From assembly GCF_007097485.1 (NCBI RefSeq), contig NZ_VKDE01000014.1, positions 1 to 64,000 of the forward strand: DNA of 64,000 nt, read 5' to 3'. Every line of letters begins with the position of its first letter. Position 1 is the stretch's first letter. Under the pieces are notes generated by a model, which was not told where the DNA came from, made no database searches, and worked only from the letters and a program-made list of their open reading frames with translations. Below are positions 1 to 64,000 of this stretch, piece by piece. The DNA is from Carboxylicivirga sp. M1479. GTDB lineage: Bacteria; Bacteroidota; Bacteroidia; Bacteroidales; Marinilabiliaceae. The translations under genes were made by a program, and so were the position numbers.

Positions 1-16
1 GTTTGAAGAGCGGCTG

Positions 17-47
17 CAAAGGTAAGTCTTATTTTTAATTCAGCAAA
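17..47 (-). promoter_or_regulatory. Strong leftward promoter P1, probably of a stable-RNA operon
   Basis: On the minus strand a TTTG (47..44) is followed after 19 bases by TACCTTTG (24..17), a perfect match to the Bacteroidota -33/-7 promoter consensus. Transcription would run left, out of the window, beginning around base 10. The bases after the -7 box read GCAGCCGCT, close to those after the second promoter upstream. No coding start lies on the 16 remaining bases, so the transcribed unit is not visible. An rRNA or tRNA operon is inferred from the tandem arrangement and the shared start region. Confidence 0.7.
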
Positions 48-206
48 TAAAAAATGTATTTTTTGAATCTTTTTTTTGAAGCGAAATTCAAGTTACAAAC
101 TATCTTTTCTTTTGTCAAAAAATCAACTTACTCAACATGTCGTTTAGGCCTTACTTTCCTTGCCTAGTGCGCCTTTCAGAGTAACCATTGTTTCTCAAAG
201 CGGGTG

Positions 207-238
207 CAAAATAACGGAGTTTATTTTACACATCCAAA
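207..238 (-). promoter_or_regulatory. Upstream leftward promoter P2, tandem to P1
   Basis: On the minus strand TTTG (238..235), 20 bases, then TTATTTTG (214..207), which is one base off TAnnTTTG. The sequence after the box (CACCCGCTTT) resembles that after P1 (CAGCCGCTCT), so both promoters share a start-region sequence. They lie about 190 bases apart and point the same way. Tandem promoters are common for rRNA operons; the target is outside the window. Confidence 0.55.
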
Positions 239-516
239 TCTAAAAGAATATTTTTTTGAGGCCAATTACAGCAACTCTTCTTTAGGAGCTGATTTTGTGT
301 AGTTTGGGTGGGTAAATATTTTTGAAGTGAGTATGAAATAGTACATCCACATGCTGAATTCTTTGGAAAGTACGCCTCTTTTAAAGATCATGAATAAGGA
401 AGAAAGGAAGCAAACTCATACTAAAGTCATATTAAACTCAAAGTAAATTCAAAGTAAATTCGATTAGAGCTGAGTTAAGTGTGAGGTGGCGATAAGATTA
501 GTAGCGGGAAAGTATA
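239..516. other. Gene-free region
   Basis: No open reading frame with recognisable protein character is present here. The only local structure I see is a tandem duplication of an 11-base word, CAAAGTAAATT, at 439-460. Together with the two leftward promoters at 17-238 this makes 1-565 an intergenic region. Confidence 0.6.
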
Positions 517-541
517 ACAAAGGCTCCTCGTTGGGAGCCAT
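516..541 (-). terminator. Probable terminator of the outer-membrane protein gene
   Basis: A GC-rich stem (GGCTCC at 522-527 with GGAGCC at 534-539, six-base loop) lies 25 bases past the stop of the minus-strand gene at 566-1288. On the minus strand it is followed by TTTGTTATA, a weak U-tract. Confidence 0.5.
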
Positions 542-565
542 TGTTTGTATTTATTCTTAGGTATT

Positions 566-1288
566 TTAAATTCGAGCGTCATATGATCTATTACCAGAAT
601 CGTCTCCTCCCCAAACCTTTTTTAAATCACGCGTATCAAACTGCCAGCTAAGGGAAACGTAAAACATTTGCGTTTTTCCATAACGTGAGTAATCATTTCT
701 TGGATTATCTCCTTTTTTGTAATCTGTATTCAGAAAATCATCTAAGTAGTACTTAAACTTAACATTTAAACCTCGAGGCAACTGAATACCTGCAAATACA
801 GAAGGTACAAAACGATTCGTTCGATCACTAAACCACTCTGATGTCTTATGCTTGTCTCCATCTATCCAATACTTATACTTATAGTGGAATAACAATTCAT
901 ATTCAGCTCCTCCGAAAACATAAAAATGATTTCGGAATGATCCTAGTTTTATGGCCAATGGCAAACCTAAAGTATATGAGCGGTGCTTTTCTTTCTCTAA
1001 ATCGAGTGCATCATCCTCGGTAATAAAACCAATATTTCGAATGGCTAGTCCGGAATACAAGCCAACAGCATCACCAAAATCCATATGTACATATTGACCT
1101 ACATGAAAAAAAGCGGTAAATCGAAGGTTGGATGAAATATCTTGCATCTCCCCAGGGAAAGGCACTTGCTGTTCTACATCTGCCCAACTAAAAATCAGCT
1201 CTCCACTTGTTACTGTATATACATCGGTTTGGGCGTAAACTTTAGAGAGGCTAAACAAAACCAGTGCAACTAATAGAACTTTCTTCAT
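566..1288 (-). CDS. Putative outer-membrane beta-barrel protein
   Basis: A 240-residue protein with an N-terminal signal peptide (hydrophobic residues 4-17, cleavage probable after VYA-Q at about 20). The rest is rich in aromatic and glycine residues with alternating strands, such as GLYSGLAIRNIGF, FYVFGGAEYELLFHYKYKYW and MFYVSLSWQF. This is typical of small Bacteroidota outer-membrane barrels (porin or OmpW-like fold). The last beta strand is followed by a polar tail of about 25 residues, so the C-terminal aromatic residue of classical porins is absent. The gene stands alone, with its own promoter and terminator. Ligand and function cannot be read from the sequence. Confidence 0.65.
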   Translation of the reverse strand: MKKVLLVALVLFSLSKVYAQTDVYTVTSGELIFSWADVEQQVPFPGEMQDISSNLRFTAFFHVGQYVHMDFGDAVGLYSGLAIRNIGFITEDDALDLEKEKHRSYTLGLPLAIKLGSFRNHFYVFGGAEYELLFHYKYKYWIDGDKHKTSEWFSDRTNRFVPSVFAGIQLPRGLNVKFKYYLDDFLNTDYKKGDNPRNDYSRYGKTQMFYVSLSWQFDTRDLKKVWGGDDSGNRSYDARI

Positions 1289-1323
1289 AGAGTAAAAATT
1301 TAGGTTAATAATTAATGTTTAAA

Positions 1324-1357
1324 CAAATATACACAATAAGCGTTCACTTGAAAGCAA
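1324..1357 (-). promoter_or_regulatory. Promoter for the 566-1288 outer-membrane gene
   Basis: A perfect -7 box TATATTTG (1331..1324) lies about 36 bases upstream of the start codon. A TTG lies 23 bases further up (1357..1355), slightly wider than the usual 19-21, so the -33 assignment is tentative. Confidence 0.45.
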
Positions 1358-1389
1358 AAAAAAAGAGACGTCCTATTATGAACGCCTCT
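1356..1389 (-). terminator. Rho-independent terminator after the DUF5606 gene
   Basis: On the minus strand a 10-bp stem (1389-1380 with 1373-1364, two G-U pairs, six-base loop) is followed directly by a run of eight T (1363-1356). It sits 22 bases past the stop of the gene ending at 1412. Confidence 0.8.
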
Positions 1390-1411
1390 CTATATTTTTA
1401 TGCATTAATTA

Positions 1412-1831
1412 TTAATCCTCAGTTGACTCCTCTTCCTCCTCTTCGGTAGCATTCGGGTCAAATAGCTCGTTTTCGATTAACAAGTTATACCATGTTAAGA
1501 CTTTTTTAATGTCAGACACATATACTCTGTCTTTGTCGTACAGAGGTAAAATATCTTCAAAATAAGCTTTTAACTCTTTGCCCGAACTTTTAGGAGCAAT
1601 AGAAGCTCCTCCATTCTCTTTCTCATAAATTGCTTTGAACACATCAAACAACTTAACATCCTCATCTTCGGTATATATAGAGATATCCTCTAGAGCACTA
1701 ATGCGAGAAGTAGCGTAAGCTGGCATTCTTTTACCGTCAATTAGCGACTCAACAATAATCGAGTTTTTTGCTTGCGACACTACCTTAAACAACCCGCGTT
1801 GGCCTGAAATTGCTAATATTCCTTTTAACAT
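1412..1831 (-). CDS. DUF5606 domain protein
   Basis: A 139-residue protein conserved across Bacteroidota, recognisable by the opening MLKGILAISGQRGLFKVVSQ and the following INVE/SLIDGKR-type beta-rich segment (family DUF5606). The first 60 residues look like a small SH3-like barrel, the middle is helical (YFEDILPLYDKDRVYVSDIKKV), and the tail ends in an acidic run of Glu (residues 130-138). No catalytic motif is visible and the function is unknown. It has its own promoter at 1853-1883 and terminator at 1356-1389, so it is transcribed apart from the operon upstream. Confidence 0.8.
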   Translation of the reverse strand: MLKGILAISGQRGLFKVVSQAKNSIIVESLIDGKRMPAYATSRISALEDISIYTEDEDVKLFDVFKAIYEKENGGASIAPKSSGKELKAYFEDILPLYDKDRVYVSDIKKVLTWYNLLIENELFDPNATEEEEEESTED

Positions 1832-1852
1832 TGTCTACATTTTTATTTTCTG

Positions 1853-1883
1853 CAAAAATATAATTCTTGATGCGTTAAGCAAA
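1853..1883 (-). promoter_or_regulatory. Promoter of the DUF5606 gene
   Basis: Minus-strand TTTG (1883..1880), 19 bases, TATTTTTG (1860..1853): a full match to the Bacteroidota consensus, 22 bases upstream of the start codon at 1831. Confidence 0.7.
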
Positions 1884-1912
1884 AAAAATCTTTTCAAAAT
1901 AAACGAAAACCA

Positions 1913-2641
1913 TTACTTTATGCCCCGCTCCTTTTTTATTTGCTGATACGCTTCATTCACTTTCTTGATCTTTTCTTCGGCACTTTTACGAATATCGTCG
2001 CCAAGGTGTGCCACTTTATCAGGATGGTAGCGCAAGGCCAACTTTTTGTATGCTTTTTTAAGATCCTCATCGGAAACAGATGAATCAATCTCGAGGACTT
2101 TATAGGCAGATGATGTACTTTTAACAAACATGGCCTGAATAGATTCAAAGTCGGTGCGCGAAATACCAAGGCCATGAGCGATTTGTTGAACCATTGTCAA
2201 CTCTTCTTTAGAAATATGTCCATCGGACAAGGCAATACCAAAAAGCATTTGAAGTAATTGCAGTTTTGCTGCATACTGGATATTTACTCTAGCCTGATGT
2301 ACAACTTCATCAACTGGGATGTTTTGGTTTAAAATATCACGCAGCATCAATAGAGCCTTACTCGACTCTCGTTCTCCAAACGTAGCCACCAAACTGCGCT
2401 TAACAAAATCAAGTTCGGAGCGCACGACTTTACCATCAGCTTTCATTACCGCCGCTATCAAAACCAATAAAGTAGCCAAAAAACCACTTCGAGCCTGTTG
2501 TTGACGGCCAACTCCTTTGCCCTTTACAAATGATGTTTGTTCTTCGGACAAGTGCCCTAGAACAAGACCCATAATCGCTCCAATAGGCCCTAATGTCCAC
2601 CACCCAATACTTGCTCCTACAAATGAACCTAATAATCCCAT
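1913..2641 (-). CDS. TerB-like / DnaJ co-chaperone protein (DjlA type)
   Basis: A 242-residue protein in three parts. Residues 1-30 are glycine-rich and hydrophobic (GSFVGASIGWWTLGPIGAIMGLVLG), a likely membrane anchor. Residues 50-160 form a helical TerB/DjlA-like domain (LIAAVMKADGKVVRSELDFVK, with a second copy of the pattern near ALSDGHISKEEL). Residues 177-240 are a J domain with an intact HPD motif (RYHPDKVAH). This is the DjlA architecture, a membrane-bound J protein that stimulates a DnaK partner. It is the last gene of the nusB operon; its ATG overlaps the stop of coaE as TAATG, pointing to translational coupling. Confidence 0.85.
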   Translation of the reverse strand: MGLLGSFVGASIGWWTLGPIGAIMGLVLGHLSEEQTSFVKGKGVGRQQQARSGFLATLLVLIAAVMKADGKVVRSELDFVKRSLVATFGERESSKALLMLRDILNQNIPVDEVVHQARVNIQYAAKLQLLQMLFGIALSDGHISKEELTMVQQIAHGLGISRTDFESIQAMFVKSTSSAYKVLEIDSSVSDEDLKKAYKKLALRYHPDKVAHLGDDIRKSAEEKIKKVNEAYQQIKKERGIK

Positions 2642-3216
2642 TATAATTGTTTTAATACTTTTAATAACTGAGGAATAACCAAATGATAACCATCACATTG
2701 AATGGAAAAATCAGCTAATTCCATTTTTTTATCATCACTCCATTGGTTGTTAATGCGCGCCATCACTTCTTTATGGCTCAAGTTATCGCGCTTCATCACT
2801 CGCTTAACGCGAATCGCCTCGGGGCTTGTGATTAATATTGTTTTATCGAACTTTAGGTACGATCCATTTTCAAACAAGATAGCTGCTTCCTGAAATACAT
2901 ATTCACTGTTTGAATGACTTTCTTTCCAGTCTTTGAAGTGCTTAGCAACGGCAGGATGAACAATATCGTTTAGACCTTGTAATAAAGCTTTATCATTAAA
3001 AACCTTTTGAGCAACAAACAACCTGTTGTATTTAGTTCCATCATACGCCTCTTCCCCAAGTAAATTGATGATTTTAGCTTTCACACTTTGATCTTCGCTA
3101 ATGATTTTTTTAGCTTCAACATCGGCTTCATAAACAGGATAACCTAATATTCTTATGAGCTTTGAAACCGTTGTTTTTCCACTGCCAATACCGCCAGTTA
3201 ATCCAACACTAATCAT
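2641..3216 (-). CDS. coaE: Dephospho-CoA kinase
   Basis: A 191-residue protein of normal CoaE length. It catalyses the last step of coenzyme A synthesis, phosphorylating the 3'-hydroxyl of dephospho-CoA. The N-terminus carries the P-loop GLTGGIGSGKTT (residues 5-16), followed by the family motif YEADVEAKKI, the VHPAV segment (about 107) and the lid region ITSPEAIRVKRVMKRD. It overlaps the upstream ybbR-like gene by four bases (ATGA) and the downstream TerB-DnaJ gene by one, so it lies in the middle of a tightly coupled operon. Confidence 0.95.
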   Translation of the reverse strand: MISVGLTGGIGSGKTTVSKLIRILGYPVYEADVEAKKIISEDQSVKAKIINLLGEEAYDGTKYNRLFVAQKVFNDKALLQGLNDIVHPAVAKHFKDWKESHSNSEYVFQEAAILFENGSYLKFDKTILITSPEAIRVKRVMKRDNLSHKEVMARINNQWSDDKKMELADFSIQCDGYHLVIPQLLKVLKQL

Positions 3217-4232
3217 TCACTCTCCTTTCGTTCAAGCAAATACTCGACAAAAAGTGGTTGATAAATCATGTTATGAATTTGACTTGGATGATCGTTTATT
3301 TTTACTTTTAGTCTTCGAGGTAAGCTATTAAGATCAATATTATTAAAATCTACAACAGCATTAAAGTCATCATTTTCATACAATGGACGACTGAGTCCCA
3401 AATGATAAGAGATACTTACTTCAGCTGGAAAAGCTTTTAGGATAAGACTATCTGGTAAGTTATTTGCAACAATTGGCACATTAATACTGGCTTCGGTAAA
3501 TGGCTCAACAGGCAATGTAACAACAATTCTTTTGGTTGTTAACTCAACATCATCGGGCTTCTCCAACAACACATTTCTTACAATTGTGTCTGATAAATTT
3601 TCAAAAGTGATAGATCGTGTGCTTACAAAGCTCATGGTATCCAAAACATCTTGTGCTCCAGCTACCATAATTGAATCTGGCACTACAGAAATAGCGCCAG
3701 ACAGTTGACACTGCTGCTCAAAACTGATGCTAGCATTAACTTTTACAGGTAGTGATTTAGTAACACGTTCCGTAAGAGGAATGAACAGAGTATCTGGTGT
3801 GATACTAACCAGTTCTACTCCAACTGCTAACTTCCCCTCTATCAACTGATAATAATCTTTGGAATTAAGATATGCCCCCTCAACCCCATTAATGGTAACA
3901 CGATTTAAATTACTAATATCAATTGATTTCGCTGCAAATTGTTGTTTTAGATGATAAGGCAATATTTTAAAACCTCCACCTTTAATTTTTAGGATTAGAT
4001 CGCGTTTTAAGCTACCATTTACAATTTCATTGGCATCAACATTCGAAAACTTTATTGGAAAAGAAACTTCTGTTGTATAGTTGTCTTTTTGCAAAGCATT
4101 TAGAACCCAAAAACAACCTGATAGAAATAAAAAAACCAAGAAGATAAACGCGTTTCCACCTTCGCGTACCTCCTTGGTTTTTCCTAAAATAATTTGAATA
4201 TATTTTTGAATAAGTGCTTTAATATTCTCCAT
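3213..4232 (-). CDS. YbbR-like (CdaR-type) membrane-anchored protein
   Basis: A 339-residue protein with one transmembrane segment near residues 27-45 (FIFLVFLFLSGCFWVLNAL) and a large extracytoplasmic part of repeated beta modules typical of YbbR repeats, for example PIKFSNVDANEIVNGSLKRD, LPVKVNASISF and SINVPIVANNLPDSL. In Firmicutes YbbR/CdaR regulates the diadenylate cyclase CdaA. In Bacteroidota the gene usually sits, as here, next to coaE and yajC rather than beside cdaA. Its role is therefore probable envelope or regulatory function, not proven. It overlaps coaE by four bases. Confidence 0.8.
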   Translation of the reverse strand: MENIKALIQKYIQIILGKTKEVREGGNAFIFLVFLFLSGCFWVLNALQKDNYTTEVSFPIKFSNVDANEIVNGSLKRDLILKIKGGGFKILPYHLKQQFAAKSIDISNLNRVTINGVEGAYLNSKDYYQLIEGKLAVGVELVSITPDTLFIPLTERVTKSLPVKVNASISFEQQCQLSGAISVVPDSIMVAGAQDVLDTMSFVSTRSITFENLSDTIVRNVLLEKPDDVELTTKRIVVTLPVEPFTEASINVPIVANNLPDSLILKAFPAEVSISYHLGLSRPLYENDDFNAVVDFNNIDLNSLPRRLKVKINDHPSQIHNMIYQPLFVEYLLERKESE

Positions 4233-4305
4233 AATTTAAAAATCAGATTACAACAAAAGTAAGCAATCTTTATCAAACATTGAGACACCTTAAAACTTAC
4301 ACCTA

Positions 4306-4629
4306 CTACTTATTGGCTGCTACATCAGACATGTCCATTACAATTGCCGACTTGTCCATTTTCACTTTTACGCCATCAGCTATTTCCACAACAACATGCT
4401 GCTCTTTAATTTCAGCAACTTTACCGTAGATTCCGCTTGTAGAAATTACCTTATCTCCCTTTTTTAGTGCCTCGCGGTATTTTTTCAATTCTTTTTGACG
4501 TTTCATCTGAGGACGAATCATGAAAAAGTAAAATACTACGATAATCAACACAAACGGCGCGAAAGACATTAATGGATTACCCTCGGCAGCCTGTGGAGGC
4601 ATACTTAAAAATACGTTTAATAAATTCAT
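4306..4629 (-). CDS. yajC: Preprotein translocase subunit YajC
   Basis: A 107-residue protein with a single transmembrane helix near residues 23-40 (FAPFVLIIVVFYFFMIRP) and the diagnostic RPQMKRQKE motif just after it. The cytoplasmic domain has GDKVISTSGIYGKVAEI, the family hallmark. YajC is an accessory subunit of the Sec translocon (SecDF-YajC). The gene follows the DUF1573 gene by 17 bases in the nusB operon. Length and motifs are normal. Confidence 0.95.
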   Translation of the reverse strand: MNLLNVFLSMPPQAAEGNPLMSFAPFVLIIVVFYFFMIRPQMKRQKELKKYREALKKGDKVISTSGIYGKVAEIKEQHVVVEIADGVKVKMDKSAIVMDMSDVAANK

Positions 4630-4646
4630 AATTATAACTGTTAGTA

Positions 4647-5048
4647 TTATTTAATATTTGCCCATACAAGCAGTTCGTGACGTTTGATTGAATCATTGGC
4701 CACTATTACAACCTGTTTAACTTGCCTACCAAACCATCCGTTTGAATCAAAAATGATTTCAACGTAAGCAGTATCCTGGGGATTAATTGGTTTCTTTGGA
4801 AATATAACATCGGTGCAACCACAGCCTTTATCAGCCTTTTGAATGACAGCAGCTCCAGTTCCTCTATTGATTACTTGGAAGCGATGTCCTACAACATCGC
4901 CTTGACTTAATTCTCCAAAATTAAATGAAAGCTCAGTAAATTCTAGCTTTCCCTTTCCTTCTGTTGAAGAATTAACTGAGCGTGCTCTTTTTTGAGTACA
5001 CTGAGTCAATCCAGCCAGTAATAATAAAGACACTAAAATGATGCGCAT
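4647..5048 (-). CDS. DUF1573 lipoprotein
   Basis: A 133-residue secreted protein. The N-terminus is a lipoprotein signal (LLLLAGLTQC, Cys17). The body is a single DUF1573 immunoglobulin-like domain: LSFNFGELSQGDVVGHRFQVINRGTG, then ADKGCGCTDVIFPKKPINPQDTAYVEI. These proteins are abundant in Bacteroidota, exposed in the envelope and of unknown function. The gene lies 7 bases downstream of nusB and is co-transcribed with yajC. Confidence 0.85.
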   Translation of the reverse strand: MRIILVSLLLLAGLTQCTQKRARSVNSSTEGKGKLEFTELSFNFGELSQGDVVGHRFQVINRGTGAAVIQKADKGCGCTDVIFPKKPINPQDTAYVEIIFDSNGWFGRQVKQVVIVANDSIKRHELLVWANIK

Positions 5049-5055
5049 TATTCCA

Positions 5056-5991
5056 CTATGCTTTACCAGGCTTATTAATTAGTTTTTCAGCCAACAAATG
5101 TTCTGATATTTTATCAAGCACACCATTAATGAAAACACCACTTTTGCTTGTTGAATAGAATTTAGCAATCTCAATGTACTCGTTTAAGGATACATTAATT
5201 GGAATTTGCTTAAACTCTCTTATTTCGGCAATTGCTACCTGCATTAAAACCAAGTCGAGATAAGCCACCCTATCGAAATCCCAGTTTTTTGTGAATTTTT
5301 GGATAAGTTCCATGTTTTCACTTTGGTTAGCTAAGGTTTTTCGGCATAAACGCTGAACAAAATCACGATCTTCGTCATCTTTGAACTCTGGTAACAAAGC
5401 CTCTTTTTCCTCATTTTCCTGAGAAAAACCTTTTATAGTTTTAACCACCATTGAAATAACAAATTCAACTTCATCGTTCCAATACACGCTTTTCTCTTCA
5501 AAAATTGTGTACAAGTTGGCATAAGGAGCAATGACCTTTTCAAGCAGCTTTGCAATAAAGCGTTTGTCAGCCTCATAATCTCCTCCCTCAGTCTTCATGT
5601 ACTCTATAAATAATTCAGACTCATTAACGATGTTAAAGATGGCCTTAATTGTTTCTGGATGATCAACCCATGGCGTACCATTTTTTGAATTATAAGCCAT
5701 TAGAGTCTCATTGTTAGCCAACTGAACCATAAAAGCATTTTCAACAAAACGCATATTTGGGTTTAAGTCTTCTTCTGAAGGACGCTTCTTTTGCTTACGT
5801 AGTTCTATTCTATTTTCGGCAAAATTCTTTAGTTCGAGTAGTAGTAACAAAAAATCATGATACATTTCATGAGATTTTGATATACTATGGAATAACTCAT
5901 TTTCAGTCTGTTGTATCGACACTTCACCCTTTTGATGATGTGCATAAGCCATTTGTACAACTTTAACTCTTAACAATCTTCTACTTAACAT
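5056..5991 (-). CDS. nusB: Transcription antitermination protein NusB (long Bacteroidota form)
   Basis: A 311-residue protein, about twice the length of E. coli NusB. The N-terminus MLSRRLLRVKVVQMAYAH is the usual NusB start (RR..R...Q..YA). The NusB RNA-binding fold resumes in the C-terminal third (FAKNWDFDRVAYLDLVLMQVAIAEI, then IPINVSLNEYIEIAKFYSTSKSGVFINGVLDKI). The middle 120 residues are a helical insertion typical of this phylum. NusB with NusE forms the boxA-binding antitermination complex on rRNA transcripts. It is the first gene of a six-gene operon with a clear promoter at 6022-6051. Confidence 0.9.
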   Translation of the reverse strand: MLSRRLLRVKVVQMAYAHHQKGEVSIQQTENELFHSISKSHEMYHDFLLLLLELKNFAENRIELRKQKKRPSEEDLNPNMRFVENAFMVQLANNETLMAYNSKNGTPWVDHPETIKAIFNIVNESELFIEYMKTEGGDYEADKRFIAKLLEKVIAPYANLYTIFEEKSVYWNDEVEFVISMVVKTIKGFSQENEEKEALLPEFKDDEDRDFVQRLCRKTLANQSENMELIQKFTKNWDFDRVAYLDLVLMQVAIAEIREFKQIPINVSLNEYIEIAKFYSTSKSGVFINGVLDKISEHLLAEKLINKPGKA

Positions 5992-6021
5992 CCTTAAAGA
6001 ACTTTTTTACTGTTATAAATG

Positions 6022-6051
6022 CAAAAGTAGCTTTTTTTTTAATTGCATCAA
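6022..6051 (-). promoter_or_regulatory. Promoter of the nusB operon
   Basis: Minus-strand TTG (6051..6049), 19 bases, TACTTTTG (6029..6022), a perfect -7 box about 30 bases upstream of the nusB start. Confidence 0.7.
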
Positions 6052-6397
6052 GCCCTTTTTATAAGACAATACACATTCGATAAAGTATCGCATAAAATTT
6101 AATGGTTTTAACGTAATTGAAGGATTAGAAAACGGTTTTTATTCGAGTATTTTATGATGTAAAAATTAATAATTTATGATCTACTTCAATATCCGTCGCA
6201 CGTTTTTACCATCCGGAAATTATATTAAATATCTGACACTGCACATTTTAGCACTAATATACAAGAGTTACCATTGGTTTTTGAATGTATAATTGTATAA
6301 AAATACATGAAAAAATTGTAAAAAAAAGATTGGTAAATATGGAAATAATTGGCACTTTTGAAGCAAACAAGCTGTTTCCAAAACAATAAAACAAACA
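6052..6397. other. Divergent intergenic region between nusB and the PUR-domain gene
   Basis: AT-rich DNA with no supportable gene. Near its right end a plus-strand TTG (6330-6332), 20 bases, then CACTTTTG (6353-6360, one mismatch to TAnnTTTG) is the probable promoter for the gene at 6398. An open frame on the minus strand at 6225-6464 is Phe-rich, overlaps the next gene and is not credible. Confidence 0.5.
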
Positions 6398-6757
6398 ATG
6401 GAAGGATTTGAAAAAAAAGATGGATTTGAAAAGAATGAACGTGAGGAAATCTTTTCAAAAGCAATAAGAGCGGGTAAAAGAACTTACTTTTTTGATGTAA
6501 AAGCTACTCGAAAAAATGACTATTACCTAACCATTACAGAAAGCAAAAAACGCTACGACCAAGATGGTAAATACCATTTTGAAAAGCATAAAATCTTTCT
6601 TTACAAAGAGGATTTTGAGAAGTTTGTTGATGGACTACAGGAAACAGTAGGATTTATTAAGCAAAACCAATCATTTGACAACCCAAATGAAATGATTGAA
6701 GAAACTGCTACTACATCGGAATATACAAGTGTTGAATTTGAAGATTTACACGAATAA
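6398..6757 (+). CDS. DUF3276 / PUR-domain nucleic-acid-binding protein
   Basis: A 119-residue protein. Residues 20-90 match the DUF3276 (PUR-alpha-like) family: EIFSKAIRAGKRTYFFDVKATRKNDYYLTITESKKR, then FEKHKIFLYKEDFEKFVDGL. The fold is related to the eukaryotic PUR domain that binds single-stranded DNA or RNA. A Borrelia member (EbfC/BpuR group) is a DNA- and RNA-binding regulator, so a nucleic-acid-binding role is likely but the target is unknown. The first ten residues are Lys/Glu-rich and the C-terminal 30 are acidic. The gene is monocistronic with a strong terminator. Confidence 0.85.
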   Translation: MEGFEKKDGFEKNEREEIFSKAIRAGKRTYFFDVKATRKNDYYLTITESKKRYDQDGKYHFEKHKIFLYKEDFEKFVDGLQETVGFIKQNQSFDNPNEMIEETATTSEYTSVEFEDLHE

Positions 6758-6778
6758 ATATTCCCTTAAATAAAATAC

Positions 6779-6808
6779 AAAAAAGGTTGCCGATGGCAAC
6801 CTTTTTTT
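6779..6808. terminator. Bidirectional rho-independent terminator
   Basis: A 13-bp perfect stem (AAAAAAGGTTGCC 6779-6791 with its complement 6795-6807, three-base loop) followed by T on both strands. It serves the convergent genes ending at 6757 (plus) and 6807 (minus). Confidence 0.9.
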
Positions 6809-7115
6809 ATGCTTCATACTTTCCAATTTTATCTTCTATCGTCACTTCGTCGATACTGTGGGATTGAATTTTAAGATTGCATAGTAATTTCTGAGCTCCA
6901 GATTCATAACATGCCTCCTGCACTTTCTGAACCAATTGCATTACTTCGCTATACACGCCCTCCACTACAGTTTCAAAAGGCGTTACCTTATATTTCAAAC
7001 CAGACTTTTGGATCAGTTCAATGGCCGAATCAACCATATCATACATATCGTGTTCGTTTGACATGGGCAAAACCTGAATGGCAACATTAATTATCTTGTT
7101 ATCTAACTTCATCAA
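6807..7115 (-). CDS. Thiamine-binding / MTH1187-YkoF-like protein
   Basis: A 102-residue protein of the MTH1187 family of thiamine-binding proteins: INVAIQVLPMS at the start, then VDSAIELIQKSGLKYKVTPFETVVEG, the pattern of this ferredoxin-like fold. Family members bind thiamine or its pyrimidine precursor and are thought to act in vitamin uptake or salvage. No thiamine transporter or TPP riboswitch is nearby, so the biological role here is open. It is probably co-transcribed with the unknown gene upstream (92-base gap). Confidence 0.75.
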   Translation of the reverse strand: MMKLDNKIINVAIQVLPMSNEHDMYDMVDSAIELIQKSGLKYKVTPFETVVEGVYSEVMQLVQKVQEACYESGAQKLLCNLKIQSHSIDEVTIEDKIGKYEA

Positions 7116-7207
7116 ATCTGCTTTAATTTATTTTCATTTATCAGATGAAACTCGCCAAAATCAATCACGCTCCTGTGAGAGAAACTGTTCTCATGGCTCG
7201 TTGCATG

Positions 7208-7945
7208 TTATTTATCAATTGAATTGTTTTTTTGCTCTTCTATCATCGCCTGTATTTCAAGGGATGATAACTTTTTAACATTGGTTACCAACACCGATGT
7301 ATTTAAAAAATCTCCAATCTCATTACACTGAGCTATAATTTGGCTAATCATTTTCTTCAGCCCCACGTCTAGTGACACCAATCCTGTTAGAGTAAGGTAG
7401 TTGCCCTCACAAGTTATCTCTTCTAAAACACTCTCACTTTTTTTAAATGCTGTTTCAAATTCGTTACGTACAAGTTTCTTTTGGTAATCAACAAAATTAG
7501 CATAATCCTTAGTTATAATAACTATAAAATACCGAAGCATCTTACCTTGTCCTCCTAGGCCAGTTGAGATAAACAAAGGCTTTTCATCAAGCAATGTACT
7601 TTGCATTAGCATTTTACTTTGCTGATAGGCTAAAACAGACCAGGATAAAAGCTGTTTATCAGGCAATTGACGGTAACGTTCTAGTGCTTTAAAAGCCTCA
7701 ACTTCATCAACTAAAGCCAATTGACAAAGTAGCTTTTTCTTTTCGTTAAGAACTAACTCATCGGAAAAAATCTCTTCTTTTCGATTCAACACCTCTTCCT
7801 TAACTAGTTGGCTCTTTTGCTCACGACTTTCTTTAAAGTATTCCATTTGCAACTTCACATCTATTTGCTCTTCAAGAACACTAATATTCCCATGGTATTT
7901 CTCCATGAGTTTCTTAAGCTTTTCGTTTCCAATTACACCTTTCAT
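7208..7945 (-). CDS. Conserved protein of unknown function
   Basis: I do not recognise this 245-residue protein. Residues 1-75 are charged and predicted helical or coiled-coil (KLKKLMEKYHGNISVLEEQIDVKLQ). The middle and C-terminal parts are mixed alpha/beta with hydrophobic strands (PLFISTGLGGQGKMLRYFIVIIT, NYLTLTGLVSLDVGLKKMI). There is no signal peptide, membrane helix or cysteine cluster. It lies upstream of the thiamine-binding gene on the same strand and divergently from feoAB, so it could be co-regulated with either. Its compact cytoplasmic character and normal codon use suggest a real gene. Confidence 0.65.
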   Translation of the reverse strand: MKGVIGNEKLKKLMEKYHGNISVLEEQIDVKLQMEYFKESREQKSQLVKEEVLNRKEEIFSDELVLNEKKKLLCQLALVDEVEAFKALERYRQLPDKQLLSWSVLAYQQSKMLMQSTLLDEKPLFISTGLGGQGKMLRYFIVIITKDYANFVDYQKKLVRNEFETAFKKSESVLEEITCEGNYLTLTGLVSLDVGLKKMISQIIAQCNEIGDFLNTSVLVTNVKKLSSLEIQAMIEEQKNNSIDK

Positions 7946-8032
7946 ACAGTTGTAAACGCTAGTGTGAACAAAAAGTTATAAAGCAAGGTTGTTTTTATTT
8001 TATGAAAAATGAAAATTCACTACTTTTAGCTA

Positions 8033-8063
8033 TTGTACTATCGACATAGCAAAGTTACATTTG
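8033..8063 (+). promoter_or_regulatory. Promoter of feoAB
   Basis: TTG (8033-8035), 20 bases, TACATTTG (8056-8063), a perfect -7 box 41 bases before the feoAB start. I see no obvious Fur or DtxR palindrome over it. Confidence 0.7.
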
Positions 8064-8104
8064 CAAGTTCTATATTTATTAGAAGCATACAATAAAGATA
8101 ATTC

Positions 8105-10582
8105 ATGAATTTATCGGAGTTAAGTAATGGCAACGAAAGCGTAATTGTAAAAGTAAAAGGACACGGCGCTTTTCGTAAACGAATAACAGAAATGGGCTTT
8201 ATCAAGGGTAAGAAAGTTACTGTTGTTAAAAATGCCCCTTTAAAAGACCCAATTGAATACCAGATATTAGATTATAAAGTTTCATTACGCAGAAGCGAAG
8301 CGAAACTAATTGAGGTGGTTACTGTTGATGAAGCCGAAAAAATAGAAGCCAATTACCAGGGAACAATTACCGATGATATCCTAAAGCATTCTGCTAATAA
8401 AAAACATCGAACGATAAATATAGCATTGGTTGGAAACCCAAACTGTGGAAAAACAACCTTGTTTAACTATGCCAGTGGAGCCAAAGAACATGTTGGCAAC
8501 TATAGCGGCGTAACAGTTGACGCAAAAGCGGCTACTTTTTCTCACAATGGTTACTTGTTTAATATTATTGACTTACCAGGCACTTATTCCATCTCTGCAT
8601 ATTCGCCTGAAGAAACGTTTGTGCGCGAACATATAACCGCCGAAACGCCTGATATTGTAGTCAATGTACTTGACAGCTCAAACCTTGAGCGCAACTTGTA
8701 CTTAACAACTCAGCTCATTGACTTGGACATTAAGGTGGTGGTTGCACTTAACATGTATGACGAATTACAAAAAAGAGGCGATGAATTAGATACAAAGCAG
8801 CTTGGAGGCATGCTTGGCATACCATTTATTCCAACTATTAGCTCCAAAGGTAAAGGTGTTACCGAGTTATTTGACAAGTTAATTGATGTGTATGAAGATC
8901 GAGATCCGATTGTTAGACATATACATGTTAATTATGGGGAGCTTCTTGAAAAAGCCATTGCCAAATTAGATGATTTATATACGCAAGCTGGGGACATTGC
9001 CAATCAGATTTCGCCACGTTATCTGGCTATTAAAGCTCTTGAAAAAGATCAACAGCTGTTTGACTATATGCAAGAGCACCCTGAACTTTATAATGAATTA
9101 CTTCAAGAGGTTGAACGTTTAACGGAGAAAATTGAAAAACAATCTAAGGAAGATTCTGAATCTATTTTTACAGATGCCCGATATGGCTTTATAGCAGGGG
9201 CACTGAAAGAAACATATAAAGGAAACCCGCTCACTAGAAAACGTAAAACCGATAGTATTGATACCATTATAACTCACAGGTTATTTGGTTTTCCAATATT
9301 CATCTTTTTTATGTGGTTAATGTTTCAAACCACCTTTAAATTAGGAGAATACCCAATGAATTGGATAGAAAGTGGTGTAGGCTTTTTATCTGATTTCTTA
9401 AGTGGTGTGTTGCCCGATGGCTCATTTAAACACCTATTGGTAGATGGGGTTATTGGAGGTGTAGGCGGTGTTATTGTATTCTTACCTAATATTCTTATCC
9501 TGTTCTTTTTCATATCGTTTATGGAAGACACTGGCTATATGGCTCGTGCGGCTTTTATAATGGATAAACTGATGCATAAGATGGGTTTACATGGAAAATC
9601 CTTTATCCCTTTAGTTATGGGTTTTGGCTGTAATGTTCCGGCTGTAATGGCTACCCGAACAATTGAGAACCGTAATAACAGGCTTCTGACCATGCTAATT
9701 AATCCTTTTATGTCGTGTAGTGCACGCTTACCAGTGTACATCCTTATAATTGGAGCTATTTTTCCTGAAAATGCAGGTACCATGCTGTTTGCGATTTATG
9801 GCATTGGCATATTGCTAGCCGTTATTATTGCCCGCATTTTTAAGCGTTTTATTTTCAAGCACGATGAAGTACCTTTTGTTATGGAGCTTCCTCCCTATCG
9901 TATTCCTACATTAAAGAATACCATCCGCCACATGTGGCATAAGGGAGCCGAGTATTTGAAAAAAATGGGTGGCATTATATTAGTAGCCTCCATCATCATA
10001 TGGTTTTTAAGTTATTTCCCTCAAAATGTAGAGTATTCACAAGACTTTGAAACTCAAATAGAACAACTAAAAACTCAAGAATCTATAGCTCAAAATAATG
10101 AAATTAGCTTTCAGCAAAACCTACAATTTAAAATTGACTCTTTAGAGTTATTGAAAAAAGGGGAATTCCAAAGTAATACCTACATAGGTCGCTTGGGTAA
10201 GTCCATTGAACCGGTTATTAAACCTCTGGGCTTTGATTGGAAAATGGGTGTTAGCCTAATCACGGGTATTGCAGCCAAAGAGATTGTTATTAGCACCATG
10301 GCTGTTATCTATCATTCCGACGATGAAAGCGAAGAATCTAAACAGTTAATTAATCAAATTAGGGAAGAAAAATATGCCGATGGCTCCCCTGTGTTTACGC
10401 CAATAACGGCTCTTGGCTTTATGGTGTTTATTTTGATTTATTTCCCTTGTGTTGCCGTGATTGCTGCCATTAAAAAAGAAGCTGGATCATGGAAGTGGGC
10501 TCTGTTTACCATTGCTTACACAACAGGATTGGCGTGGATAATGGCTTTTGCAGTGAACCAGATTGGTAATCTGTTGTTTTAA
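8105..10582 (+). CDS. feoB: Fused FeoA-FeoB ferrous iron transporter
   Basis: An 825-residue inner-membrane Fe(II) importer. Residues 1-72 are a FeoA SH3-like domain (RKRITEMGFIKGKKVTVVKNAP) fused to FeoB, as in many Bacteroidota. The GTPase domain follows with G1 GNPNCGKTT (110-118), the G3 region DLPGTYS and G4 NMYD. The membrane core contains the conserved gate segments GFGCNVPAVMATRT and NPFMSCSARLPVY. Near residue 680 there is a short helical insertion (QLKTQESIAQNNEISF). It is followed four bases later by a FeoB-associated Cys-rich protein and driven by the promoter at 8033-8063. Feo systems import iron under anoxic or microoxic conditions, which fits a facultative or anaerobic life. 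Confidence 0.95.
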   Translation: MNLSELSNGNESVIVKVKGHGAFRKRITEMGFIKGKKVTVVKNAPLKDPIEYQILDYKVSLRRSEAKLIEVVTVDEAEKIEANYQGTITDDILKHSANKKHRTINIALVGNPNCGKTTLFNYASGAKEHVGNYSGVTVDAKAATFSHNGYLFNIIDLPGTYSISAYSPEETFVREHITAETPDIVVNVLDSSNLERNLYLTTQLIDLDIKVVVALNMYDELQKRGDELDTKQLGGMLGIPFIPTISSKGKGVTELFDKLIDVYEDRDPIVRHIHVNYGELLEKAIAKLDDLYTQAGDIANQISPRYLAIKALEKDQQLFDYMQEHPELYNELLQEVERLTEKIEKQSKEDSESIFTDARYGFIAGALKETYKGNPLTRKRKTDSIDTIITHRLFGFPIFIFFMWLMFQTTFKLGEYPMNWIESGVGFLSDFLSGVLPDGSFKHLLVDGVIGGVGGVIVFLPNILILFFFISFMEDTGYMARAAFIMDKLMHKMGLHGKSFIPLVMGFGCNVPAVMATRTIENRNNRLLTMLINPFMSCSARLPVYILIIGAIFPENAGTMLFAIYGIGILLAVIIARIFKRFIFKHDEVPFVMELPPYRIPTLKNTIRHMWHKGAEYLKKMGGIILVASIIIWFLSYFPQNVEYSQDFETQIEQLKTQESIAQNNEISFQQNLQFKIDSLELLKKGEFQSNTYIGRLGKSIEPVIKPLGFDWKMGVSLITGIAAKEIVISTMAVIYHSDDESEESKQLINQIREEKYADGSPVFTPITALGFMVFILIYFPCVAVIAAIKKEAGSWKWALFTIAYTTGLAWIMAFAVNQIGNLLF

Positions 10583-10586
10583 TTTT

Positions 10587-10775
10587 ATGATTCAGGATAT
10601 TCTGACATACATAGTGGTTGCCTGGGCCTTTTATCAGGTTGTGTTGTTTTTTGTGCGGCTATGGAAACCCGCACCAGGAAAAACAGCCTGCTCAAGTGGC
10701 AGCTGTGCTTGCGATGCCAAATCAGAATTATTTACTGCCATTAAAAAAGGAAAATACCCAACTTTAGTTGAATGA
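10587..10775 (+). CDS. FeoB-associated Cys-rich membrane protein
   Basis: A 62-residue protein with one transmembrane helix (ILTYIVVAWAFYQVVLFFVRLW, residues 4-25) and a short tail with closely spaced cysteines (KTACSSGSCACDAK). This is the FeoB-associated Cys-rich family found next to feoB in Bacteroidota, possibly equivalent to FeoC in function. The start is the ATG at 10587, four bases after the feoB stop. An upstream in-frame start inside feoB would add eight residues and is less likely. Confidence 0.85.
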   Translation: MIQDILTYIVVAWAFYQVVLFFVRLWKPAPGKTACSSGSCACDAKSELFTAIKKGKYPTLVE

Positions 10776-10778
10776 TAC

Positions 10779-10807
10779 AAAAAAGCCGGATTTCATATCC
10801 GGCTTTT
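10779..10807. terminator. Bidirectional terminator after the feo operon
   Basis: An 11-bp perfect stem (AAAAGCCGGAT 10781-10791 with 10797-10807), with T or A tracts on both sides, between the convergent genes ending at 10775 and 10814. Confidence 0.9.
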
Positions 10808-10813
10808 CTATTA

Positions 10814-12271
10814 TTATGCTTCAGGTATTCTGTCTAAGACATCAACAAGATGTTTCCAAAACTTATCAACAGTTTCAATTTCTATTCTTTCATCAGGAGA
10901 GTGAGCTCCCCTAATTGTTGGTCCAAAAGAAATCATATCCATTCCCGGGTACTTCTCCAAGAACAAACCACATTCAAGTCCAGCGTGAATTGCTCTAACC
11001 ACTGGTTCTGTATCAAATAATGTTTGATACGATTCCTTTGTAATTTTCAAAATTTCAGAATCGGTATTAGGCGCCCATCCAGGGTAACCTCCCCCGTGCT
11101 TAACATCTGCTCCTGCTAATTGAAAAACTGACGCCACCATATTAGCTATATCTTCTCTTGCACTTTCAACTGAACTGCGCTGACTAGTGGTTACAAACAC
11201 ATGATCGTCCATCATTTTAACAGCCGCCAAGTTGGTTGATGTTTCTACCAAACCATCAATATCACGACTCATCTCTATAACACCATGAGGGCATGCGTAA
11301 AGACCGTTTAATAAGTTTGCCTGGCTTTCTTTATCAAACACAAACTCAGGCGTATCAACAGATTCAAGTTTCATCCTCAATTCTGGTTCGGTTACTTTTA
11401 GCTCCATCTGCACATCGTGAAACAGCATATTATAAGCCACACGAACTTGTTCTTTATTCGCCGTTGGAACAACCGCAATCGCATGGGCTTCACGCGCAAT
11501 AGCATTTCGCAAATTACCACCGTTAAAAGAGGCTAAACGTAAATCGTATTTCTTACTTGCTTCCCACAAAAAACGATTAACTATTTTATTGGCATTTCCT
11601 AAACCTTTGTGAATATCATCGCCAGAATGACCACCTTTTAAACCACTCACAGTTACTTTAAAGGCAAATCCTTTGTCAAGTGGAGCTTCCTTTTTAAATG
11701 GAAACTTTGCTAAGGTATCAATACCACCGGCACATCCAATAAATAGTTCCCCATCATCTTCTGAATCAAGGTTTAGTAATATTCTCGAGTCAAAAAAGCC
11801 TTCTTTCAGTTCAAAAGCACCTGTTAAACCAGTTTCTTCATCAACCGTAAATAAGCATTCGATTGGTCCGTGTTCAATATCTTTAGATACTAATAAGGCC
11901 ATTTGAGCAGCCATACCAATTCCATCGTCGGCGCCTAATGTGGTCCCATCGGCTTTTACCCAGTCTCCATCAATTACAGGTACAATTGGATCGTTATCAA
12001 AGTCAAACTTTTTATCGCTATTCTTTTCACACACCATATCAATGTGTGATTGTAAAACAACCGACTTAACATTTTCTCTGCCTGCTGTAGCAGGTTTTTT
12101 AATCAACACATTGCCAATATGATCCTTGGAAGCATCCAAGTTATTGTCTTCTGCAAATTTTAAAAGAAAATCTATTATTTTTTCTTCCTTCTTGGAGGGA
12201 CGAGGCACCTGACATATCGCATCAAAATGCTCCCATACCTCTTGAGGTTGTAATTCTGATAATTTACTCAT
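10814..12271 (-). CDS. pepD: Aminoacyl-histidine dipeptidase (peptidase M20)
   Basis: A 485-residue cytosolic metallodipeptidase that cleaves Xaa-His dipeptides such as carnosine. It starts with the family pattern LQPQEVWEHFDAICQVPRPSKKEEKI. Metal-ligand motifs are in place: SHIDMVCEKN (His and Asp), GADDGIGMA, and DEETGLTGA with the catalytic Glu pair. The lid domain has GLKGGHSGDDIHKG, and the C-terminus has HAGLECG and ISFGPTIRGAHSPDE. Length is normal. Two further minus-strand genes lie upstream at short spacing (23 and 7 bases), suggesting one transcription unit 14089-10814. Confidence 0.93.
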   Translation of the reverse strand: MSKLSELQPQEVWEHFDAICQVPRPSKKEEKIIDFLLKFAEDNNLDASKDHIGNVLIKKPATAGRENVKSVVLQSHIDMVCEKNSDKKFDFDNDPIVPVIDGDWVKADGTTLGADDGIGMAAQMALLVSKDIEHGPIECLFTVDEETGLTGAFELKEGFFDSRILLNLDSEDDGELFIGCAGGIDTLAKFPFKKEAPLDKGFAFKVTVSGLKGGHSGDDIHKGLGNANKIVNRFLWEASKKYDLRLASFNGGNLRNAIAREAHAIAVVPTANKEQVRVAYNMLFHDVQMELKVTEPELRMKLESVDTPEFVFDKESQANLLNGLYACPHGVIEMSRDIDGLVETSTNLAAVKMMDDHVFVTTSQRSSVESAREDIANMVASVFQLAGADVKHGGGYPGWAPNTDSEILKITKESYQTLFDTEPVVRAIHAGLECGLFLEKYPGMDMISFGPTIRGAHSPDERIEIETVDKFWKHLVDVLDRIPEA

Positions 12272-12294
12272 TATCTAATAATCTATTGTTATTG

Positions 12295-13185
12295 TTATTT
12301 TGGGTCTTTATTTACGTCATCAAATAACGCTAAAATCTTTTGAATCTCCGCTTTTTTTTCCTCTTCACCTTTACTATCGTAGCCAAAACTAAGGTTGTTT
12401 AACATTCGTCTTATGGTTGTAACATTATCACACGGCAAAAAGTATTCTTCACTAGGTTGAAGTTTTTGTTGTTTAATAAAATACTCAATCTCTTTTCTAC
12501 CTAATACCGCACCTTTGTTAATTGGGTTAATATAAAAAAGAACAGCAGCCTCAGCGCTTACGTTTTCATTTTCCGTCATTGCCGATTCATCAACAAATGC
12601 CAAAATAAAATTTTTGGGCAGGTTAACGCCAAATACCGGCATACCTAATTCTCTGCATAATATGGAGTAGATAACTGAAACGGATAAGGGATTTCCTTTG
12701 TGTGAATTTAAAACTTCGCTGATGTAATTGTTCTCAGGGGCAAGGTATTTACTAGTATTACGCGAAAAACCGTGAACATCGAACATTACATGATTAACTA
12801 TGCGAATTTTCTCCAAGGAAGTGAGGTGTTCGTTGAGTTCTAACCAAATATCCTTACGTAATTCTGATAACTGCTCTTTTAACCTAACTATACTTGACTC
12901 GGGATATTGATACTTACAAACCAGATATGAACCATACAAAAGATCCTTATTGGGAGATAAAAGCCATGTGCGAAATTCTTCGTGGATATCGTTTAACTGG
13001 ATAGAGTGTATAATATTCTCAACACGTTGCTGAAAAAGTCCATTTAAAGATTCCTCCCAGGCCTTTTCTAATTCCGGAACAATATCAACACGTTCTTTTA
13101 GCAATGCATTTTCAACCGTCTCAAACACTTCATCGTTGGGATCATCCAACAATGTAATTAGTGCTTTTATCTTCTCTCTATCCAT
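12295..13185 (-). CDS. Transglutaminase-like protein (SirB1 type)
   Basis: A 296-residue protein. Residues 100-215 match the SirB1 transglutaminase-like domain: INHVMFDVHGFSRNTSKYLAPENNYISEVL, then GNPLSVSVIYSILCRELGMPVFGVNLPKNFIL, where family members have a similar GxPxxL.V.Y....R.LG.P..GV..P.HF pattern. The usual His after P is replaced by Asn (PKNF), so classical catalysis may be lost. The N-terminal 60 residues (LITLLDDPNDEVFETVENAL) resemble a HEAT-like repeat. The function is unknown in this phylum. The gene lies between a nucleoside phosphorylase and pepD. Confidence 0.75.
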   Translation of the reverse strand: MDREKIKALITLLDDPNDEVFETVENALLKERVDIVPELEKAWEESLNGLFQQRVENIIHSIQLNDIHEEFRTWLLSPNKDLLYGSYLVCKYQYPESSIVRLKEQLSELRKDIWLELNEHLTSLEKIRIVNHVMFDVHGFSRNTSKYLAPENNYISEVLNSHKGNPLSVSVIYSILCRELGMPVFGVNLPKNFILAFVDESAMTENENVSAEAAVLFYINPINKGAVLGRKEIEYFIKQQKLQPSEEYFLPCDNVTTIRRMLNNLSFGYDSKGEEEKKAEIQKILALFDDVNKDPK

Positions 13186-13192
13186 AAAAATA

Positions 13193-14089
13193 CTATTGTG
13201 TTAATCCATTCAAAACATGTGCTACCAAAGCTTTCATAACAGGTTTATAATCTTTACTGGCAGTTCCGGCCAGGCGATTAGCGATAATAACACAAACGGT
13301 AGCTGCCTGATGGCCCAAAAGAGCAGATAATCCATAAATTGCAGAGCATTCCATTTCATAATTGGTTATGCGATGGCTTTCGTACCTAAAGTCGCTAATT
13401 TTGTCATTAATAGCCCTATCTGCAATTTTCAAGCGAAGCTCTCTTCCTTGTGGCCCATAAAACCCTGGTGCCGAAATAGTCACACCCCTTACAACATTAT
13501 TACCCTCTAATTTTGACAAAAGATTATCGGCTGCATTAACAACGTAAGGAGCTGTTAACAAAGGGTTCCAATTTAAATCTTTCGTAAAAGCTTGCTCAAA
13601 CGGTAGATCAACTACCTTATTACGATTAGCATAAAAATTAAGCAAACCATCAAAACCAATGGCTTTCTCACTTAACAGCCAAGAATCTACAGGCAAGTCT
13701 TGTTGCAAAGCACCCGATGTACCAATACGAACAAAGTTTAATTGGGTGTGGTTTTGTTTAACTGTTCTTTTATCAAAATCGATATTCACTAAAGCATCAA
13801 GTTCATTTACCACAATATCAATATTGTCGGTACCAATACCTGTTGCAACTACCGTAATACGCTTGTTGTTATATGTTCCTGTGCAGGATACAAACTCACG
13901 ATTTGATTTTTTAAGTTCAATAGTATCAAAAAATGAACTGATTAATTCTACCCTTCCCGGATCGCCAACCAATATTATATCTTTAGCAACATCTCCCGGC
14001 TTCAGGTGTAAATGAAAAACACTACCATCGGGATTTATTATTAATTCTGAGGCTTCTATTTTTTGCATTCGAAAAATTTTAGAATTCAA
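13193..14089 (-). CDS. Nucleoside phosphorylase (uridine phosphorylase-like)
   Basis: A 298-residue cytosolic enzyme of the PNP/UDP family, which splits nucleosides with phosphate into base and ribose-1-phosphate. Recognised from DIILVGDPGRVELISSFFD (phosphate-binding Gly-Asp-Pro), GTYNNKRITVVATGIGTDNIDIVVNEL, FVRIGTSGALQ, and the late NYEMECSAIYGLSALLGH motif, where Glu-Met-Glu contacts ribose. Substrate preference (uridine or purine) cannot be fixed by eye. The first seven residues may be an over-extension; the Met at residue 8 (MQKIEASEL) is an alternative start. It is the first gene of the run leading to pepD. Confidence 0.85.
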   Translation of the reverse strand: MNSKIFRMQKIEASELIINPDGSVFHLHLKPGDVAKDIILVGDPGRVELISSFFDTIELKKSNREFVSCTGTYNNKRITVVATGIGTDNIDIVVNELDALVNIDFDKRTVKQNHTQLNFVRIGTSGALQQDLPVDSWLLSEKAIGFDGLLNFYANRNKVVDLPFEQAFTKDLNWNPLLTAPYVVNAADNLLSKLEGNNVVRGVTISAPGFYGPQGRELRLKIADRAINDKISDFRYESHRITNYEMECSAIYGLSALLGHQAATVCVIIANRLAGTASKDYKPVMKALVAHVLNGLTQ

Positions 14090-14257
14090 ATTAATGATTT
14101 TTTATGGCAATATGCAGTGACATGTCTCATTTTTACTTTAACAAAAGGAAATAGTCGGCAAAGTAGCTTTATTAAGGTTTTGTTTTGATTGTTTTTGCGT
14201 AAGTAATTATGGAGAAATATGTAAATTCGCAGTTTTCAACATTAAAACCAAGAAACG

Positions 14258-14713
14258 ATGATACAAAGAATTCAAACTGTTTATCTTTTATTGAGCACCT
14301 TGCTAATGGGCAGTCTCTTTTTTCTTCCATTTGCCCAAATAGAAACTGAATCGCAAGAAATTTACAACTTCATATACCGTGGTTTAAACAATGCCGATGG
14401 AGAAACAGTAATTCCTACACTGGCACTAAGCATATTACTTACTGTGGCTACTTTCGTTTCCTTAATCAGTATTTTCGTGTTTAAAAAGCGCATATTACAA
14501 ATTCGTTTATGTGGCTTAAACATGGCTTTGCTATTGGGTTCAACGGGTATGATTTATTTCTTAGGCACCCAATTAATTGATGAACTAACAGGTGTTTTAA
14601 GTTATAAAATTACAGCGGCGCTGCCCGTGATTGCTTGTATACTAACTTTTTTAGCCTTAAAAGCAATTGCCAAAGATGTGGCACTATTAAAATCGATGGA
14701 TAGAATTAGATAA
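14258..14713 (+). CDS. DUF4293 membrane protein
   Basis: A 151-residue integral membrane protein with four transmembrane helices (residues about 7-25, 52-72, 81-101 and 117-135). The opening MIQRIQTVYLLLSTLLMGSLFFLPFAQI is typical of DUF4293, a Bacteroidota-specific family of unknown function. It is transcribed alone, divergently from the nucleoside phosphorylase, and followed by a strong terminator. Confidence 0.85.
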   Translation: MIQRIQTVYLLLSTLLMGSLFFLPFAQIETESQEIYNFIYRGLNNADGETVIPTLALSILLTVATFVSLISIFVFKKRILQIRLCGLNMALLLGSTGMIYFLGTQLIDELTGVLSYKITAALPVIACILTFLALKAIAKDVALLKSMDRIR

Positions 14714-14736
14714 CTCTAATTTTTAAGAATAATGAG

Positions 14737-14770
14737 AAGCTCTTTAATCGTTGATTGAAGAGCTTTTTTT
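14737..14770 (+). terminator. Rho-independent terminator after the DUF4293 gene
   Basis: Stem AAGCTCTT (14737-14744) with AAGAGCTT (14758-14765), then a run of T to 14770. Confidence 0.85.
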
Positions 14771-15020
14771 GTGCATTATTAAATGGTTTCTGGAGGCCAG
14801 ACCTGTCCAACGACCAATTCCTCCTAGTATATTAGTTGGTGTTTTTTGATCGACAAAAGAAAACGGACTTCCTTGACTTAAATGGTCGATAAAAATACCA
14901 TTTAATAAGGACTTTCCGATTGGATGATAGCGTATGTTGAAATACCCCAAATCATCCTACAATATAAAAGTGGTTTTACTTCAAAACACGACCACCTACC
15001 TTACCTCAACGCACTATAAG
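14771..15020. other. Intergenic, no gene seen
   Basis: The only open frame (minus strand, 14744-14950, 68 codons) overlaps the terminator, resembles no family I know and is not followed by related genes. I treat this stretch as non-coding between convergent genes. Confidence 0.5.
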
Positions 15021-16454
15021 CTACAAATTAAGTTTATCGGCTATTTGTGAGATAAAAGGTATAGATATACCTACAATAAAACGCCACCTTGACCAATCTA
15101 TCTCAGCCATTTCATCACTAGATAATATATCTACAGCATCAACTTCTCCATCAGGAAAATCGATGGGGCGTGGCACTTCATAATTTGCTGAAGCATTGGT
15201 GGCTCCTAATGTTATGTCGGCCCAACTTAAATCCATCAGAACACCAAAAGCAAAATGCTGTACATCAGACTTAAATGTCGAACCAATATAAGCTAAGCTT
15301 TCTCTTGCTTCAGCAGCACTATATTTTGTTTGGGCAGCTGAAAAATCAGTCGAATAACTCAGGTAGCCTCCTATCTTATCATTAATTCGAAAATTATACC
15401 CCACGCCAAAATTTATAACCGAATTAAGCTGATTCACTACTCTCGCATCCCACTCTTTTCCTGTACTCTGTCCTACAAAGGGTTCAGCTTGCATAATAGC
15501 ATAAGGATCAACATTACCATAATACTCAGAACTAAAATGCAAAGTACCAGCTGTAAATACATCTACACCTAGGCCAAGAGCTACCGCCCATGGCGTTTTA
15601 TAAATGGCATCAATACCTCCCTGAGAATCCAATTCATAAATGGCATTATTAGATAGGTAACCTGTATTGAATTGTTCATAGTAAAAATCTCCATCGCCGG
15701 CTATTGGAATCGTTGGTGAGGTCATTGTAGTTCCAATCCTTACCTTTTCCCATTCATAGGCAAAGCCAGCTTTAAAAACTAATCCATATTGCTTAAAGCT
15801 GTAGCTATTTTTAGCATGATACATTTCTAGAATTTCATCTTGAGTAAAGGCTTGCAAACGTGTTTCCAAATTTGAACTCTGATTTCTAGTTGAAAAGAAC
15901 CCGGAAATACCAACACTAGCCTTTTCTCCTAATACCTTGCTCCAGGTTACCCCCATCCACTCTTCTTTAAATTTCTTGCCAATACGCATACTACCACTAA
16001 AATATTCCTCACCCACAAAGCCTTCAATAACATCTCCGTGAACTTGGTTACGGGTGGCAAAATCGGTGTCGGACGAATTACGCGTTAAAAAGGAATAGGC
16101 AAACTTATGACCAGGCAACCACTTAACTTTAAAGGTACCAGCAACTAGGCTTGGTGCACTGCCGAATTTAGATTTTTTCAAATCCTTGTTATCGCCAGTG
16201 GCATTTTCAAACTTAGTATTGGATAACTGATGCACCTTGGCACTAATAACAAAAGCTGGGTTCTCAATCAAACCCAGTCGACCTGGATTATAAAAAACTG
16301 CGCCTAAGTCAGACACGCTACCCACCACTGAGTTACTTAATAACATTGATTTGGTACCATATTGCTCTGTCCAATAGTGTGCATCCTGTGCTTTCGTTTC
16401 AAAAACAAAAGAAAATAGGATCAACAAAAATATATGTAGACTTGATTTTCTCAT
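15021..16454 (-). CDS. Outer-membrane beta-barrel protein (OmpP1/FadL-like)
   Basis: A 477-residue exported protein. I place the start at the ATG at 16454, giving a clean signal peptide (MRKSSLHIFLLILFSFVFETKAQ); an upstream in-frame ATG at 16484 would spoil it. The mature N-terminus contains NSVVGSVSDLGAVFYNPGRLGLIENPAFVISAK, the pattern of FadL/OmpP1-like and PorV-like barrels in Bacteroidota (a hatch segment with NPG..G). The remainder alternates Gly and aromatic residues, as in a barrel of about 14 strands, ending near the C-terminus with WRFIVGISIPFI. Its role is probably transport of a hydrophobic compound or an envelope function; the ligand is unknown. It stands alone. Confidence 0.7.
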   Translation of the reverse strand: MRKSSLHIFLLILFSFVFETKAQDAHYWTEQYGTKSMLLSNSVVGSVSDLGAVFYNPGRLGLIENPAFVISAKVHQLSNTKFENATGDNKDLKKSKFGSAPSLVAGTFKVKWLPGHKFAYSFLTRNSSDTDFATRNQVHGDVIEGFVGEEYFSGSMRIGKKFKEEWMGVTWSKVLGEKASVGISGFFSTRNQSSNLETRLQAFTQDEILEMYHAKNSYSFKQYGLVFKAGFAYEWEKVRIGTTMTSPTIPIAGDGDFYYEQFNTGYLSNNAIYELDSQGGIDAIYKTPWAVALGLGVDVFTAGTLHFSSEYYGNVDPYAIMQAEPFVGQSTGKEWDARVVNQLNSVINFGVGYNFRINDKIGGYLSYSTDFSAAQTKYSAAEARESLAYIGSTFKSDVQHFAFGVLMDLSWADITLGATNASANYEVPRPIDFPDGEVDAVDILSSDEMAEIDWSRWRFIVGISIPFISQIADKLNL

Positions 16455-16753
16455 TGCAATAATTTTTAATGCCAATGCAAGCATTGCAGTTTAGGTTTGT
16501 AAGGTTATCCTCAATAATTATTTAAAAATTTATTCTAAAATGAGGATTTACCTATGTAAAATTACTTGTTTCTATTTAAATGTAAACAATTAGATGATAC
16601 AACATCCAAAAAAATTACAATGTTCTTCTTATTTGGTTTGAACAAGTGATTTATCTTGTCTTTTAATCTGATAAACAATGAACAAAAAACATCAACAAAA
16701 GACTTTTTTACTATATTCAGAAATTCAAAATGAAATAACCAGACCACTTTAGA

Positions 16754-17578
16754 ATGCAGCTACTTGCGCAGGGCCAATATTTTTTAATGGATAGAACCTT
16801 AAAGTCAATTAACTTTTTTAACGAAGAAGTTGATGAAAAGACTATCTGCGTTTATGAGGTATTTCGTATTGAACAATCAACTCCCTTGTTTATCAATGAA
16901 CATTTGGCGCGTTTGCAAAACAGCTTAATATCTGCGGGCAAAGATATTCATATACAGATCAGCAGACTCACACGCCAGTTAAAGACCCTGTACTCGGCTA
17001 ATAATATTAGTGATGGGAATATTAAACTTGACTATCGTTTTACACCCACTGGTGAAAGCTTATTTATGGCCTATTTTATAAAAAGCAACTACCCTAGCGA
17101 ACGCATACAAAAAGATGGGATCGTCTGCTCATTTCAGTATGCGGAAAGAACGAAACCCGGTGCTAAAATTTACAATGCTTTAGTAAGAAATAAGGCCAAT
17201 GCAATAATTGAAGAAGACAAGGCATACGAAACCATTTTAGTGAATAAAGACCTTGGTATGACTGAGGGCAGCCGATCTAACTTATTCTTTATTAAAGACA
17301 ATACGCTTATTACTGCAGACGAGACAGTAATTTTGCCGGGGATAATGCGTCATCAAATAATTAAACTGGCCAATGAGTTAGGAATTGAAACTACATTTCG
17401 TATTGTTCGAGTTGATGAAATTGAACAAATGGACGCTGCTTTTATTAGTGGCACCTCGCCACGAATGCTTGCCATTAGAAAAATTGATAACCACGCGTTG
17501 GATACTGAACACCCCATATATAAAAACCTACGAACGACTCTTTGCAAGCATATTCAGCAACAGCTAATTAACGGTTGA
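16754..17578 (+). CDS. Aminotransferase class IV family protein
   Basis: A 274-residue PLP enzyme of the fold shared by branched-chain aminotransferase, D-amino acid transaminase and 4-amino-4-deoxychorismate lyase. Key parts are VYEVFRIEQSTPLFINEHLARLQNSL near the N-terminus, GAKIYNALVRNKANAI with the probable PLP lysine, ETILVNKDLGMTEGSRSNLFFI, and LPGIMRHQIIKLANELGIE. The pattern does not separate an aminotransferase from a PabC-type lyase; no pab or ilv gene is adjacent. The Met at residue 12 (16787) is an alternative start. Confidence 0.8.
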   Translation: MQLLAQGQYFLMDRTLKSINFFNEEVDEKTICVYEVFRIEQSTPLFINEHLARLQNSLISAGKDIHIQISRLTRQLKTLYSANNISDGNIKLDYRFTPTGESLFMAYFIKSNYPSERIQKDGIVCSFQYAERTKPGAKIYNALVRNKANAIIEEDKAYETILVNKDLGMTEGSRSNLFFIKDNTLITADETVILPGIMRHQIIKLANELGIETTFRIVRVDEIEQMDAAFISGTSPRMLAIRKIDNHALDTEHPIYKNLRTTLCKHIQQQLING

Positions 17579-17793
17579 CATCTCTCTTTTTTGCGTAGTA
17601 ATTAAACTATCTCAAACTACTTTAAGCAAGTTAATCATTGACGATATTTCTAGGAGGTCTTAAATTGCAAGTAACACCTTAATCGTTCCGTTGACAAACA
17701 AACTTGTATAATTATTTCGACATCTTACTATTGGGTGCATAATAAATTTACAAGAATAGCTCACCATTTAAAATAAGCTTTAATTGAATTATC

Positions 17794-18717
17794 ATGAGCT
17801 CCCAACTAAGATTTCTAATCCTATGGCTTTTTATTATTCTCACAGCTTGTAAAAAAGATCCCCTAGAAGAGGTAAATCCCAAAAGTATCGACTTGCGACT
17901 TTCTACAGTCACAAGCTACGTATACAATACCCCTCAACAAAAAACAGAATTTATTTATGAAGATCAACTGCTTGTTCAGGCTTTGGAATTTGAGTTAGTT
18001 GATAATGAATGGCTACAGTCTGCACTAACAATAGTTGATTATACCAATGTCAATATAGGTTTAACTTATGAGTATTTACTCAATGGTCAATGGATCAAAT
18101 CATCCTATTTAGAACTTTATTTAAAAAATGATTTATTAATGGAGCGAAAGGTATTCTGCCAAAATGAAACGGACTGGATTGAAGAGGGTAAGTATGTTTA
18201 TAGTTATAGAGATGGTCGATTAATAGACGAAGTTTATTCTCCAATTATTAATGGCGAGTACCAATTAGAGTATAAAACCATGTGTTTTTATAAGGAAGAC
18301 CGACTTTTTGAGATACGTGATTATGAAATACAACAAGTTATACTATGGGTTTGCAATCGAATATTTGCCTTTAACACGATTGATGCTGATCACATTGAAA
18401 TAATTGAATCGGTGAAAAATAATTTGGATGAATGGGATCCCATTAAATCTTATCAATTAAGATTTGAAAATGGCCGAATAAGTGAATACACAACTCCTGA
18501 GGGCTCTATCAATTTTATGTATGATGAATATGGAAACCTCATACAAGAATCAAATAGCGCCGGCGAGCAAATAATATACAGCTACGAAACCGGCAAAGGC
18601 AATGCTGCTCTTTTATACATGAATCCTTTCGTTAATCAAATGGGCTTTCCAAGCATAAAAAGTACGCAAGCAAATGCCAACATAAGGAGCCTCATCGAAA
18701 TGAAAACCCATGAGTAG
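17794..18717 (+). CDS. Putative lipoprotein with RHS-like repeats
   Basis: A 307-residue protein with a lipoprotein signal peptide (LWLFIILTAC, Cys at about 19). The mature part has several beta-strand repeats of the pattern F.Y.....L..........Y.Y, ending in MYDEYGNLIQESNSAGEQIIYSYE, which closely resembles YD-repeat/RHS-like strands found in many Bacteroidota surface lipoproteins. No enzymatic motif is seen. It is probably anchored to the outer membrane. It precedes an exported esterase on the same strand (61-base gap), possibly as one unit. Confidence 0.65.
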   Translation: MSSQLRFLILWLFIILTACKKDPLEEVNPKSIDLRLSTVTSYVYNTPQQKTEFIYEDQLLVQALEFELVDNEWLQSALTIVDYTNVNIGLTYEYLLNGQWIKSSYLELYLKNDLLMERKVFCQNETDWIEEGKYVYSYRDGRLIDEVYSPIINGEYQLEYKTMCFYKEDRLFEIRDYEIQQVILWVCNRIFAFNTIDADHIEIIESVKNNLDEWDPIKSYQLRFENGRISEYTTPEGSINFMYDEYGNLIQESNSAGEQIIYSYETGKGNAALLYMNPFVNQMGFPSIKSTQANANIRSLIEMKTHE

Positions 18718-18778
18718 TAAGCCTGTATTACCTGATAAATAAGCATAAATTTAGTTTTCACCTTATTATCCTGTTACT

Positions 18779-19618
18779 ATGAAATATTTTATCCTATTGT
18801 GTTTAGTATTCGCTTCAACTGCTAGTCTAACACAAAATAATGTACATTTATACAATACAGAACAATTCATCTGTGAATCAAAACACTACCCCAACGAACA
18901 CTTTACCATACAAGTTGCTTTTCCATCTGATTATCAAGCCAAAAACAATTATCCAATTGTCTATCTACTCGATTCAGACACCTCTTTTGGTTTGACGAAA
19001 GGAATTGTTGACTTGCTCCTGGCCGGAAAGGAAATAAGGCCAATAATAATAGTGGGCATTGCTTACAACAAAGATCTTCGCACTTGGTGGGTCAATCGTT
19101 CCCGAGATTTTATTCCAACATTAGACACCCTCAGTAATTTTGGCAAAAAATGGCCCAAAGCAGGTAAAGCCGATACTTTTGCTAATTTCATTAGCAATGA
19201 TCTAATGCCAACGATTCGCAATAAATACCATGTAAATGAAGCAGAAACAGGTATCATAGGCTTCTCATTTGGCGGGCTTTTCGCTTCTTATGTCCTTTTT
19301 ACTAATCCAGATTTATTTAATAAATATGTAATAATATCACCTCTTACTCAATGGGATAATAGGCTGATTTCCAAACTAGAAAACTCATACAAGCAAAACA
19401 ACAATACCTTGGACAAATCAATCTATATTGCCTTATCATCACTCGATTCGCCGGCCTTGGTTAATACCCCAACTCTTGAATTGATAGAATCCATTAACAC
19501 AAAAGCCTATTTAAACCTAAAAATAGAATATAAAACCAACGTGGGTGACACTCATTACTCTGGTTACCCCAAGGGGATTATTGATGGATTAAAATTTGTA
19601 TACCCACCTAAAGATTAA
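18779..19618 (+). CDS. Exported alpha/beta hydrolase (esterase-D/Fes-like)
   Basis: A 279-residue protein with a signal peptide (residues 1-20). The fold is the putative esterase family that includes S-formylglutathione hydrolase and enterochelin esterase: YPIVYLLDSDTSFG near 60, IIVGIAYNKD, the NRSRDF segment, and the nucleophile elbow GFSFGG with Ser163. A late DTHYSGYP segment supplies the probable catalytic His. It is likely periplasmic and acts on an ester, possibly a siderophore or carbohydrate ester. Substrate unknown. Confidence 0.8.
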   Translation: MKYFILLCLVFASTASLTQNNVHLYNTEQFICESKHYPNEHFTIQVAFPSDYQAKNNYPIVYLLDSDTSFGLTKGIVDLLLAGKEIRPIIIVGIAYNKDLRTWWVNRSRDFIPTLDTLSNFGKKWPKAGKADTFANFISNDLMPTIRNKYHVNEAETGIIGFSFGGLFASYVLFTNPDLFNKYVIISPLTQWDNRLISKLENSYKQNNNTLDKSIYIALSSLDSPALVNTPTLELIESINTKAYLNLKIEYKTNVGDTHYSGYPKGIIDGLKFVYPPKD

Positions 19619-19659
19619 ACTCAATTAAAACAGATAAAATACTATTAAACAAACTATTG

Positions 19660-21069
19660 CTAATTATTAACAAGCATTAGCACCTGCCTCAAACACTCGT
19701 CTTTATTTAGGGACGATACATTCACCACACTATAAGCCCCCTCTCCTTTGATGGCCGCTAAGCGCCACTGCATCTGACTACAGGTATGCTTTTGTCCATT
19801 GGAATACCACCAACACGAATACATGGGTTCTTCACCGTCTTTCTCTATTTGAAAAGTATAAACATCATGGCCTCCAATCGTGATGATATTCTCATTTTTG
19901 ATGTGATAACCACTGGCTCGCCAACAGATAAACGGATGATGGTCGGAACCCAGAAAAAAGGCTGGTGGTTTAATGTAAATCAGCACTTTGTCATTGCTCA
20001 TTTTCACCACTCCATCGGTACTGCACGATTGCTGCATGCCATCTATACCTAAATCCAGAGGCTCTTGTGCTTCCTGTACCTGATTACGATCAACAAAGTA
20101 AGCGCCTGCAATAAGAAGCACAAATAGGCTAGCAACAATCAGCGGTAAGCGGATTGCTTTTGAATGGGTGTTTGTTATCGTATTGAAGAAACGCCTGGCA
20201 AAAGCCCCCAACAGCAATAAAGGCAGGCATATATAGATAAGAAATACTACCAAACCTATGAACTCATGCAAAGCCGTATCGGGCATGGCACTGAGCATGA
20301 CTGTGAGTATGATGCGAACCACATTACCTGCTGCCACCAAAGCAAAAGCAACTGTTGCAAAGGCGATAATCACGAAGACTCCTCCTTGAGCTTTACTTCG
20401 CTTGCTCCAAAAGGCCAATGAGAAAACAGCTACAACCAGCGTTGAAGAAAGCATATTGAGGCCCAAACATTCGGGTGCAATGGTGAAGTTGATACCATTT
20501 AATACCAGACAATTGCCCGCTACCTCAATTGTCGGATAAAACACCTCCAGAACATTACCTGCTACCTGCGTTAGATGTAAACGTATGGCAAAACTAAACA
20601 CCTGAAACAGGTACTGTAAGGCCGGTGTTGTTACGGCAATCAACATATAGGACAAGAGTGTTGGTCGATACGGTATCGCCATTAAACAAAGCATGACAGT
20701 CATGCCCAAGCCGATGTAAAACATACTGTAAATATGTAGCACATAATACAGGAGCAGAAATACAAATGCTCCAATCATCGTTAAGCGTTGGTATACTTTG
20801 CTGTGGCGTCGAAGGGTAAAAGGCAGAGCCAGTATAAACAAAATTTGCTCAAAGCGTAAGCCTCCGTATTTATCAATTACCGGTACTGCTGTAATGACCA
20901 ATAAAAACAGGACGATAAAAGCCTTGTTTTTACCACCTCTTGTGTACTTGCTTATGTGAGTCATTAAGCTCGTAACGATTGTAGCCAACGAAGCAATTTT
21001 CTCACATAAGCAAGGGTTATTCAAGCACACATTTAGCGCCAACTGGCGGATATGACGGTAATACATCAT
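19660..21069 (-). CDS. xrtN: Exosortase N (XrtN)
   Basis: A multi-spanning membrane transpeptidase of the exosortase/archaeosortase superfamily. The catalytic triad is visible: Cys in IAPECLGLNMLSS (residue 201), Arg in AAGNVVRIILT (252) and His in TALHEFIGL (268). About eight transmembrane helices precede and surround it. A periplasmic C-terminal domain of about 130 residues with several Cys and Trp (HPFICWRASGYH, MYSCWWYSNG) is typical of XrtN. It would cut and transfer proteins carrying a C-terminal PEP-type signal. The adjacent VIT protein carries such a signal and is the expected sole substrate. I choose the ATG at 21069, one base after the VIT stop. A longer frame to 21114 overlaps that gene. 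Confidence 0.88.
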   Translation of the reverse strand: MMYYRHIRQLALNVCLNNPCLCEKIASLATIVTSLMTHISKYTRGGKNKAFIVLFLLVITAVPVIDKYGGLRFEQILFILALPFTLRRHSKVYQRLTMIGAFVFLLLYYVLHIYSMFYIGLGMTVMLCLMAIPYRPTLLSYMLIAVTTPALQYLFQVFSFAIRLHLTQVAGNVLEVFYPTIEVAGNCLVLNGINFTIAPECLGLNMLSSTLVVAVFSLAFWSKRSKAQGGVFVIIAFATVAFALVAAGNVVRIILTVMLSAMPDTALHEFIGLVVFLIYICLPLLLLGAFARRFFNTITNTHSKAIRLPLIVASLFVLLIAGAYFVDRNQVQEAQEPLDLGIDGMQQSCSTDGVVKMSNDKVLIYIKPPAFFLGSDHHPFICWRASGYHIKNENIITIGGHDVYTFQIEKDGEEPMYSCWWYSNGQKHTCSQMQWRLAAIKGEGAYSVVNVSSLNKDECLRQVLMLVNN

Positions 21070-21070
21070 G

Positions 21071-23554
21071 TTACTTAAACTTGAAATAAACAAAACTAAA
21101 AATGGCCAATACAACAGCTATTAAAGCCCACTCATGTGGTTCCGGCACAGCACCAGAGTCTTTCAGATTGGCATTTTTCAGGCTATCAACACTTTCATCA
21201 ATATCAAAGCGCTCGTAGTCCTTTTGTGTTTCAAGCACAATTAAGCTGGAAACGGGTGATACAATATAGGCTGCATCACACATATCGTAAATCACTTCCG
21301 GTATTTGCTTACTGTCTTGCAAAAGCAAATGACCGGCTTTTTTCATTACAGCATGGTAGTTATACAAGCGCATCAGGTGAGATGGCCCTTCTACCCTATT
21401 ATTCAATTCATTATCTGCATTTGAGCAACTTATAATCATGTTCGAATGAGGCAAGGCAATCGCATTGCTATTTAAATCATATTGACTATACCATTGATCC
21501 ATTTCTTTGCTTTCACGCTCGTAAGAATTTATGGACTGACAGCTCAGTAGTTTATACTGCTCCAGGCTTGCTATATAATCCGACTGCTGTCCGTTAATCA
21601 GCAAACATGATAAAGGTTTCCGGTAGTTTGAAAAGGATTTTATCAAGCCATTGTAAAACGCCGACCCCTCTAATTCTGTTGGTACCGGTGAATTCTTCTG
21701 TCCTTTGGTGATGAGTAATGCGGAGTCAACATCTGTAATTTTGTGCACAGGGAACAAACTAAACGCTTTCTCTGATAGTTGTTGATAGAGTTCATCCATA
21801 TTTGATAAATCCACTTTCATCAATTCATTGGTGTACACATACACCGGTCGATCACCAGCTTTAATAAACATCTGCTCCATTTCATCCTGAGTCCATTCAC
21901 GATTCACATCTAAATAAACCACTGATGGATCAAAGTAACGATCTGACACCAATGCCTCCACACGGTATTCCTTTCCTTTAAAAGCAAAAGATTTCTCACT
22001 TAGTGGAATCAGTCGTAAACGGGCTTGCCAGTTATCGAACAGACTTCCATTATACAGGTACTGGTTCCTAGCTTTTTTATCAAATGATCGCGGTAAATGC
22101 ACCTGCTGGGTATCTCCAATCACCTTTAGATGAATAACTTCTTTAGCTCCTGTATTATCAGGCCCTGATACTTGCATGGGTTCGAAATACAAGTATCCAC
22201 CCTTTTGCTTCATTGGCGATGTGATGCCAATCATCACGCGTCGGGCCTCACTCGATGTACACGGAAAAATGGTTGCCGTTAATCGATTGCCCTCCTGCCA
22301 ATGCAATACCACCGGGTCGCGCTGTTCAACACCAACAATCTGCTTGTAGGCGGTGGCTGCTTTCCGGCGCGTTGTCAGCCTCGACTTCTCTTCCTTGCCA
22401 TCAATCCACAACGATAAGGATGACGCTACAGCACCTTCGGGCAGGTAAAAAGTAAACAGAGCCTCCTGTTGATTGCGCTCCCATTTATTATTGTTTTCAA
22501 TCCAAAATGTTTTCTCAAAATAAGCCAAACGGTAAGCCGGATAGAGCCTTACATCGGTTAATGCTTTGCTCACTTTTAAGTCGCGCCCCGACCACAGCTT
22601 CTCGTAGGCATAATGGCGCGTATTGGCACTGGCAGATAATATCTTAACCTTTTCCTCATTGCTTAACTCAATTGTCCCCTGCCTCAAGGCAGCAGTAGCA
22701 AGCAATGGATCGTGTTCACGTATCTCGGAAAAAGAACCACGATTAAAGTCAAATCCCCACCAATCGCTTGTGTGTTTATCGTATAACAAACCCAAACCAA
22801 GCGTGCGTTTAGCCCAAAAGGATGAATGACATTTTTGGGCGTACAACACCCACTCTGGTAATTCGGATTCCTCGTTTAGCACAATATCCTCCTGTGCAGA
22901 GAGTATTTTGTTAGAATGGTAAGCATACAATCCGGTATATGTCATCAAAATTAATACAGCACTTAATAATCCAGTCATGACAAACTTTGGTCGCACATTT
23001 ATACAGCTTTGCTTCCGAACACACTGTATAAGCATCACCAGCATAATAAAAGGCACTACCAGATGAATGGAAAGCCCTAATAAGATAAGACCGATAATGG
23101 CAATGGGTATAGTTGGTAATAAAACGATGGTGTAATACAATAGCACCAATATGCCTATCCCTGTAATAAATGACAAGGAATTTGACAGCCAGAGTGGTAA
23201 TTGCTCATTCACGGCGATAAATACAAAAGCAAACAAAACCAGTATCAGTAAAACCTCTAACCACAAGGGTGTCAAGGCAAATACATGCACATCTTTGTTA
23301 AGACTGAAACAACTAACCAGTAATATGGCCATGAGTATGTGCCAGTTAATGCGCGGACGAACCAAGCGAAACAGATTCGTTTTCTTTGGCCAGTCGCCAA
23401 AAGAGATAAAGAAATACAAGGCTGCAATGCCATAATTGATAAGAGCCATCCCCTCTAAAGACGAATTGCTTTCAGGGACGAAGTGATAAATGGCCATCGT
23501 CATTGGCAATAAGGCCAATCCGATTTTTTGTACTGGGCTTAATTGTGTTTTCAT
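21071..23554 (-). CDS. XrtN-system VIT-domain protein with PEP-type sorting signal
   Basis: An 827-residue protein with three parts. Residues 1-220 hold about eight transmembrane helices. Residues 330-450 form a vault/inter-alpha-trypsin (VIT) domain (EKTFWIENNNKWERNQQEALFTFYLPEGA, then KAATAYKQIV and the TIFPC region). The rest, to about 780, is extracytoplasmic. The last 31 residues are a sorting signal: VPEPHEW (803-809), a hydrophobic helix, then a basic tail YFKFK. Such a signal is what exosortases recognise. The gene is followed at one base by xrtN and preceded by a winged-helix regulator. The true role of the cargo is unknown. VIT domains in eukaryotic proteins are extracellular adhesion-type modules. 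Confidence 0.87.
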   Translation of the reverse strand: MKTQLSPVQKIGLALLPMTMAIYHFVPESNSSLEGMALINYGIAALYFFISFGDWPKKTNLFRLVRPRINWHILMAILLVSCFSLNKDVHVFALTPLWLEVLLILVLFAFVFIAVNEQLPLWLSNSLSFITGIGILVLLYYTIVLLPTIPIAIIGLILLGLSIHLVVPFIMLVMLIQCVRKQSCINVRPKFVMTGLLSAVLILMTYTGLYAYHSNKILSAQEDIVLNEESELPEWVLYAQKCHSSFWAKRTLGLGLLYDKHTSDWWGFDFNRGSFSEIREHDPLLATAALRQGTIELSNEEKVKILSASANTRHYAYEKLWSGRDLKVSKALTDVRLYPAYRLAYFEKTFWIENNNKWERNQQEALFTFYLPEGAVASSLSLWIDGKEEKSRLTTRRKAATAYKQIVGVEQRDPVVLHWQEGNRLTATIFPCTSSEARRVMIGITSPMKQKGGYLYFEPMQVSGPDNTGAKEVIHLKVIGDTQQVHLPRSFDKKARNQYLYNGSLFDNWQARLRLIPLSEKSFAFKGKEYRVEALVSDRYFDPSVVYLDVNREWTQDEMEQMFIKAGDRPVYVYTNELMKVDLSNMDELYQQLSEKAFSLFPVHKITDVDSALLITKGQKNSPVPTELEGSAFYNGLIKSFSNYRKPLSCLLINGQQSDYIASLEQYKLLSCQSINSYERESKEMDQWYSQYDLNSNAIALPHSNMIISCSNADNELNNRVEGPSHLMRLYNYHAVMKKAGHLLLQDSKQIPEVIYDMCDAAYIVSPVSSLIVLETQKDYERFDIDESVDSLKNANLKDSGAVPEPHEWALIAVVLAIFSFVYFKFK

Positions 23555-23568
23555 AGGGAATAGTAAAG

Positions 23569-23587
23569 TACTTTGAATTACAAAGTA
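23569..23587. promoter_or_regulatory. Candidate operator A of the XrtN cassette
   Basis: Inverted repeat TACTTTGAATTACAAAGTA (7-base arms, 5-base centre), 15 bases upstream of the VIT gene start and in the gap after the regulator gene. It is 16/19 identical to a second palindrome upstream of the first gene of the cassette at 24565. Confidence 0.55.
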
Positions 23588-23602
23588 GTTATTTTAAAAA
23601 AA

Positions 23603-23905
23603 TTATGCGTTAATGTTCTGAATCAAATTATTCAAGCCATCCAAGTGCTGTTTAAAGAGGGCTCGCCCAAGATCAGTGGTCTGATAAGTTGTTTTAGGTT
23701 TACGCCCAACAAATTGCTTGTGCACAACAATTAGTTCGTGCTTTTCCAGTGCTTTAAGGTGACTTGCAAGGTTACCATCCGAAGCATTCAAATGCTCCTT
23801 TAAGGAATTGAAATCCACCTTCTCATTGACCATTAAAATGGCCATAATGCCCAGTCGCAGACGACTATCGAAGAGCTTACTTAAATTATCGATGATACTT
23901 TTCAT
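23603..23905 (-). CDS. Winged-helix transcriptional regulator of the XrtN cassette
   Basis: A 100-residue protein with a single winged helix-turn-helix (MarR/ArsR-like, PF13601 type): LSKLFDSRLRLGIMAILMVNEKVDFNSLKEHLNASDGNLASHLKALEKHELIVVHKQFVGRKPKTTYQTT. The recognition helix is DGNLASHLKAL and the wing GRKPKTTYQ. It lies between the membrane protein (15 bases downstream of it) and the VIT gene (48 bases upstream). Two palindromes of suitable size flank the genes it would control, so autoregulation is plausible. No ligand site is visible. Confidence 0.88.
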   Translation of the reverse strand: MKSIIDNLSKLFDSRLRLGIMAILMVNEKVDFNSLKEHLNASDGNLASHLKALEKHELIVVHKQFVGRKPKTTYQTTDLGRALFKQHLDGLNNLIQNINA

Positions 23906-23920
23906 GAGAACAGTTTTAAA

Positions 23921-24556
23921 TTATTTCTCATGTTTTAAATACATCACATTACCATATACAATGTGCAAAACTCCAAAGCCAAATAACCAGAAAACAATGC
24001 CATAGCCAATAAAGAACGTGCTTACCAAACCAAGAACAATTTCAGATATACCTAAATATCTTATTTCTTGATGTGTGTATCTGCTGGCGTTGAGTAAGGC
24101 CAATCCATAGAATATTAAGGTACAAGAGGCTAGCAAGTATAATTCGCCATGATAGATTAAGGCAATACAGAATAAACCGCCGCTAAGGATTGGAATAAAC
24201 AAGTTAATTAGGAAATACTTGGTAGAGGCATCCCATATCTGCAGACCTTTCTTTTTACTGTTTTGAAAAGTAAAGAAGAATGCAGCACCAAGAGCCAAAA
24301 CAAGTGTAAAAGCTGCTATGAAAGCAACATGTATAAAGGGCTTGCTATTAATTGGGAAACCAAAAAAACGATTAGTTACTTCAATGGGTGAAGCAAATTG
24401 GCCTCCTCCCACATACCACCAGGCATAACTTCCACAAACCAAAGCAATGCAACCGGCAGCTACCCCCGATAGTCCACTTAATGACAAACATTTACTTGAG
24501 CGTTCCATCAAGGCTTTAATCTCCGATAATTGACTTAATTGTTCCTGTTGATTCAT
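23921..24556 (-). CDS. Membrane protein of the XrtN cassette, unknown function
   Basis: A 211-residue protein with about six transmembrane helices: residues 22-45 (GLSGVAAGCIALVCGSYAWW), 70-95 and several more up to 205. It begins with a short soluble helix (QQEQLSQLSEIKALMERSSK). Membrane proteins of this kind are often found beside single winged-helix regulators in Bacteroidota. It heads the minus-strand unit (membrane protein, regulator, VIT, XrtN), 15 bases ahead of the regulator. It may sense the signal for the regulator or be a structural component. The function is not known. Confidence 0.7.
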   Translation of the reverse strand: MNQQEQLSQLSEIKALMERSSKCLSLSGLSGVAAGCIALVCGSYAWWYVGGGQFASPIEVTNRFFGFPINSKPFIHVAFIAAFTLVLALGAAFFFTFQNSKKKGLQIWDASTKYFLINLFIPILSGGLFCIALIYHGELYLLASCTLIFYGLALLNASRYTHQEIRYLGISEIVLGLVSTFFIGYGIVFWLFGFGVLHIVYGNVMYLKHEK

Positions 24557-24564
24557 TTTAAAAG

Positions 24565-24583
24565 TTCTTTGAAATTCAAAGTA
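24565..24583. promoter_or_regulatory. Candidate operator B of the XrtN cassette
   Basis: Inverted repeat TTCTTTGAAATTCAAAGTA (core CTTTGAA-A-TTCAAAG, a perfect 7-base arm palindrome), nine bases upstream of the first cassette gene. A plausible minus-strand promoter overlaps it: TTG, 20 bases, TTACTTTG. A repressor bound here would block the whole cassette. Confidence 0.55.
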
Positions 24584-24809
24584 AGTAAATCTGATTTAGT
24601 TTTGCAATTTTTTTATTGCAAAAAATAAAAGAACCAACACAAACCCCAATCACAAACAACCATAAGTCACACTTTATATGACAGTTACAATACATCATTG
24701 ACTTTTAATCTTGAATAGGTCTATTTGGAATAATTCTAATATCGGATAATGGCATTTATTAAATCAAGCTATTTACTTTTTAAGCCTAACTCACTAAAAA
24801 TCCACACTC

Positions 24810-25016
24810 ATGCTTATCTACGGATGGAGAACAACACACATTAAATCAGAGGCTAACACCTATGTTTCATGCCCACATTGTGGCGAAAAAGGAGGTATTA
24901 CAAACAATGTATTTGGCAGCTATGTCCATATCTTTTGGACTCCAACCATCTCGATCGGCAAAAAAGGTGCTGCTCAATGTCATCATTGCAAAAAAGTTGC
25001 GAACCCAAAGAGATGA
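24810..25016 (+). CDS. Zinc-ribbon protein, frame 1 of an apparently split gene
   Basis: A 68-codon frame with two zinc knuckles, CPHCG (Cys21, Cys24) and CHHCK (Cys57, Cys60), and the family sequence FWTPTISIGKKGAAQCHHCKK between them. In related Bacteroidota proteins, as I recall them, the zinc ribbon continues into a KEMxExLKxxYxxxK helix and a transmembrane segment. Here that continuation is in the -1 frame and starts at an ATG overlapping this stop (ATGA, 25013-25016). Immediately before the stop is the slippery heptamer C CCA AAG (25004-25010), which would join the two frames. Confidence 0.7.
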   Translation: MLIYGWRTTHIKSEANTYVSCPHCGEKGGITNNVFGSYVHIFWTPTISIGKKGAAQCHHCKKVANPKR

Positions 25017-25414
25017 ATGAAGATCTTAAACAGGCCTACAAAACAATGAAAAGTGACACTAAAATTCCTTTCTGGCATTTTTCAGGTGCATTCATAATTG
25101 TCTTTCTTATAAGCTTATTAACGATATCAAATAAAGCTGAAGCTCAAGATGAGCTACTTTATTTGGAAAGCCCGTTAAGTGGTGATGTTTATGAGTATGA
25201 GAATGGCCCTGAACGGTTCTCTACCTTAAAAGTAGTGGAAGTAAGTGAGGATAGTGTTTATTTTCTATATAACAACTACGATTTCTCTCAAAGGGCTGGT
25301 ATCGAAGAAATTGATGTCGACTCCTGCTATTCAGAAGATATTTACATGATGTCGCGCCAAGAACTGAAAGACATGTACAGTTCAGGCACCATCTATGATA
25401 TTAATAGAAACTAA
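25013..25414 (+). CDS. Membrane-anchored C-terminal part of the split zinc-ribbon gene
   Basis: 133 codons from the ATG at 25013. It begins MNEDLKQAYKTMKSDTKIPFWHFSG, the usual linker of zinc-ribbon membrane proteins in this phylum, then a transmembrane helix (about residues 21-38) and an exported domain (SPLSGDVYEYENGPERFSTLKVVEVSEDSVYFLYNNYDF). It may be made by coupled reinitiation or by a -1 frameshift from the zinc-ribbon frame. In the second case a 201-residue fusion results. Confidence 0.7.
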   Translation: MNEDLKQAYKTMKSDTKIPFWHFSGAFIIVFLISLLTISNKAEAQDELLYLESPLSGDVYEYENGPERFSTLKVVEVSEDSVYFLYNNYDFSQRAGIEEIDVDSCYSEDIYMMSRQELKDMYSSGTIYDINRN

Positions 25415-25436
25415 AAGTCACTTAAATCAATAATCT

Positions 25437-25467
25437 GACTGATAGAACAACTCTATCAGTCTTTTTT
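25437..25467 (+). terminator. Terminator after the zinc-ribbon gene pair
   Basis: 10-bp stem GACTGATAGA (25437-25446) with TCTATCAGTC (25452-25461), then six T. It overlaps the 3' end of hrpB on the other strand. Confidence 0.85.
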
Positions 25468-27966
25468 ACGCCTCTTCACTCCTCTTAAGGCCTCTGCTTC
25501 CAAAGGGTTATCCGGCCAATGATGCTTAGGATAGCGTGCTTTGAGCTCTTTCTTGACTTCGAAATAAGCATTGTTCCAAAAGCTATTAAGATCGTTGGTT
25601 ATTTGAACAGGCTTAAAACCTGGAGATAATAGGTGCAACAACACATTTACTCCCCCTAAGTTTACCTTTGGTGTCTCAAGCATGCCAAAGACCTCTTGCA
25701 AACGAACCGCAAGAATGGGTGCTTCGCCATTGGCTTGGTAGCTTAGCTTTACAGAAGAACCACTTGGCACCGCTATGCGCTCAGGCGCCTGTTTATCTAA
25801 TAAGCCCTGTAATTCGTATTCCAAATGATGGTGCAATACATCTTTCAGATTAATCTTCTTGAGATCTTCGGGCTTTTTAACAGATGATAAATAAGGGGAT
25901 AACCATTCGGCATTGGTTTTTAAAAGATTATCAGTTGACACGTCGGGCCAGCTGTGTTCTTTATCCCATTTTCTTAAACTTAAAACTCGGTTTTGCCATT
26001 GCGTTACATCCTTGCTAAAATCGAGTAACCAAGCTCCTTCTTTCTTCAATGCATTTGAAATTGCTTCACTTTTTAAGGATTCATCAAACTGTTGTAAGGG
26101 CTTACTTTGCAACACAATACTTCCAATTCGCAATTCTGTTTGAGCCTTAAAGCCGCCCCTTTTAGTATCCCAACTAACAGCATCTACAGTTTTTAGCATT
26201 GGAGCCAAATCCTGTGGATTCAATGGCGATGCTAAAAATATCTTGCCTACTCCTTCGCGCGCATTCACATTAGCAATGGCCAACCAGGCCTCATGTGCCA
26301 AATCATCTTTATGTCCTGCTGCAGCTATACTACCATTGGCCAATTTAAACTGTGCATTATTTCCAGGTTTAGCATGCGCAATGCGTTCGGGAAATGCATG
26401 CACCAACAACACCCCTGTTTCAAAGGGATCATGTGACGAATTATCGGCATCAACATTTAACATACGACTGTATTGCTCTGCAATTTTAGCGATGCGACCC
26501 AAATGTTTGTTTTTAATTGTCCCTGTTCTATGACGTCGCAAGGCATCAATCCTTGTATTAATGTCAATACCAGCCTCTTTTCCCAAAGGATCACGTTCCT
26601 CTAACAAAGCTGCCACATCACTCGCCAAAGCCGTTAATCCATCCTCTTGAGCCATTAACAGCATGTGCGCCAAACGCGGATGACAAGGCAAACGATGAAC
26701 GGCTTTACCATGCTCTGTAATTCGGTTATCATCCATGGCTTCCAAATGATGTAACAATTCTGTAGCCTGCGATACATGACCTTGCGGAGGAGCACTCATC
26801 CACGTTAAAGTATTTATATTTTCAACTCCCCATTGTGCCATCTCCAATACCAACGAAGCCAAATCGGCCTCTTCAATTTCGGGTGTTCGATGCTCTTGCA
26901 AGCGATTATGAGTGGCTTTACTCCACATTCTGTAGCACACGCCAGGTCCTAATCGCCCTGCACGACCAGCTCTCTGATCAGCTGAATCGAGAGTTATATC
27001 AACCGTTTCTAAACGTGACAAACCTGAATTTGGATTGAACTTAAGCGTTCGTGAAAAACCACTGTCAACCACAACTTTAACTCCTTCAATAGTAAGACTG
27101 GTTTCAGCTATAGAGGTGGCTAGTATAATTTTACGTTTACCCTCCCTGTGTGGCATAATTGCAGCATACTGCTTATTGGGTGGTAATTGTCCGAATAAAG
27201 GATGAATGGAAATATCGCGATGCTTTTTCTTCAGAATAGTTTCACAAGCTCTTATTTCTCCTTCTCCAGGCAGAAATACAAGTATATCCCCATCTTGTTC
27301 TTTCACAGCCTTTGACACAACCCGAGCTGTAAGCTCAGGCAGCATTGTCACATCATTATCTCCTTCATGTATAATCTCGACTGGGTATTGTCGACCTTGA
27401 CTAAGCACTGCTGGTGCTTGCAATAAATGGGTTAATTGGGGCATATTTAAGGTGGCCGACATAATCATTAAGCGAAGATCGGGGCGCAATACCTGTTGTG
27501 CCTCACGTGAGAGTGCTAAAGCCACATCTGCAAACAAACTACGTTCGTGAAACTCATCAAAAATAACCATACCAACGCCTTCCAAAGCATTATCGCTTTG
27601 CAGCATACGGGTTAGTATTCCCTCCGTTACAACTTCTAGCTGTGTATTGGGTCCAATACAATTATCGAAGCGAATACGATATCCTACACGCTGCCCAACT
27701 TTTTCGCCCAAAAGATCAGCCATGCGCAGGGCAATACTACGCGCCGCTAATCGTCGAGGTTCCAACATGATGATTTTTTGACCATTGAGCCAATTCTCAT
27801 TTAACAATGCCAAGGGTAGAAGTGTACTTTTACCTGCTCCAGGAGGCGCATTAACAATTAAGGCATTGCTATTGGATAAGTGCTGCTTCACCTCATCAAT
27901 AACCTCAGTAATGGGTAAATCTATGTTGTATGGATTGAAATTCACGCTTTCTGTATTAGAGTGCAA
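25456..27966 (-). CDS. hrpB: ATP-dependent helicase HrpB
   Basis: An 836-residue DExH-box helicase of the HrpB family. Motifs in order: Walker A PPGAGKSTLL (41-50), motif II FDEFHERS, motif III MSATLN, motif V ATSIAETSLTIEG and motif VI DSADQRAGRAGRLGPG. The HrpB-specific C-terminal domain follows (PQDLAPMLKTVDAVSWDT, then the late WPDNPLEAEALRGVKRRKKD). It acts on RNA or DNA; the role is not well defined in bacteria. Length is normal for the family. It is transcribed alone and convergent with the zinc-ribbon pair. Confidence 0.95.
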   Translation of the reverse strand: MHSNTESVNFNPYNIDLPITEVIDEVKQHLSNSNALIVNAPPGAGKSTLLPLALLNENWLNGQKIIMLEPRRLAARSIALRMADLLGEKVGQRVGYRIRFDNCIGPNTQLEVVTEGILTRMLQSDNALEGVGMVIFDEFHERSLFADVALALSREAQQVLRPDLRLMIMSATLNMPQLTHLLQAPAVLSQGRQYPVEIIHEGDNDVTMLPELTARVVSKAVKEQDGDILVFLPGEGEIRACETILKKKHRDISIHPLFGQLPPNKQYAAIMPHREGKRKIILATSIAETSLTIEGVKVVVDSGFSRTLKFNPNSGLSRLETVDITLDSADQRAGRAGRLGPGVCYRMWSKATHNRLQEHRTPEIEEADLASLVLEMAQWGVENINTLTWMSAPPQGHVSQATELLHHLEAMDDNRITEHGKAVHRLPCHPRLAHMLLMAQEDGLTALASDVAALLEERDPLGKEAGIDINTRIDALRRHRTGTIKNKHLGRIAKIAEQYSRMLNVDADNSSHDPFETGVLLVHAFPERIAHAKPGNNAQFKLANGSIAAAGHKDDLAHEAWLAIANVNAREGVGKIFLASPLNPQDLAPMLKTVDAVSWDTKRGGFKAQTELRIGSIVLQSKPLQQFDESLKSEAISNALKKEGAWLLDFSKDVTQWQNRVLSLRKWDKEHSWPDVSTDNLLKTNAEWLSPYLSSVKKPEDLKKINLKDVLHHHLEYELQGLLDKQAPERIAVPSGSSVKLSYQANGEAPILAVRLQEVFGMLETPKVNLGGVNVLLHLLSPGFKPVQITNDLNSFWNNAYFEVKKELKARYPKHHWPDNPLEAEALRGVKRRKKD

Positions 27967-27983
27967 AAGTAGATATTTATTAA

Positions 27984-28016
27984 TGAAAAACCCGACATGA
28001 ATTACTTCGTGTCGGG
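27984..28016 (-). terminator. Terminator of trpB
   Basis: On the minus strand stem CCCGACA (28016-28010) with TGTCGGG (27997-27991), plus an inner GAA/TTC, followed by TTTTTC. It lies 26 bases past the trpB stop. Confidence 0.85.
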
Positions 28017-28041
28017 CTACTTACCTTTTGTAAAAATGCTT

Positions 28042-29268
28042 TTACTCCTCTATCCCATAATTCTGACCAAACTTCTCTACAACGTAATCGATATCCTTAT
28101 CGCCACGTCCAGAAAGGTTCACTAATATGGTTTGATCCTTTGGCAGTTCTGCCGCCAACTTTAAAGCATAAGCCACTGCATGAGAACTTTCTAAAGCGGG
28201 AATAATACCCTCCTGACGCGCTAAAAGCATAAAGGCATCAACAGCCTCTTTATCGTTTATACTTTGGTAATTAACGCGCTTAATATCTTTTAGGTATGAG
28301 TGTTGTGGCCCAACACCAGGGTAATCTAATCCAGATGCTACTGTGTTAACAGGTGCTGGTTCTCCATTTTCATCTTGCAATAAGTAACATTTAAAGCCAT
28401 GGATCATACCTGGTTGCCCCAAGCTTAAGGTGGCAGCATGTTCGCCGGTTTTAAAACTGGTTCCAGCAGGCTCAACTCCATAAATATTTACCTTTTCATC
28501 ATCTAGAAAAGCAGTAAACAAACCAATGGCATTGGAACCACCACCAACGCAGGCAACCAAGTTGTTTGGTAAAGCTCCTGTTAACTCTTGAAACTGCTCT
28601 TTGGCTTCGCGACCAACAATGGCTTGAAAATCGCGCACCATCATAGGAAAAGGATGTGGTCCTACTACCGAGCCAATGGCGTATAACTGGTTAACAGGAT
28701 CGGATAGATAGGCTTCAAAGGCTGAGTCAACGGCCTCTTTAAGGGTTTTTAATCCATGAGTAGCCGGAATAACATTGGCCCCTAAAATTTTCATTCGAAC
28801 CACATTGGGATGTTCTTTGTATATATCTACTTCACCCATGTAGATATCGCATTCCAGGCCAACCAAAGCCGCAGCGGTAGCCAATGCTACACCGTGTTGC
28901 CCTGCACCTGTTTCAGCAATAATTTTTTTCTTGCCCATTTTTTTGGCCAGCAAAGCTTCGCCTAAGCAATGGTTAATTTTATGTGCTCCTGTGTGGTTTA
29001 AATCTTCGCGCTTGAGGTAGATTTGCGCACCGCCCATTTTTTCAGAAAGGTTTTTTGCATGAAAAACCGGAGATGGACGTCCTGTGTAGTGTTTTTGCAA
29101 ATAGTATAATTCTTCTTGAAAAACCGGATCGTCTTTAATTTTTTGATAGGCCTCGGTAATCTCCTGCATAATAGGCTCTAGCATTGGTGGTACAAAACGT
29201 CCTCCGTACTCACCAAAAAAGCCTTCTGCATTAGGCATTACCTCATCGGCTAATAATGATTTATCCAT
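28042..29268 (-). CDS. trpB: Tryptophan synthase beta subunit (orphan copy)
   Basis: A 408-residue PLP enzyme that condenses indole with serine to tryptophan. PLP lysine is Lys97 in HKIN; other motifs are [10 protein letters not shown] (19-28), [13 protein letters not shown] (87-99), [16 protein letters not shown] (phosphate binding) and SGRGDKD near the end. It is the TrpB1-type (TrpA-compatible) form. No trpA or other trp gene is in the window, so this is either a second copy or an indole-salvage enzyme. Upstream there is a leader peptide with tandem Trp codons and a terminator, so expression should respond to tryptophan. Confidence 0.95.
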
Positions 29269-29323
29269 TTATTTTAGTATTACAACCTTTACAATTAATA
29301 AAGGTCATGGTTAATAATTCTAT

Positions 29324-29361
29324 AAAAAAACAAAAGCCGCAGGTGGAATTCCTACGGCTTT
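29324..29361 (-). terminator. Trp attenuator hairpin upstream of trpB
   Basis: On the minus strand an 11-bp stem (AAAGCCGTAGG 29361-29351 with CCTGCGGCTTT 29343-29333, one T-G pair, seven-base loop) is followed by TGTTTTTTT (29332-29324). It lies 55 bases upstream of the trpB start and 23 bases after the leader stop codon. The sequence AGGTGGGA (29395-29388), inside the leader, can pair with TTCCACCT (29348-29341), the loop and 3' arm of the terminator, giving an alternative structure. Confidence 0.85.
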
Positions 29362-29384
29362 AAATATTTTAATACATACAGCTT

Positions 29385-29447
29385 CTATCCCACCTTATTA
29401 AAAGTTGAGCATTGCCACCAATACATATGAAGTTGTTGCTTTATCAT
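29385..29447 (-). CDS. trp leader peptide (tandem Trp codons)
   Basis: A 20-codon frame, ATG at 29447 to TAG at 29385, with the core MYWWQC: two adjacent TGG codons at positions 10-11 (29420-29415). It sits between a clear promoter and the terminator hairpin in front of trpB. A ribosome stalled at the Trp codons would leave AGGTGGGA free to pair with the terminator 3' arm, letting transcription into trpB proceed. A ribosome reaching the stop would cover it and let the terminator form. Confidence 0.82.
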   Translation of the reverse strand: MIKQQLHMYWWQCSTFNKVG

Positions 29448-29462
29448 TTTCTTAATTTCCTA

Positions 29463-29494
29463 CAATTATACTTATTTCATTGATGGAGACCAAA
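29463..29494 (-). promoter_or_regulatory. Promoter of the trp leader / trpB
   Basis: Minus-strand TTTG (29494..29491), 20 bases, TATAATTG (29470..29463, one mismatch to TAnnTTTG). The start would fall near 29456, about 10 bases before the leader ATG. It begins just past the end of the nfeD gene. Confidence 0.65.
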
Positions 29495-29503
29495 CTTGCA
29501 TCC

Positions 29504-30907
29504 TTATTTCTGTATCATGACATAAAGCTGGCCATGTAAAAAACGAGTGACCCTTATTTTGGTTCCCTTTTCAATAAAACCACTTTCAGCTACAGCATCA
29601 TACAATTCATCGTTAATGATTATTTTGCCTGATGGTCGTAAACTGGTGTTGGCCTCTCCAAGCTCACCTACCAAGTCAACCAATGCTGCTTCTACACCAA
29701 TATAACCCAATTCAATGTTCTCTTCGGTTTGCAAAGCAATTTTAGCTCCGAAAGTAGACGAGGCAAACAGCTTTTTACTCAAATAGATAATAGCAAGAAA
29801 ACCACCAAAGAGACCAGATAGAACAATGCCCATCGCTTCCAGAAGCTTATTGAATCCGACCCCATCGAAATTAAATACATCGTTATTGAGCAGACTTAAG
29901 GTTAAGCCTCCCAAAACAAGTGTTACACCAGATACACCGGCTACACCAAAACCAGGAATCACGAATACCTCCAATGCGATTAACACCAAACCAATAATGA
30001 AAATGATAATTTCCCAATTATCCGCCAGTCCATCGATGTACAAAGGAGAGAAATACAAAACTGCTGCAATGCCTGCTGCCAACAAAGGAAAGCCAACACC
30101 TGGGGTTTGTAATTCAAAGTAAATACCTCCCATTATAACCAGTATTAAGATACCTTGTAGTACAGGACTGGTTAATAATCCTTTTAAACCATCGTAAAAA
30201 GACGGCTTGAAAGATGTCATCTCATAGTCATATATTTTTAATTTGGCCAATACTTCTTCAATACTATTAGCTTGCCCCTCGCAAAAACCATTTTCAATGG
30301 CTTCCAATGTGGTAAATGTTAATATCTTACCAGTGTCCACTACATTTTCGATATAAAAACTCTCATCTACCATTGCTTCAGCAATATGTGGATCGCGACG
30401 CCAACGATACGTTGTATCTTGCCCCATAACAATGGTATCTTTGCCATGTGCTTCTGCTGTTGCACGAATGGTAGAACGCATGTACGACTGATATTTATCT
30501 GGCATCTTTTCTCCGCTTTGGTTCACCACCGTTGCCGCTCCAATATTTGCTCCTGGTCGCATATAAATACTATCGCAGGCTATGGAAATTAAAGCTCCTG
30601 CTGAGGCAGCATTGTTATCGATAAACACATGAACTGGAATACTACTATTTAATATTTTAGTACGGATTGAATCGGCAAAAACTACTTGACCACCGTAAGT
30701 ATTCATGTGCAAAATAATCACATCGGCCTCTGCAGCTTCTGCTTCAGCAAAAGCTTCTTGCGTGTGTATCCAGGATGTACTGCCTATTTCACGAAAAATT
30801 TGATAGGTATACACTTGTGTTGTTTTGATACTATCGGATGTTTGAGCTGCCACTTGCCAGCCCATTAATAAACAAAGGAGTAAACTTATTGTGCTTTTTT
30901 GAATCAT
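29504..30907 (-). CDS. NfeD-family membrane protein with ClpP-like protease domain
   Basis: A 467-residue protein. A signal peptide (residues 1-21) precedes a ClpP/SppA-like serine protease domain with the nucleophile in NNAASAGALISIACD (Ser102). Then come about five transmembrane helices (residues 245-390, for example GILILVIMGGIYFELQTPGVGFPLLAAGIAAVLYF), and finally an NfeD OB-fold (ALVDLVGELGEANTSLRPSGKIIINDELYDAVAESGFIEKGTKIRV). This is the long NfeD1b form, a membrane-bound protease associated with stomatin-like proteins; no stomatin gene is adjacent here. Confidence 0.92.
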   Translation of the reverse strand: MIQKSTISLLLCLLMGWQVAAQTSDSIKTTQVYTYQIFREIGSTSWIHTQEAFAEAEAAEADVIILHMNTYGGQVVFADSIRTKILNSSIPVHVFIDNNAASAGALISIACDSIYMRPGANIGAATVVNQSGEKMPDKYQSYMRSTIRATAEAHGKDTIVMGQDTTYRWRRDPHIAEAMVDESFYIENVVDTGKILTFTTLEAIENGFCEGQANSIEEVLAKLKIYDYEMTSFKPSFYDGLKGLLTSPVLQGILILVIMGGIYFELQTPGVGFPLLAAGIAAVLYFSPLYIDGLADNWEIIIFIIGLVLIALEVFVIPGFGVAGVSGVTLVLGGLTLSLLNNDVFNFDGVGFNKLLEAMGIVLSGLFGGFLAIIYLSKKLFASSTFGAKIALQTEENIELGYIGVEAALVDLVGELGEANTSLRPSGKIIINDELYDAVAESGFIEKGTKIRVTRFLHGQLYVMIQK

Positions 30908-30994
30908 CGTATTTTAACCATTAAGTTAGATGCTTAAAAGTAGAAAGAAATTATTAATAACTAAGCTATAAATTGTGATAGTCGATTGCCAATC

Positions 30995-31573
30995 TTAGGA
31001 ACGTTTACACTCGCTGTGTCGGTAACAACTTATAATATGATCATTAACCATGCCTGTAGCCTGCATAAAGGCGTAACAAATAGTGCTTCCCACAAATGAA
31101 AAACCATCTTTCTTAAGCTGCTTACTCATGGCATCAGAAACATTTGTTGTTGCAGGCACTTCTGATAGGTGCTTAAAACTATTTTGTATGGGTTGATGAT
31201 TGACAAATTCCCATATATACTGATTGAATGAATCGTGAACTTTCTGCATGTGCAGAAATGCTTTAGCATTTTTAATGGCTGCGTTTATTTTTAGTCTATT
31301 ACGCACGATACCTTTATTATTTAGCAGTTCTTCAACCTTTTGAGGTGTATAATTCACTATTACCGAAGCATCAAACTCATCAAAGGCATCTCTAAATGCA
31401 GCTCGCTTGTTGAGTATGGTTGACCAACTTAAACCAGCTTGAAAACCCTCTAAAATTAAAAATTCAAATAACTGTTGATCATCGTGAAGTGGTACCCCCC
31501 ATTCCTTATCATGATAAGCTCGGTATAATTCTGATCCTTCGCACCAGTTACACCTTATCTTTCCCTCATTCAT
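30995..31573 (-). CDS. tag: DNA-3-methyladenine glycosylase I
   Basis: A 192-residue base-excision repair enzyme that removes 3-methyladenine from alkylated DNA. The start RCNWCEGSELYRAYHDKEWGVP is diagnostic (Cys and His zinc ligands), followed by LFEFLILEGFQAGLSWSTILNKR. The C-terminal zinc ligands are in VNDHIISCYRH. Length is normal. It is transcribed alone. Confidence 0.95.
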   Translation of the reverse strand: MNEGKIRCNWCEGSELYRAYHDKEWGVPLHDDQQLFEFLILEGFQAGLSWSTILNKRAAFRDAFDEFDASVIVNYTPQKVEELLNNKGIVRNRLKINAAIKNAKAFLHMQKVHDSFNQYIWEFVNHQPIQNSFKHLSEVPATTNVSDAMSKQLKKDGFSFVGSTICYAFMQATGMVNDHIISCYRHSECKRS

Positions 31574-31672
31574 AAGCAGCTTTTTAAATAATCGTTTTTA
31601 ATTCATCATCATCCAGTCCCAATTGGTTTGGCTTAGTATTTATTAAGATACAATAAGCAAGCATCTATAATG

Positions 31673-31699
31673 CAAAAAAGCGCCCTATTGCAGGCGCTT
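31673..31699 (-). terminator. Terminator of the M48 protease gene
   Basis: Minus-strand stem AAGCGCC (31699-31693) with GGCGCTT (31684-31678), followed by TTTT. It lies 10 bases past the stop codon at 31709. Confidence 0.85.
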
Positions 31700-31708
31700 C
31701 TCGTTCAG

Positions 31709-32521
31709 TTACTTTTTATAATACTTTAAAGCCTCTGGCATATAAGCTTGTAAATTCTTTATCCTGGTATCATCGGCAGGGTGGGTACTCATAAACTCTG
31801 GTGGCTTTTGACCCCCTGAGGCCGCCATACGCCCCCAGAATTGAACAGCCTCCTCGGGATTATATCCAGCCATGGCCATAAAAATAAGCCCCATCTTATC
31901 TGCTTCTGTCTCATGCGTACGAGAGTATGGCAACATAAATCCATACTGAGCTCCTAAGCCGAAAGCCGCCATATAAATGGCTTTTGTCTCTTCAGGCTTT
32001 TCATCAACTGCGACAGAAAGAGCCGTTCCTCCCATTTGCACAGCCATTTCATTACTCATTCGTTCATTACCATGTTTGGCAACAGCATGCGCTATCTCAT
32101 GCCCCATAACAACAGCTAAGCCCTCTTCGTTTTGAGTAAATGGTAAAATTCCAGTGTAAAAAACCACTTTACCTCCAGGCATACACCAAGCATTGGGTAT
32201 ATCTTCATCCACCAAATTAAACTCCCAATCAAAACCTTGTATATGGCTTGAATATCCATTATCCGCCATGTATTTCTCAACAGCAGCTGCAATGCGTTTG
32301 CCACAACGCTTCACCATCTCAACCTGCTCTTTATTGGTCGACAGTTTATTTTCTTTCAGAAACTGATCATATTGATTAAAACTCATATTCATCATTTCAG
32401 AATCTGAAACTAGGTTTAATTGCTTACGGCCAGTAATTGGCACAGTTGAGCATCCGTCGAATAGTAGCATGGCTATGGTCATTGTAACAGCAAGTGACGA
32501 AACCTTTACAATTTTCTTCAT
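31709..32521 (-). CDS. M48-family metallopeptidase lipoprotein
   Basis: A 270-residue protein with a lipoprotein signal (TIAMLLFDGC, Cys24), so likely anchored in the envelope facing the periplasm. The zinc motif is HEIAH (141-145), with the third ligand in ETEADKMG (about 208). The segment VPITGRKQLNLVSDSEM just after the Cys is shared by BepA/YfgC-like and Loi-type M48 proteases, which take part in outer-membrane protein quality control. No TPR extension is present, so it is the short form. Confidence 0.9.
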   Translation of the reverse strand: MKKIVKVSSLAVTMTIAMLLFDGCSTVPITGRKQLNLVSDSEMMNMSFNQYDQFLKENKLSTNKEQVEMVKRCGKRIAAAVEKYMADNGYSSHIQGFDWEFNLVDEDIPNAWCMPGGKVVFYTGILPFTQNEEGLAVVMGHEIAHAVAKHGNERMSNEMAVQMGGTALSVAVDEKPEETKAIYMAAFGLGAQYGFMLPYSRTHETEADKMGLIFMAMAGYNPEEAVQFWGRMAASGGQKPPEFMSTHPADDTRIKNLQAYMPEALKYYKK

Positions 32522-32632
32522 ATTAATTGTTTTAAGTCCTTTTTATAAAATCATCAGCTACAAAAATAAGGTGTTAGTTCAACAATATTTCTACTTTTGC
32601 TGCTCAAATAATATAAAACAATTACCCTGCTG

Positions 32633-33523
32633 ATGAATAAGCTATTAAAGAACCACCTAAAACTACATTTTGTTGTGCTTTTATATGGTATTACAGCCAT
32701 TTTAGGTAAATTAATTCTGTTACCCGCTGCCCAAATGGTTTGGTATCGAATGTTTATAGCTATGGTGGTACTTGGTGGTGTTATTTGGTTTAAAAAGATA
32801 CCATTCCAAATTGGCTGGCAATCCATCTTAAAAATAATGGGTGTTGGTTTGGTTGTTGCTTTTCACTGGATTACCTTTTTTCATGCGGTAAAAATATCCA
32901 ATGTTTCAGTCACACTAGGATGCATGGCTTCCACCACTCTCTTTGCGAGCTTTCTCGAACCTATCATATTTAGAAAACGCGTACAATGGGTAGAAGTATT
33001 CATTGGCTTATTAATAATTGGAGGACTTTACCTCATCTTCCAATTTGAGCTAAGCTTTTGGAAAGGCATTGTTACCGCTTTAATTTCAGCTTTTTTGGCA
33101 GGTCTTTTCACAGTTTTAAACAAACTCTTTATCGATAAGCATCATCCAGTAACGATCAGCTTTTATGAGATGATAAGCGGTTTTATTAGTATAGGTGTGT
33201 TTCTTTTACTAACCGATGTACTACCAAACAACTTACTAATGCCAAACAGTACGGATATAATCTACATCCTTATTTTGGGTATAGCATGCACAGCTTATGC
33301 ATTTGTGGTGGCTGTGGATGTAATGAAAGTGCTTTCGGCATACACCGTGGTTCTTGCCATTAATATGGAACCCGTGTATGGCATTTTATTGGCCTTTGCT
33401 ATATTCGGACAAAGTGAATTTATGTCAGGAGGTTTTTACATTGGTACTTTGGTCATTCTTGCAGCCGTTTTCTTACATCCTGTTATTGTAAAAATGCAAA
33501 GTAAACAGGGCAAACCCGTTTAG
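32633..33523 (+). CDS. EamA-family (DMT) transporter
   Basis: A 296-residue inner-membrane permease with ten predicted transmembrane helices and two EamA repeats (residues about 15-140 and 155-285). Typical segments are LYGITAILGKLILLPAAQMVWYRMFIA, ISNVSVTLGCMASTTLFASFLEPIIF and YTVVLAINMEPVYGILLAFAIFGQ. Such carriers export amino acids or other metabolites; the substrate cannot be named. A -7 box TACTTTTG at 32592-32599 lies 34 bases before the start. It is divergent from the M48 gene. Confidence 0.88.
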   Translation: MNKLLKNHLKLHFVVLLYGITAILGKLILLPAAQMVWYRMFIAMVVLGGVIWFKKIPFQIGWQSILKIMGVGLVVAFHWITFFHAVKISNVSVTLGCMASTTLFASFLEPIIFRKRVQWVEVFIGLLIIGGLYLIFQFELSFWKGIVTALISAFLAGLFTVLNKLFIDKHHPVTISFYEMISGFISIGVFLLLTDVLPNNLLMPNSTDIIYILILGIACTAYAFVVAVDVMKVLSAYTVVLAINMEPVYGILLAFAIFGQSEFMSGGFYIGTLVILAAVFLHPVIVKMQSKQGKPV

Positions 33524-33574
33524 TAAATTTACTTTACAATTGAACATTAAGCCAATCAATTGCTTTCTATTATT

Positions 33575-34987
33575 ATGAAGGTATTATTGACAGGTGCAAC
33601 TGGCTACATTGGTAAACGCTTACTTCCTTTGTTAATTCAAAAGAGGCACCATATAGTATGCCTTGTTAGAGATAAAGATCGGTTTCATATACCTAGTTCT
33701 TTTCAATCCTCAATTACAGTCATTGAAGGTGACTTAACAACTTTTGAGTCATTAAATTCTATACCGGAAGACATTGATGCAGCCTACTACCTAGTTCACT
33801 CCATGTCCAGTGCAAGCAATTATCAATCATTAGAATTAAAATCAGCATTAAATTTTAGAAAAAAAGCCGATCACATTGGTATTAAACAGGTTGTTTACCT
33901 AAGTGGTATTATAAATGAGTATAAACTATCGCCACATTTACAATCACGTAAGGATGTTGAGCTAGAATTAAACAAAGGAACTTTTGCTTTAACATGCCTA
34001 AGAGCTGGGATTATAATTGGTGCTGGAAGTGCATCTTTTGAAATAATACGCGATTTAGTTGAAAAGCTACCAGTAATGATAACTCCGAAATGGTTGAATA
34101 CAAAATGTCAACCAATAGGCATTTATGATGTTATAAATATCCTCATTAAAAGCCTTGGAAACCCACAAATGTTGAATACTAATTTTGATATTGGCGGCCC
34201 CGATGCACTTTCTTATAAAGAAATGCTTTTAAAGTTTGCCTTCGTGCGTCAACTTAAACGGTACATTTATGTAGCACCTGTGATGACTCCTCGTTTATCG
34301 TCTTATTGGTTATACTTTATCACTTCAACCTCGTATAAATTAGCCACAGCCTTGGTTGACAGCATGAAAATTGAAGTAATTTGCAGAGACAATAGAATTA
34401 ATCAGCTTCTCGAAATCGAACCAGTTAGTTATGTTGAATCTTTAAAATCAGCATTCAGCGAAATAAAAGATGAGAAAATATTATCAAGCTGGAGAGATGC
34501 ATTGATTGTTAGCAACCATGACTTTAAGTTATCTGATTTTATAATGGTACCCACCTATGGCTGCTTTATTGACAAGCGTATAATCAATGTTTCAAAACCC
34601 AATGTAACCTTGGAAAAAATATGGCGCATTGGTGGTTTTACCGGATGGCATTTTGCCAATTGGTTGTGGCAGTTAAGAGGTTTTATCGATCGTTTAAATA
34701 AAGGTGTCGGACTAAGAAGAGGGCGCACTCATCGAACAAAAATAGAATCGGGTGACGTCATTGACTTTTGGCGCGTTGTTTATGCCAATAAAGACGAAGG
34801 GCGATTATTATTATATGCCGAAATGAAACTTCCTGGTGAAGCCTGGCTTGAGTTTAATTTAGACGGTAGACAGTTAACACAGACTGCCACATTTCGCCCA
34901 AAGGGTCTCTTGGGAAGGCTATATTGGTTTGCAGTTCTACCATTTCACCATTACATTTTTAATGGTATGCTAAAGCAACTTGCATAA
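33575..34987 (+). CDS. SDR / NAD-dependent epimerase with DUF2867 domain
   Basis: A 470-residue protein (ATG at 33575; a start at 33560 adds five residues). The N-terminal half is an atypical short-chain dehydrogenase with the nucleotide-binding motif LTGATGYIGKRLLP at residue 4. It has GDLTTFESLNSIPEDIDAAYYLVHSM and YLSGII. The C-terminal half (about 330-470) is a DUF2867 domain (DVIDFWRVVYANKDEGRLLLYAEMKLPGEAWLEF, ending in RPKGLLGRLYWFAVLPFHHYIF). The two-domain form is widespread; its substrate is unknown. Confidence 0.85.
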   Translation: MKVLLTGATGYIGKRLLPLLIQKRHHIVCLVRDKDRFHIPSSFQSSITVIEGDLTTFESLNSIPEDIDAAYYLVHSMSSASNYQSLELKSALNFRKKADHIGIKQVVYLSGIINEYKLSPHLQSRKDVELELNKGTFALTCLRAGIIIGAGSASFEIIRDLVEKLPVMITPKWLNTKCQPIGIYDVINILIKSLGNPQMLNTNFDIGGPDALSYKEMLLKFAFVRQLKRYIYVAPVMTPRLSSYWLYFITSTSYKLATALVDSMKIEVICRDNRINQLLEIEPVSYVESLKSAFSEIKDEKILSSWRDALIVSNHDFKLSDFIMVPTYGCFIDKRIINVSKPNVTLEKIWRIGGFTGWHFANWLWQLRGFIDRLNKGVGLRRGRTHRTKIESGDVIDFWRVVYANKDEGRLLLYAEMKLPGEAWLEFNLDGRQLTQTATFRPKGLLGRLYWFAVLPFHHYIFNGMLKQLA

Positions 34988-35016
34988 AAATTTTTTCAGG
35001 CAGTTGCTTTTATCAA

Positions 35017-35046
35017 AGAAAAAGGGAACACAAACGCGCTCCCTTT
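35017..35046. terminator. Terminator between convergent genes
   Basis: Stem AAAGGGA (35021-35027) with TCCCTTT (35040-35046). On the minus strand it is followed by TTTCTTTG. It serves the 2-oxoglutarate dehydrogenase operon and probably the SDR gene. Confidence 0.7.
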
Positions 35047-35069
35047 ATCATTTAAATTCTGTACATATT

Positions 35070-36341
35070 TTATAAGCCCAACACTGCTTGCTCAGGATCA
35101 AAACCTCCTGCTAAAAGTTTTGCTGGGTCTTCAATCATTTCTTTTACTTTTACCAAAAAGCCTACCGAATCTTTACCATCAATAATACGATGATCGTAGG
35201 ACAAGGCTAAGTACATAATTGGACGAATTTCCACTTGTCCATTCACAGCTACTGGACGCTCAACTATGTTGTGCATTCCCATAATGGCTGATTGCGGTGG
35301 ATTGATGATTGGTGTACTCAACATGGAGCCAAAAACACCCCCGTTGGTAACTGTAAAAGTGCCTCCAGTCATATCTTCCAGGCCAATTTTTCCTTTCCGT
35401 GCTTTTTCAGCAAGCCCCTTTAGCCCCGATTCGATACCATCAAGACTTAATGTCTCAACATTTCGGATAACTGGCACCATTAATCCCTTGGGTGTTTGAA
35501 CTGCCACCGAAACATCATGGTATTCTGGCATTACAATTTCTTCTCCATCAATCATAGCATTCACCATCGGATGATGCTTTAAGGCCAAAGATGCAGCTTT
35601 AATGAAGAATGACATAAAACCTAGTTTTACACCATGCTTATCAATGAATTTAGCTTGATACTTTTTTCGCAATTGCATTACTGCCGACATATCCACTTCG
35701 TTGAAAGTCGTTAGCATGGCCGTTTCGTTTTTAACGGCCACTAATCGCTGACTTAACTTCTTTCGAAGCGATGTCATCTTCTGTCGTTCAGCATCGCGGC
35801 TGGCAGAATTGCTAATAAAAGCTGAAGTACCACCTGTTGAAGCTTCACTTTCGGCTGGCAGTTCCTTTACCAAGTCAACTTCCTTAGTTGATATGCGCTT
35901 TAAGCCATCAATTACTTGATTAACATCTAAGTTAAGATCATCCATTTTCTTTTGAGCCAATGGAGATACTTTCGCATTTGGATAATCATTTGATTTTTCA
36001 GGCTTCACATCAGCCTTTGCTGCTACTTTATCATCTGGTTTTACAGATTTTTCAGGCTCAACTGTTTCTTCAGTATTTACTTTACTCACACTCGCTTCAC
36101 CAGCAAAATCAGTATCTACTGAGCAAGCTACTGCACCAACAGCCACTGTTTCGCCACCTTCAACCAAAATTTTGATCTTACCAGCCTCTGTAGCCAACAA
36201 GGAAAGGGTTGCTTTATCAGATTCTATTTCTGCTATTTCCTGATCTTTCTCTACAATATCACCATCTGAAACCATCCATGTAGCCAATTCTACTTCAGTA
36301 ATGGATTCACCAGGCGTAGGAACATTTATTTCAACAATCAT
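35070..36341 (-). CDS. sucB: 2-oxoglutarate dehydrogenase E2 (dihydrolipoyl succinyltransferase)
   Basis: A 423-residue E2 of the 2-oxoglutarate dehydrogenase complex. Residues 1-77 are the lipoyl domain with the lipoylated Lys43 in [13 protein letters not shown] Lys/Glu/Pro-rich linker (about 85-115) and the E3-binding domain ([22 protein letters not shown]) follow. The catalytic acyltransferase domain ends with the His-Asp motif [17 protein letters not shown]. It transfers succinyl from lipoate to CoA. It follows sucA by 85 bases on the same strand, so both are in one operon; the E3 gene lpd is not in the window. Confidence 0.95.
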
Positions 36342-36426
36342 ATTTACAAAATTTTAATCCGAAGTGAGAAGACTTAAGCCTTATACCCATACTTCTGACT
36401 ACTGATATTTAACTACTGACTAATTC

Positions 36427-39249
36427 TTATATTGAAAACCTTGGTTTTTCTTCAAAATACTTGTGTTGTTTTAAAATCTCAGTTCTGGATTTTCCTTCAA
36501 CACATTGCAAACCACAATACTTCAATTGACGTTCGCAGTGACAAGCCTTAAATACTTTATTCACAATTTCGTTTTGACCAATTACATGCAGGCCATTTAG
36601 ACCTGTTGCAGGACTACCACTAGCAATACGAGCTACAGGAACAATGTCTACTCCAACCATTTTACTGCGGATGTAATTCCAAGCACCCATATTTTCAGGC
36701 TCTTCCTGCACCCAAAGGTGTAACATTGCGTTCTTGTATTTTTTAAGGATATCGTTCACTTGTTCTTTTGGGAACGGATGCATCTGTTCCATACGAATCA
36801 AAGCCACATCACGCGCATCTAATTCTTCTTTGCGTGCCAAAAGATCGTAATAGATTTTTCCTGTACAAAATACCACACGCTTCACTTCATCCACATCCAC
36901 ATTGTTGTCATCGATGATTTCTTTAAAACCACCCTCTTCAAAATCACTTAATAAAGATGTGCATTTTGGATGACGCAACAGACTCTTAGGCGTAAATACC
37001 ACCAAAGGAATTCGAAACTCTCGTTTCAACTGACGACGTAAAACATGGAAGAAGTTAGCTGGTGTGGTACAATTAACAACTTGCATGTTGTTGCGGGCAG
37101 CCAATGACAAGAAACGTTCTACTCGTGCACTTGAGTGCTCAGGACCTTGCCCTTCAAAACCGTGAGGCAGCAACAATACAAGGCCATTCATTAAGCCCCA
37201 CTTTTCTTCGGCTGATGAAATATACTGATCAATGATAACCTGTGCCACATTGTAGAAATCCCCAAATTGTGCTTCCCAAATGGTTAATCCACTGGGTTTA
37301 GCCAATGAGTATCCGTATTCAAATCCCATCACACCATACTCCGATAGTAATGAGTTAAATACCTTAAAGGTCGCCTGATCAGGTGAAATATGCTGTAAAG
37401 GCCGATAGCGCTTGTCGGTGTCTTCTTGCATCATGGCAGCATGGCGGTGAGCAAATGTACCTCGCTCTGCGTCTTGTCCGCTTAAGCGAACAGGATGTCC
37501 TTCACTTACTAATGATGCATAGGCCAACTGTTCTCCCAAGGCCCAATCTAAACGATCTTCTTCTACCATCGTTTTTCTATCGCCAACAATTTTATGCAGT
37601 TTCTTAAAGAACTTCTTATCCTCTGGCAAATAGTTGATTCGATCTAGCAGCTTTAAAAGGTTCTTACGTTTTAACGATGTGTCTGGTGAAGTAACAAAAT
37701 CTTCAGGTTCTGAGTAGCGATAATCAGTCCAGTCATCGTGCAGGAATCGTTGAATAACCACTTTCTCAATGGTTTTAGAAGCACTTAACTCCTCCTCTAA
37801 TAATTGATTGAAATTAACTTCTTCTTTTTTAGCGTCTTCTTTCGACACCACATTTTCACTTTCTAATTTAAGCTTATAAATATCACGTGGATTCTTGTGT
37901 CGCGCTATTTCCTTATACAACAATGGTTGCGTAAAGCGTGGTTCATCTCCCTCGTTGTGTCCGTATTTACGGTAGGACAACAAATCAATAAATACGTCTG
38001 AATTAAAGCGCTGACGATACTCCATGGCCAGCTCTATGGTATAAACCAAAGCTTCCACATCATCTCCATTCACATGAAAAACAGGCGATCGGGTAACCTT
38101 ACCCACATCGGTACAATAAGTAGAAGAGCGTCCCTCGAGATATCCTGTTGTAAAACCAACCTGGTTGTTAATAACAATATGAATAGTACCGCCCGTTTTG
38201 TAACCACGTAGCTGTGCCATTTGCACCACCTCATAAGCTACACCTTGTCCTGCAATAGCAGCATCGCCATGCACAACAATCGGTACTACTTTATCAAAAT
38301 CTTTGTTGTATTTATGATCAATCTTCGAACGGGAAATACCCTCAATAATTGGAGCAACGGTTTCTAAATGAGATGGGTTTGGCGCTAAATTAACCCTTAC
38401 TTTCTTCCCGTTTTCTGTTTCAATATCGCTGCAATAGCCCAGGTGATATTTCACATCGCCCAATGAAATGCCATCTTCGTACTCATCGCCCACAAACTCT
38501 TTAAAAACGTTTTGATAGGGCTTTTGAAGTATGTTGGTCATAACATTCAAACGACCTCGGTGGGCCATCCCAATCACAACCTCCTCGGCACCTAACTCAG
38601 CACCTTTATTAATAAGAGCGTGTAAACCTGGAATTAAAGTCTCTGAACCCTCTAAAGAAAAACGTTTTTGACCCACAAACTTTTTGTGAATAAAACTCTC
38701 GAAACCAACAGCTGTATTCAACTGCCTAAAAATTGTCTTTTTCTTTTCAGGCGAAAAGGCTGGGGTGTTTTTAACACTCTCCATACGCGTTTTCATCCAC
38801 GATAGAATTTCGGGGTGGCGAATATACAAGTATTCAACCGCTACCGACTGACAATAGGTTTGTTGCAGGTGCTCTATAATTGTTTTTAAAGGGGCATCGC
38901 CTATACCCAACTCATTACCAGCCTGAAAAACCGTATTAAGGTCCTTATCAGATAGTTTGAAGTTCTCAACATCTAAGGTTGGAAAATACTTACGACGTGA
39001 GCGAACCGGATTGGTTTGCGTAAACAAATGTCCTCGCTGACGATAACCGTGTATCAGGTTTAAAACATGAAATTCTTTATCAACGACCCCTGAAGAGGTT
39101 GGTTGCTGGTAATTTTCAAGTGCAAAATCAAAACCTTGAAAAAACTGCTGATAGTCTTTATCAACCGAATCGGGATCTTGCTTATATTGCTGGTAAAGTT
39201 CGTCTATCGAGCCGATTTCACTGTTACCCAGAAATGAGAATTTATCCAT
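36427..39249 (-). CDS. sucA: 2-oxoglutarate dehydrogenase E1 (thiamine diphosphate)
   Basis: A 940-residue ThDP-dependent decarboxylase, close to the family's usual length. Motifs: VVIGMAHRGRLNVMTNIL (about 225), VHGDAAIAGQGVAYE with the ThDP-binding Gly-Asp, INNQVGFTT, QPLLYKEIARHKNPR, and LLPHGFEGQGPEHSSARVERFL in the C-terminal half. It decarboxylates 2-oxoglutarate and passes the succinyl group to lipoate on SucB, whose gene follows. Presence of sucAB suggests a complete oxidative TCA segment, thus respiration at least under some conditions. Confidence 0.97.
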   Translation of the reverse strand: MDKFSFLGNSEIGSIDELYQQYKQDPDSVDKDYQQFFQGFDFALENYQQPTSSGVVDKEFHVLNLIHGYRQRGHLFTQTNPVRSRRKYFPTLDVENFKLSDKDLNTVFQAGNELGIGDAPLKTIIEHLQQTYCQSVAVEYLYIRHPEILSWMKTRMESVKNTPAFSPEKKKTIFRQLNTAVGFESFIHKKFVGQKRFSLEGSETLIPGLHALINKGAELGAEEVVIGMAHRGRLNVMTNILQKPYQNVFKEFVGDEYEDGISLGDVKYHLGYCSDIETENGKKVRVNLAPNPSHLETVAPIIEGISRSKIDHKYNKDFDKVVPIVVHGDAAIAGQGVAYEVVQMAQLRGYKTGGTIHIVINNQVGFTTGYLEGRSSTYCTDVGKVTRSPVFHVNGDDVEALVYTIELAMEYRQRFNSDVFIDLLSYRKYGHNEGDEPRFTQPLLYKEIARHKNPRDIYKLKLESENVVSKEDAKKEEVNFNQLLEEELSASKTIEKVVIQRFLHDDWTDYRYSEPEDFVTSPDTSLKRKNLLKLLDRINYLPEDKKFFKKLHKIVGDRKTMVEEDRLDWALGEQLAYASLVSEGHPVRLSGQDAERGTFAHRHAAMMQEDTDKRYRPLQHISPDQATFKVFNSLLSEYGVMGFEYGYSLAKPSGLTIWEAQFGDFYNVAQVIIDQYISSAEEKWGLMNGLVLLLPHGFEGQGPEHSSARVERFLSLAARNNMQVVNCTTPANFFHVLRRQLKREFRIPLVVFTPKSLLRHPKCTSLLSDFEEGGFKEIIDDNNVDVDEVKRVVFCTGKIYYDLLARKEELDARDVALIRMEQMHPFPKEQVNDILKKYKNAMLHLWVQEEPENMGAWNYIRSKMVGVDIVPVARIASGSPATGLNGLHVIGQNEIVNKVFKACHCERQLKYCGLQCVEGKSRTEILKQHKYFEEKPRFSI

Positions 39250-39468
39250 AAAACTAAATTAGTCTCAAATACTATTTGTGTTTCTTTCCTCTATTAACAA
39301 AGAAGTGACTTTAAAGTTAAAATTTTTTTATGCTCTAAGAGGTATTATAAAACAGGTTTTTATCACGGGCTTTTACTTGTGTAAGATTCTGAAAAGTTTA
39401 TACAGCTTGCTTGTGGTCATTAATGTCATTAAAAAACATGCTACATTTGTTATCCTAATATCAAGCTC

Positions 39469-42330
39469 ATGACACAAGGATTTCTGAATGCAATAGCGAC
39501 TTATTATTATCAAAATGCCAAAGATGAACTGGCTGATTATTGCTTTGTTTTCCCTAGTCAACGATCTGGTATCTTTTTCACTAACCACCTACGGCAAATG
39601 GTTAAGGAGCCATCGTGGGCGCCACAAATAATGACTGTGAACGATTTTTTCGATTCTCTTTCCAATTCTATTGTGGCTGATAACATTACGCTTCTTTTTT
39701 CCTTGCACCAGATTTATAATCAAGTAACGGGCAAAGACAGTACTTTTGATGAATTTTTACCTTGGGGCGAACTCTTTTTGGGTGATTTTGATGACATTGA
39801 CAAATACCTGGTAAATGTTGATCAACTTTTTTCAAATATTATATCGTATAAAGAATTAGACGATGATTACAGCCACCTTAGTGAAAAGCAACTCGAAGCC
39901 ATTAAAACATTTTGGGGCACATTTAAAGCCGACCAGTTATCGTCGCATCAAAATCATTTTTTAGAAAACTGGGAACATATACCTCCTGTTTATAAGCAAT
40001 TTAAAAACTACCTAAGCGAACGTTCTTTGGCCTTTGAGGGGATGATTTACCGACAGGTAGCTGATCAACTTAAGCAAGATGGTCAATTGGAGATTAAGTG
40101 GAAGAAAATTGTTTTCGTAGGTTTAAATGCCTTAACACCTGCCGAACGCAAAGTAATGGACAACCTACAAAAAAGAAATCTGGCCCATTTCTTTTGGGAT
40201 TATTCGCCCTGGATGCTACCATCTGAACAATCGCAAGGAGAAGCTTTTCAAACGCGTGGCCCTGGCTTATTTTTAAACGAAAACAAACTGCGCTACCCAT
40301 CGCCCAAAGATTTTGTTTTACCACTTAACGAAAAAGGGCCCGAAATAACAATAACGGCAGTGGCGAACCCTACTGAGCAACTTAAATCGGTACATTCGTT
40401 TCTTAAACAAGAGTATGAAAGTGATTTAAAAACTGCCCTCGTTCTGGCCGACGAAACCATGCTGATGCCGGCACTTCATGGTATACCTGAAAATGTTGAT
40501 CGCGTTAATGTTACAATGGGTTACCCGCTTAACCACACACCCATATTTGGTTTGTTAAATCTATTGTTTGAAATGCTGCGCAATGCCCGCAAAAGCAAAG
40601 AAGGCATTTGGCTTTATCATCGTCATGTATTACCCATTTTACAACATCAATATATTTCATTACTGGCCGAAAACGATTGCCGTACCCTGCATAAAAAATT
40701 GGTGAAAGAAAACATCATATTTGTTAAGGCCAAAGATTTGCACATTAACCCTTTATTTAAGTTGATATTCAGTAAGGTTAGTAATGGCAGTGAAATGACC
40801 ACCTACCTGACCAATATATTGAATAAGATTTATGAATTACTACAGCCACAGGAGGATAAAATTTTAGAACAGGAATTTGTTTTTACTCTTCACAAAAGCA
40901 TTGTTCGTTTGCAGGATTTACTGGAGCATAATCAGCAAAAAGAAATTAATTCTGATACATGGATAAAGCTATTTAAGAAACTGGCCGATTTTCAAACAGT
41001 TCCTTTTAAAGGGGAGCCATTGGCTGGTTTGCAAGTGATGGGAATATTGGAAACCCGAGCCCTTGATTTTGATAAACTAATCATTCTGGACTTAAACGAA
41101 GGGGTATTTCCTCGAACTTCGGCACCCAATACATTTATTCCTGCTACTTTGCGCGCTGGCTTTGAACTGCCAACCATCGAGTTTCAGGATACCATTTTTT
41201 CATATTATTTCTTCCGCCTCATCCATAGAGCAAAAAAGGTAGAGTTGTTGTATTCAACAGGTGCTCAAGGCATGAAATCCAATGAAATGAGTCGCTACCT
41301 CTATCAGTTAAAGTACGAGTTTAACGCTCAAATACAATCACAATCGTCATCGGGCCATGTTTCTTTATTAAGTCCTCCACTACCCATTGCACACAAAACA
41401 CCTGAGGTAATGGAGCAACTGGAAAAGTACAAACAAGGCAACGATAAGTTTCTGTCGCCAAGTGCCCTTTCGGTTTATATCGAATGCCCCATGCGCTTTT
41501 ATTACCAAAAGATTGCAGGTATTCGTGAGCCAGATGAAATAACCGAAGAGGCTGATGCCCGTATCTTTGGCCTTATTTTTCATGATGTGGTGGAGAATTT
41601 ATATAAAACACAGGAGGGTAAAGAAGTTGATGCTAGTACAATAGAAGCATGGATAAGCAATAAAAAACTATTTGATGGATTAATTCGTGACGGCTTTAAT
41701 ACCCACCTGAGTGATTATGAAAAAGGAAAAAACACCTTTACCGAGATCCATGGTAAAAACGTCATGGTTTTTGAAGTTATCAGGCGTTACCTCTTACAAT
41801 TTTTAAAACTCGAAAAAGAAAGAACTCCCTTTACCATTGTTAGCCTTGAACCCAAAGTGGAACATTGTTACAGCAGTGGAGAACTGAATTTGAATATTGG
41901 TGGTTACATCGATCGCCTGGAAAGTAAAGATGGTATTTTACGGGTAATGGACTATAAAACGGGAACAGGAGATCCGACCATAAGTAAGGTAAGTGATTTA
42001 TTTGATACCGATAAACACAAAAAAAATAAGGCCACCTTTCAAACACTTTTGTATTCCTTAATATTAGAAGAAACCGAATACGAAAATACACCCATACAGC
42101 CTGGTGTAATATGGGTGCGCGATGTATTTAAGAAAAGCTATGATACCCAATTATTTCTGAAAGAGGGGAAAACAAAAAATCCAATCTTGCTACAATCTGT
42201 TCGAGATCAGTTTAAAGCAGGGTTGAATGAAATGCTGGAAACCCTGTACAACCCAGATATCGCATTTCATCCAGTAGACAATGTGGATAAATGCAGATTT
42301 TGTACTTATAAGACACTTTGTAACCGATAA
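39469..42330 (+). CDS. AddB-like PD-(D/E)XK nuclease protein
   Basis: A 953-residue protein with an inactivated UvrD-like helicase body and a C-terminal RecB-type nuclease domain. The beginning (YCFVFPSQRSGIFFTNHL) has no P-loop, as in AddB. The nuclease region has HDVVENLY (about 703), DRLESKDGILRVMDYKTGTGD with the Asp and Lys of the active site (about 825), and four Cys for an Fe-S cluster: YIECPMRFYY and the late CRFCTYKTLCNR. It would work with an AddA-type helicase in double-strand-break processing, but no partner gene is near. It is convergent with trmD with no gap between stop codons. Confidence 0.88.
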   Translation: MTQGFLNAIATYYYQNAKDELADYCFVFPSQRSGIFFTNHLRQMVKEPSWAPQIMTVNDFFDSLSNSIVADNITLLFSLHQIYNQVTGKDSTFDEFLPWGELFLGDFDDIDKYLVNVDQLFSNIISYKELDDDYSHLSEKQLEAIKTFWGTFKADQLSSHQNHFLENWEHIPPVYKQFKNYLSERSLAFEGMIYRQVADQLKQDGQLEIKWKKIVFVGLNALTPAERKVMDNLQKRNLAHFFWDYSPWMLPSEQSQGEAFQTRGPGLFLNENKLRYPSPKDFVLPLNEKGPEITITAVANPTEQLKSVHSFLKQEYESDLKTALVLADETMLMPALHGIPENVDRVNVTMGYPLNHTPIFGLLNLLFEMLRNARKSKEGIWLYHRHVLPILQHQYISLLAENDCRTLHKKLVKENIIFVKAKDLHINPLFKLIFSKVSNGSEMTTYLTNILNKIYELLQPQEDKILEQEFVFTLHKSIVRLQDLLEHNQQKEINSDTWIKLFKKLADFQTVPFKGEPLAGLQVMGILETRALDFDKLIILDLNEGVFPRTSAPNTFIPATLRAGFELPTIEFQDTIFSYYFFRLIHRAKKVELLYSTGAQGMKSNEMSRYLYQLKYEFNAQIQSQSSSGHVSLLSPPLPIAHKTPEVMEQLEKYKQGNDKFLSPSALSVYIECPMRFYYQKIAGIREPDEITEEADARIFGLIFHDVVENLYKTQEGKEVDASTIEAWISNKKLFDGLIRDGFNTHLSDYEKGKNTFTEIHGKNVMVFEVIRRYLLQFLKLEKERTPFTIVSLEPKVEHCYSSGELNLNIGGYIDRLESKDGILRVMDYKTGTGDPTISKVSDLFDTDKHKKNKATFQTLLYSLILEETEYENTPIQPGVIWVRDVFKKSYDTQLFLKEGKTKNPILLQSVRDQFKAGLNEMLETLYNPDIAFHPVDNVDKCRFCTYKTLCNR

Positions 42331-43008
42331 TTACTCATCCAACAAATCAGGGCGTATCTTTTTGGTACGCTTATAAGCCTCTTGCTCTCGCCATTCATCA
42401 ATTTTAGCTTGGTTACCACTTAGAAGCACATCAGGAACTTTCCAACCATTGTAATCGGCAGGTCGCGTATAGACAGGTGGCGACAACAAATCATCCTGGA
42501 AACTATCTGTTAAGGCCGATGTTTCGTCAGACATCACACCTGGAATCAAGCGTATGATGGCATCAGACACTACTGCGGCAGCCATCTCCCCTCCTGTTAA
42601 TACATAATCGCCTATGGATATTTCCATGGTTACATAGTTATCACGCACACGTTGGTCAACGCCCTTATAATGGCCGCATAAAATCATAATATTACCACAC
42701 AAGGATAGGGAATTAGCAATTCTCTGCTCAAAACGCTGACCGTCGGGAGTCATATAAATAACATGTTCATATTCACGCTCTGCTTTTAGCTTCTCTATTA
42801 AATCAGCTATTGGCTGAATCGTCATGACCATGCCTGCACCACCACCAAATGCATAGTCATCCACTTTTTTATGCTTATCCAGGGTATAATCACGTATATC
42901 ATGAAAACACATTTCCACCAGACCTTTATCAACAGCTCGTTTCATTATCGACTGAGTTAATGGTCCTTGAAACATCTCTGGAAACAAGGTTAGAATATCT
43001 ATGCGCAT
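42331..43008 (-). CDS. trmD: tRNA (guanine-37-N1)-methyltransferase
   Basis: A 225-residue SPOUT methyltransferase that makes m1G at position 37 of tRNAs with GNN/CGG-type anticodons, preventing +1 frameshifts. Starts [21 protein letters not shown]. Later motifs are [26 protein letters not shown] and the SAM-pocket sequence [15 protein letters not shown], and [17 protein letters not shown] near the end. Length is normal. Its stop codon abuts that of the AddB-like gene. A perfect -7 box TATCTTTG (43035-43028) lies 20 bases before the start. Confidence 0.96.
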
Positions 43009-43239
43009 GGTATCTTATATTTTGTCACAAAGATAAAAATATGTACCATGTGCTTCGTGTTTATCTACCAATAAATCCTACAAATACGGTCATTTACCAT
43101 ACTCCGAAGACTATTCACAGAGCAGTTATCTCTTTTTAAGGTAAAAAATTTGCCTATTGCCCGATTTACAATATATTCGTAAGATAAATTGACGCTAAGG
43201 CCAACAACTAGTCTGGCGATGTAAACGAACTCAAAGCTT

Positions 43240-45186
43240 ATGGAAGCACAAGACCTAAACAAACCAAGCGAAGAAGGAGCTGGTTTGAATTCAGAAAATC
43301 AAACTGAAAATACGCCAGCTAGCAACACACCAGAAAACGAGGTGCCTACTCCTGCGGAAGAAACTCCAGCCGAGGAAACTAAAGAAGTAAAAGAAGAAGA
43401 AGAAAAAACAGAAGCAGCCTCTACCGAAGAAGTTGTTGAGGAAACAAATGACGAAAGTCCTCAGTTAGAAGCTGTAGACCACATTATGCTTAGCAAAGAA
43501 GAGTTGGTACAACGACTTGGTTCTGTGCTTAAAAACTTCCCTGTAGAAAACATCAAAGATGAAGTAGAAGCGATTAAATCGGCTTTTTACAAAAAGCACT
43601 CTGCCGAAGTTGAAGACTTGAAACGTAAATTTATTGAATCGGGCGAAAAAGTAGAGAATTTTGCCGCTCCTGTTGATACTTTAGAAATTGATTTAAAAGC
43701 ATTTCTAAAGCAGTTTAAAGAAAGAAGAGCTGAATTTAATAAGCGTTTAGAGGAAGAAAAATCGGCCAACCTGGAAGCTAAACTTCAAGTAATTGAAGGC
43801 ATTAAGGAACTGATTAATGGTCAGGAATCATTAAACGAAACATTTACCCATTTTAGAGAGTTTCAGGATAAATGGAGAAATATTGGTTCTATCCCTCAAA
43901 ACCGAGTACACGACTTGTGGGAAACCTACAACCATACCATTGAAAACTTTTATAGCTATATAAAAATAAATAAAGAGCTTCGCGATCTTGATTTAAAGAA
44001 AAATCTTGAAGCTAAGACTAATTTATGCGAAAAGGCCGAGCAATTACTGCTTGAACCAACCATTGTTAAAGCATTTAAAACGCTTCAGAAATTTCATGAG
44101 CAATGGCGCGAAATAGGTCCTGTGCCACACGAAGTAAAAGAAGAGTTGTGGCAGCGATTTAAAGAAGCGACATCAAAGATTAATAAACGTCATCAGGAAT
44201 ATTTTGAAGGTTTAAAAGACCAGTTACAGAAGAATTTAGAGGCGAAGACTGAACTTTGCGAGAAAGCTGAGATTCTTTCAGAGGTTGAATTACATTCTCC
44301 TAAAGAGTGGGAAGCCAAAAGTAAAGAGTTAATAGAACTTCAAACAATTTGGAAAACAATTGGCTTTGCTCCTAAGAAAGATAACAACCGTATTTACGAG
44401 CGTTTCCGCACAGCCTGCGACAAGTTCTTTAATAATAAACGTCAGTTTTTTAAGTCGTACAAATCAGAGCAGTCTGAAAACCTACAGCTAAAAACCGATT
44501 TATGTGTGCAGGCCGAAAGCATGAGGGAAAGCACAGATTGGAAACGCACCACAGACGAATACATTAAGATTCAAAAGAAGTGGAAAGAAATTGGCCCTGT
44601 TCCACGCAAACAATCTGATGCCATTTGGAAACGTTTTAGAACAGCCTGCGATGCCTTTTTCGAGCACAAAAATAAGTTCTTTAGTAAAAAGGATGAGTCG
44701 CAAGATGAAAACCTAAAACTCAAAGAAGCGCTAATTGAGGAAGTAAAAGTTTTTGAAGCCAGCGATAACGCTGAAGAAAACTTTAAAAATCTTCAGGATT
44801 TCCAGCACCGTTGGAATGAAATTGGCCATGTACCAATCAAAGAAAAAGAGCGTGTTAATCAAGAATTTAGAGCTCACATCAACAAATACTTCGACAACTT
44901 AAACTTAAACGAGTTTGAGAAAAATGTTGAGAAATTTAGAAATAAGATTGAGAGCTATAAAACAGAGCATGCCAACGATCGTTTGATTCAAGAACGTAAT
45001 AAGATTATTAATAAGCTTAAGCAGCTTGAAAATGATATTACTGTTTGGGAAAACAACATTGGCTTCTTTGCAAAATCTAAAAAGTCAGAAGCTCTGGTAC
45101 GCGATTTCCATCATAAAATTGAAACAGGCCGACGCAACATCAAACTACTGAATAAGAAGTTAGATATGCTTGAAGGAAAAAAGTAA
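43240..45186 (+). CDS. DUF349 repeat protein
   Basis: A 648-residue cytoplasmic protein. Residues 1-75 are an acidic, low-complexity region rich in Glu, Pro and Thr. From about 165 onwards it has at least five DUF349 repeats of about 75 residues, each with a W..IG.VP pattern: RNIGSIPQNRVHDLWETYN, REIGPVPHEVKEELWQRF, KTIGFAPKKDNNRIYERF, KEIGPVPRKQSDAIWKRF and NEIGHVPIKEKERVNQEF. A C-terminal coiled coil follows. DUF349 proteins are widespread in Bacteroidota; the function is unknown, although a link to stress or membrane processes has been proposed. It ends with a strong terminator. Confidence 0.88.
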   Translation: MEAQDLNKPSEEGAGLNSENQTENTPASNTPENEVPTPAEETPAEETKEVKEEEEKTEAASTEEVVEETNDESPQLEAVDHIMLSKEELVQRLGSVLKNFPVENIKDEVEAIKSAFYKKHSAEVEDLKRKFIESGEKVENFAAPVDTLEIDLKAFLKQFKERRAEFNKRLEEEKSANLEAKLQVIEGIKELINGQESLNETFTHFREFQDKWRNIGSIPQNRVHDLWETYNHTIENFYSYIKINKELRDLDLKKNLEAKTNLCEKAEQLLLEPTIVKAFKTLQKFHEQWREIGPVPHEVKEELWQRFKEATSKINKRHQEYFEGLKDQLQKNLEAKTELCEKAEILSEVELHSPKEWEAKSKELIELQTIWKTIGFAPKKDNNRIYERFRTACDKFFNNKRQFFKSYKSEQSENLQLKTDLCVQAESMRESTDWKRTTDEYIKIQKKWKEIGPVPRKQSDAIWKRFRTACDAFFEHKNKFFSKKDESQDENLKLKEALIEEVKVFEASDNAEENFKNLQDFQHRWNEIGHVPIKEKERVNQEFRAHINKYFDNLNLNEFEKNVEKFRNKIESYKTEHANDRLIQERNKIINKLKQLENDITVWENNIGFFAKSKKSEALVRDFHHKIETGRRNIKLLNKKLDMLEGKK

Positions 45187-45208
45187 AAAATAATATTCAA
45201 ATAGAATG

Positions 45209-45237
45209 AAAGGCCGACAACTTGTCGGCCTTTTTTT
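45209..45237 (+). terminator. Terminator of the DUF349 gene
   Basis: A 12-base arm (AAAGGCCGACAA 45209-45220) with its perfect complement (45222-45233), then a T run to 45237. Confidence 0.9.
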
Positions 45238-45328
45238 ATGCCCATAATCGCAGCGCCAATTAATATGATGCTATCTTTGTTGGTTGTTTAGCTATAAACA
45301 AGCAGAAAAAAAGTACTATTAGAAAGTT

Positions 45329-48256
45329 ATGGAGCAGTTAATTACCATCATATCTGAGAAACGAAACATTGGTTTCACTCTCATCCCCTTTTACGCACAA
45401 AGTAACGAAACAAACGCATTACAACTTATTGAACCCGCTACTGTTGAGCATATAAAAGATAAACGATTTGAGTTTTCTCCTGCTCAGGCCGAAGTGGTAA
45501 AGCTTTTAAACACCATTAATGAGCAGAACCTATTCAAGCGTTTCTCCAAACAAAAAAACCTCAAGCTATTTTTCGATAAATTAGAAGAACAGTTTACCCT
45601 TGATCATATCCGTCCTTTAATGGATGCCAAAATATCTGAAGCCCTTGAAATAATTGCTCTGGCCGATATCCCTGTTTTCTTTAAGAATCCGAACTACAGC
45701 CATATGTACCAGTCGGATAGAATTAAAGTAAGTGCGCTCTATCATCAGCCTCAGTTTGAATTTGACCTGGATGAAAATGGCTTACGCTACACGCTTAAGA
45801 TTAAAACAGAAAAAGGCGAAATGGGCATGACCAATCGCGAAGTGGTTGAGCTCACGTCTTCTCCCTGCACCTTTTTGATAAATAATGAACTGTTTCGTTT
45901 TGAAAACATCGACAGTAAAAAATTTAAACCCTTTCAAAAAGTCAACCACCTTTTAATACAAAAGCGCAGTGTTGATGCTTACATGGCCTCTTTTGTTGAG
46001 AATTGTATTCGCGATTACCACGTACAAGCCAAAGGTTTTTTCATTAATAACAAAGGCGTTAATCTACAAGCTGTTTTGGTACTGGATAAGGATCTGGCTC
46101 AACAGCCTGTTCTTACGCTTAAATTCAAATACGATCAACGAGAATATTTGGCAGGCACCAAATCAACGGTTTTTGTTAATCAGCGTAAAATGAAGGGGCA
46201 TTATATTTTCGACCGCTTTAAGCGCAAAACACAGGAAGAAGAAGCCATAATCCATATTCTGCAATCGCTAAGTTTAAAGGCCATAAGCGATTCGCAATAC
46301 CGTCCAATGATCGATGAAGAAATTTCGTCGGACTTACACATGCATATTGAATGGTTAAACACGCATGCAAAAACACTTTTAAAAGAAGGCATACAAATTA
46401 TACAGCAGGGCTTTGATGAGCGTTACTACGCTGGCCACGTTAACTTGAGCATGCAATACCAGGAAGAAAACGACTGGTTTGATATAAAGGCCATTATCCA
46501 GGTTGGAGAGTTTAACATTCCATTTCAGGAGATTCGTCAATATATACTGAGGGGAAAAAGAGAGTTTAAATTACCCAACAATGAGTTTTTTGTTATACCA
46601 GAAGAATGGTTTACCAAGTTTACCGACCTGATGCATTTTGTAAAGGTAGATGATGGAAAGATGACCTTGGATAAAATGCACTACAACCTACTTGAGCAAG
46701 AACGTTTGGATGATGTGTCGCCCGAATGGCAAAAGAAGATGGCCCAGCTGCAGCAGAAAAAGATCAATTTTGAATCGCCTGATGGTCTGCAAGCTACTCT
46801 TCGTCATTATCAGCTGGAGGGTTTTAACTGGATGAAGTTGCTTAATTCAAATCAGTTTGGTGGCATACTAGCCGATGACATGGGTTTGGGTAAAACCATT
46901 CAAACTATTGCCCTATTAATGAACCAATACGAGTCAAATAAAACGGATGAAACGAAGCAAGCATCTGAGCAACTGGAAATGTTTGATTCCATTCAAGGCT
47001 TTAACAACAGCTCCTTGCCTGCCAGTTTAATTGTTATGCCCACATCTTTAATACATAACTGGGCCAATGAGATAACGAAATTCGCTCCTCAATTAAAAAT
47101 CTATTTATACACTGGAAATAATCGAACCAAATCAAAAGAAATAGGCAAAATTATTAAGCATTACCACATTGTATTAACCAGTTATGGCATTGCGCGCAAC
47201 GACATTGAGTATCTAAAAAACTACACTTTCCATTATACCATTTTAGATGAAAGCCAGAACATTAAAAACCCTGGCTCAAAGCTTTACCAAGCCGTTAGCG
47301 AACTAAAAGCCAAACACAAGTTGGTATTAACAGGCACACCCATTGAAAACGCTTTGGTTGATTTATGGGCACAAATGAACTTTGTCAACAACGGTTTACT
47401 GGGTAACCTAAATTTCTTTAAGAATCACTTTGCTGGCCCCATTGAGAAGAAGCAAAATGAAGTAAAGGAAGAGAAATTACGTCAGCTGATTAATCCATTT
47501 ATCCTACGACGCACGAAAGAGATGGTAGCCAAAGAGCTACCTCCTGTAACTGAGCAAACCTTGGTTTGTGATATGACCGAAGATCAGCAAAAGTTTTACG
47601 AGCGTGAGAAATCAGGCATTCGAAACGAATTATTAAAAGCCATTGAACAAACGGGTGTTAATAAAAATGCCATATTGGCGCTGCAGGCATTAACAAAGCT
47701 ACGACAGATAGCCAATCACCCGGCATTGGTAGATCAGGACTATACTGGCACATCGGGTAAATACGAGCAGATTTTTCAGAAACTAAATAATGCTATCAGC
47801 GAAAACCATAAAGTATTAATATTCTCATCTTTTGTAAAAGATTTAGAATTGATTGAAAAGGATTTGCAAGCACAAAAAATCAAATATTCTAAGCTCACGG
47901 GCTCAACTAGCAATCGTCAGCAGGTTATTAAAGATTTTACCGATGATGAAAACTGCCGAGTTTTTCTAATTTCTTTAAAAGCTGGTGGCGTTGGCTTAAA
48001 CCTGATTGAGGCAGATTATGTGTTCGTGCTTAATCCATGGTGGAACCCGGCTGCCGAAGCTCAGGCCATTAATCGTGCTCACCGCATTGGACAAACAAAG
48101 AATGTATTCGTTTATAAATTTATTTCGTCGGGAAGTATTGAAGAAAAGATTGCGAAGCTACAGGAACGCAAGACTGCCCTGGCCGATTCATTTATTACCA
48201 ACAATAATCCATTAAAAGATTTATCAGAAACAGAGCTTCGTGAATTATTTGCATAG
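45329..48256 (+). CDS. SNF2-family helicase/ATPase
   Basis: A 975-residue protein. The N-terminal 490 residues are not a named domain. The C-terminal half is a complete SNF2 ATPase: Walker A ADDMGLGKTIQT (about 512), motif Ia SLIVMPTSLIHNW, motif II ILDESQNIKNP (DESQ), motif III LTGTPIENALVDLWAQMNF, motif V GGVGLNLIEADYVFVLNPWWNPAAEAQA and motif VI INRAHRIGQTK. It is a DNA translocase, perhaps in chromosome maintenance. The -7 box TATCTTTG is at 45272-45279. Confidence 0.92.
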   Translation: MEQLITIISEKRNIGFTLIPFYAQSNETNALQLIEPATVEHIKDKRFEFSPAQAEVVKLLNTINEQNLFKRFSKQKNLKLFFDKLEEQFTLDHIRPLMDAKISEALEIIALADIPVFFKNPNYSHMYQSDRIKVSALYHQPQFEFDLDENGLRYTLKIKTEKGEMGMTNREVVELTSSPCTFLINNELFRFENIDSKKFKPFQKVNHLLIQKRSVDAYMASFVENCIRDYHVQAKGFFINNKGVNLQAVLVLDKDLAQQPVLTLKFKYDQREYLAGTKSTVFVNQRKMKGHYIFDRFKRKTQEEEAIIHILQSLSLKAISDSQYRPMIDEEISSDLHMHIEWLNTHAKTLLKEGIQIIQQGFDERYYAGHVNLSMQYQEENDWFDIKAIIQVGEFNIPFQEIRQYILRGKREFKLPNNEFFVIPEEWFTKFTDLMHFVKVDDGKMTLDKMHYNLLEQERLDDVSPEWQKKMAQLQQKKINFESPDGLQATLRHYQLEGFNWMKLLNSNQFGGILADDMGLGKTIQTIALLMNQYESNKTDETKQASEQLEMFDSIQGFNNSSLPASLIVMPTSLIHNWANEITKFAPQLKIYLYTGNNRTKSKEIGKIIKHYHIVLTSYGIARNDIEYLKNYTFHYTILDESQNIKNPGSKLYQAVSELKAKHKLVLTGTPIENALVDLWAQMNFVNNGLLGNLNFFKNHFAGPIEKKQNEVKEEKLRQLINPFILRRTKEMVAKELPPVTEQTLVCDMTEDQQKFYEREKSGIRNELLKAIEQTGVNKNAILALQALTKLRQIANHPALVDQDYTGTSGKYEQIFQKLNNAISENHKVLIFSSFVKDLELIEKDLQAQKIKYSKLTGSTSNRQQVIKDFTDDENCRVFLISLKAGGVGLNLIEADYVFVLNPWWNPAAEAQAINRAHRIGQTKNVFVYKFISSGSIEEKIAKLQERKTALADSFITNNNPLKDLSETELRELFA

Positions 48257-48351
48257 TTTTTGCTACGCTGATGAAGATTTAAGTTTTTTCAACATTTACA
48301 GGTATAACCAATCGCACAAAGCTGCGTATGCCATTAAAAAATACTGACTTT

Positions 48352-49047
48352 ATGAAATTAACTAGCACCATTGTACTATTATTCGCAATTGTATTGAGTT
48401 CATTCGCTCAAGAACCTGATCATACACAAATTAGAAAAGTAGGTTCTTTTGATAAGATAAAAGCATCAAAAGGGATTAACGTAACCCTTATTGAAGGCGA
48501 CAAAGAGGAAATTGATGTCCACATTAAAAACGGCGAGGTAACAGATGTAATTACCGAAGTTAAAAACCGAAAGCTAACGGTTAAAATGAAAACCAAGATA
48601 TACAAGGACGTTCATGTTCAGGTATACGTTACATACAAACGCTTAAGAGATATTGAAGCTGGCTCGGGAGCAACTATTGATGCCGACAATACCATTTATG
48701 CCGAAAGCCTTAAGTTAAGAGCTGGAACCGATGCAAATCTTCTATTAGATGTTGATGTTAATAACCTGGAAGTTAAAGGCTCAACATGTAAGATTGAGTT
48801 AGAAGGAAAAACAAAATTTCAAGAAGTAAATATTGGTACTGGTGGTAAGTACCTTGGCTTTAACTTGGAGAGTGACGAGGCCTACGCCAAATCAACATTG
48901 GGCAGTATTGTTGAGGTATCTGTTAACAATAAATTGAGTGGAACTGCTGGTTCTGGCGGCATGATATATTACCTGGGCGACCCTGCAAAACTTGAGAAAA
49001 GCGAAAATACAGGTGGTAAAGTGAAAAAGGAAAATCAAACGACCTAA
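48352..49047 (+). CDS. DUF2807 (putative auto-transporter adhesin head GIN) protein
   Basis: A 231-residue exported protein; the start at 48352 gives a clean signal peptide (MKLTSTIVLLFAIVLSSFAQ). The mature part is a right-handed beta-helix-like DUF2807 domain: IRKVGSFDKIKASKGINVTLIEG, then repeating strands with IEAGSGATIDADNTIYAESLKLRAGTDANLLLDV. Such proteins in Bacteroidota occur widely as envelope proteins of unknown function. It is monocistronic and ends at a terminator. Confidence 0.8.
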   Translation: MKLTSTIVLLFAIVLSSFAQEPDHTQIRKVGSFDKIKASKGINVTLIEGDKEEIDVHIKNGEVTDVITEVKNRKLTVKMKTKIYKDVHVQVYVTYKRLRDIEAGSGATIDADNTIYAESLKLRAGTDANLLLDVDVNNLEVKGSTCKIELEGKTKFQEVNIGTGGKYLGFNLESDEAYAKSTLGSIVEVSVNNKLSGTAGSGGMIYYLGDPAKLEKSENTGGKVKKENQTT

Positions 49048-49092
49048 AATAGTATTTGCTCAAAAAATACTATTGTTGCGATTATATAATAG

Positions 49093-49122
49093 AAAACCCA
49101 GTCCTTTCCGACTGGGTTTTTC
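49093..49122 (+). terminator. Terminator of the DUF2807 gene
   Basis: 11-bp stem AAAACCCAGTC (49093-49103) with GACTGGGTTTT (49110-49120) and a T tract. Confidence 0.9.
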
Positions 49123-49253
49123 ATTATACCGTTTGGTCAATAGAATGAGCTTTATTTTCAACTGCGTTTCAATAAAGCTTTTCATTGATTCAACGGCATT
49201 TACCAATGTAATTAGCAAAATGGCAAAAGGCTCATTTTGTAATACATTTGGTA

Positions 49254-49850
49254 TTACTTCTTCATTCTGGGTTTGCGTTTTTTCTTCTTCTTTTCCACAG
49301 CATGCCCAAACTTGCCAATCTTCTTACCTATTTCAAAGTAATGACCATGTGAATAGCATATTGGTTTTGCTTTTTGCAAACTGAAAGCACCTGTTTTCTC
49401 ATCTATGTACTTTTCATCCGCTTTCACATTCACTACCTCAGCCATAAACATATCATGGGTACCCAACTCTTTAATCTCTGTTACCTTACACTCAATGTTA
49501 ATAGGCGACTCCTCAATAATGGGCGCGTTAACAACAGAAGCTTTACCAGGCGTTAAGTGCATCTCCTCAAATTTATTATACTGACGCCCCGAACGAACAC
49601 CACACCAATCGGTAGCATAGGATAAGTCCTTTATGGTTAAGTTAATGACAAATTCGCCTGTTTCTTTCAGTGTTTGGTACGAATGACGGCCTTTTCGCAC
49701 AGAAATATAACACATTGGTGGGTCGGAACAGATTGTACCCGTCCAGGCAATGGTAATAATGTTATAATTTTCGGGCGAATTACCCAATGAAACCATTACA
49801 GCAGGTAATGGATAGATCATATTTCCAGGTTTCCAGTCTTGCTTTGCCAT
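49254..49850 (-). CDS. Flavin reductase-like FMN-binding protein
   Basis: A 198-residue protein of the flavin reductase fold (PF01613). Diagnostic parts: GNMIYPLPAVMVSLG at the N-terminus, NIITIAWTGTICSDPPMCYISVRKGRHSYQTL for the FMN-binding strand-turn, GEFVINLTIKDLSYATDWCG and HDMFMAEVVNVKADEKYIDE. The last 15 residues are very basic (KKKKKRKPRMKK). It is expected to bind FMN and reduce it or act on aromatic or ferric substrates; the exact function is unknown. A -7 box TATCTTTG (49873-49866) lies just upstream of the start. Confidence 0.88.
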   Translation of the reverse strand: MAKQDWKPGNMIYPLPAVMVSLGNSPENYNIITIAWTGTICSDPPMCYISVRKGRHSYQTLKETGEFVINLTIKDLSYATDWCGVRSGRQYNKFEEMHLTPGKASVVNAPIIEESPINIECKVTEIKELGTHDMFMAEVVNVKADEKYIDEKTGAFSLQKAKPICYSHGHYFEIGKKIGKFGHAVEKKKKKRKPRMKK

Positions 49851-49974
49851 TTTTAATCTTTTTCACAAAGATACGTTACTAGTCATTATACGCTTTATTC
49901 AATCACTAAAATATTTATAAGTGTTTAAGCACAATAGTTTGTCTTAAAACAGAATCTAACTTAACTATTACTTC

Positions 49975-50553
49975 ATGAGGAAATTATTATTTACATGGCT
50001 ATTTGCCTTGATCTGTCAGTTTAATTATGCTCAAACTGATGAGATTAGTCTTACTTACTCTCCTGCTTCACTTTATCGCTTTGAAAAATGGGTTGATGGT
50101 AGTCATGATGGGCAAACCAAATATTTTATATTGGGAGCATTTAACTTGGATTATTATCGATACATCAATACTTGGTTAAAAATAGGCGTCAACCTGATGT
50201 ATGACAAGGTTATATCGGAAGGAACAGGGGATCTGCAATACTACACATTCCCTCCAACAACATCTGTTATTTTTGATTATCGGTCAACAAAATCGACCTT
50301 TGTTATTGCCCCACAAGTTGAATTTGAATATTTACGCAATCCAAAATTTCGCCTGGCAAGTGGCCTTAGCTTTGGTTATGGTAAAGAACGGCATAAAAAC
50401 AATGGCGGATTGAATTATTCAGTCGATCTTGAAGGTTTTACTTACCACATTAACCTACTGTCCTTTAAGTGGGGAAATAAACATGGATTAACTGGGCATA
50501 TTGGTGCCGGGCACAAAGGTTTTGTGAACTTAGGCTATTTTGTGCGCTTTTAA
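49975..50553 (+). CDS. Putative outer-membrane barrel protein
   Basis: A 192-residue exported protein with a signal peptide (MRKLLFTWLFALICQFNYAQ) and an array of aromatic-rich amphipathic strands (YFILGAFNLDYYRYINTWLKIGVNLMYD, FRLASGLSFGYGKERH), ending GHKGFVNLGYFVRF with a terminal Phe as in membrane barrels. It resembles the OmpA/W-like small barrels of Bacteroidota. No closer family is recognised. Convergent with the DoxX gene across a shared hairpin. Confidence 0.65.
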   Translation: MRKLLFTWLFALICQFNYAQTDEISLTYSPASLYRFEKWVDGSHDGQTKYFILGAFNLDYYRYINTWLKIGVNLMYDKVISEGTGDLQYYTFPPTTSVIFDYRSTKSTFVIAPQVEFEYLRNPKFRLASGLSFGYGKERHKNNGGLNYSVDLEGFTYHINLLSFKWGNKHGLTGHIGAGHKGFVNLGYFVRF

Positions 50554-50560
50554 CAACAAA

Positions 50561-50594
50561 GAGCTAATAACTCGATTTCTATAGCTATTAGCTC
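50561..50594. terminator. Bidirectional terminator
   Basis: 9-bp stem GAGCTAATA (50561-50569) with TATTAGCTC (50586-50594), between convergent genes ending at 50553 and 50602. The T tract is weak on both sides. Confidence 0.65.
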
Positions 50595-50601
50595 ATTTGC
50601 T

Positions 50602-50955
50602 TTACCTTTTTTGTCCAAAGAAATAGGATACAAACAGAAGTACTATTGCAACTATGGCTCCCATATGATCCCCGTCGCTAATGGATACATGTGCCGCCGC
50701 TGCTAATACAAAATCAAAGAAAAATCCGGCATAAGCCCATTCTTTCAAAGCCTTTGATTTATTCGATACTATTGCAATTACACCCAAAATTTTTGCTACT
50801 GCTAATGGGTAAATAATATAGCTTGGAAATCCCAGGTTAGAGAACGTTTCACTAACCATAGCATTATTAAACAAGTACATACCTGCCGACATCATCATCA
50901 TGGCTGACAGTAAACCTGTAGCAATCCAATAAATTATCTTATCTCTTTTACTCAT
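50602..50955 (-). CDS. DoxX-like membrane protein
   Basis: A 117-residue integral membrane protein with four transmembrane helices. The pattern GLLSAMMMMSAGMYLFN..M..ETFSNLGFPSYIIYPLAVAKILGVIAIVSNKSKALKEWAYAGFFFDFVLAAAAHVS is the DoxX/DUF6804-like family that includes small quinone-linked or unknown proteins. The gene is monocistronic. Confidence 0.85.
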   Translation of the reverse strand: MSKRDKIIYWIATGLLSAMMMMSAGMYLFNNAMVSETFSNLGFPSYIIYPLAVAKILGVIAIVSNKSKALKEWAYAGFFFDFVLAAAAHVSISDGDHMGAIVAIVLLFVSYFFGQKR

Positions 50956-51012
50956 CCTACTTATTTTTAAATATTTTAGAATAAAACAGAAATAACACTA
51001 AATAGTTGTATA

Positions 51013-51050
51013 AAATCAAAAACTCCCGCATCGGGCGATGTGGGAGTTTT
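51013..51050 (-). terminator. Terminator of the pyrBI operon
   Basis: 14-base arms AAAACTCCCACATC (51050-51037) with GATGCGGGAGTTTT (51032-51019, one mismatched/wobble pair), then TTGATTTTA on the minus strand. It lies about 41 bases past the pyrI stop. Confidence 0.9.
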
Positions 51051-51090
51051 CTATTATAGTAAGATGCCTAAAGCATCCTGGTCCATCAAA

Positions 51091-51546
51091 TTATATTACC
51101 TCAAGGTGCTCTTCATTGGTAATTTTCTCGCAATAATTACACTTAAGTGCCAATGGTTGTTTTTCAACTAATGAGAATTTAGTTACCATTTCCTCATTAT
51201 TAGTAATACACTTAGGGTTAAAACACTTTACAATGCCCACAACCTCATCTGGTAATTCAACAACCTTTTTGTCTACCACTTGATAGTCCTCAATAATATT
51301 AAGCTTGGCAAATGGAGCTACCAAAGCAATTTTATTGATCTCATCATCGGCAAAAAACTTTTTAGCAACTTTAATAATAGCCTTGTGACCTTGTTGCTTA
51401 CTTTTTAAGTTAGTACCAAAAGTTATTTGATTCTCAATTTTATCCAGCCCTAAAATAGAGATTACTTTAAATAAGTGTGTTGCTGGTATATGGTCGATTA
51501 CTGTACCATTTTTTATTGCTCTTACGCTTAATTCTTTCTTTGTCAT
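51091..51546 (-). CDS. pyrI: Aspartate carbamoyltransferase regulatory chain
   Basis: A 151-residue regulatory subunit that binds CTP/ATP and, with PyrB, forms the ATCase holoenzyme. N-terminal nucleotide domain: VRAIKNGTVIDHIPATHLFKVISILGL. The C-terminal zinc domain has the four-cysteine pattern CFNPKCITN and LKCNYCEK. It starts 24 bases after the pyrB stop, so pyrBI is one operon. The allosteric holoenzyme with PyrI implies feedback control by CTP in addition to the attenuator found upstream of pyrB. Confidence 0.96.
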   Translation of the reverse strand: MTKKELSVRAIKNGTVIDHIPATHLFKVISILGLDKIENQITFGTNLKSKQQGHKAIIKVAKKFFADDEINKIALVAPFAKLNIIEDYQVVDKKVVELPDEVVGIVKCFNPKCITNNEEMVTKFSLVEKQPLALKCNYCEKITNEEHLEVI

Positions 51547-51570
51547 GATTCAATGTCTTTTAAAATGCTC

Positions 51571-52485
51571 TTACTTCAATCCTAAAATAGACGCCATAAT
51601 GGCCATACGGGCATAAACACCATTTTCTGCCTGTTCAAAATAGTAGGCTTTAGGGTTCGCATCCACATCGGTGTGAATTTCGTTTACACGTGGCAGTGGA
51701 TGAAGAATACGTAAATTATCCTTCGTATTATCTAACATTGAATTACGTAATACATATACGTTCTTCACTTTTTCGTACTCGATAGGATCTGAGAAACGCT
51801 CACGCTGAACACGTGTCATGTAAAGAATATCTGATTCTTCAATAATATCGGTAAACTCAAGGTGCTCGTAATATTTAATCCCTTGCTTGTCAAGGAATAA
51901 CTTGTACTCATCAGGCATCTTTAACGAGTCTGGTGAGATAAAGTTAAACGTAGGGTTAAATTGCGACATAGCCATTAATAAAGAATGTACGGTACGACCA
52001 TATTTTAAGTCTCCCACAAGAAAGATATTCAAGTTCTCAAGGGTTCCTTGTGTTTTATAAATTGAATACAAGTCCAACAGTGTTTGTGTTGGGTGTTGAT
52101 TAGCTCCATCGCCAGCATTAATAACTGGTACATCAGATACTTCAGAGGCGTAACGCGCTGAACCTTCTAATGGATGACGCATCACAATCAAATCGCTATA
52201 GTTACTTACCATTTTAATGGTATCGTTTAACGACTCTCCTTTGGATGTAGATGAAGACGATGAATCGGTAAAACCAATTATACCACCACCTAAACGGTTA
52301 ATGGCCGTTTCAAAACTAAGGCGTGTGCGTGTTGAAGGCTCAAAAAACAAACTTGACACTACTTTACCGTCTAATAACTTCTGATTTGGGTTAGCTTCAA
52401 ATTCTGCTGCCAACTCCACAATGCGTAAGATTTCTTCTTTGGTGAAATCACTGATGGACACTAAACTTTTGTTCTTCATTTGCAT
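51571..52485 (-). CDS. pyrB: Aspartate carbamoyltransferase catalytic chain
   Basis: A 304-residue enzyme for the committed step of pyrimidine synthesis: carbamoyl phosphate plus aspartate to carbamoyl-aspartate. Carbamoyl-phosphate motif [12 protein letters not shown] (48-59), then [51 protein letters not shown], and [10 protein letters not shown] with the aspartate site. Length is normal. The ATG at 52485 is two bases after the stop of an 86-codon leader frame; a second ATG (codon 3) is an alternative. PyrI follows. Confidence 0.97.
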
Positions 52486-52487
52486 AA

Positions 52488-52748
52488 CTATTTACTGTGA
52501 GAATGCTCCCACGTTATTTGGTTCGGATTACAAATTATTTTGGATAGCAACTGGTGTATGCTAGAAAACAGCACAAAAAAAAGACCTGAAATAAAAATCA
52601 GGCCTTCTTTAATATATCTAAAACTAATAAGTTGCTCAACGCGAATACGATTGATTGAAAAAGAAAAAAAACGGTTTATTAAACCATCATTTTCCGGATG
52701 ATTGTGTGACTTTCGTCGGTGTAAATATTGATCAATCTGATGTCTCAT
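52488..52748 (-). CDS. pyrL-like leader peptide in the pyrBI attenuator
   Basis: An 86-codon frame beginning at ATG 52748, about 6 bases after the predicted transcription start, and ending with TAG at 52488, two bases before the pyrB ATG. The frame passes through a U-rich tract (encoding NRFFSFS, 52671-52658) and then through the terminator hairpin (encoding [11 protein letters not shown]). As in E. coli pyrL, a ribosome following RNA polymerase closely would disrupt the terminator, whereas with abundant UTP the polymerase would outrun it. The peptide itself ([10 protein letters not shown]...) shows no known domain. A longer frame starting from a TTG at 52760 would begin before the transcript, so I reject it. 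Confidence 0.72.
52575..52606 (-). terminator. pyrBI attenuator (intrinsic terminator within the leader)
   Basis: Minus-strand stem AAGGCCTGA (52606-52598) with TCAGGTCTT (52589-52581), one G-U pair, eight-base loop, then a T run to 52575. It lies 90 bases upstream of pyrB and inside the leader frame. Confidence 0.85.
52658..52685 (-). promoter_or_regulatory. Predicted UTP-sensitive pause site of the pyr leader
   Basis: A small hairpin GGTTT-AAT-AAACC (52685-52673) is followed by TTTTTTTTCTTTTT (52671-52658). The U-rich tract is about 50 bases before the attenuator. In enterobacterial pyrBI a similar U-tract slows RNA polymerase when UTP is low. The role here is inferred from position and composition. 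Confidence 0.6.
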
Positions 52749-52757
52749 TCCGGAGTT

Positions 52758-52788
52758 CAAAGATAGGTAATTTTCATGTTATAAAACA
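52758..52788 (-). promoter_or_regulatory. Promoter of the pyr leader / pyrBI
   Basis: Minus-strand TTG (about 52789-52787), 21 bases, TATCTTTG (52765..52758), a perfect -7 box. The start would be near 52752, six bases or fewer before the leader ATG, a nearly leaderless arrangement. Confidence 0.7.
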
Positions 52789-52892
52789 ACCTTTCTTTCA
52801 TGTTAATTTTACATCAACTTCTCCAAACAAGCTATTACCTACTAATAATAAGACTTTTAGAAAACATCTTTTAATAAGCGATCAAATGATTT

Positions 52893-53483
52893 TCACTTCA
52901 ATTTTTCGGCAAAAACTTTTTTGAACTTTTCCATTTTTGGATTGATAACAGCATTACAATACGGTTGGCGAGGATTGTTTTCGAAATAATCTTGGTGGTA
53001 ATCTTCGGCCTTATAAAACTTGTCAAATACGGTTACTTCTGTTACAATTGGATCGTCAAATACCTTTTGATTTCCCAGTTCTTCAATTACCAAATCGGTA
53101 ATTTGTTTTTGCTGTTTGTTGTGGTAAAATACCACTGATCGGTACTGTGTTCCAACATCGGCCCCCTGCCTGTTTAAAGTCGTAGGATTATGGGTTGCAA
53201 AAAACACTTCCAATAAATCTTCAAAAGCTACCTTTTGAGGATTGTATGTTATTCGTACAACTTCGGCATGCCCCGTAATACCTGAACAAATTTCTTTATA
53301 AGTAGGATTATCTGTTTGGCCACCACTATAACCCGATTCTACCTTCTCAACCCCCTCTAAGGCATCAAAAAAAGCCTCGGTACACCAAAAGCAACCTCCT
53401 CCAAATGTCGCTACTTCTTTTTCTTGTGCTATCATGTTTATACTTACTAATAAGGTTAAAACGATATAACTAATTGCTTTCAT
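52893..53483 (-). CDS. msrA: Peptide-methionine (S)-S-oxide reductase, exported
   Basis: A 196-residue MsrA with a signal peptide (residues 1-20, MKAISYIVLTLLVSINMIAQ), so probably periplasmic. Catalytic GGGCFWC (Cys31, second Cys34), then the GYSGGQTDNPTY segment, GHAEVVRITY, ATHNPTTLNRQGADVGTQYRS, and AEDYHQDYF near the end. It reduces methionine-S-sulfoxide in oxidised proteins. Its 3' end is about 100 bases before the pyr promoter. Confidence 0.95.
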   Translation of the reverse strand: MKAISYIVLTLLVSINMIAQEKEVATFGGGCFWCTEAFFDALEGVEKVESGYSGGQTDNPTYKEICSGITGHAEVVRITYNPQKVAFEDLLEVFFATHNPTTLNRQGADVGTQYRSVVFYHNKQQKQITDLVIEELGNQKVFDDPIVTEVTVFDKFYKAEDYHQDYFENNPRQPYCNAVINPKMEKFKKVFAEKLK

Positions 53484-53927
53484 ACCAATGTTATCCTAAT
53501 TATTTTTATCAATTGGGCTATCCGCCCAAACCGGACTTACTTTTTGTTCTTGATCACAAAAACTAAGGAAAAAAGATCAAGACTACTTTTTAAATAACTT
53601 TCTTATTAGTTCATATTGTGTCTGTTTTTATAGGTATTCATGATTTCCGCTCCGCTTCAATTTATCTCAAACTTAAGTGCGGCCAGGTGATCTTCGAACA
53701 AGTTCTCAGTTTCCTGGTCTCTCTAAAGCTTTTGATAAAACGTAAGCTATTTAAAAGAGAGGCCATAGTGCACCGCGTTTAAAAACACCCAAGCTTAGAA
53801 AAACTACCTAAAAACAACTTAAATTGAAACAATTGCATTCATATCAAAAAACCTTTAGGACACGATTGCTTTCATACCTATTTCTTTCAAGCATAACAGG
53901 AGTTTACTGGTATTGTTTAAGCCCAAA
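53484..53927. other. Intergenic, no gene seen
   Basis: A 440-base AT-rich stretch between the msrA start and the first palindromic repeat. The open frame 53824-54006 runs into the palindrome and terminator and has no family character. I see no tRNA. Confidence 0.5.
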
Positions 53928-53966
53928 AAAACGGATGTCATCGCTTGGAGCGATGACATCCGTTTT
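53928..53966. repeat. Palindromic repeat copy A
   Basis: A 16-bp perfect inverted repeat (AAAACGGATGTCATCG 53928-53943 with its complement 53951-53966) around CTTGGAG. Same core, GATGTCATCG-7 nt-CGATGACATC, as the copies at 54906 and 55444. Confidence 0.85.
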
Positions 53967-53977
53967 AAGGCATAAAA

Positions 53978-54015
53978 AAAGCTCAAAGCTGATACATCAA
54001 CTTTGAGCTTTTCTT
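53978..54015. terminator. Terminator downstream of the DUF4395 gene
   Basis: Perfect 11-bp stem AAAGCTCAAAG with CTTTGAGCTTT, 12-base loop, T tract on both strands. It lies about 15 bases past the DUF4395 stop at 54030 on the minus strand. Confidence 0.85.
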
Positions 54016-54029
54016 TGATTTATTGGCAT

Positions 54030-54563
54030 TTACACCTCACACGAATCGCCCATGCAATTAGGCTTTACTTCGGGTGCTTTAATAATTTTTAAACGAATAG
54101 CTCCGTGATAAATCTGACATCCCACACAAATTCCGAATACAGATTCGAGGTACAACAGTAGCAAGCATATTAAACAGAGCATACAAACAATGTTAAAGTA
54201 GCTAACATCGTTTACTAACTGAAGCGATAAAACAAATATGGTAATTGAAAGAATTAAACCCAAACTCCAGGCAAAACGCTTTTGAACGGCACCTATCCAT
54301 AGTGGACTTTGATTATAAGTTACCATTCGCGACACCAAGGCCGTTGGCGAAAACTTTGGGTTAACAAATACCCCAATTGCAAAATTGATGGCTAAAAACC
54401 CTGATATATACGGAATAATCTCGTAGTTATTCAGGATAAATCCATTTATAGAAGCAATAATACCGAGCAGCAACATGATACCAGCACTACCTCGCCACAC
54501 GCGTTCATCTACAACTTTATAACCCAAGTCGTCTTTAAATTCTCCAAAACTAAAAAATGCCAT
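54030..54563 (-). CDS. DUF4395 membrane protein
   Basis: A 177-residue integral membrane protein (ATG at 54563; a start at 54590 adds nine residues). It has about four transmembrane helices and the family pattern VDERVWRGSAGIMLLLGIIASING, AINFAIGVFVNPKFSPTALVSRMV and CVGCQIYHGAIR. The C-terminus carries a Cys pair, PNCMGDSCEV, characteristic of Bacteroidota members of DUF4395. Its role is unknown. It lies between palindromic repeats. Confidence 0.8.
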   Translation of the reverse strand: MAFFSFGEFKDDLGYKVVDERVWRGSAGIMLLLGIIASINGFILNNYEIIPYISGFLAINFAIGVFVNPKFSPTALVSRMVTYNQSPLWIGAVQKRFAWSLGLILSITIFVLSLQLVNDVSYFNIVCMLCLICLLLLYLESVFGICVGCQIYHGAIRLKIIKAPEVKPNCMGDSCEV

Positions 54564-54699
54564 ATTGTCTAATGTAAGTTTAAGCCCCAAAATTAAAAAG
54601 ATTTGACTAAATGCTGTGTTAATGCATTGCTAATTTCTAAGCTATTAAAAGTTTAAACGGATGTCATTTTAATCTTCAAAATTCATTTTTTTCAAAAAC

Positions 54700-54904
54700 G
54701 TCATGGTGACATTTGGCCATACACCGTGTTTTCTCTTAATGTCACGATGACATTTGATCAAACACAAGCGTTTCATGAAATGTCACGGTGACAATTGGTA
54801 AAACATCAGCGTTTGGCAATTTGTCATGATGACAAGTGGTGATTCGCTACCGTTTTTCCATTTGTCATTATGATTCTGCGAAAAACGGTTTTTTCCAGAA
54901 TCAT
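54700..54904. repeat. Five-unit tandem array with exact 41-bp period
   Basis: Five degenerate units begin at 54700, 54741, 54782, 54823 and 54864, each exactly 41 bases apart. Each opens with a near-palindrome: GTCATGGTGAC, GTCACGATGAC, GTCACGGTGAC, GTCATGATGAC and GTCATTATGAT. The rest of each unit is more variable, with shared CATTTGG and CGTTTT words. Neighbouring units can also pair with each other, for example 54824-54837 with 54859-54872 (12 of 14). It is not a CRISPR array, since the repeat core is short and spacers are related. Confidence 0.8.
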
Positions 54905-54905
54905 A

Positions 54906-54940
54906 TACTGATGTCATCGTTTAGAGCGATGACATCAGTA
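54906..54940. repeat. Palindromic repeat copy B
   Basis: 14-bp perfect inverted repeat (TACTGATGTCATCG 54906-54919 with its complement 54927-54940) around TTTAGAG. It lies one base after the ybaK-like gene and belongs to the family of copies A and C. Confidence 0.85.
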
Positions 54941-54941
54941 G

Positions 54942-55424
54942 TTACCCCTTAATCAAATCCTTTAGCTGCCCTTTAAGGGTGGAGAGTAAATTTTCAATGC
55001 TTATCTCTAGTATAAATCCTTTTTTACCGCCACTAACAATTACTTTTCCCATTTGCTCTGAACTTTGCTCCAGAAAGGTAGGGTACAATTTCTTCATGCC
55101 AATGGGCGAACACCCGCCTTTGATATACCCCGTGTACTTTAGCAACTCCTTATGGGGCAGCATCTCTATCTTTTTCTGAGCTGCTGCTTTGGCGGCATTC
55201 TTTAGGTCTAATTCCTTATTAATCGGAATAATAAAAACAAATAGCTCATTTTTAGCGTTTCTGGCAACTAAGGTTTTGTGTACTAAGTCAGTATTCCGCT
55301 CATTCATGCGAGCCACCAAGGTTCCATCTGTATTTTCTTCATCAGATAGATATTGAAATGCACCATACTCCACTTTATTACGATCGAGTATGCGCATGGC
55401 GTTGGTCTTTGTTTGTTTTGTCAT
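54942..55424 (-). CDS. ybaK: YbaK/EbsC-type aminoacyl-tRNA deacylase
   Basis: A 160-residue protein that hydrolyses mischarged Cys-tRNA(Pro) in trans. Family parts: NAMRILDRNKVEYGAFQYL, VHKTLVARNAKNELFVFIIPINKELDLKNAAKAAAQKKIEML and GYIKGGCSPIGMKKLYPTFLE with the conserved GGCSPIG loop. The start at 55424 is preferred, since the longer frame (55451) would begin inside palindrome C. Both ends of the gene are flanked by palindromic repeats. Confidence 0.9.
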   Translation of the reverse strand: MTKQTKTNAMRILDRNKVEYGAFQYLSDEENTDGTLVARMNERNTDLVHKTLVARNAKNELFVFIIPINKELDLKNAAKAAAQKKIEMLPHKELLKYTGYIKGGCSPIGMKKLYPTFLEQSSEQMGKVIVSGGKKGFILEISIENLLSTLKGQLKDLIKG

Positions 55425-55443
55425 AGAACTTTGTTTATTCACT

Positions 55444-55470
55444 GATGTCATCGCTTAAAGCGATGACATC
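55444..55470. repeat. Palindromic repeat copy C
   Basis: GATGTCATCG (55444-55453), CTTAAAG, CGATGACATC (55461-55470), with the loop itself partly complementary (CTT/AAG). It lies five bases past the stop of the gene ending at 55476. Confidence 0.85.
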
Positions 55471-55475
55471 ATTTG

Positions 55476-56564
55476 CTACCACTTACCGAATTTCCTGAAT
55501 GCTTGAATTGTTTGATAATATCCATATCCAATAAAAATACGCCCTACAAAATCAATTATGTATGCAATACCGCATGGAGTATACTCTTCCATAAAATCAA
55601 AACTGTGCGCAGGATACAAGAACTTAACAAAGTAGCCAATTGAGCTAGGTAATTCATCAATAAACTTTTCCTTTTCTACAATCGCGAGAAAGTACAATGT
55701 AAAGAATAATACACCGATACCTATAGTAAAGAACACTCCTCTTTTCCAATCATTTGAATAATCATTTGACAATCTATTTAATTCAATTATCAACCGGTCA
55801 GAGCTATTCCACCACCTCTTTTTATCTCTCTTTAAGTTCTTCCTGAAGGCTTCCATCTCCAACTTAAAATATTTGAAAGCATCAATCCTATTGTTAAGAG
55901 ATAAAAACTCATGCTTCAGAATCCTGAAAGTTTCTTGCGTTCCATTACTAATCTTTATCCCTTTCAGGCCTATAATATTTTCAAATCGGACTCCTTCCAT
56001 GTTTAGAAACCTAAACTCTGAATTATAAAATTTAAGGCTTTTATTAAAATTTGAGTTTTCCAAATCTAACCTATCAGCTGAAAAATTAAATTCAACATAA
56101 TCCTCAAATGTACATTCTTTAAATGCTAAGACTTTGATAAATTTTAATGTATCATAAGTGAAAGTTACCCTGTCATTAAACGTGCAGTTAGTAAAATCAG
56201 TCCACCTGAAAATATTACTACTAAAATTAAAAATTCGAAATGTTTGAAATACACAACCAATAAAACTTAAGTTCCCTTTCATAAAGGAAACATTCTTTAG
56301 AATCAATGATTCATGATTATCAAAATTACATTCTTGAAATATCATTTGGTGAAATACTCTTACATCAATTATAGAGCATTTTGCCAAATTACAACCCTTA
56401 AACAAAAGAGGTGAAGATATTTTCGAATCTACAATCTCAATATTTTCAAATTTGTCAGGTATTATAATGATAACTGCTCCACAATCAATCCATTTATTTC
56501 TAATGCTTAAGTCTTCTCCTTTAATAAGCTCTTCGAAATGTTCTTTTGTGGTAATTCTATCCAT
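55476..56564 (-). CDS. Pentapeptide-repeat-like protein with C-terminal membrane domain
   Basis: A 362-residue protein. Residues 30-210 show repeated F-x-x-C/S-x-F strands spaced about 20-25 residues apart (FKGCNLAKCSIIDVRV, FQECNF, FIGCVF, FTNCTF, FKECTF), as in a right-handed beta-helix of pentapeptide-type coils, although the repeat is irregular. A helical linker follows (residues 215-255, LKHEFLSLNNRIDAFKYFKLEM). The C-terminus has two or three membrane helices (RGVFFTIGIGVLFFTLYFLAIV, AYIIDFVGRIFIGYGYYQTIQAFRKFGKW). The final motif resembles the ends of pentapeptide-repeat ion-channel-like proteins. The function is not known. Confidence 0.65.
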   Translation of the reverse strand: MDRITTKEHFEELIKGEDLSIRNKWIDCGAVIIIIPDKFENIEIVDSKISSPLLFKGCNLAKCSIIDVRVFHQMIFQECNFDNHESLILKNVSFMKGNLSFIGCVFQTFRIFNFSSNIFRWTDFTNCTFNDRVTFTYDTLKFIKVLAFKECTFEDYVEFNFSADRLDLENSNFNKSLKFYNSEFRFLNMEGVRFENIIGLKGIKISNGTQETFRILKHEFLSLNNRIDAFKYFKLEMEAFRKNLKRDKKRWWNSSDRLIIELNRLSNDYSNDWKRGVFFTIGIGVLFFTLYFLAIVEKEKFIDELPSSIGYFVKFLYPAHSFDFMEEYTPCGIAYIIDFVGRIFIGYGYYQTIQAFRKFGKW

Positions 56565-56796
56565 TGATTAATACTATAAAAAATTCACGTCGTTACAAAT
56601 TGACTTCTACAATAAAATTTGTCACTAAAAATACAAGAAACCATTTTACTTAATTATCTACTTTACAAAAAGTTATTAACAAGCCACAGGAGAAAGGACA
56701 GATATTAAACCATATCTTTTTGTCACTATATTCTTTGGTTTCAGCTTATGTCTCATTCTAATTTATGTATTTTTGTTCTTCTAAAGACAAAAATGC
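56565..56796. other. Divergent intergenic region, promoter region of rarA
   Basis: No gene. A -7 box TATTTTTG is at 56768-56775, 21 bases before the rarA start. No -33 element at the normal distance is visible. Confidence 0.5.
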
Positions 56797-58080
56797 ATGA
56801 GTGGATATCCCCCATTGGCCGAACGAATGCGGCCAACTAATCTGGAACAATACATAGGACAGAAACATTTGGTTGGCAATGGTGCTGTACTGCGCAAAAT
56901 GATTGATCGCAAAGTGATTTCATCCATTATACTATGGGGGCCTCCTGGCGTAGGTAAAACCACTTTGGCCAAAATTATTGCCAAGCAATTAGAACGTCCA
57001 TTTTTTATACTATCTGCCATTAACTCAGGTGTAAAAGATGTACGTGAAGCCATTGAAAAGGCACGCAAGGCACGCTTTTTTAGTTCCCCCTCGCCCATTT
57101 TATTCATCGATGAAATACACCGTTTTAGCAAATCGCAACAAGACAGTTTATTAGGTGCCGTTGAAGAGGGTGTTGTAACCTTAATTGGTGCCACCACTGA
57201 GAACCCGTCTTTTGAGGTTATTTCGCCATTGCTATCGCGATGCCAGGTTTACGTACTCAAATCCCTTGAAAAAGAAGACCTACTCGATTTAGTAAACAAA
57301 GTACTTAGCACCGACATCGTTCTTAAGGAAAAAAATGTTGTTGTAAAAGAAGATACCGCCCTGTTTCGCTATTCTGGTGGCGATGCCCGTAAACTCCTCA
57401 ATATACTTGAGTTGGTTACCAATGCCGAGATAACTCAGGATACCATTGAAATTACAGATGAACTGGTAACAACTCATCTGCAACAAAACCCTGCGCAATA
57501 CGACAAGAACGGCGAACTACATTACGATATTATCTCAGCATTTATCAAATCCATAAGAGGCAGTGATCCTGATGCGGCGGTTTATTGGTTAGCACGCATG
57601 GTTGAAGGAGGCGAAGACCCCAAATTTATTGCTCGCCGTTTGATTATTTCGGCTTCTGAAGATATTGGATTGGCCAACCCTAATGCCTTGCTATTGGCCA
57701 GCAACTGCTTTGAAGCAATTAAAATGGTGGGTTGGCCCGAGTCACGGATCATCCTGTCGCAGGTAACCATTTACCTGGCCACCAGCCCCAAAAGCAACTC
57801 GGCCTATCAGGCCATTAAAGACGCTCAAACACTTGTTAAACAAACAGGCAACTTACCCGTTCCCTTGCACTTGCGCAATGCGCCTACCAAATTGATGAAA
57901 GAGATGAATTATGGCAAAGAGTACCTATATGCTCATAGTTATCCTAATAATTTTGTAGAGCAAGATTACATGCCTGATGAACTACAGAATCAGCGCATTT
58001 ATCATCCACAGAACAATCAGCAGGAGGCAAAAGTTAACGAACGGATGGAATTTTTGTGGAAAGATCGATTTAAAGAATAA
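56797..58080 (+). CDS. rarA: Replication-associated recombination protein A (RarA/MgsA)
   Basis: A 427-residue AAA+ ATPase that loads at stalled forks and acts with replisome proteins. Walker A GPPGVGKTT (48-56), Walker B ILFIDEIHRFSKSQQD, sensor 1 GATTENPSF and sensor 2 in the SGGDARKLLN region. The C-terminal MgsA tetramerisation domain is complete (DAAVYWLARMVEGGEDPKFIARRLIISASEDIGLANP, through YLAHSYP-type YLYAHSYPNNFVEQDYMPDEL). Length is normal. It precedes kdsA by 110 bases on the same strand. Confidence 0.96.
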   Translation: MSGYPPLAERMRPTNLEQYIGQKHLVGNGAVLRKMIDRKVISSIILWGPPGVGKTTLAKIIAKQLERPFFILSAINSGVKDVREAIEKARKARFFSSPSPILFIDEIHRFSKSQQDSLLGAVEEGVVTLIGATTENPSFEVISPLLSRCQVYVLKSLEKEDLLDLVNKVLSTDIVLKEKNVVVKEDTALFRYSGGDARKLLNILELVTNAEITQDTIEITDELVTTHLQQNPAQYDKNGELHYDIISAFIKSIRGSDPDAAVYWLARMVEGGEDPKFIARRLIISASEDIGLANPNALLLASNCFEAIKMVGWPESRIILSQVTIYLATSPKSNSAYQAIKDAQTLVKQTGNLPVPLHLRNAPTKLMKEMNYGKEYLYAHSYPNNFVEQDYMPDELQNQRIYHPQNNQQEAKVNERMEFLWKDRFKE

Positions 58081-58190
58081 AATAAATAGACTCAAGACAT
58101 AAGATGCAAGTATCAAGATTGATTAGTATTTTTGTCTTGCAATAATAACAACGGACTTCGGACATCCGAACTTCGGACTAATTTACAAGC

Positions 58191-59012
58191 ATGGATATTA
58201 ATAACATACCTAAGATTAAACATACAGACAGTGGTAACTTCTTTTTGCTAGCTGGTCCTTGTGCCATTGAGGGCGAAGATATGGCCTTGCGCATTGCCGA
58301 ACGTGTGGTTGAAATTACCAACAAACTGAAAATACCTTATATTTTTAAAGGTTCGTACCGCAAAGCCAATCGCTCACGCATCGATTCATTCAGCGGTATT
58401 GGCGATGAAAAAGCGCTAAAGATTTTACGCAAAGTAAGTGAAACATTCGATGTTCCTACGGTAACAGATATCCATGCTGCCGAAGAGGCTGCCATGGCTG
58501 CAGAGTACGTTGATGTTTTGCAGATACCTGCTTTTTTATGCCGTCAGACAGATCTGTTGGTGGCAGCTGCTAAAACAGGCAAGGTCGTCAACATTAAAAA
58601 AGGACAATTCTTAAGTCCCGAATCCATGACCTTTGCGGTTAATAAGGTGCGCGATATGGGTAACAACGAAGTGGTGTTAACCGACCGAGGTACCATGTTT
58701 GGCTATCAGGATATGATTGTTGATTACCGAGGTATCCCAGCCATGAAAGAGTTTGATGTACCAGTTGTTTTAGATATTACTCACTCTCTTCAGCAGCCTA
58801 ACCAAACAAGTGGTGTTACAGGTGGTAAACCTGAGTTAATTGAAACGGTTGCTCGTGCAGGTATTGCTGTAGGTGCCGATGGTTTATTTATCGAAACTCA
58901 CTTTGATCCAGCCAATGCTAAATCTGATGGTGCCAATATGTTACATCTGGATCTACTGGAAGGTTTAATGACTCGCTTGGTGGAGATTCGCAAGGTGGTC
59001 AATCAGTTTTAA
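58191..59012 (+). CDS. kdsA: 3-deoxy-8-phosphooctulonate synthase (KDO-8-P synthase)
   Basis: A 273-residue cytosolic enzyme making KDO-8-phosphate from arabinose-5-phosphate and PEP, for the inner core of lipopolysaccharide. Motifs: AGPCAIEGEDMALRIAE, FKGSYRKANRSRIDSFSG, DVLQIPAFLCRQTDLLVAA, NIKKGQFLSPESM, and VLDITHSLQQPN, followed by FIETHFDPANAKSDGANML. Its presence marks a Gram-negative cell wall. It ends at a convergent hairpin shared with the histidine kinase. Confidence 0.97.
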   Translation: MDINNIPKIKHTDSGNFFLLAGPCAIEGEDMALRIAERVVEITNKLKIPYIFKGSYRKANRSRIDSFSGIGDEKALKILRKVSETFDVPTVTDIHAAEEAAMAAEYVDVLQIPAFLCRQTDLLVAAAKTGKVVNIKKGQFLSPESMTFAVNKVRDMGNNEVVLTDRGTMFGYQDMIVDYRGIPAMKEFDVPVVLDITHSLQQPNQTSGVTGGKPELIETVARAGIAVGADGLFIETHFDPANAKSDGANMLHLDLLEGLMTRLVEIRKVVNQF

Positions 59013-59032
59013 GAAACTAGAAAACAATATAG

Positions 59033-59060
59033 ATAGCGTCAATTAATTAATTGGCGCTAT
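59033..59060. terminator. Convergent terminator between kdsA and the histidine kinase
   Basis: ATAGCG-T-CAATT (59033-59044) pairs with AATTG-G-CGCTAT (59049-59060). The histidine kinase stop codon at 59047 lies within the hairpin loop. Confidence 0.7.
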
Positions 59061-61278
59061 TTTCGTTCATGGGCAAATACAATAAAAACTCCGTTCCCTT
59101 GCCTACCTCGCTCTTCACTTCAATGCGGCCTTTATTTTTATTCAACATGTCTTTGGACAAATGTAAGCCCAACCCAGTACCTTTTTCCTCTGCTGTTCCA
59201 GTAGTGGTTAAATAGCTAGTAATCTCAAACAAAGAATCTAACTTAGAAGCTTTAATACCTATGCCAGTATCTCGTACAGATAAAACGATGTAAGCTCCTT
59301 CCTCCCAAGATGAACACCTTATTTCACCATTCGCTTGAGTAAACTTAATTGCGTTATGTATTAAATTACGCACAACAAACTTCAGCATGTCTAAATCGGC
59401 ATACATAACTATTTGCTGATCAACGTCGCTTACCAAGTGTATACCTTTATTTTGAGCCAACACGCCAAAATTATCAAAAGCACTGTCAATAATGGTCTTC
59501 ACTCTAAAAAACTGAGGACTAACCTTCATTTGCCCCAGCTGACTTTTAGCCCAAACTAATAAGTCATCCAATAATTTATAAACGTTTTCGCTACTTAGGG
59601 CAATTTGATCAACGTACTCCTTAATTTCCTCTTTTGTATAATAATCCAGGTTATTTTTTAACAGGCTCGTAAAGCCCAAAATACTGTTAAAAGGATTTTT
59701 AATGTCGTGCGCTATAATTGAGAATAACTTGTCTTTGGTCGCATTTAGCTCCTTAAGTTTAACTTCACGTTCTTTTAATTTGAGTTCAATTTCCTTTTTA
59801 CTATCAATATCCGTTACAATACCAATTATCTCAATAATATGACCATCAACATCTTTTATGGGAGATACATGTAAATCACCCCAAAAACTAGTGCCATCCT
59901 TCTTGCTAAACTGACATTCCAGGTTATAATCTTTAATCTCACCCGCCAATAGTTGTGTAAACTTCAACTCTGATTCGTGATGCCACATTGGATGAGTAAT
60001 ATCGAGATATGAACAACTATACATATCATCTTTTCCATCGAAGCCCAACATACGTCTAAAACGTTCGTTTACCAACACAAAACTCCCTTTTGGCGATACC
60101 ACACCTATGCCAGCAACGGTACTATTAATCACTGCATCCAGTTTATTTCGATGCTCTAAAAGCTCTGTTTCGGATTGTTTTAAGGGTGTAAGATCCATGC
60201 CCACCGATTGGTATTCAAAAATAGAACCGCTTGAATCAACTAAGGCACGATCGAGCCATCTCATCCATTTTTTTGTGCCATTTTTTAAAATAATAGGATG
60301 TTCAACCACACTAATAGGGTTCTCAACCGATAAGCCGTTTATTATTTGCATGGCACGTTCCCTGTCATCGGGCGAATACCAATCAAATATACTTTTACCA
60401 ATCAATTCAGAATTATCTGTTTCAAACGTTCTACAATATTGTTCGTTGGCATAGATTAACACACCATCTTTATCAAAACGACTAATAAGCGCAGGAGCAT
60501 CTTCCACTAAGGAAAAATATCGTTCTTCACTGGCTTCCAAAGCTTCAATTGTTTGTCGATAAGGTGTTACATCATAAAAAAACAAACACACATTATCTTC
60601 TCCAAAAGGAAAAGAACGGTAACGAACAAACTTACCACTTGCATCTAAATGAGATTCAAAGGACGATTTCCGAGTAAGCATCAGATTTAATCGCTCGCTT
60701 TCCATTTGCTCCGATGGCAATACGTCACTTAGGCTTAAACCAACTATTCCCAATCGACCAACCACCGTACCAGCCGATGGGTTTGCTCTTATTATACGGT
60801 AATTAGAAACGATATCATACTTATTATAAATGGGCTGAAGAATAGCAATACCAACGGGAGAATTATCAAATAGATTATCTAAGAAATGAGCATCTCTATC
60901 TAATTTTAATTCCAATTCGCGCTGATGCGTGACATCCTCCTTAACAGCAATATAGCCAGTAAGAACATTATTGGCATTGTTAACCGGGCTAATAATGGCC
61001 TTTTCCCAAATAACCTGACCCGTTTTGCTAATGTTTTTGAAAACACCACGCCAGGTTTCTCCGTTTCTAATGGTGGACCACAAATGAGAATAAAAAACAT
61101 CATCGTGATAATCACTGCGCAACAAACGTGGGTTCTTTCCCATAACCTCAGCCTCGGAATACCCATACTTATCAACAAATGTCTTGTTGACATAACGGAT
61201 CATTCCACGCTCATCTGTTAGAATAACAATGCTCTCAGAATAGTCTAATGCTTTAATAAGCTCGTCTCTTATTTCCAT
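59047..61278 (-). CDS. Multi-PAS sensor histidine kinase
   Basis: A 743-residue soluble sensor kinase (start at 61278; a longer frame to 61335 adds a hydrophobic stretch that is probably not real). Four PAS domains occur in order at about residues 5-120, 130-240, 255-375 and 380-505, for example VILTDERGMIRYVNKTFVDKYGYSEAEVMGKNPRLLRS and ISRFDKDGVLIYANEQYCRTFETDNSELIGKSIFDWY. The HisKA motif IIAHDIKNPFNSILGF has the phospho-acceptor His near 523; the HATPase has NLIHNAIKFTQANGEI, DTGIGIKAS and GTGLGLHLS. No response regulator is adjacent; the signal is unknown. Confidence 0.93.
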   Translation of the reverse strand: MEIRDELIKALDYSESIVILTDERGMIRYVNKTFVDKYGYSEAEVMGKNPRLLRSDYHDDVFYSHLWSTIRNGETWRGVFKNISKTGQVIWEKAIISPVNNANNVLTGYIAVKEDVTHQRELELKLDRDAHFLDNLFDNSPVGIAILQPIYNKYDIVSNYRIIRANPSAGTVVGRLGIVGLSLSDVLPSEQMESERLNLMLTRKSSFESHLDASGKFVRYRSFPFGEDNVCLFFYDVTPYRQTIEALEASEERYFSLVEDAPALISRFDKDGVLIYANEQYCRTFETDNSELIGKSIFDWYSPDDRERAMQIINGLSVENPISVVEHPIILKNGTKKWMRWLDRALVDSSGSIFEYQSVGMDLTPLKQSETELLEHRNKLDAVINSTVAGIGVVSPKGSFVLVNERFRRMLGFDGKDDMYSCSYLDITHPMWHHESELKFTQLLAGEIKDYNLECQFSKKDGTSFWGDLHVSPIKDVDGHIIEIIGIVTDIDSKKEIELKLKEREVKLKELNATKDKLFSIIAHDIKNPFNSILGFTSLLKNNLDYYTKEEIKEYVDQIALSSENVYKLLDDLLVWAKSQLGQMKVSPQFFRVKTIIDSAFDNFGVLAQNKGIHLVSDVDQQIVMYADLDMLKFVVRNLIHNAIKFTQANGEIRCSSWEEGAYIVLSVRDTGIGIKASKLDSLFEITSYLTTTGTAEEKGTGLGLHLSKDMLNKNKGRIEVKSEVGKGTEFLLYLPMNENSAN

Positions 61279-61469
61279 TTTCCCCCTGTAAGACCATAGC
61301 AAATAAGTGAAAATGATAGTAAAACGCAAACTCAAAGGCGAATATGTTATCTTCCATCATAAGTTAATATTAAGATATAAGTGATTAAATGAAACATGAC
61401 AAAACCCACTTTCTAATACACCGGATTTTATATATTTGTGTCAGAACTAACATTTATAATAAATAGGAT

Positions 61470-63131
61470 ATGATGAAAAAATTATTCGCATTGGTTGGTG
61501 CTGCAGCTTTGCTGCTTAATATTTCCACGGCTAATGCTTGTACCAATGTTTTGGTAACTAAAAATGCTTCGGTAGACGGTTCAACCATAATTTCTTATGC
61601 TGCCGATTCACATGATTTATATGGTGAACTTTATTTTTGGCCCGCTACCTCATACCCCGAAGGCACAATGCTTAAGGTAAATGAGTGGGATACCGGCAAG
61701 TACCTTGGTGAAATTAAACAAGCCAAACAAACCTATACGGTTATTGGCAATATGAATGAACATCAGTTAACCATAGCTGAAACAACTTTTGGAGGTCGTT
61801 CTGAGCTACGTGATAGCAAGGGTTTAATTGATTATGGTAGCTTAATATACATTACGCTACAGCGTGCTAAAACAGCTCGCGAAGCCATTAAAATTATGAC
61901 TGACTTAGTAGCTGAATATGGTTATTACAGCTCTGGCGAATCATTTTCTATTGCTGATGCCAATGAAGTATGGGTAATGGAAATGATTGGTAAAGGCGAA
62001 AATAATAAAGGTGCCGTTTGGGTAGCTGTTAAAATTCCTGATGGATACGTTTCTGCTCATGCTAACCAAGCACGTATTACTACTTTTCCTTTAAAAGATA
62101 AAGAGAACTGCCTTTACTCTGAAGATGTTATTTCTTTCGCTAGAGAAAAAGGTTATTTCAATGGTAAGAACAAGAACTTTAGCTTTGCTGACGCCTATGC
62201 TCCACTTGACTTTGGTGCTGTACGCTTTTGTGACGCACGTGTTTGGAGTGCTTTTAACATTATGAATCCAGCTGACATGGGTCAGTATGTTGAGTACGCA
62301 CAGGGTAATTCTCGTGAGCGCATGCCTTTATTCATTAAACCTGATCGTAAAATTTCGCACCGCGATGTGATGAACATTATGCGCGATCACTACGAAGGAA
62401 CTCCACTTGACATGACTAAAGATGCTGGTGCTGGTCCTTACAGCAAACCTTACCGTTTCCGTCCGCTTACATGGGAAGTAGAAGGTGAAAAGTACTTTAA
62501 CGAACGTGCCATTGCAACACAGCAAACAGGTTTTTCTTTTGTGGCTCAAATGCGTAGTTGGTTGCCAGCTCATATTGGTGGTATCCTTTGGTTTGGTGTT
62601 GATGATGCAGCATCTAGTGTTTACATGCCAATGTATGCTGGTATGACCGATGTTCCTAACTGCTTGGCGGTAGGTAATGGCGACTTATTGAACTTCTCGT
62701 GGGATGCTTCATTTTGGGTGTTCACATTTGTTAGTAATCAAGCCTATGGTCGTTATAGCCACATGATTGAAGACATTAAGAAAGTACAAACAGAATTAGA
62801 AGATAATTTAACCACTTTCACAAGTGCTATCGATCAATCTGCCAAGGCTCTTTATGATCAAAGCCCTGAGTTAGCTCGTCAATTCTTAACTGACTTCTCA
62901 ATGAATCAGGCCGAATTAGTAACAGAAAGATGGCGTCAATTAGGTGAGTTCTTATTGGTTAAGTACAACGATGGTAACTTACACGAAGAGGTTGACGGTG
63001 AATTCTTACGTAATGAGCATGGTAATCCTAAGCATGCTTCATTCCCAGGATACTCACAAGAATATTACAATACCATTGTAAAAGATGCTGGTGATAAATT
63101 GAAACTAAGAGAATTACCTGCTGAAAAGTAA
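61470..63131 (+). CDS. Dipeptidase, peptidase family C69
   Basis: A 553-residue exported enzyme. The signal peptide (residues 1-23) is cut before Cys24, the N-terminal nucleophile of this Ntn hydrolase family (ANACTNVLVTKNASVDGSTIISYAADSHDLYGEL). The rest has the family pattern, for example YTVIGNMNEHQLTIAETTFGGR, GLIDYGSLIYITLQRAKTAREAI and GESFSIADANEVWVMEMIGK. It hydrolyses dipeptides, probably in the periplasm, in peptide use. A -7 box TATATTTG is at 61431-61438. The second ATG (61473) is an equally good start. Confidence 0.93.
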   Translation: MMKKLFALVGAAALLLNISTANACTNVLVTKNASVDGSTIISYAADSHDLYGELYFWPATSYPEGTMLKVNEWDTGKYLGEIKQAKQTYTVIGNMNEHQLTIAETTFGGRSELRDSKGLIDYGSLIYITLQRAKTAREAIKIMTDLVAEYGYYSSGESFSIADANEVWVMEMIGKGENNKGAVWVAVKIPDGYVSAHANQARITTFPLKDKENCLYSEDVISFAREKGYFNGKNKNFSFADAYAPLDFGAVRFCDARVWSAFNIMNPADMGQYVEYAQGNSRERMPLFIKPDRKISHRDVMNIMRDHYEGTPLDMTKDAGAGPYSKPYRFRPLTWEVEGEKYFNERAIATQQTGFSFVAQMRSWLPAHIGGILWFGVDDAASSVYMPMYAGMTDVPNCLAVGNGDLLNFSWDASFWVFTFVSNQAYGRYSHMIEDIKKVQTELEDNLTTFTSAIDQSAKALYDQSPELARQFLTDFSMNQAELVTERWRQLGEFLLVKYNDGNLHEEVDGEFLRNEHGNPKHASFPGYSQEYYNTIVKDAGDKLKLRELPAEK

Positions 63132-63162
63132 TTACTTATTTCAAGTACAAATAATTGCATAA

Positions 63163-63191
63163 AAAAAACCTCGCTAATGGCGAGGTTTTTT
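63163..63191. terminator. Bidirectional terminator
   Basis: 12-bp stem AAAAAACCTCGC (63163-63174) with GCGAGGTTTTTT (63180-63191), with long T or A runs on both sides. It serves the C69 gene and the convergent fhs gene. Confidence 0.92.
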
Positions 63192-63216
63192 TTATGCTTT
63201 ATACTTTTCAGTTCAT

Positions 63217-64000
63217 CTACGATAAACCTGTAATAATACCGTCATCATCAATATCCATACCTTCTGAGGCTGGTACAGATGGCAAACCTGGCATACGCAT
63301 CATTTTACCTAAAATCGGAATGATAAACCCTGCTCCGGCAGCAATTTCAAACTCTCGAACGGTAACGGTAAACCCGGTAGGACGACCTATAAGCTTTTCG
63401 TTATCAGAAAACGACTTCTGTGTTTTAGCCATACAAATAGGCAGTTTGTCCAATTGAAGACTTTGTATCTTTTTAATATCAGTAAGTGCTTGTTTTGAAA
63501 AATCAACCCCATCGGCACCATATATTTCACGGGCAATGGTCTCAATTTTTTCCTTCACTCCTAATTCATGGTCGTACAACTGCTTGAAGTTATTCTTGTT
63601 CCCTTCAATTTCTTCAACAACTGCTTGTGCTAACTCCATGGCACCATCGCCTCCCATTGCCCAGGCTTTGGTAGGAACAGCCTTAACACCCAACTCCTCA
63701 CATAAGGCTTGAAGCAATAGAACTTCCTCCTCTGTGTCAGAAATAAAATTATTGATTGAAATAACAGGATTTAAACCAAATTTTTGAGCATTCTCAATGT
63801 GCTTAGCTAAATTGGCAAAACCAACTTTTACACGTTCAGTACTAGGGGTATTCAACTCATCTTTACTAGCTCCTCCATGATGACGCAAAGCGCGTATAGT
63901 AGCAACAATTACCATACTCTTAGGCTTTAAACCTCCTGCTACACATTTTATATTTAAAAACTTTTCAGCTCCTAAATCAGCTCCAAAGCCAGCTTCTGTT
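63217..64000 (-). CDS. fhs: Formate-tetrahydrofolate ligase, C-terminal part (gene continues beyond the window)
   Basis: The frame stays open to the right edge, so the start is outside. The visible 261 residues include TEAGFGADLGAEKF, VIVATIRALRHHGGA, NPVISINNFISDTEEEV, and the final AAGAGFIIPILGKMMRMPGLP with the closing DDDGIITGLS, all characteristic of Fhs. It makes 10-formyl-THF from formate and ATP and supplies one-carbon units. Normal family length is about 550 residues, so roughly half is missing from view. Confidence 0.96.
   Translation of the reverse strand, partial: TEAGFGADLGAEKFLNIKCVAGGLKPKSMVIVATIRALRHHGGASKDELNTPSTERVKVGFANLAKHIENAQKFGLNPVISINNFISDTEEEVLLLQALCEELGVKAVPTKAWAMGGDGAMELAQAVVEEIEGNKNNFKQLYDHELGVKEKIETIAREIYGADGVDFSKQALTDIKKIQSLQLDKLPICMAKTQKSFSDNEKLIGRPTGFTVTVREFEIAAGAGFIIPILGKMMRMPGLPSVPASEGMDIDDDGIITGLS

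Follow-up and report, generated by a model that had tools for sequence, protein, structure and literature searches.

The DNA upstream of pyrB in Carboxylicivirga sp. M1479 raises the question of whether a long open frame, which runs through a terminator and ends beside the gene, is the leader of an attenuator that controls the pyrBI operon. The window, the whole 64,000 nucleotide stretch of contig NZ_VKDE01000014.1 that was analysed, carries the operon on its minus strand. The aspartate carbamoyltransferase catalytic chain is encoded by pyrB (51571 to 52485; Pfam OTCace_N and OTCace, 55% identical to E. coli PyrB) and the regulatory chain by pyrI (51091 to 51546; Pfam PyrI and PyrI_C). All features of the leader are on this same strand. 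Its most distal element is a TTG (52787 to 52789), which is taken here to be the Bacteroidota -33 element, followed after a 21 nt spacer by the -7 promoter box TATCTTTG (52758 to 52765), both read directly from the sequence. The box agrees with the Bacteroidota consensus TAnnTTTG, which is placed at -12 to -5 in the available part of PMC9723704. Nine bases then separate the box from an ATG at 52748, which opens a frame of 86 codons (52488 to 52748) that closes with TAG at 52490 to 52488 and is identified from the list of open reading frames and from the frame tests described below. The architecture upstream of pyrBI is confirmed as real, with its parts at the coordinates given in this report. 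The gene upstream of the leader is msrA (Pfam PMSR), on the same strand. Between frames upstream of msrA, or at their edge, there are three copies of a 33 nt near-palindrome (like ACTGATGTCATCGCTTAAAGCGATGACATCAGT), at 53931 to 53963, 54907 to 54939, and 55441 to 55473, that resemble an intergenic palindromic repeat element.

For comparison, pyrB upstream regions were taken from named relatives, being the best 80 of at least 593 pattern matches, and from further genomes of the same family and order. The 232 loci with a PyrB match gave 210 unique regions that extend 200 nt or more upstream and, from these, 195 representatives having at most 25% common 12-mers over the 300 nt upstream; L227, which has no PyrB match, and loci with less than 200 nt of upstream sequence were left out. 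There are 66 leaders with a box-to-ATG distance of 15 to 17 nt, seven of which have the ATG less than 90 nt from pyrB. The 59 with the ATG at least 90 nt upstream of pyrB comprise 44 that have a terminator at least 60 nt past the ATG and 15 in which the terminator scan used for these counts found none. The near-genus set referred to throughout is made up of 16 leaders, 14 from the window's own genus (L081 to L087 and L089 to L095) and two, L088 and L098, that belong to two further genera in the family; 12 of the 16 are among the representatives.

The distance between box and leader ATG has a single sharp peak at 17 nt, which is found in 45 of the 195 representatives, with 11 at 15 nt and 9 at 16 nt, over a background at offsets 18 to 89 that averages 2.4 and reaches 9 at most. 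The same spacing occurs once among 62 control boxes, which stand ahead of other frames in the window and at related loci, were not collapsed by orthology, and include one impossible distance (an edge error) and one or two that may be pyrB leader boxes. An earlier note on this DNA had described a promoter box followed closely by an 86-codon frame, and this holds in the window and in the peak among its relatives. Because the box occupies -12 to -5, the leader AUG begins near +6, with C at +1 (52753) and G at +3 (52751) in an initial CCG (52751 to 52753); the start sites used here are predicted by this rule and not mapped. Bacteroidota ribosomes do not rely on Shine-Dalgarno sites, which the earlier note had raised as a complication for a translated leader. 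A leader AUG at a predicted 5 nt or so from the start site may dissolve this complication. In B. thetaiotaomicron, 5' UTRs of less than 10 nt make up only about 3.7%, according to an excerpt of PMC7366714.

At the other end of the leader, two bases lie between its stop codon and the pyrB ATG at 52485, as had been noted before. This holds for that ATG, but the pyrB start that the compared relatives have in common is probably the second Met, ATG 52479, and the leader of the window ends 8 nt ahead of it. In 9 of the 16 near-genus leaders, the end of the leader and this common start overlap as ATGA.

It is the frame itself that carries most of the argument for translation. Among the 44 leaders with a terminator, the frame is open up to the terminator hairpin in 37, against a base-shuffle expectation of 2.4, a figure that, like the other shuffle and complement figures given here, is not a strict probability because the leaders are not statistically independent. 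Of the other two frames, one is open in 0 leaders and one in 3, although the shuffle is the fairer control, since frame +1 is often closed immediately by ATGA at the start. The open leaders are all 12 of the near-genus set and 25 of the 32 others; the seven that close before the hairpin are L042, L065, L073, L097, L100, L110, and L186. Through the hairpin the frame is open in 32 of 44. Downstream of the hairpin, the frame was followed as far as 25 nt before pyrB in the 19 segments that measure 30 nt or more. It stays open in 17 of these, all 12 from the near-genus set and 5 of the 7 others, against 4.3 expected and 2 and 5 in the other frames. The hairpin is read in one frame (GLFF) in all 16 near-genus leaders, and the median dN/dS over near-genus pairs rises from 0.61 upstream of the hairpin to 0.97 downstream. 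Taken together, the common frame and these ratios suggest that it is the passage of a ribosome, rather than the sequence of the peptide, that seems to be kept. The open frames and the 17 nt peak indicate that leader translation is under selection and not a product of chance, as in pyrL-like attenuation. Alignment of relatives had been proposed as a check of whether frame and terminator are conserved, and the frame is retained far outside the genus, as the leaders not belonging to the near-genus set show.

A separate observation concerns the codons of the leaders. The arginine codons CGA, AGA, and AGG are commoner in 37 leaders (for example 52748 to 52612) than in pyrB, CGA accounting for 38 of 125 arginine codons in the leaders and 46 of 440 in pyrB. 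These might slow the ribosome.

The terminator within the frame (52575 to 52610) consists of a 13-pair hairpin and 8 U, located by folding and by scans. A 41 nt stretch containing it folds at -16.3 kcal/mol (z -6.4), and none of 200 shuffles is equally stable; the whole 182 nt leader has a z of -2.95. The minus-strand terminator at this locus was not listed by a generic scan, but was detected by two dedicated scans. The intrinsic terminator that the earlier note had placed inside the leader frame is therefore borne out. Among relatives its position and architecture are constant and its sequence is lineage-specific, with stems such as CCTG/CAGG, CCAACA/TGTTGG, and GCTGACA/TGTCGG. When the closest upstream frames of 41 leaders were clustered, 17 clusters resulted, some few perhaps not being genes, and the terminator therefore accompanies pyrB and not any single neighbour.

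Two other groups of leaders have features of their own at this position. In L106, L108, and L114, from another genus of the family, the leaders are longer (95 to 120 codons) and read RSFFC, which resembles the GAFFCP at the E. coli pyrL terminator; one terminator scan found terminators in L106 and L108, while another found none in L106 or L114. A short leader peptide like MxWRExTYNPLxxRHF is conserved in L034 (a Barnesiella MAG), L186, L191, and L199, ending close to or within the terminator.

Between the start of the frame and the terminator is a U tract of 14 nt (8 U, C, 5 U; 52658 to 52671), read directly, and preceding it a possible pause hairpin (52671 to 52687) found by folding. Both had been proposed in the earlier note, and both stand in the window. 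The hairpin can be folded, a 41 nt stretch with it having -10.8 kcal/mol and 3 of 200 shuffles being as stable, but it is not conserved as a unit. It has 7 pairs in L081 and L082, 6 in L083, and 5 in L085 and L086, so that 5 of the 16 near-genus leaders have at least 5 pairs at its place; the other 11 fold differently. A run of at least 4 T starting at ATG+74 to +81 is present in 13 of the 16 near-genus leaders and absent in 3, the 8 and 5 T of the window being the extreme. Over 37 leaders, however, a discrete U tract does not stand out clearly from shuffled sequences: the best 12 nt T count is 8.73, against 8.32 in dinucleotide shuffles, and 25 of the 37 lie above expectation. A more general feature is that leaders begin U-poor and shift to U-rich. 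Compared with the remaining sequence before the hairpin, the 54 nt that follow the ATG have a lower T content in 33 of 36 leaders (p 5e-9), and in 21 of 24 when the near-genus set is excluded (p 2e-5). The mean T rise in pyrB itself is 0.005 (17 of 26 positive). The shift is no hallmark of pyrL, since the E. coli leader shows no rise in T along its length (0.31 and 0.30).

These features suggest that the pyrBI operon is probably controlled by a ribosome-dependent transcription attenuator, with the leader translated across the terminator. RNA polymerase would start about 5 nt ahead of the leader AUG, and a ribosome would bind to the 5' end as it emerges and begin to translate the leader, this early loading at an AUG so near the 5' end replacing a Shine-Dalgarno site. 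With UTP scarce, the polymerase would slow in the U-rich part, the ribosome would close up and cover the terminator, and transcription would read through into pyrBI. With ample UTP, the polymerase would outrun the ribosome, the terminator would fold, and transcription would stop. A leader ribosome that passes would stop translating at the pyrB start or directly beside it, and may aid translation of pyrB. The comparison of relatives shows the spacing of box and AUG, the open frame before and beyond the hairpin, the position of the terminator, and the U-poor to U-rich shift; in this model we infer the actual start site, translation, pausing, and pyrimidine response, and likewise that UTP or CTP is what is sensed. 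Against it stand the U tract and pause hairpin, which do not hold up as general features, the level T content of E. coli pyrL, the leaders that close before the terminator or have none by the scan, and the scarcity of the leader outside the family. The stem over the AUG at the 5' end of the RNA, which is considered below, could also hinder translation of the leader.

The order of parts had been likened to that of E. coli pyrL, and a reading of the E. coli sequence by script agrees. In this control, U5CUU is at ATG+60, the U8 of the terminator is at +107, and the stop codon is 3 nt before pyrB. The two loci share the same operon, including PyrI as well as the similar PyrB, and in both a leader frame that stops next to pyrB encloses a hairpin, a U tract, and a terminator. 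The Salmonella pyrBI leader likewise has a hairpin, a U tract, and a terminator in a frame that ends by pyrB. There are also clear differences. The frame here has 86 codons and pyrL has 44; the AUG here is about 5 nt from the predicted start, whereas that of pyrL is behind GGGAGG; and the window has 47 nt between U tract and terminator hairpin, as well as a conserved 5'-terminal stem. A search for Pfam families with the window leader and two relatives found none at E up to 1, so that PF08052, the PyrL peptide profile, misses the leader here; in the control it matched E. coli pyrL with 117 bits. By analogy the leader looks to work like pyrL, but kinship to it is not supported, because the profile detects the E. 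coli peptide and not the one here.

At E. coli pyrE the translated upstream gene is rph, whereas here there is a dedicated leader frame. UTP-dependent pausing and attenuation are described for pyrE in part of PMC7818426 and are proposed for the present locus by analogy. For E. coli pyrBI, suppression of the terminator by the leader ribosome and relief of attenuation when UTP is short are set out in excerpts of three sources (PMC5021804, PMC4824070, PMC7818426).

The first nucleotides of the RNA were missed by the earlier note. A YYG initial sequence and a 5'-terminal stem suggest a second layer of control. In the stem, UCCGGA, a bulged A, and UGA (52745 to 52754), overlapping the leader AUG, face the 3' strand UCAUCCGGA (52693 to 52701), as identified by folding and alignment; on folding, the start of the RNA pairs with a stretch some 50 nt downstream, and the AUG with CAU. 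Within the stem is a small hairpin, GACGAAAGTC (52708 to 52717), which comes from folding and is weakly supported, other relatives forming a hairpin in a different register. The 96 nt stretch that contains the 5' stem has an ordinary energy (z -1.2). Alignment A1 has 14 rows, 13 from the window's own genus and L088, with L086 excluded as a near-duplicate of L085 and L098 because it needed gaps. In it, 95.2% of the cells of the stem are paired. Since five of the nine pairs are invariant and there is one compensatory change, the near-genus set alone proves little for the stem.

It is possible, if doubtful, that choice of the start site is the main sensor, in the manner of pyrC and pyrD, and gates the attenuator. 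With ample CTP or UTP, transcription would start at the +1 pyrimidine, the stem would form at or over the AUG, the leader would go untranslated, and the terminator would fold. With few pyrimidines, transcription would start at the +3 purine, the outer pairs would be lost, the leader would be translated, and the terminator would be suppressed. In E. coli and Salmonella pyrC and pyrD, a low GTP/CTP ratio leads to a start at C and to a hairpin that blocks ribosome binding, according to part of PMC7818426. The predicted RNA here likewise begins with pyrimidines and then a purine, and its initial stretch pairs downstream, but the start codon involved is that of a leader frame with a terminator and not that of an enzyme gene, and the switching is hypothetical.

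The initial sequence speaks for such switching. Of 31 leaders that do not belong to the near-genus set, 23 have YYG at offsets 12 to 14 and 29 have YYR, against 4 and 13 of the 62 control boxes. In the window and the near-genus set, the first transcribed nucleotides, as predicted, lie in the 5' stem. A perfect complement of offsets 12 to 16 is present within 60 nt in 14 of the 31 leaders with 17 nt spacing outside the near-genus set, realised through eight different 5-mers; the shuffle mean is 4.35, the largest of 300 runs is 10, and the swap expectation is 3.8. When the test is moved upstream to offsets 8 to 12, the excess is gone (6 against 6.85 expected), and therefore the stem begins at the predicted RNA start. 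In the 12 near-genus leaders, a start at +3 rather than +1 changes the ensemble energy from -13.8 to -10.0 kcal/mol, about 3.8 weaker, and lowers AUG pairing from 0.72 to 0.50.

Other results stand against it. Leaders with 15 nt spacing have no clear excess of complements (3 of 11, against 1.9 expected). In 14 leaders outside the near-genus set, AUG pairing is not lowered by a +3 start (0.57 to 0.61); in the same leaders it is the three bases before the AUG that open, from 0.83 to 0.53. Besides the single compensatory change, the covariation score of the near-genus stem is reached by 59 of 500 shuffles. AUG pairing over the 59 leaders is 0.52, against 0.54 with shuffled tails, while in the 12 near-genus leaders it is 0.72 against 0.50. 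In a duplex-energy swap test, the median rank is 0.22 against 0.43 in controls, but at its strictest, a rank of 0.05 or less, 9 of 59 leaders qualify and so do 20 of 150 controls. A second duplex-energy test gave p 5e-7 for all 59 leaders and 3e-4 for the 47 that are not near-genus. The energy-based tests thus give moderate support to the 5' stem, which outside the near-genus set retains its complementarity and varies in sequence and loop length.

A combined arrangement for pyrBI of the Bacteroidales, in which two nucleotide sensors act in series on one short RNA, start choice setting the AUG stem and U-dependent polymerase speed then setting the terminator, is on the evidence rather unlikely. 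The layer of the 5' stem and that of the attenuator would push in the same direction.

Stalling of the ribosome at particular codons, picking an alternative hairpin so that amino acids are sensed, is very unlikely. The leader frames of trp and his type attenuators end before the terminator, whereas here the frame traverses it in most leaders. Peptides that were inspected have no common codon run, and the peptide varies between lineages, even the near-genus median dN/dS being 0.61. The codon-usage data were weighed along with the passage of the frame in rejecting this explanation, although Gln, Phe, Glu, His, and Arg are over-represented in the leaders by 1.5 to 1.9 fold relative to base shuffles. 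Leader-peptide attenuation of amino-acid operons has been proposed in a flavobacterium, Flavobacterium psychrophilum, in part of PMC9723704. The likeness lies in a ribosome-dependent attenuation proposed in the same phylum; the operons there are amino-acid operons, and frames crossing the terminator do not appear in the available part of that description.

Equally improbable is the binding of a protein or ligand to the leader RNA, as by PyrR or in a riboswitch, with the frame secondary. The conserved 5' structure in the near-genus set would fit with this, but outside that set the sequence and loop length of the 5' stem are lost while the frame is kept open. PyrR-type attenuation is unlikely here, with no PyrR above the cut-off in the organism's own genome, where the best match has 28 bits against a cut-off of 138. 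In the window no Rfam family attains its gathering score, the two matches (E 0.84 and 0.98) being far below.

Also very unlikely is the remaining explanation, that the terminator ends the transcript of the upstream gene, with a pyrB promoter further downstream and the open frame incidental: the neighbour is on the same strand in the window (msrA) and in 32 of the 38 neighbours inspected, but the promoter box precedes the terminator at a fixed distance from the ATG, no TAnnTTTG was seen on reading the stretch from the window's terminator to pyrB, open frames greatly exceed the chance expectation, and a terminator left over from an upstream gene was rejected on the 17 clusters of upstream frames.

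The distribution of the leader was counted as frames of at least 28 codons at loci with enough upstream sequence, in groups that overlap in organisms. On this basis it is present at 40 of 64 family loci, the window's own included, at 17 of 78 named loci, and at 1 of 29 and 11 of 59 order-level loci, the named set (the best 80 of at least 593 matches) and the best-hit sets being biased to close relatives. The named carriers are Marinifilum, Labilibaculum, Ancylomarina, Anaerophaga, Gaoshiqia, Maribellus, Breznakibacter, a Barnesiella MAG, and a Butyricimonas MAG. A terminator scan of the Marinifilum, Labilibaculum, and Ancylomarina leaders found none. In L006, a long-looped hairpin like CCAACA/TGTTGG followed by a T run is readable by eye. 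Five Bacteroides loci (L061, L072, L076, L077, and L080) have no such leader and carry a TAnnTTTA-like box some 35 to 50 nt before pyrB. In the class-level sample, PyrB was found at E 1e-60 in 7 of 159 genomes, five in the order and two outside it. Among plasmid records, 204 of 72,556 have a PyrB match at E 1e-5, and the leader DNA has no match in these records.

Other pyrimidine genes were also inspected, and no leader with a box 17 nt before an ATG was seen at 11 carA or 11 pyrE loci. At four of the pyrE loci (L252, L255, L256, and L263), a box, TACATTTG, starts 12 nt before the pyrE ATG, a spacing that would make the transcript fully leaderless. At L237, L239, L240, and L242 to L245, a box is found 58 to 109 nt before the first carA ATG and is followed, at 32 to 34 nt, by a short frame starting MHL, which is kept between genus-level genomes and is possibly regulatory.

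Among the open-access papers listed, none describes a pyrB attenuator in Bacteroidota by title or start of abstract, which is weak evidence of novelty because subscription papers are mostly outside it. A pyrL-like attenuator together with a pyrC/pyrD-like 5' end would be a new combination. If the attenuator model is true, attenuation of pyrBI requires that a ribosome closely trails RNA polymerase in Bacteroidota, and such close following is directly testable in a small reporter with the leader. The position of the AUG, about 5 nt from the start, suggests early ribosome loading that does not need a ribosome-binding site. If the 5' stem acts through choice of the start site, then one RNA unites two sensors known from separate E. 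coli genes, and the mechanisms of pyrC/pyrD and of pyrBI would be joined in a phylum that does not rely on Shine-Dalgarno sites.
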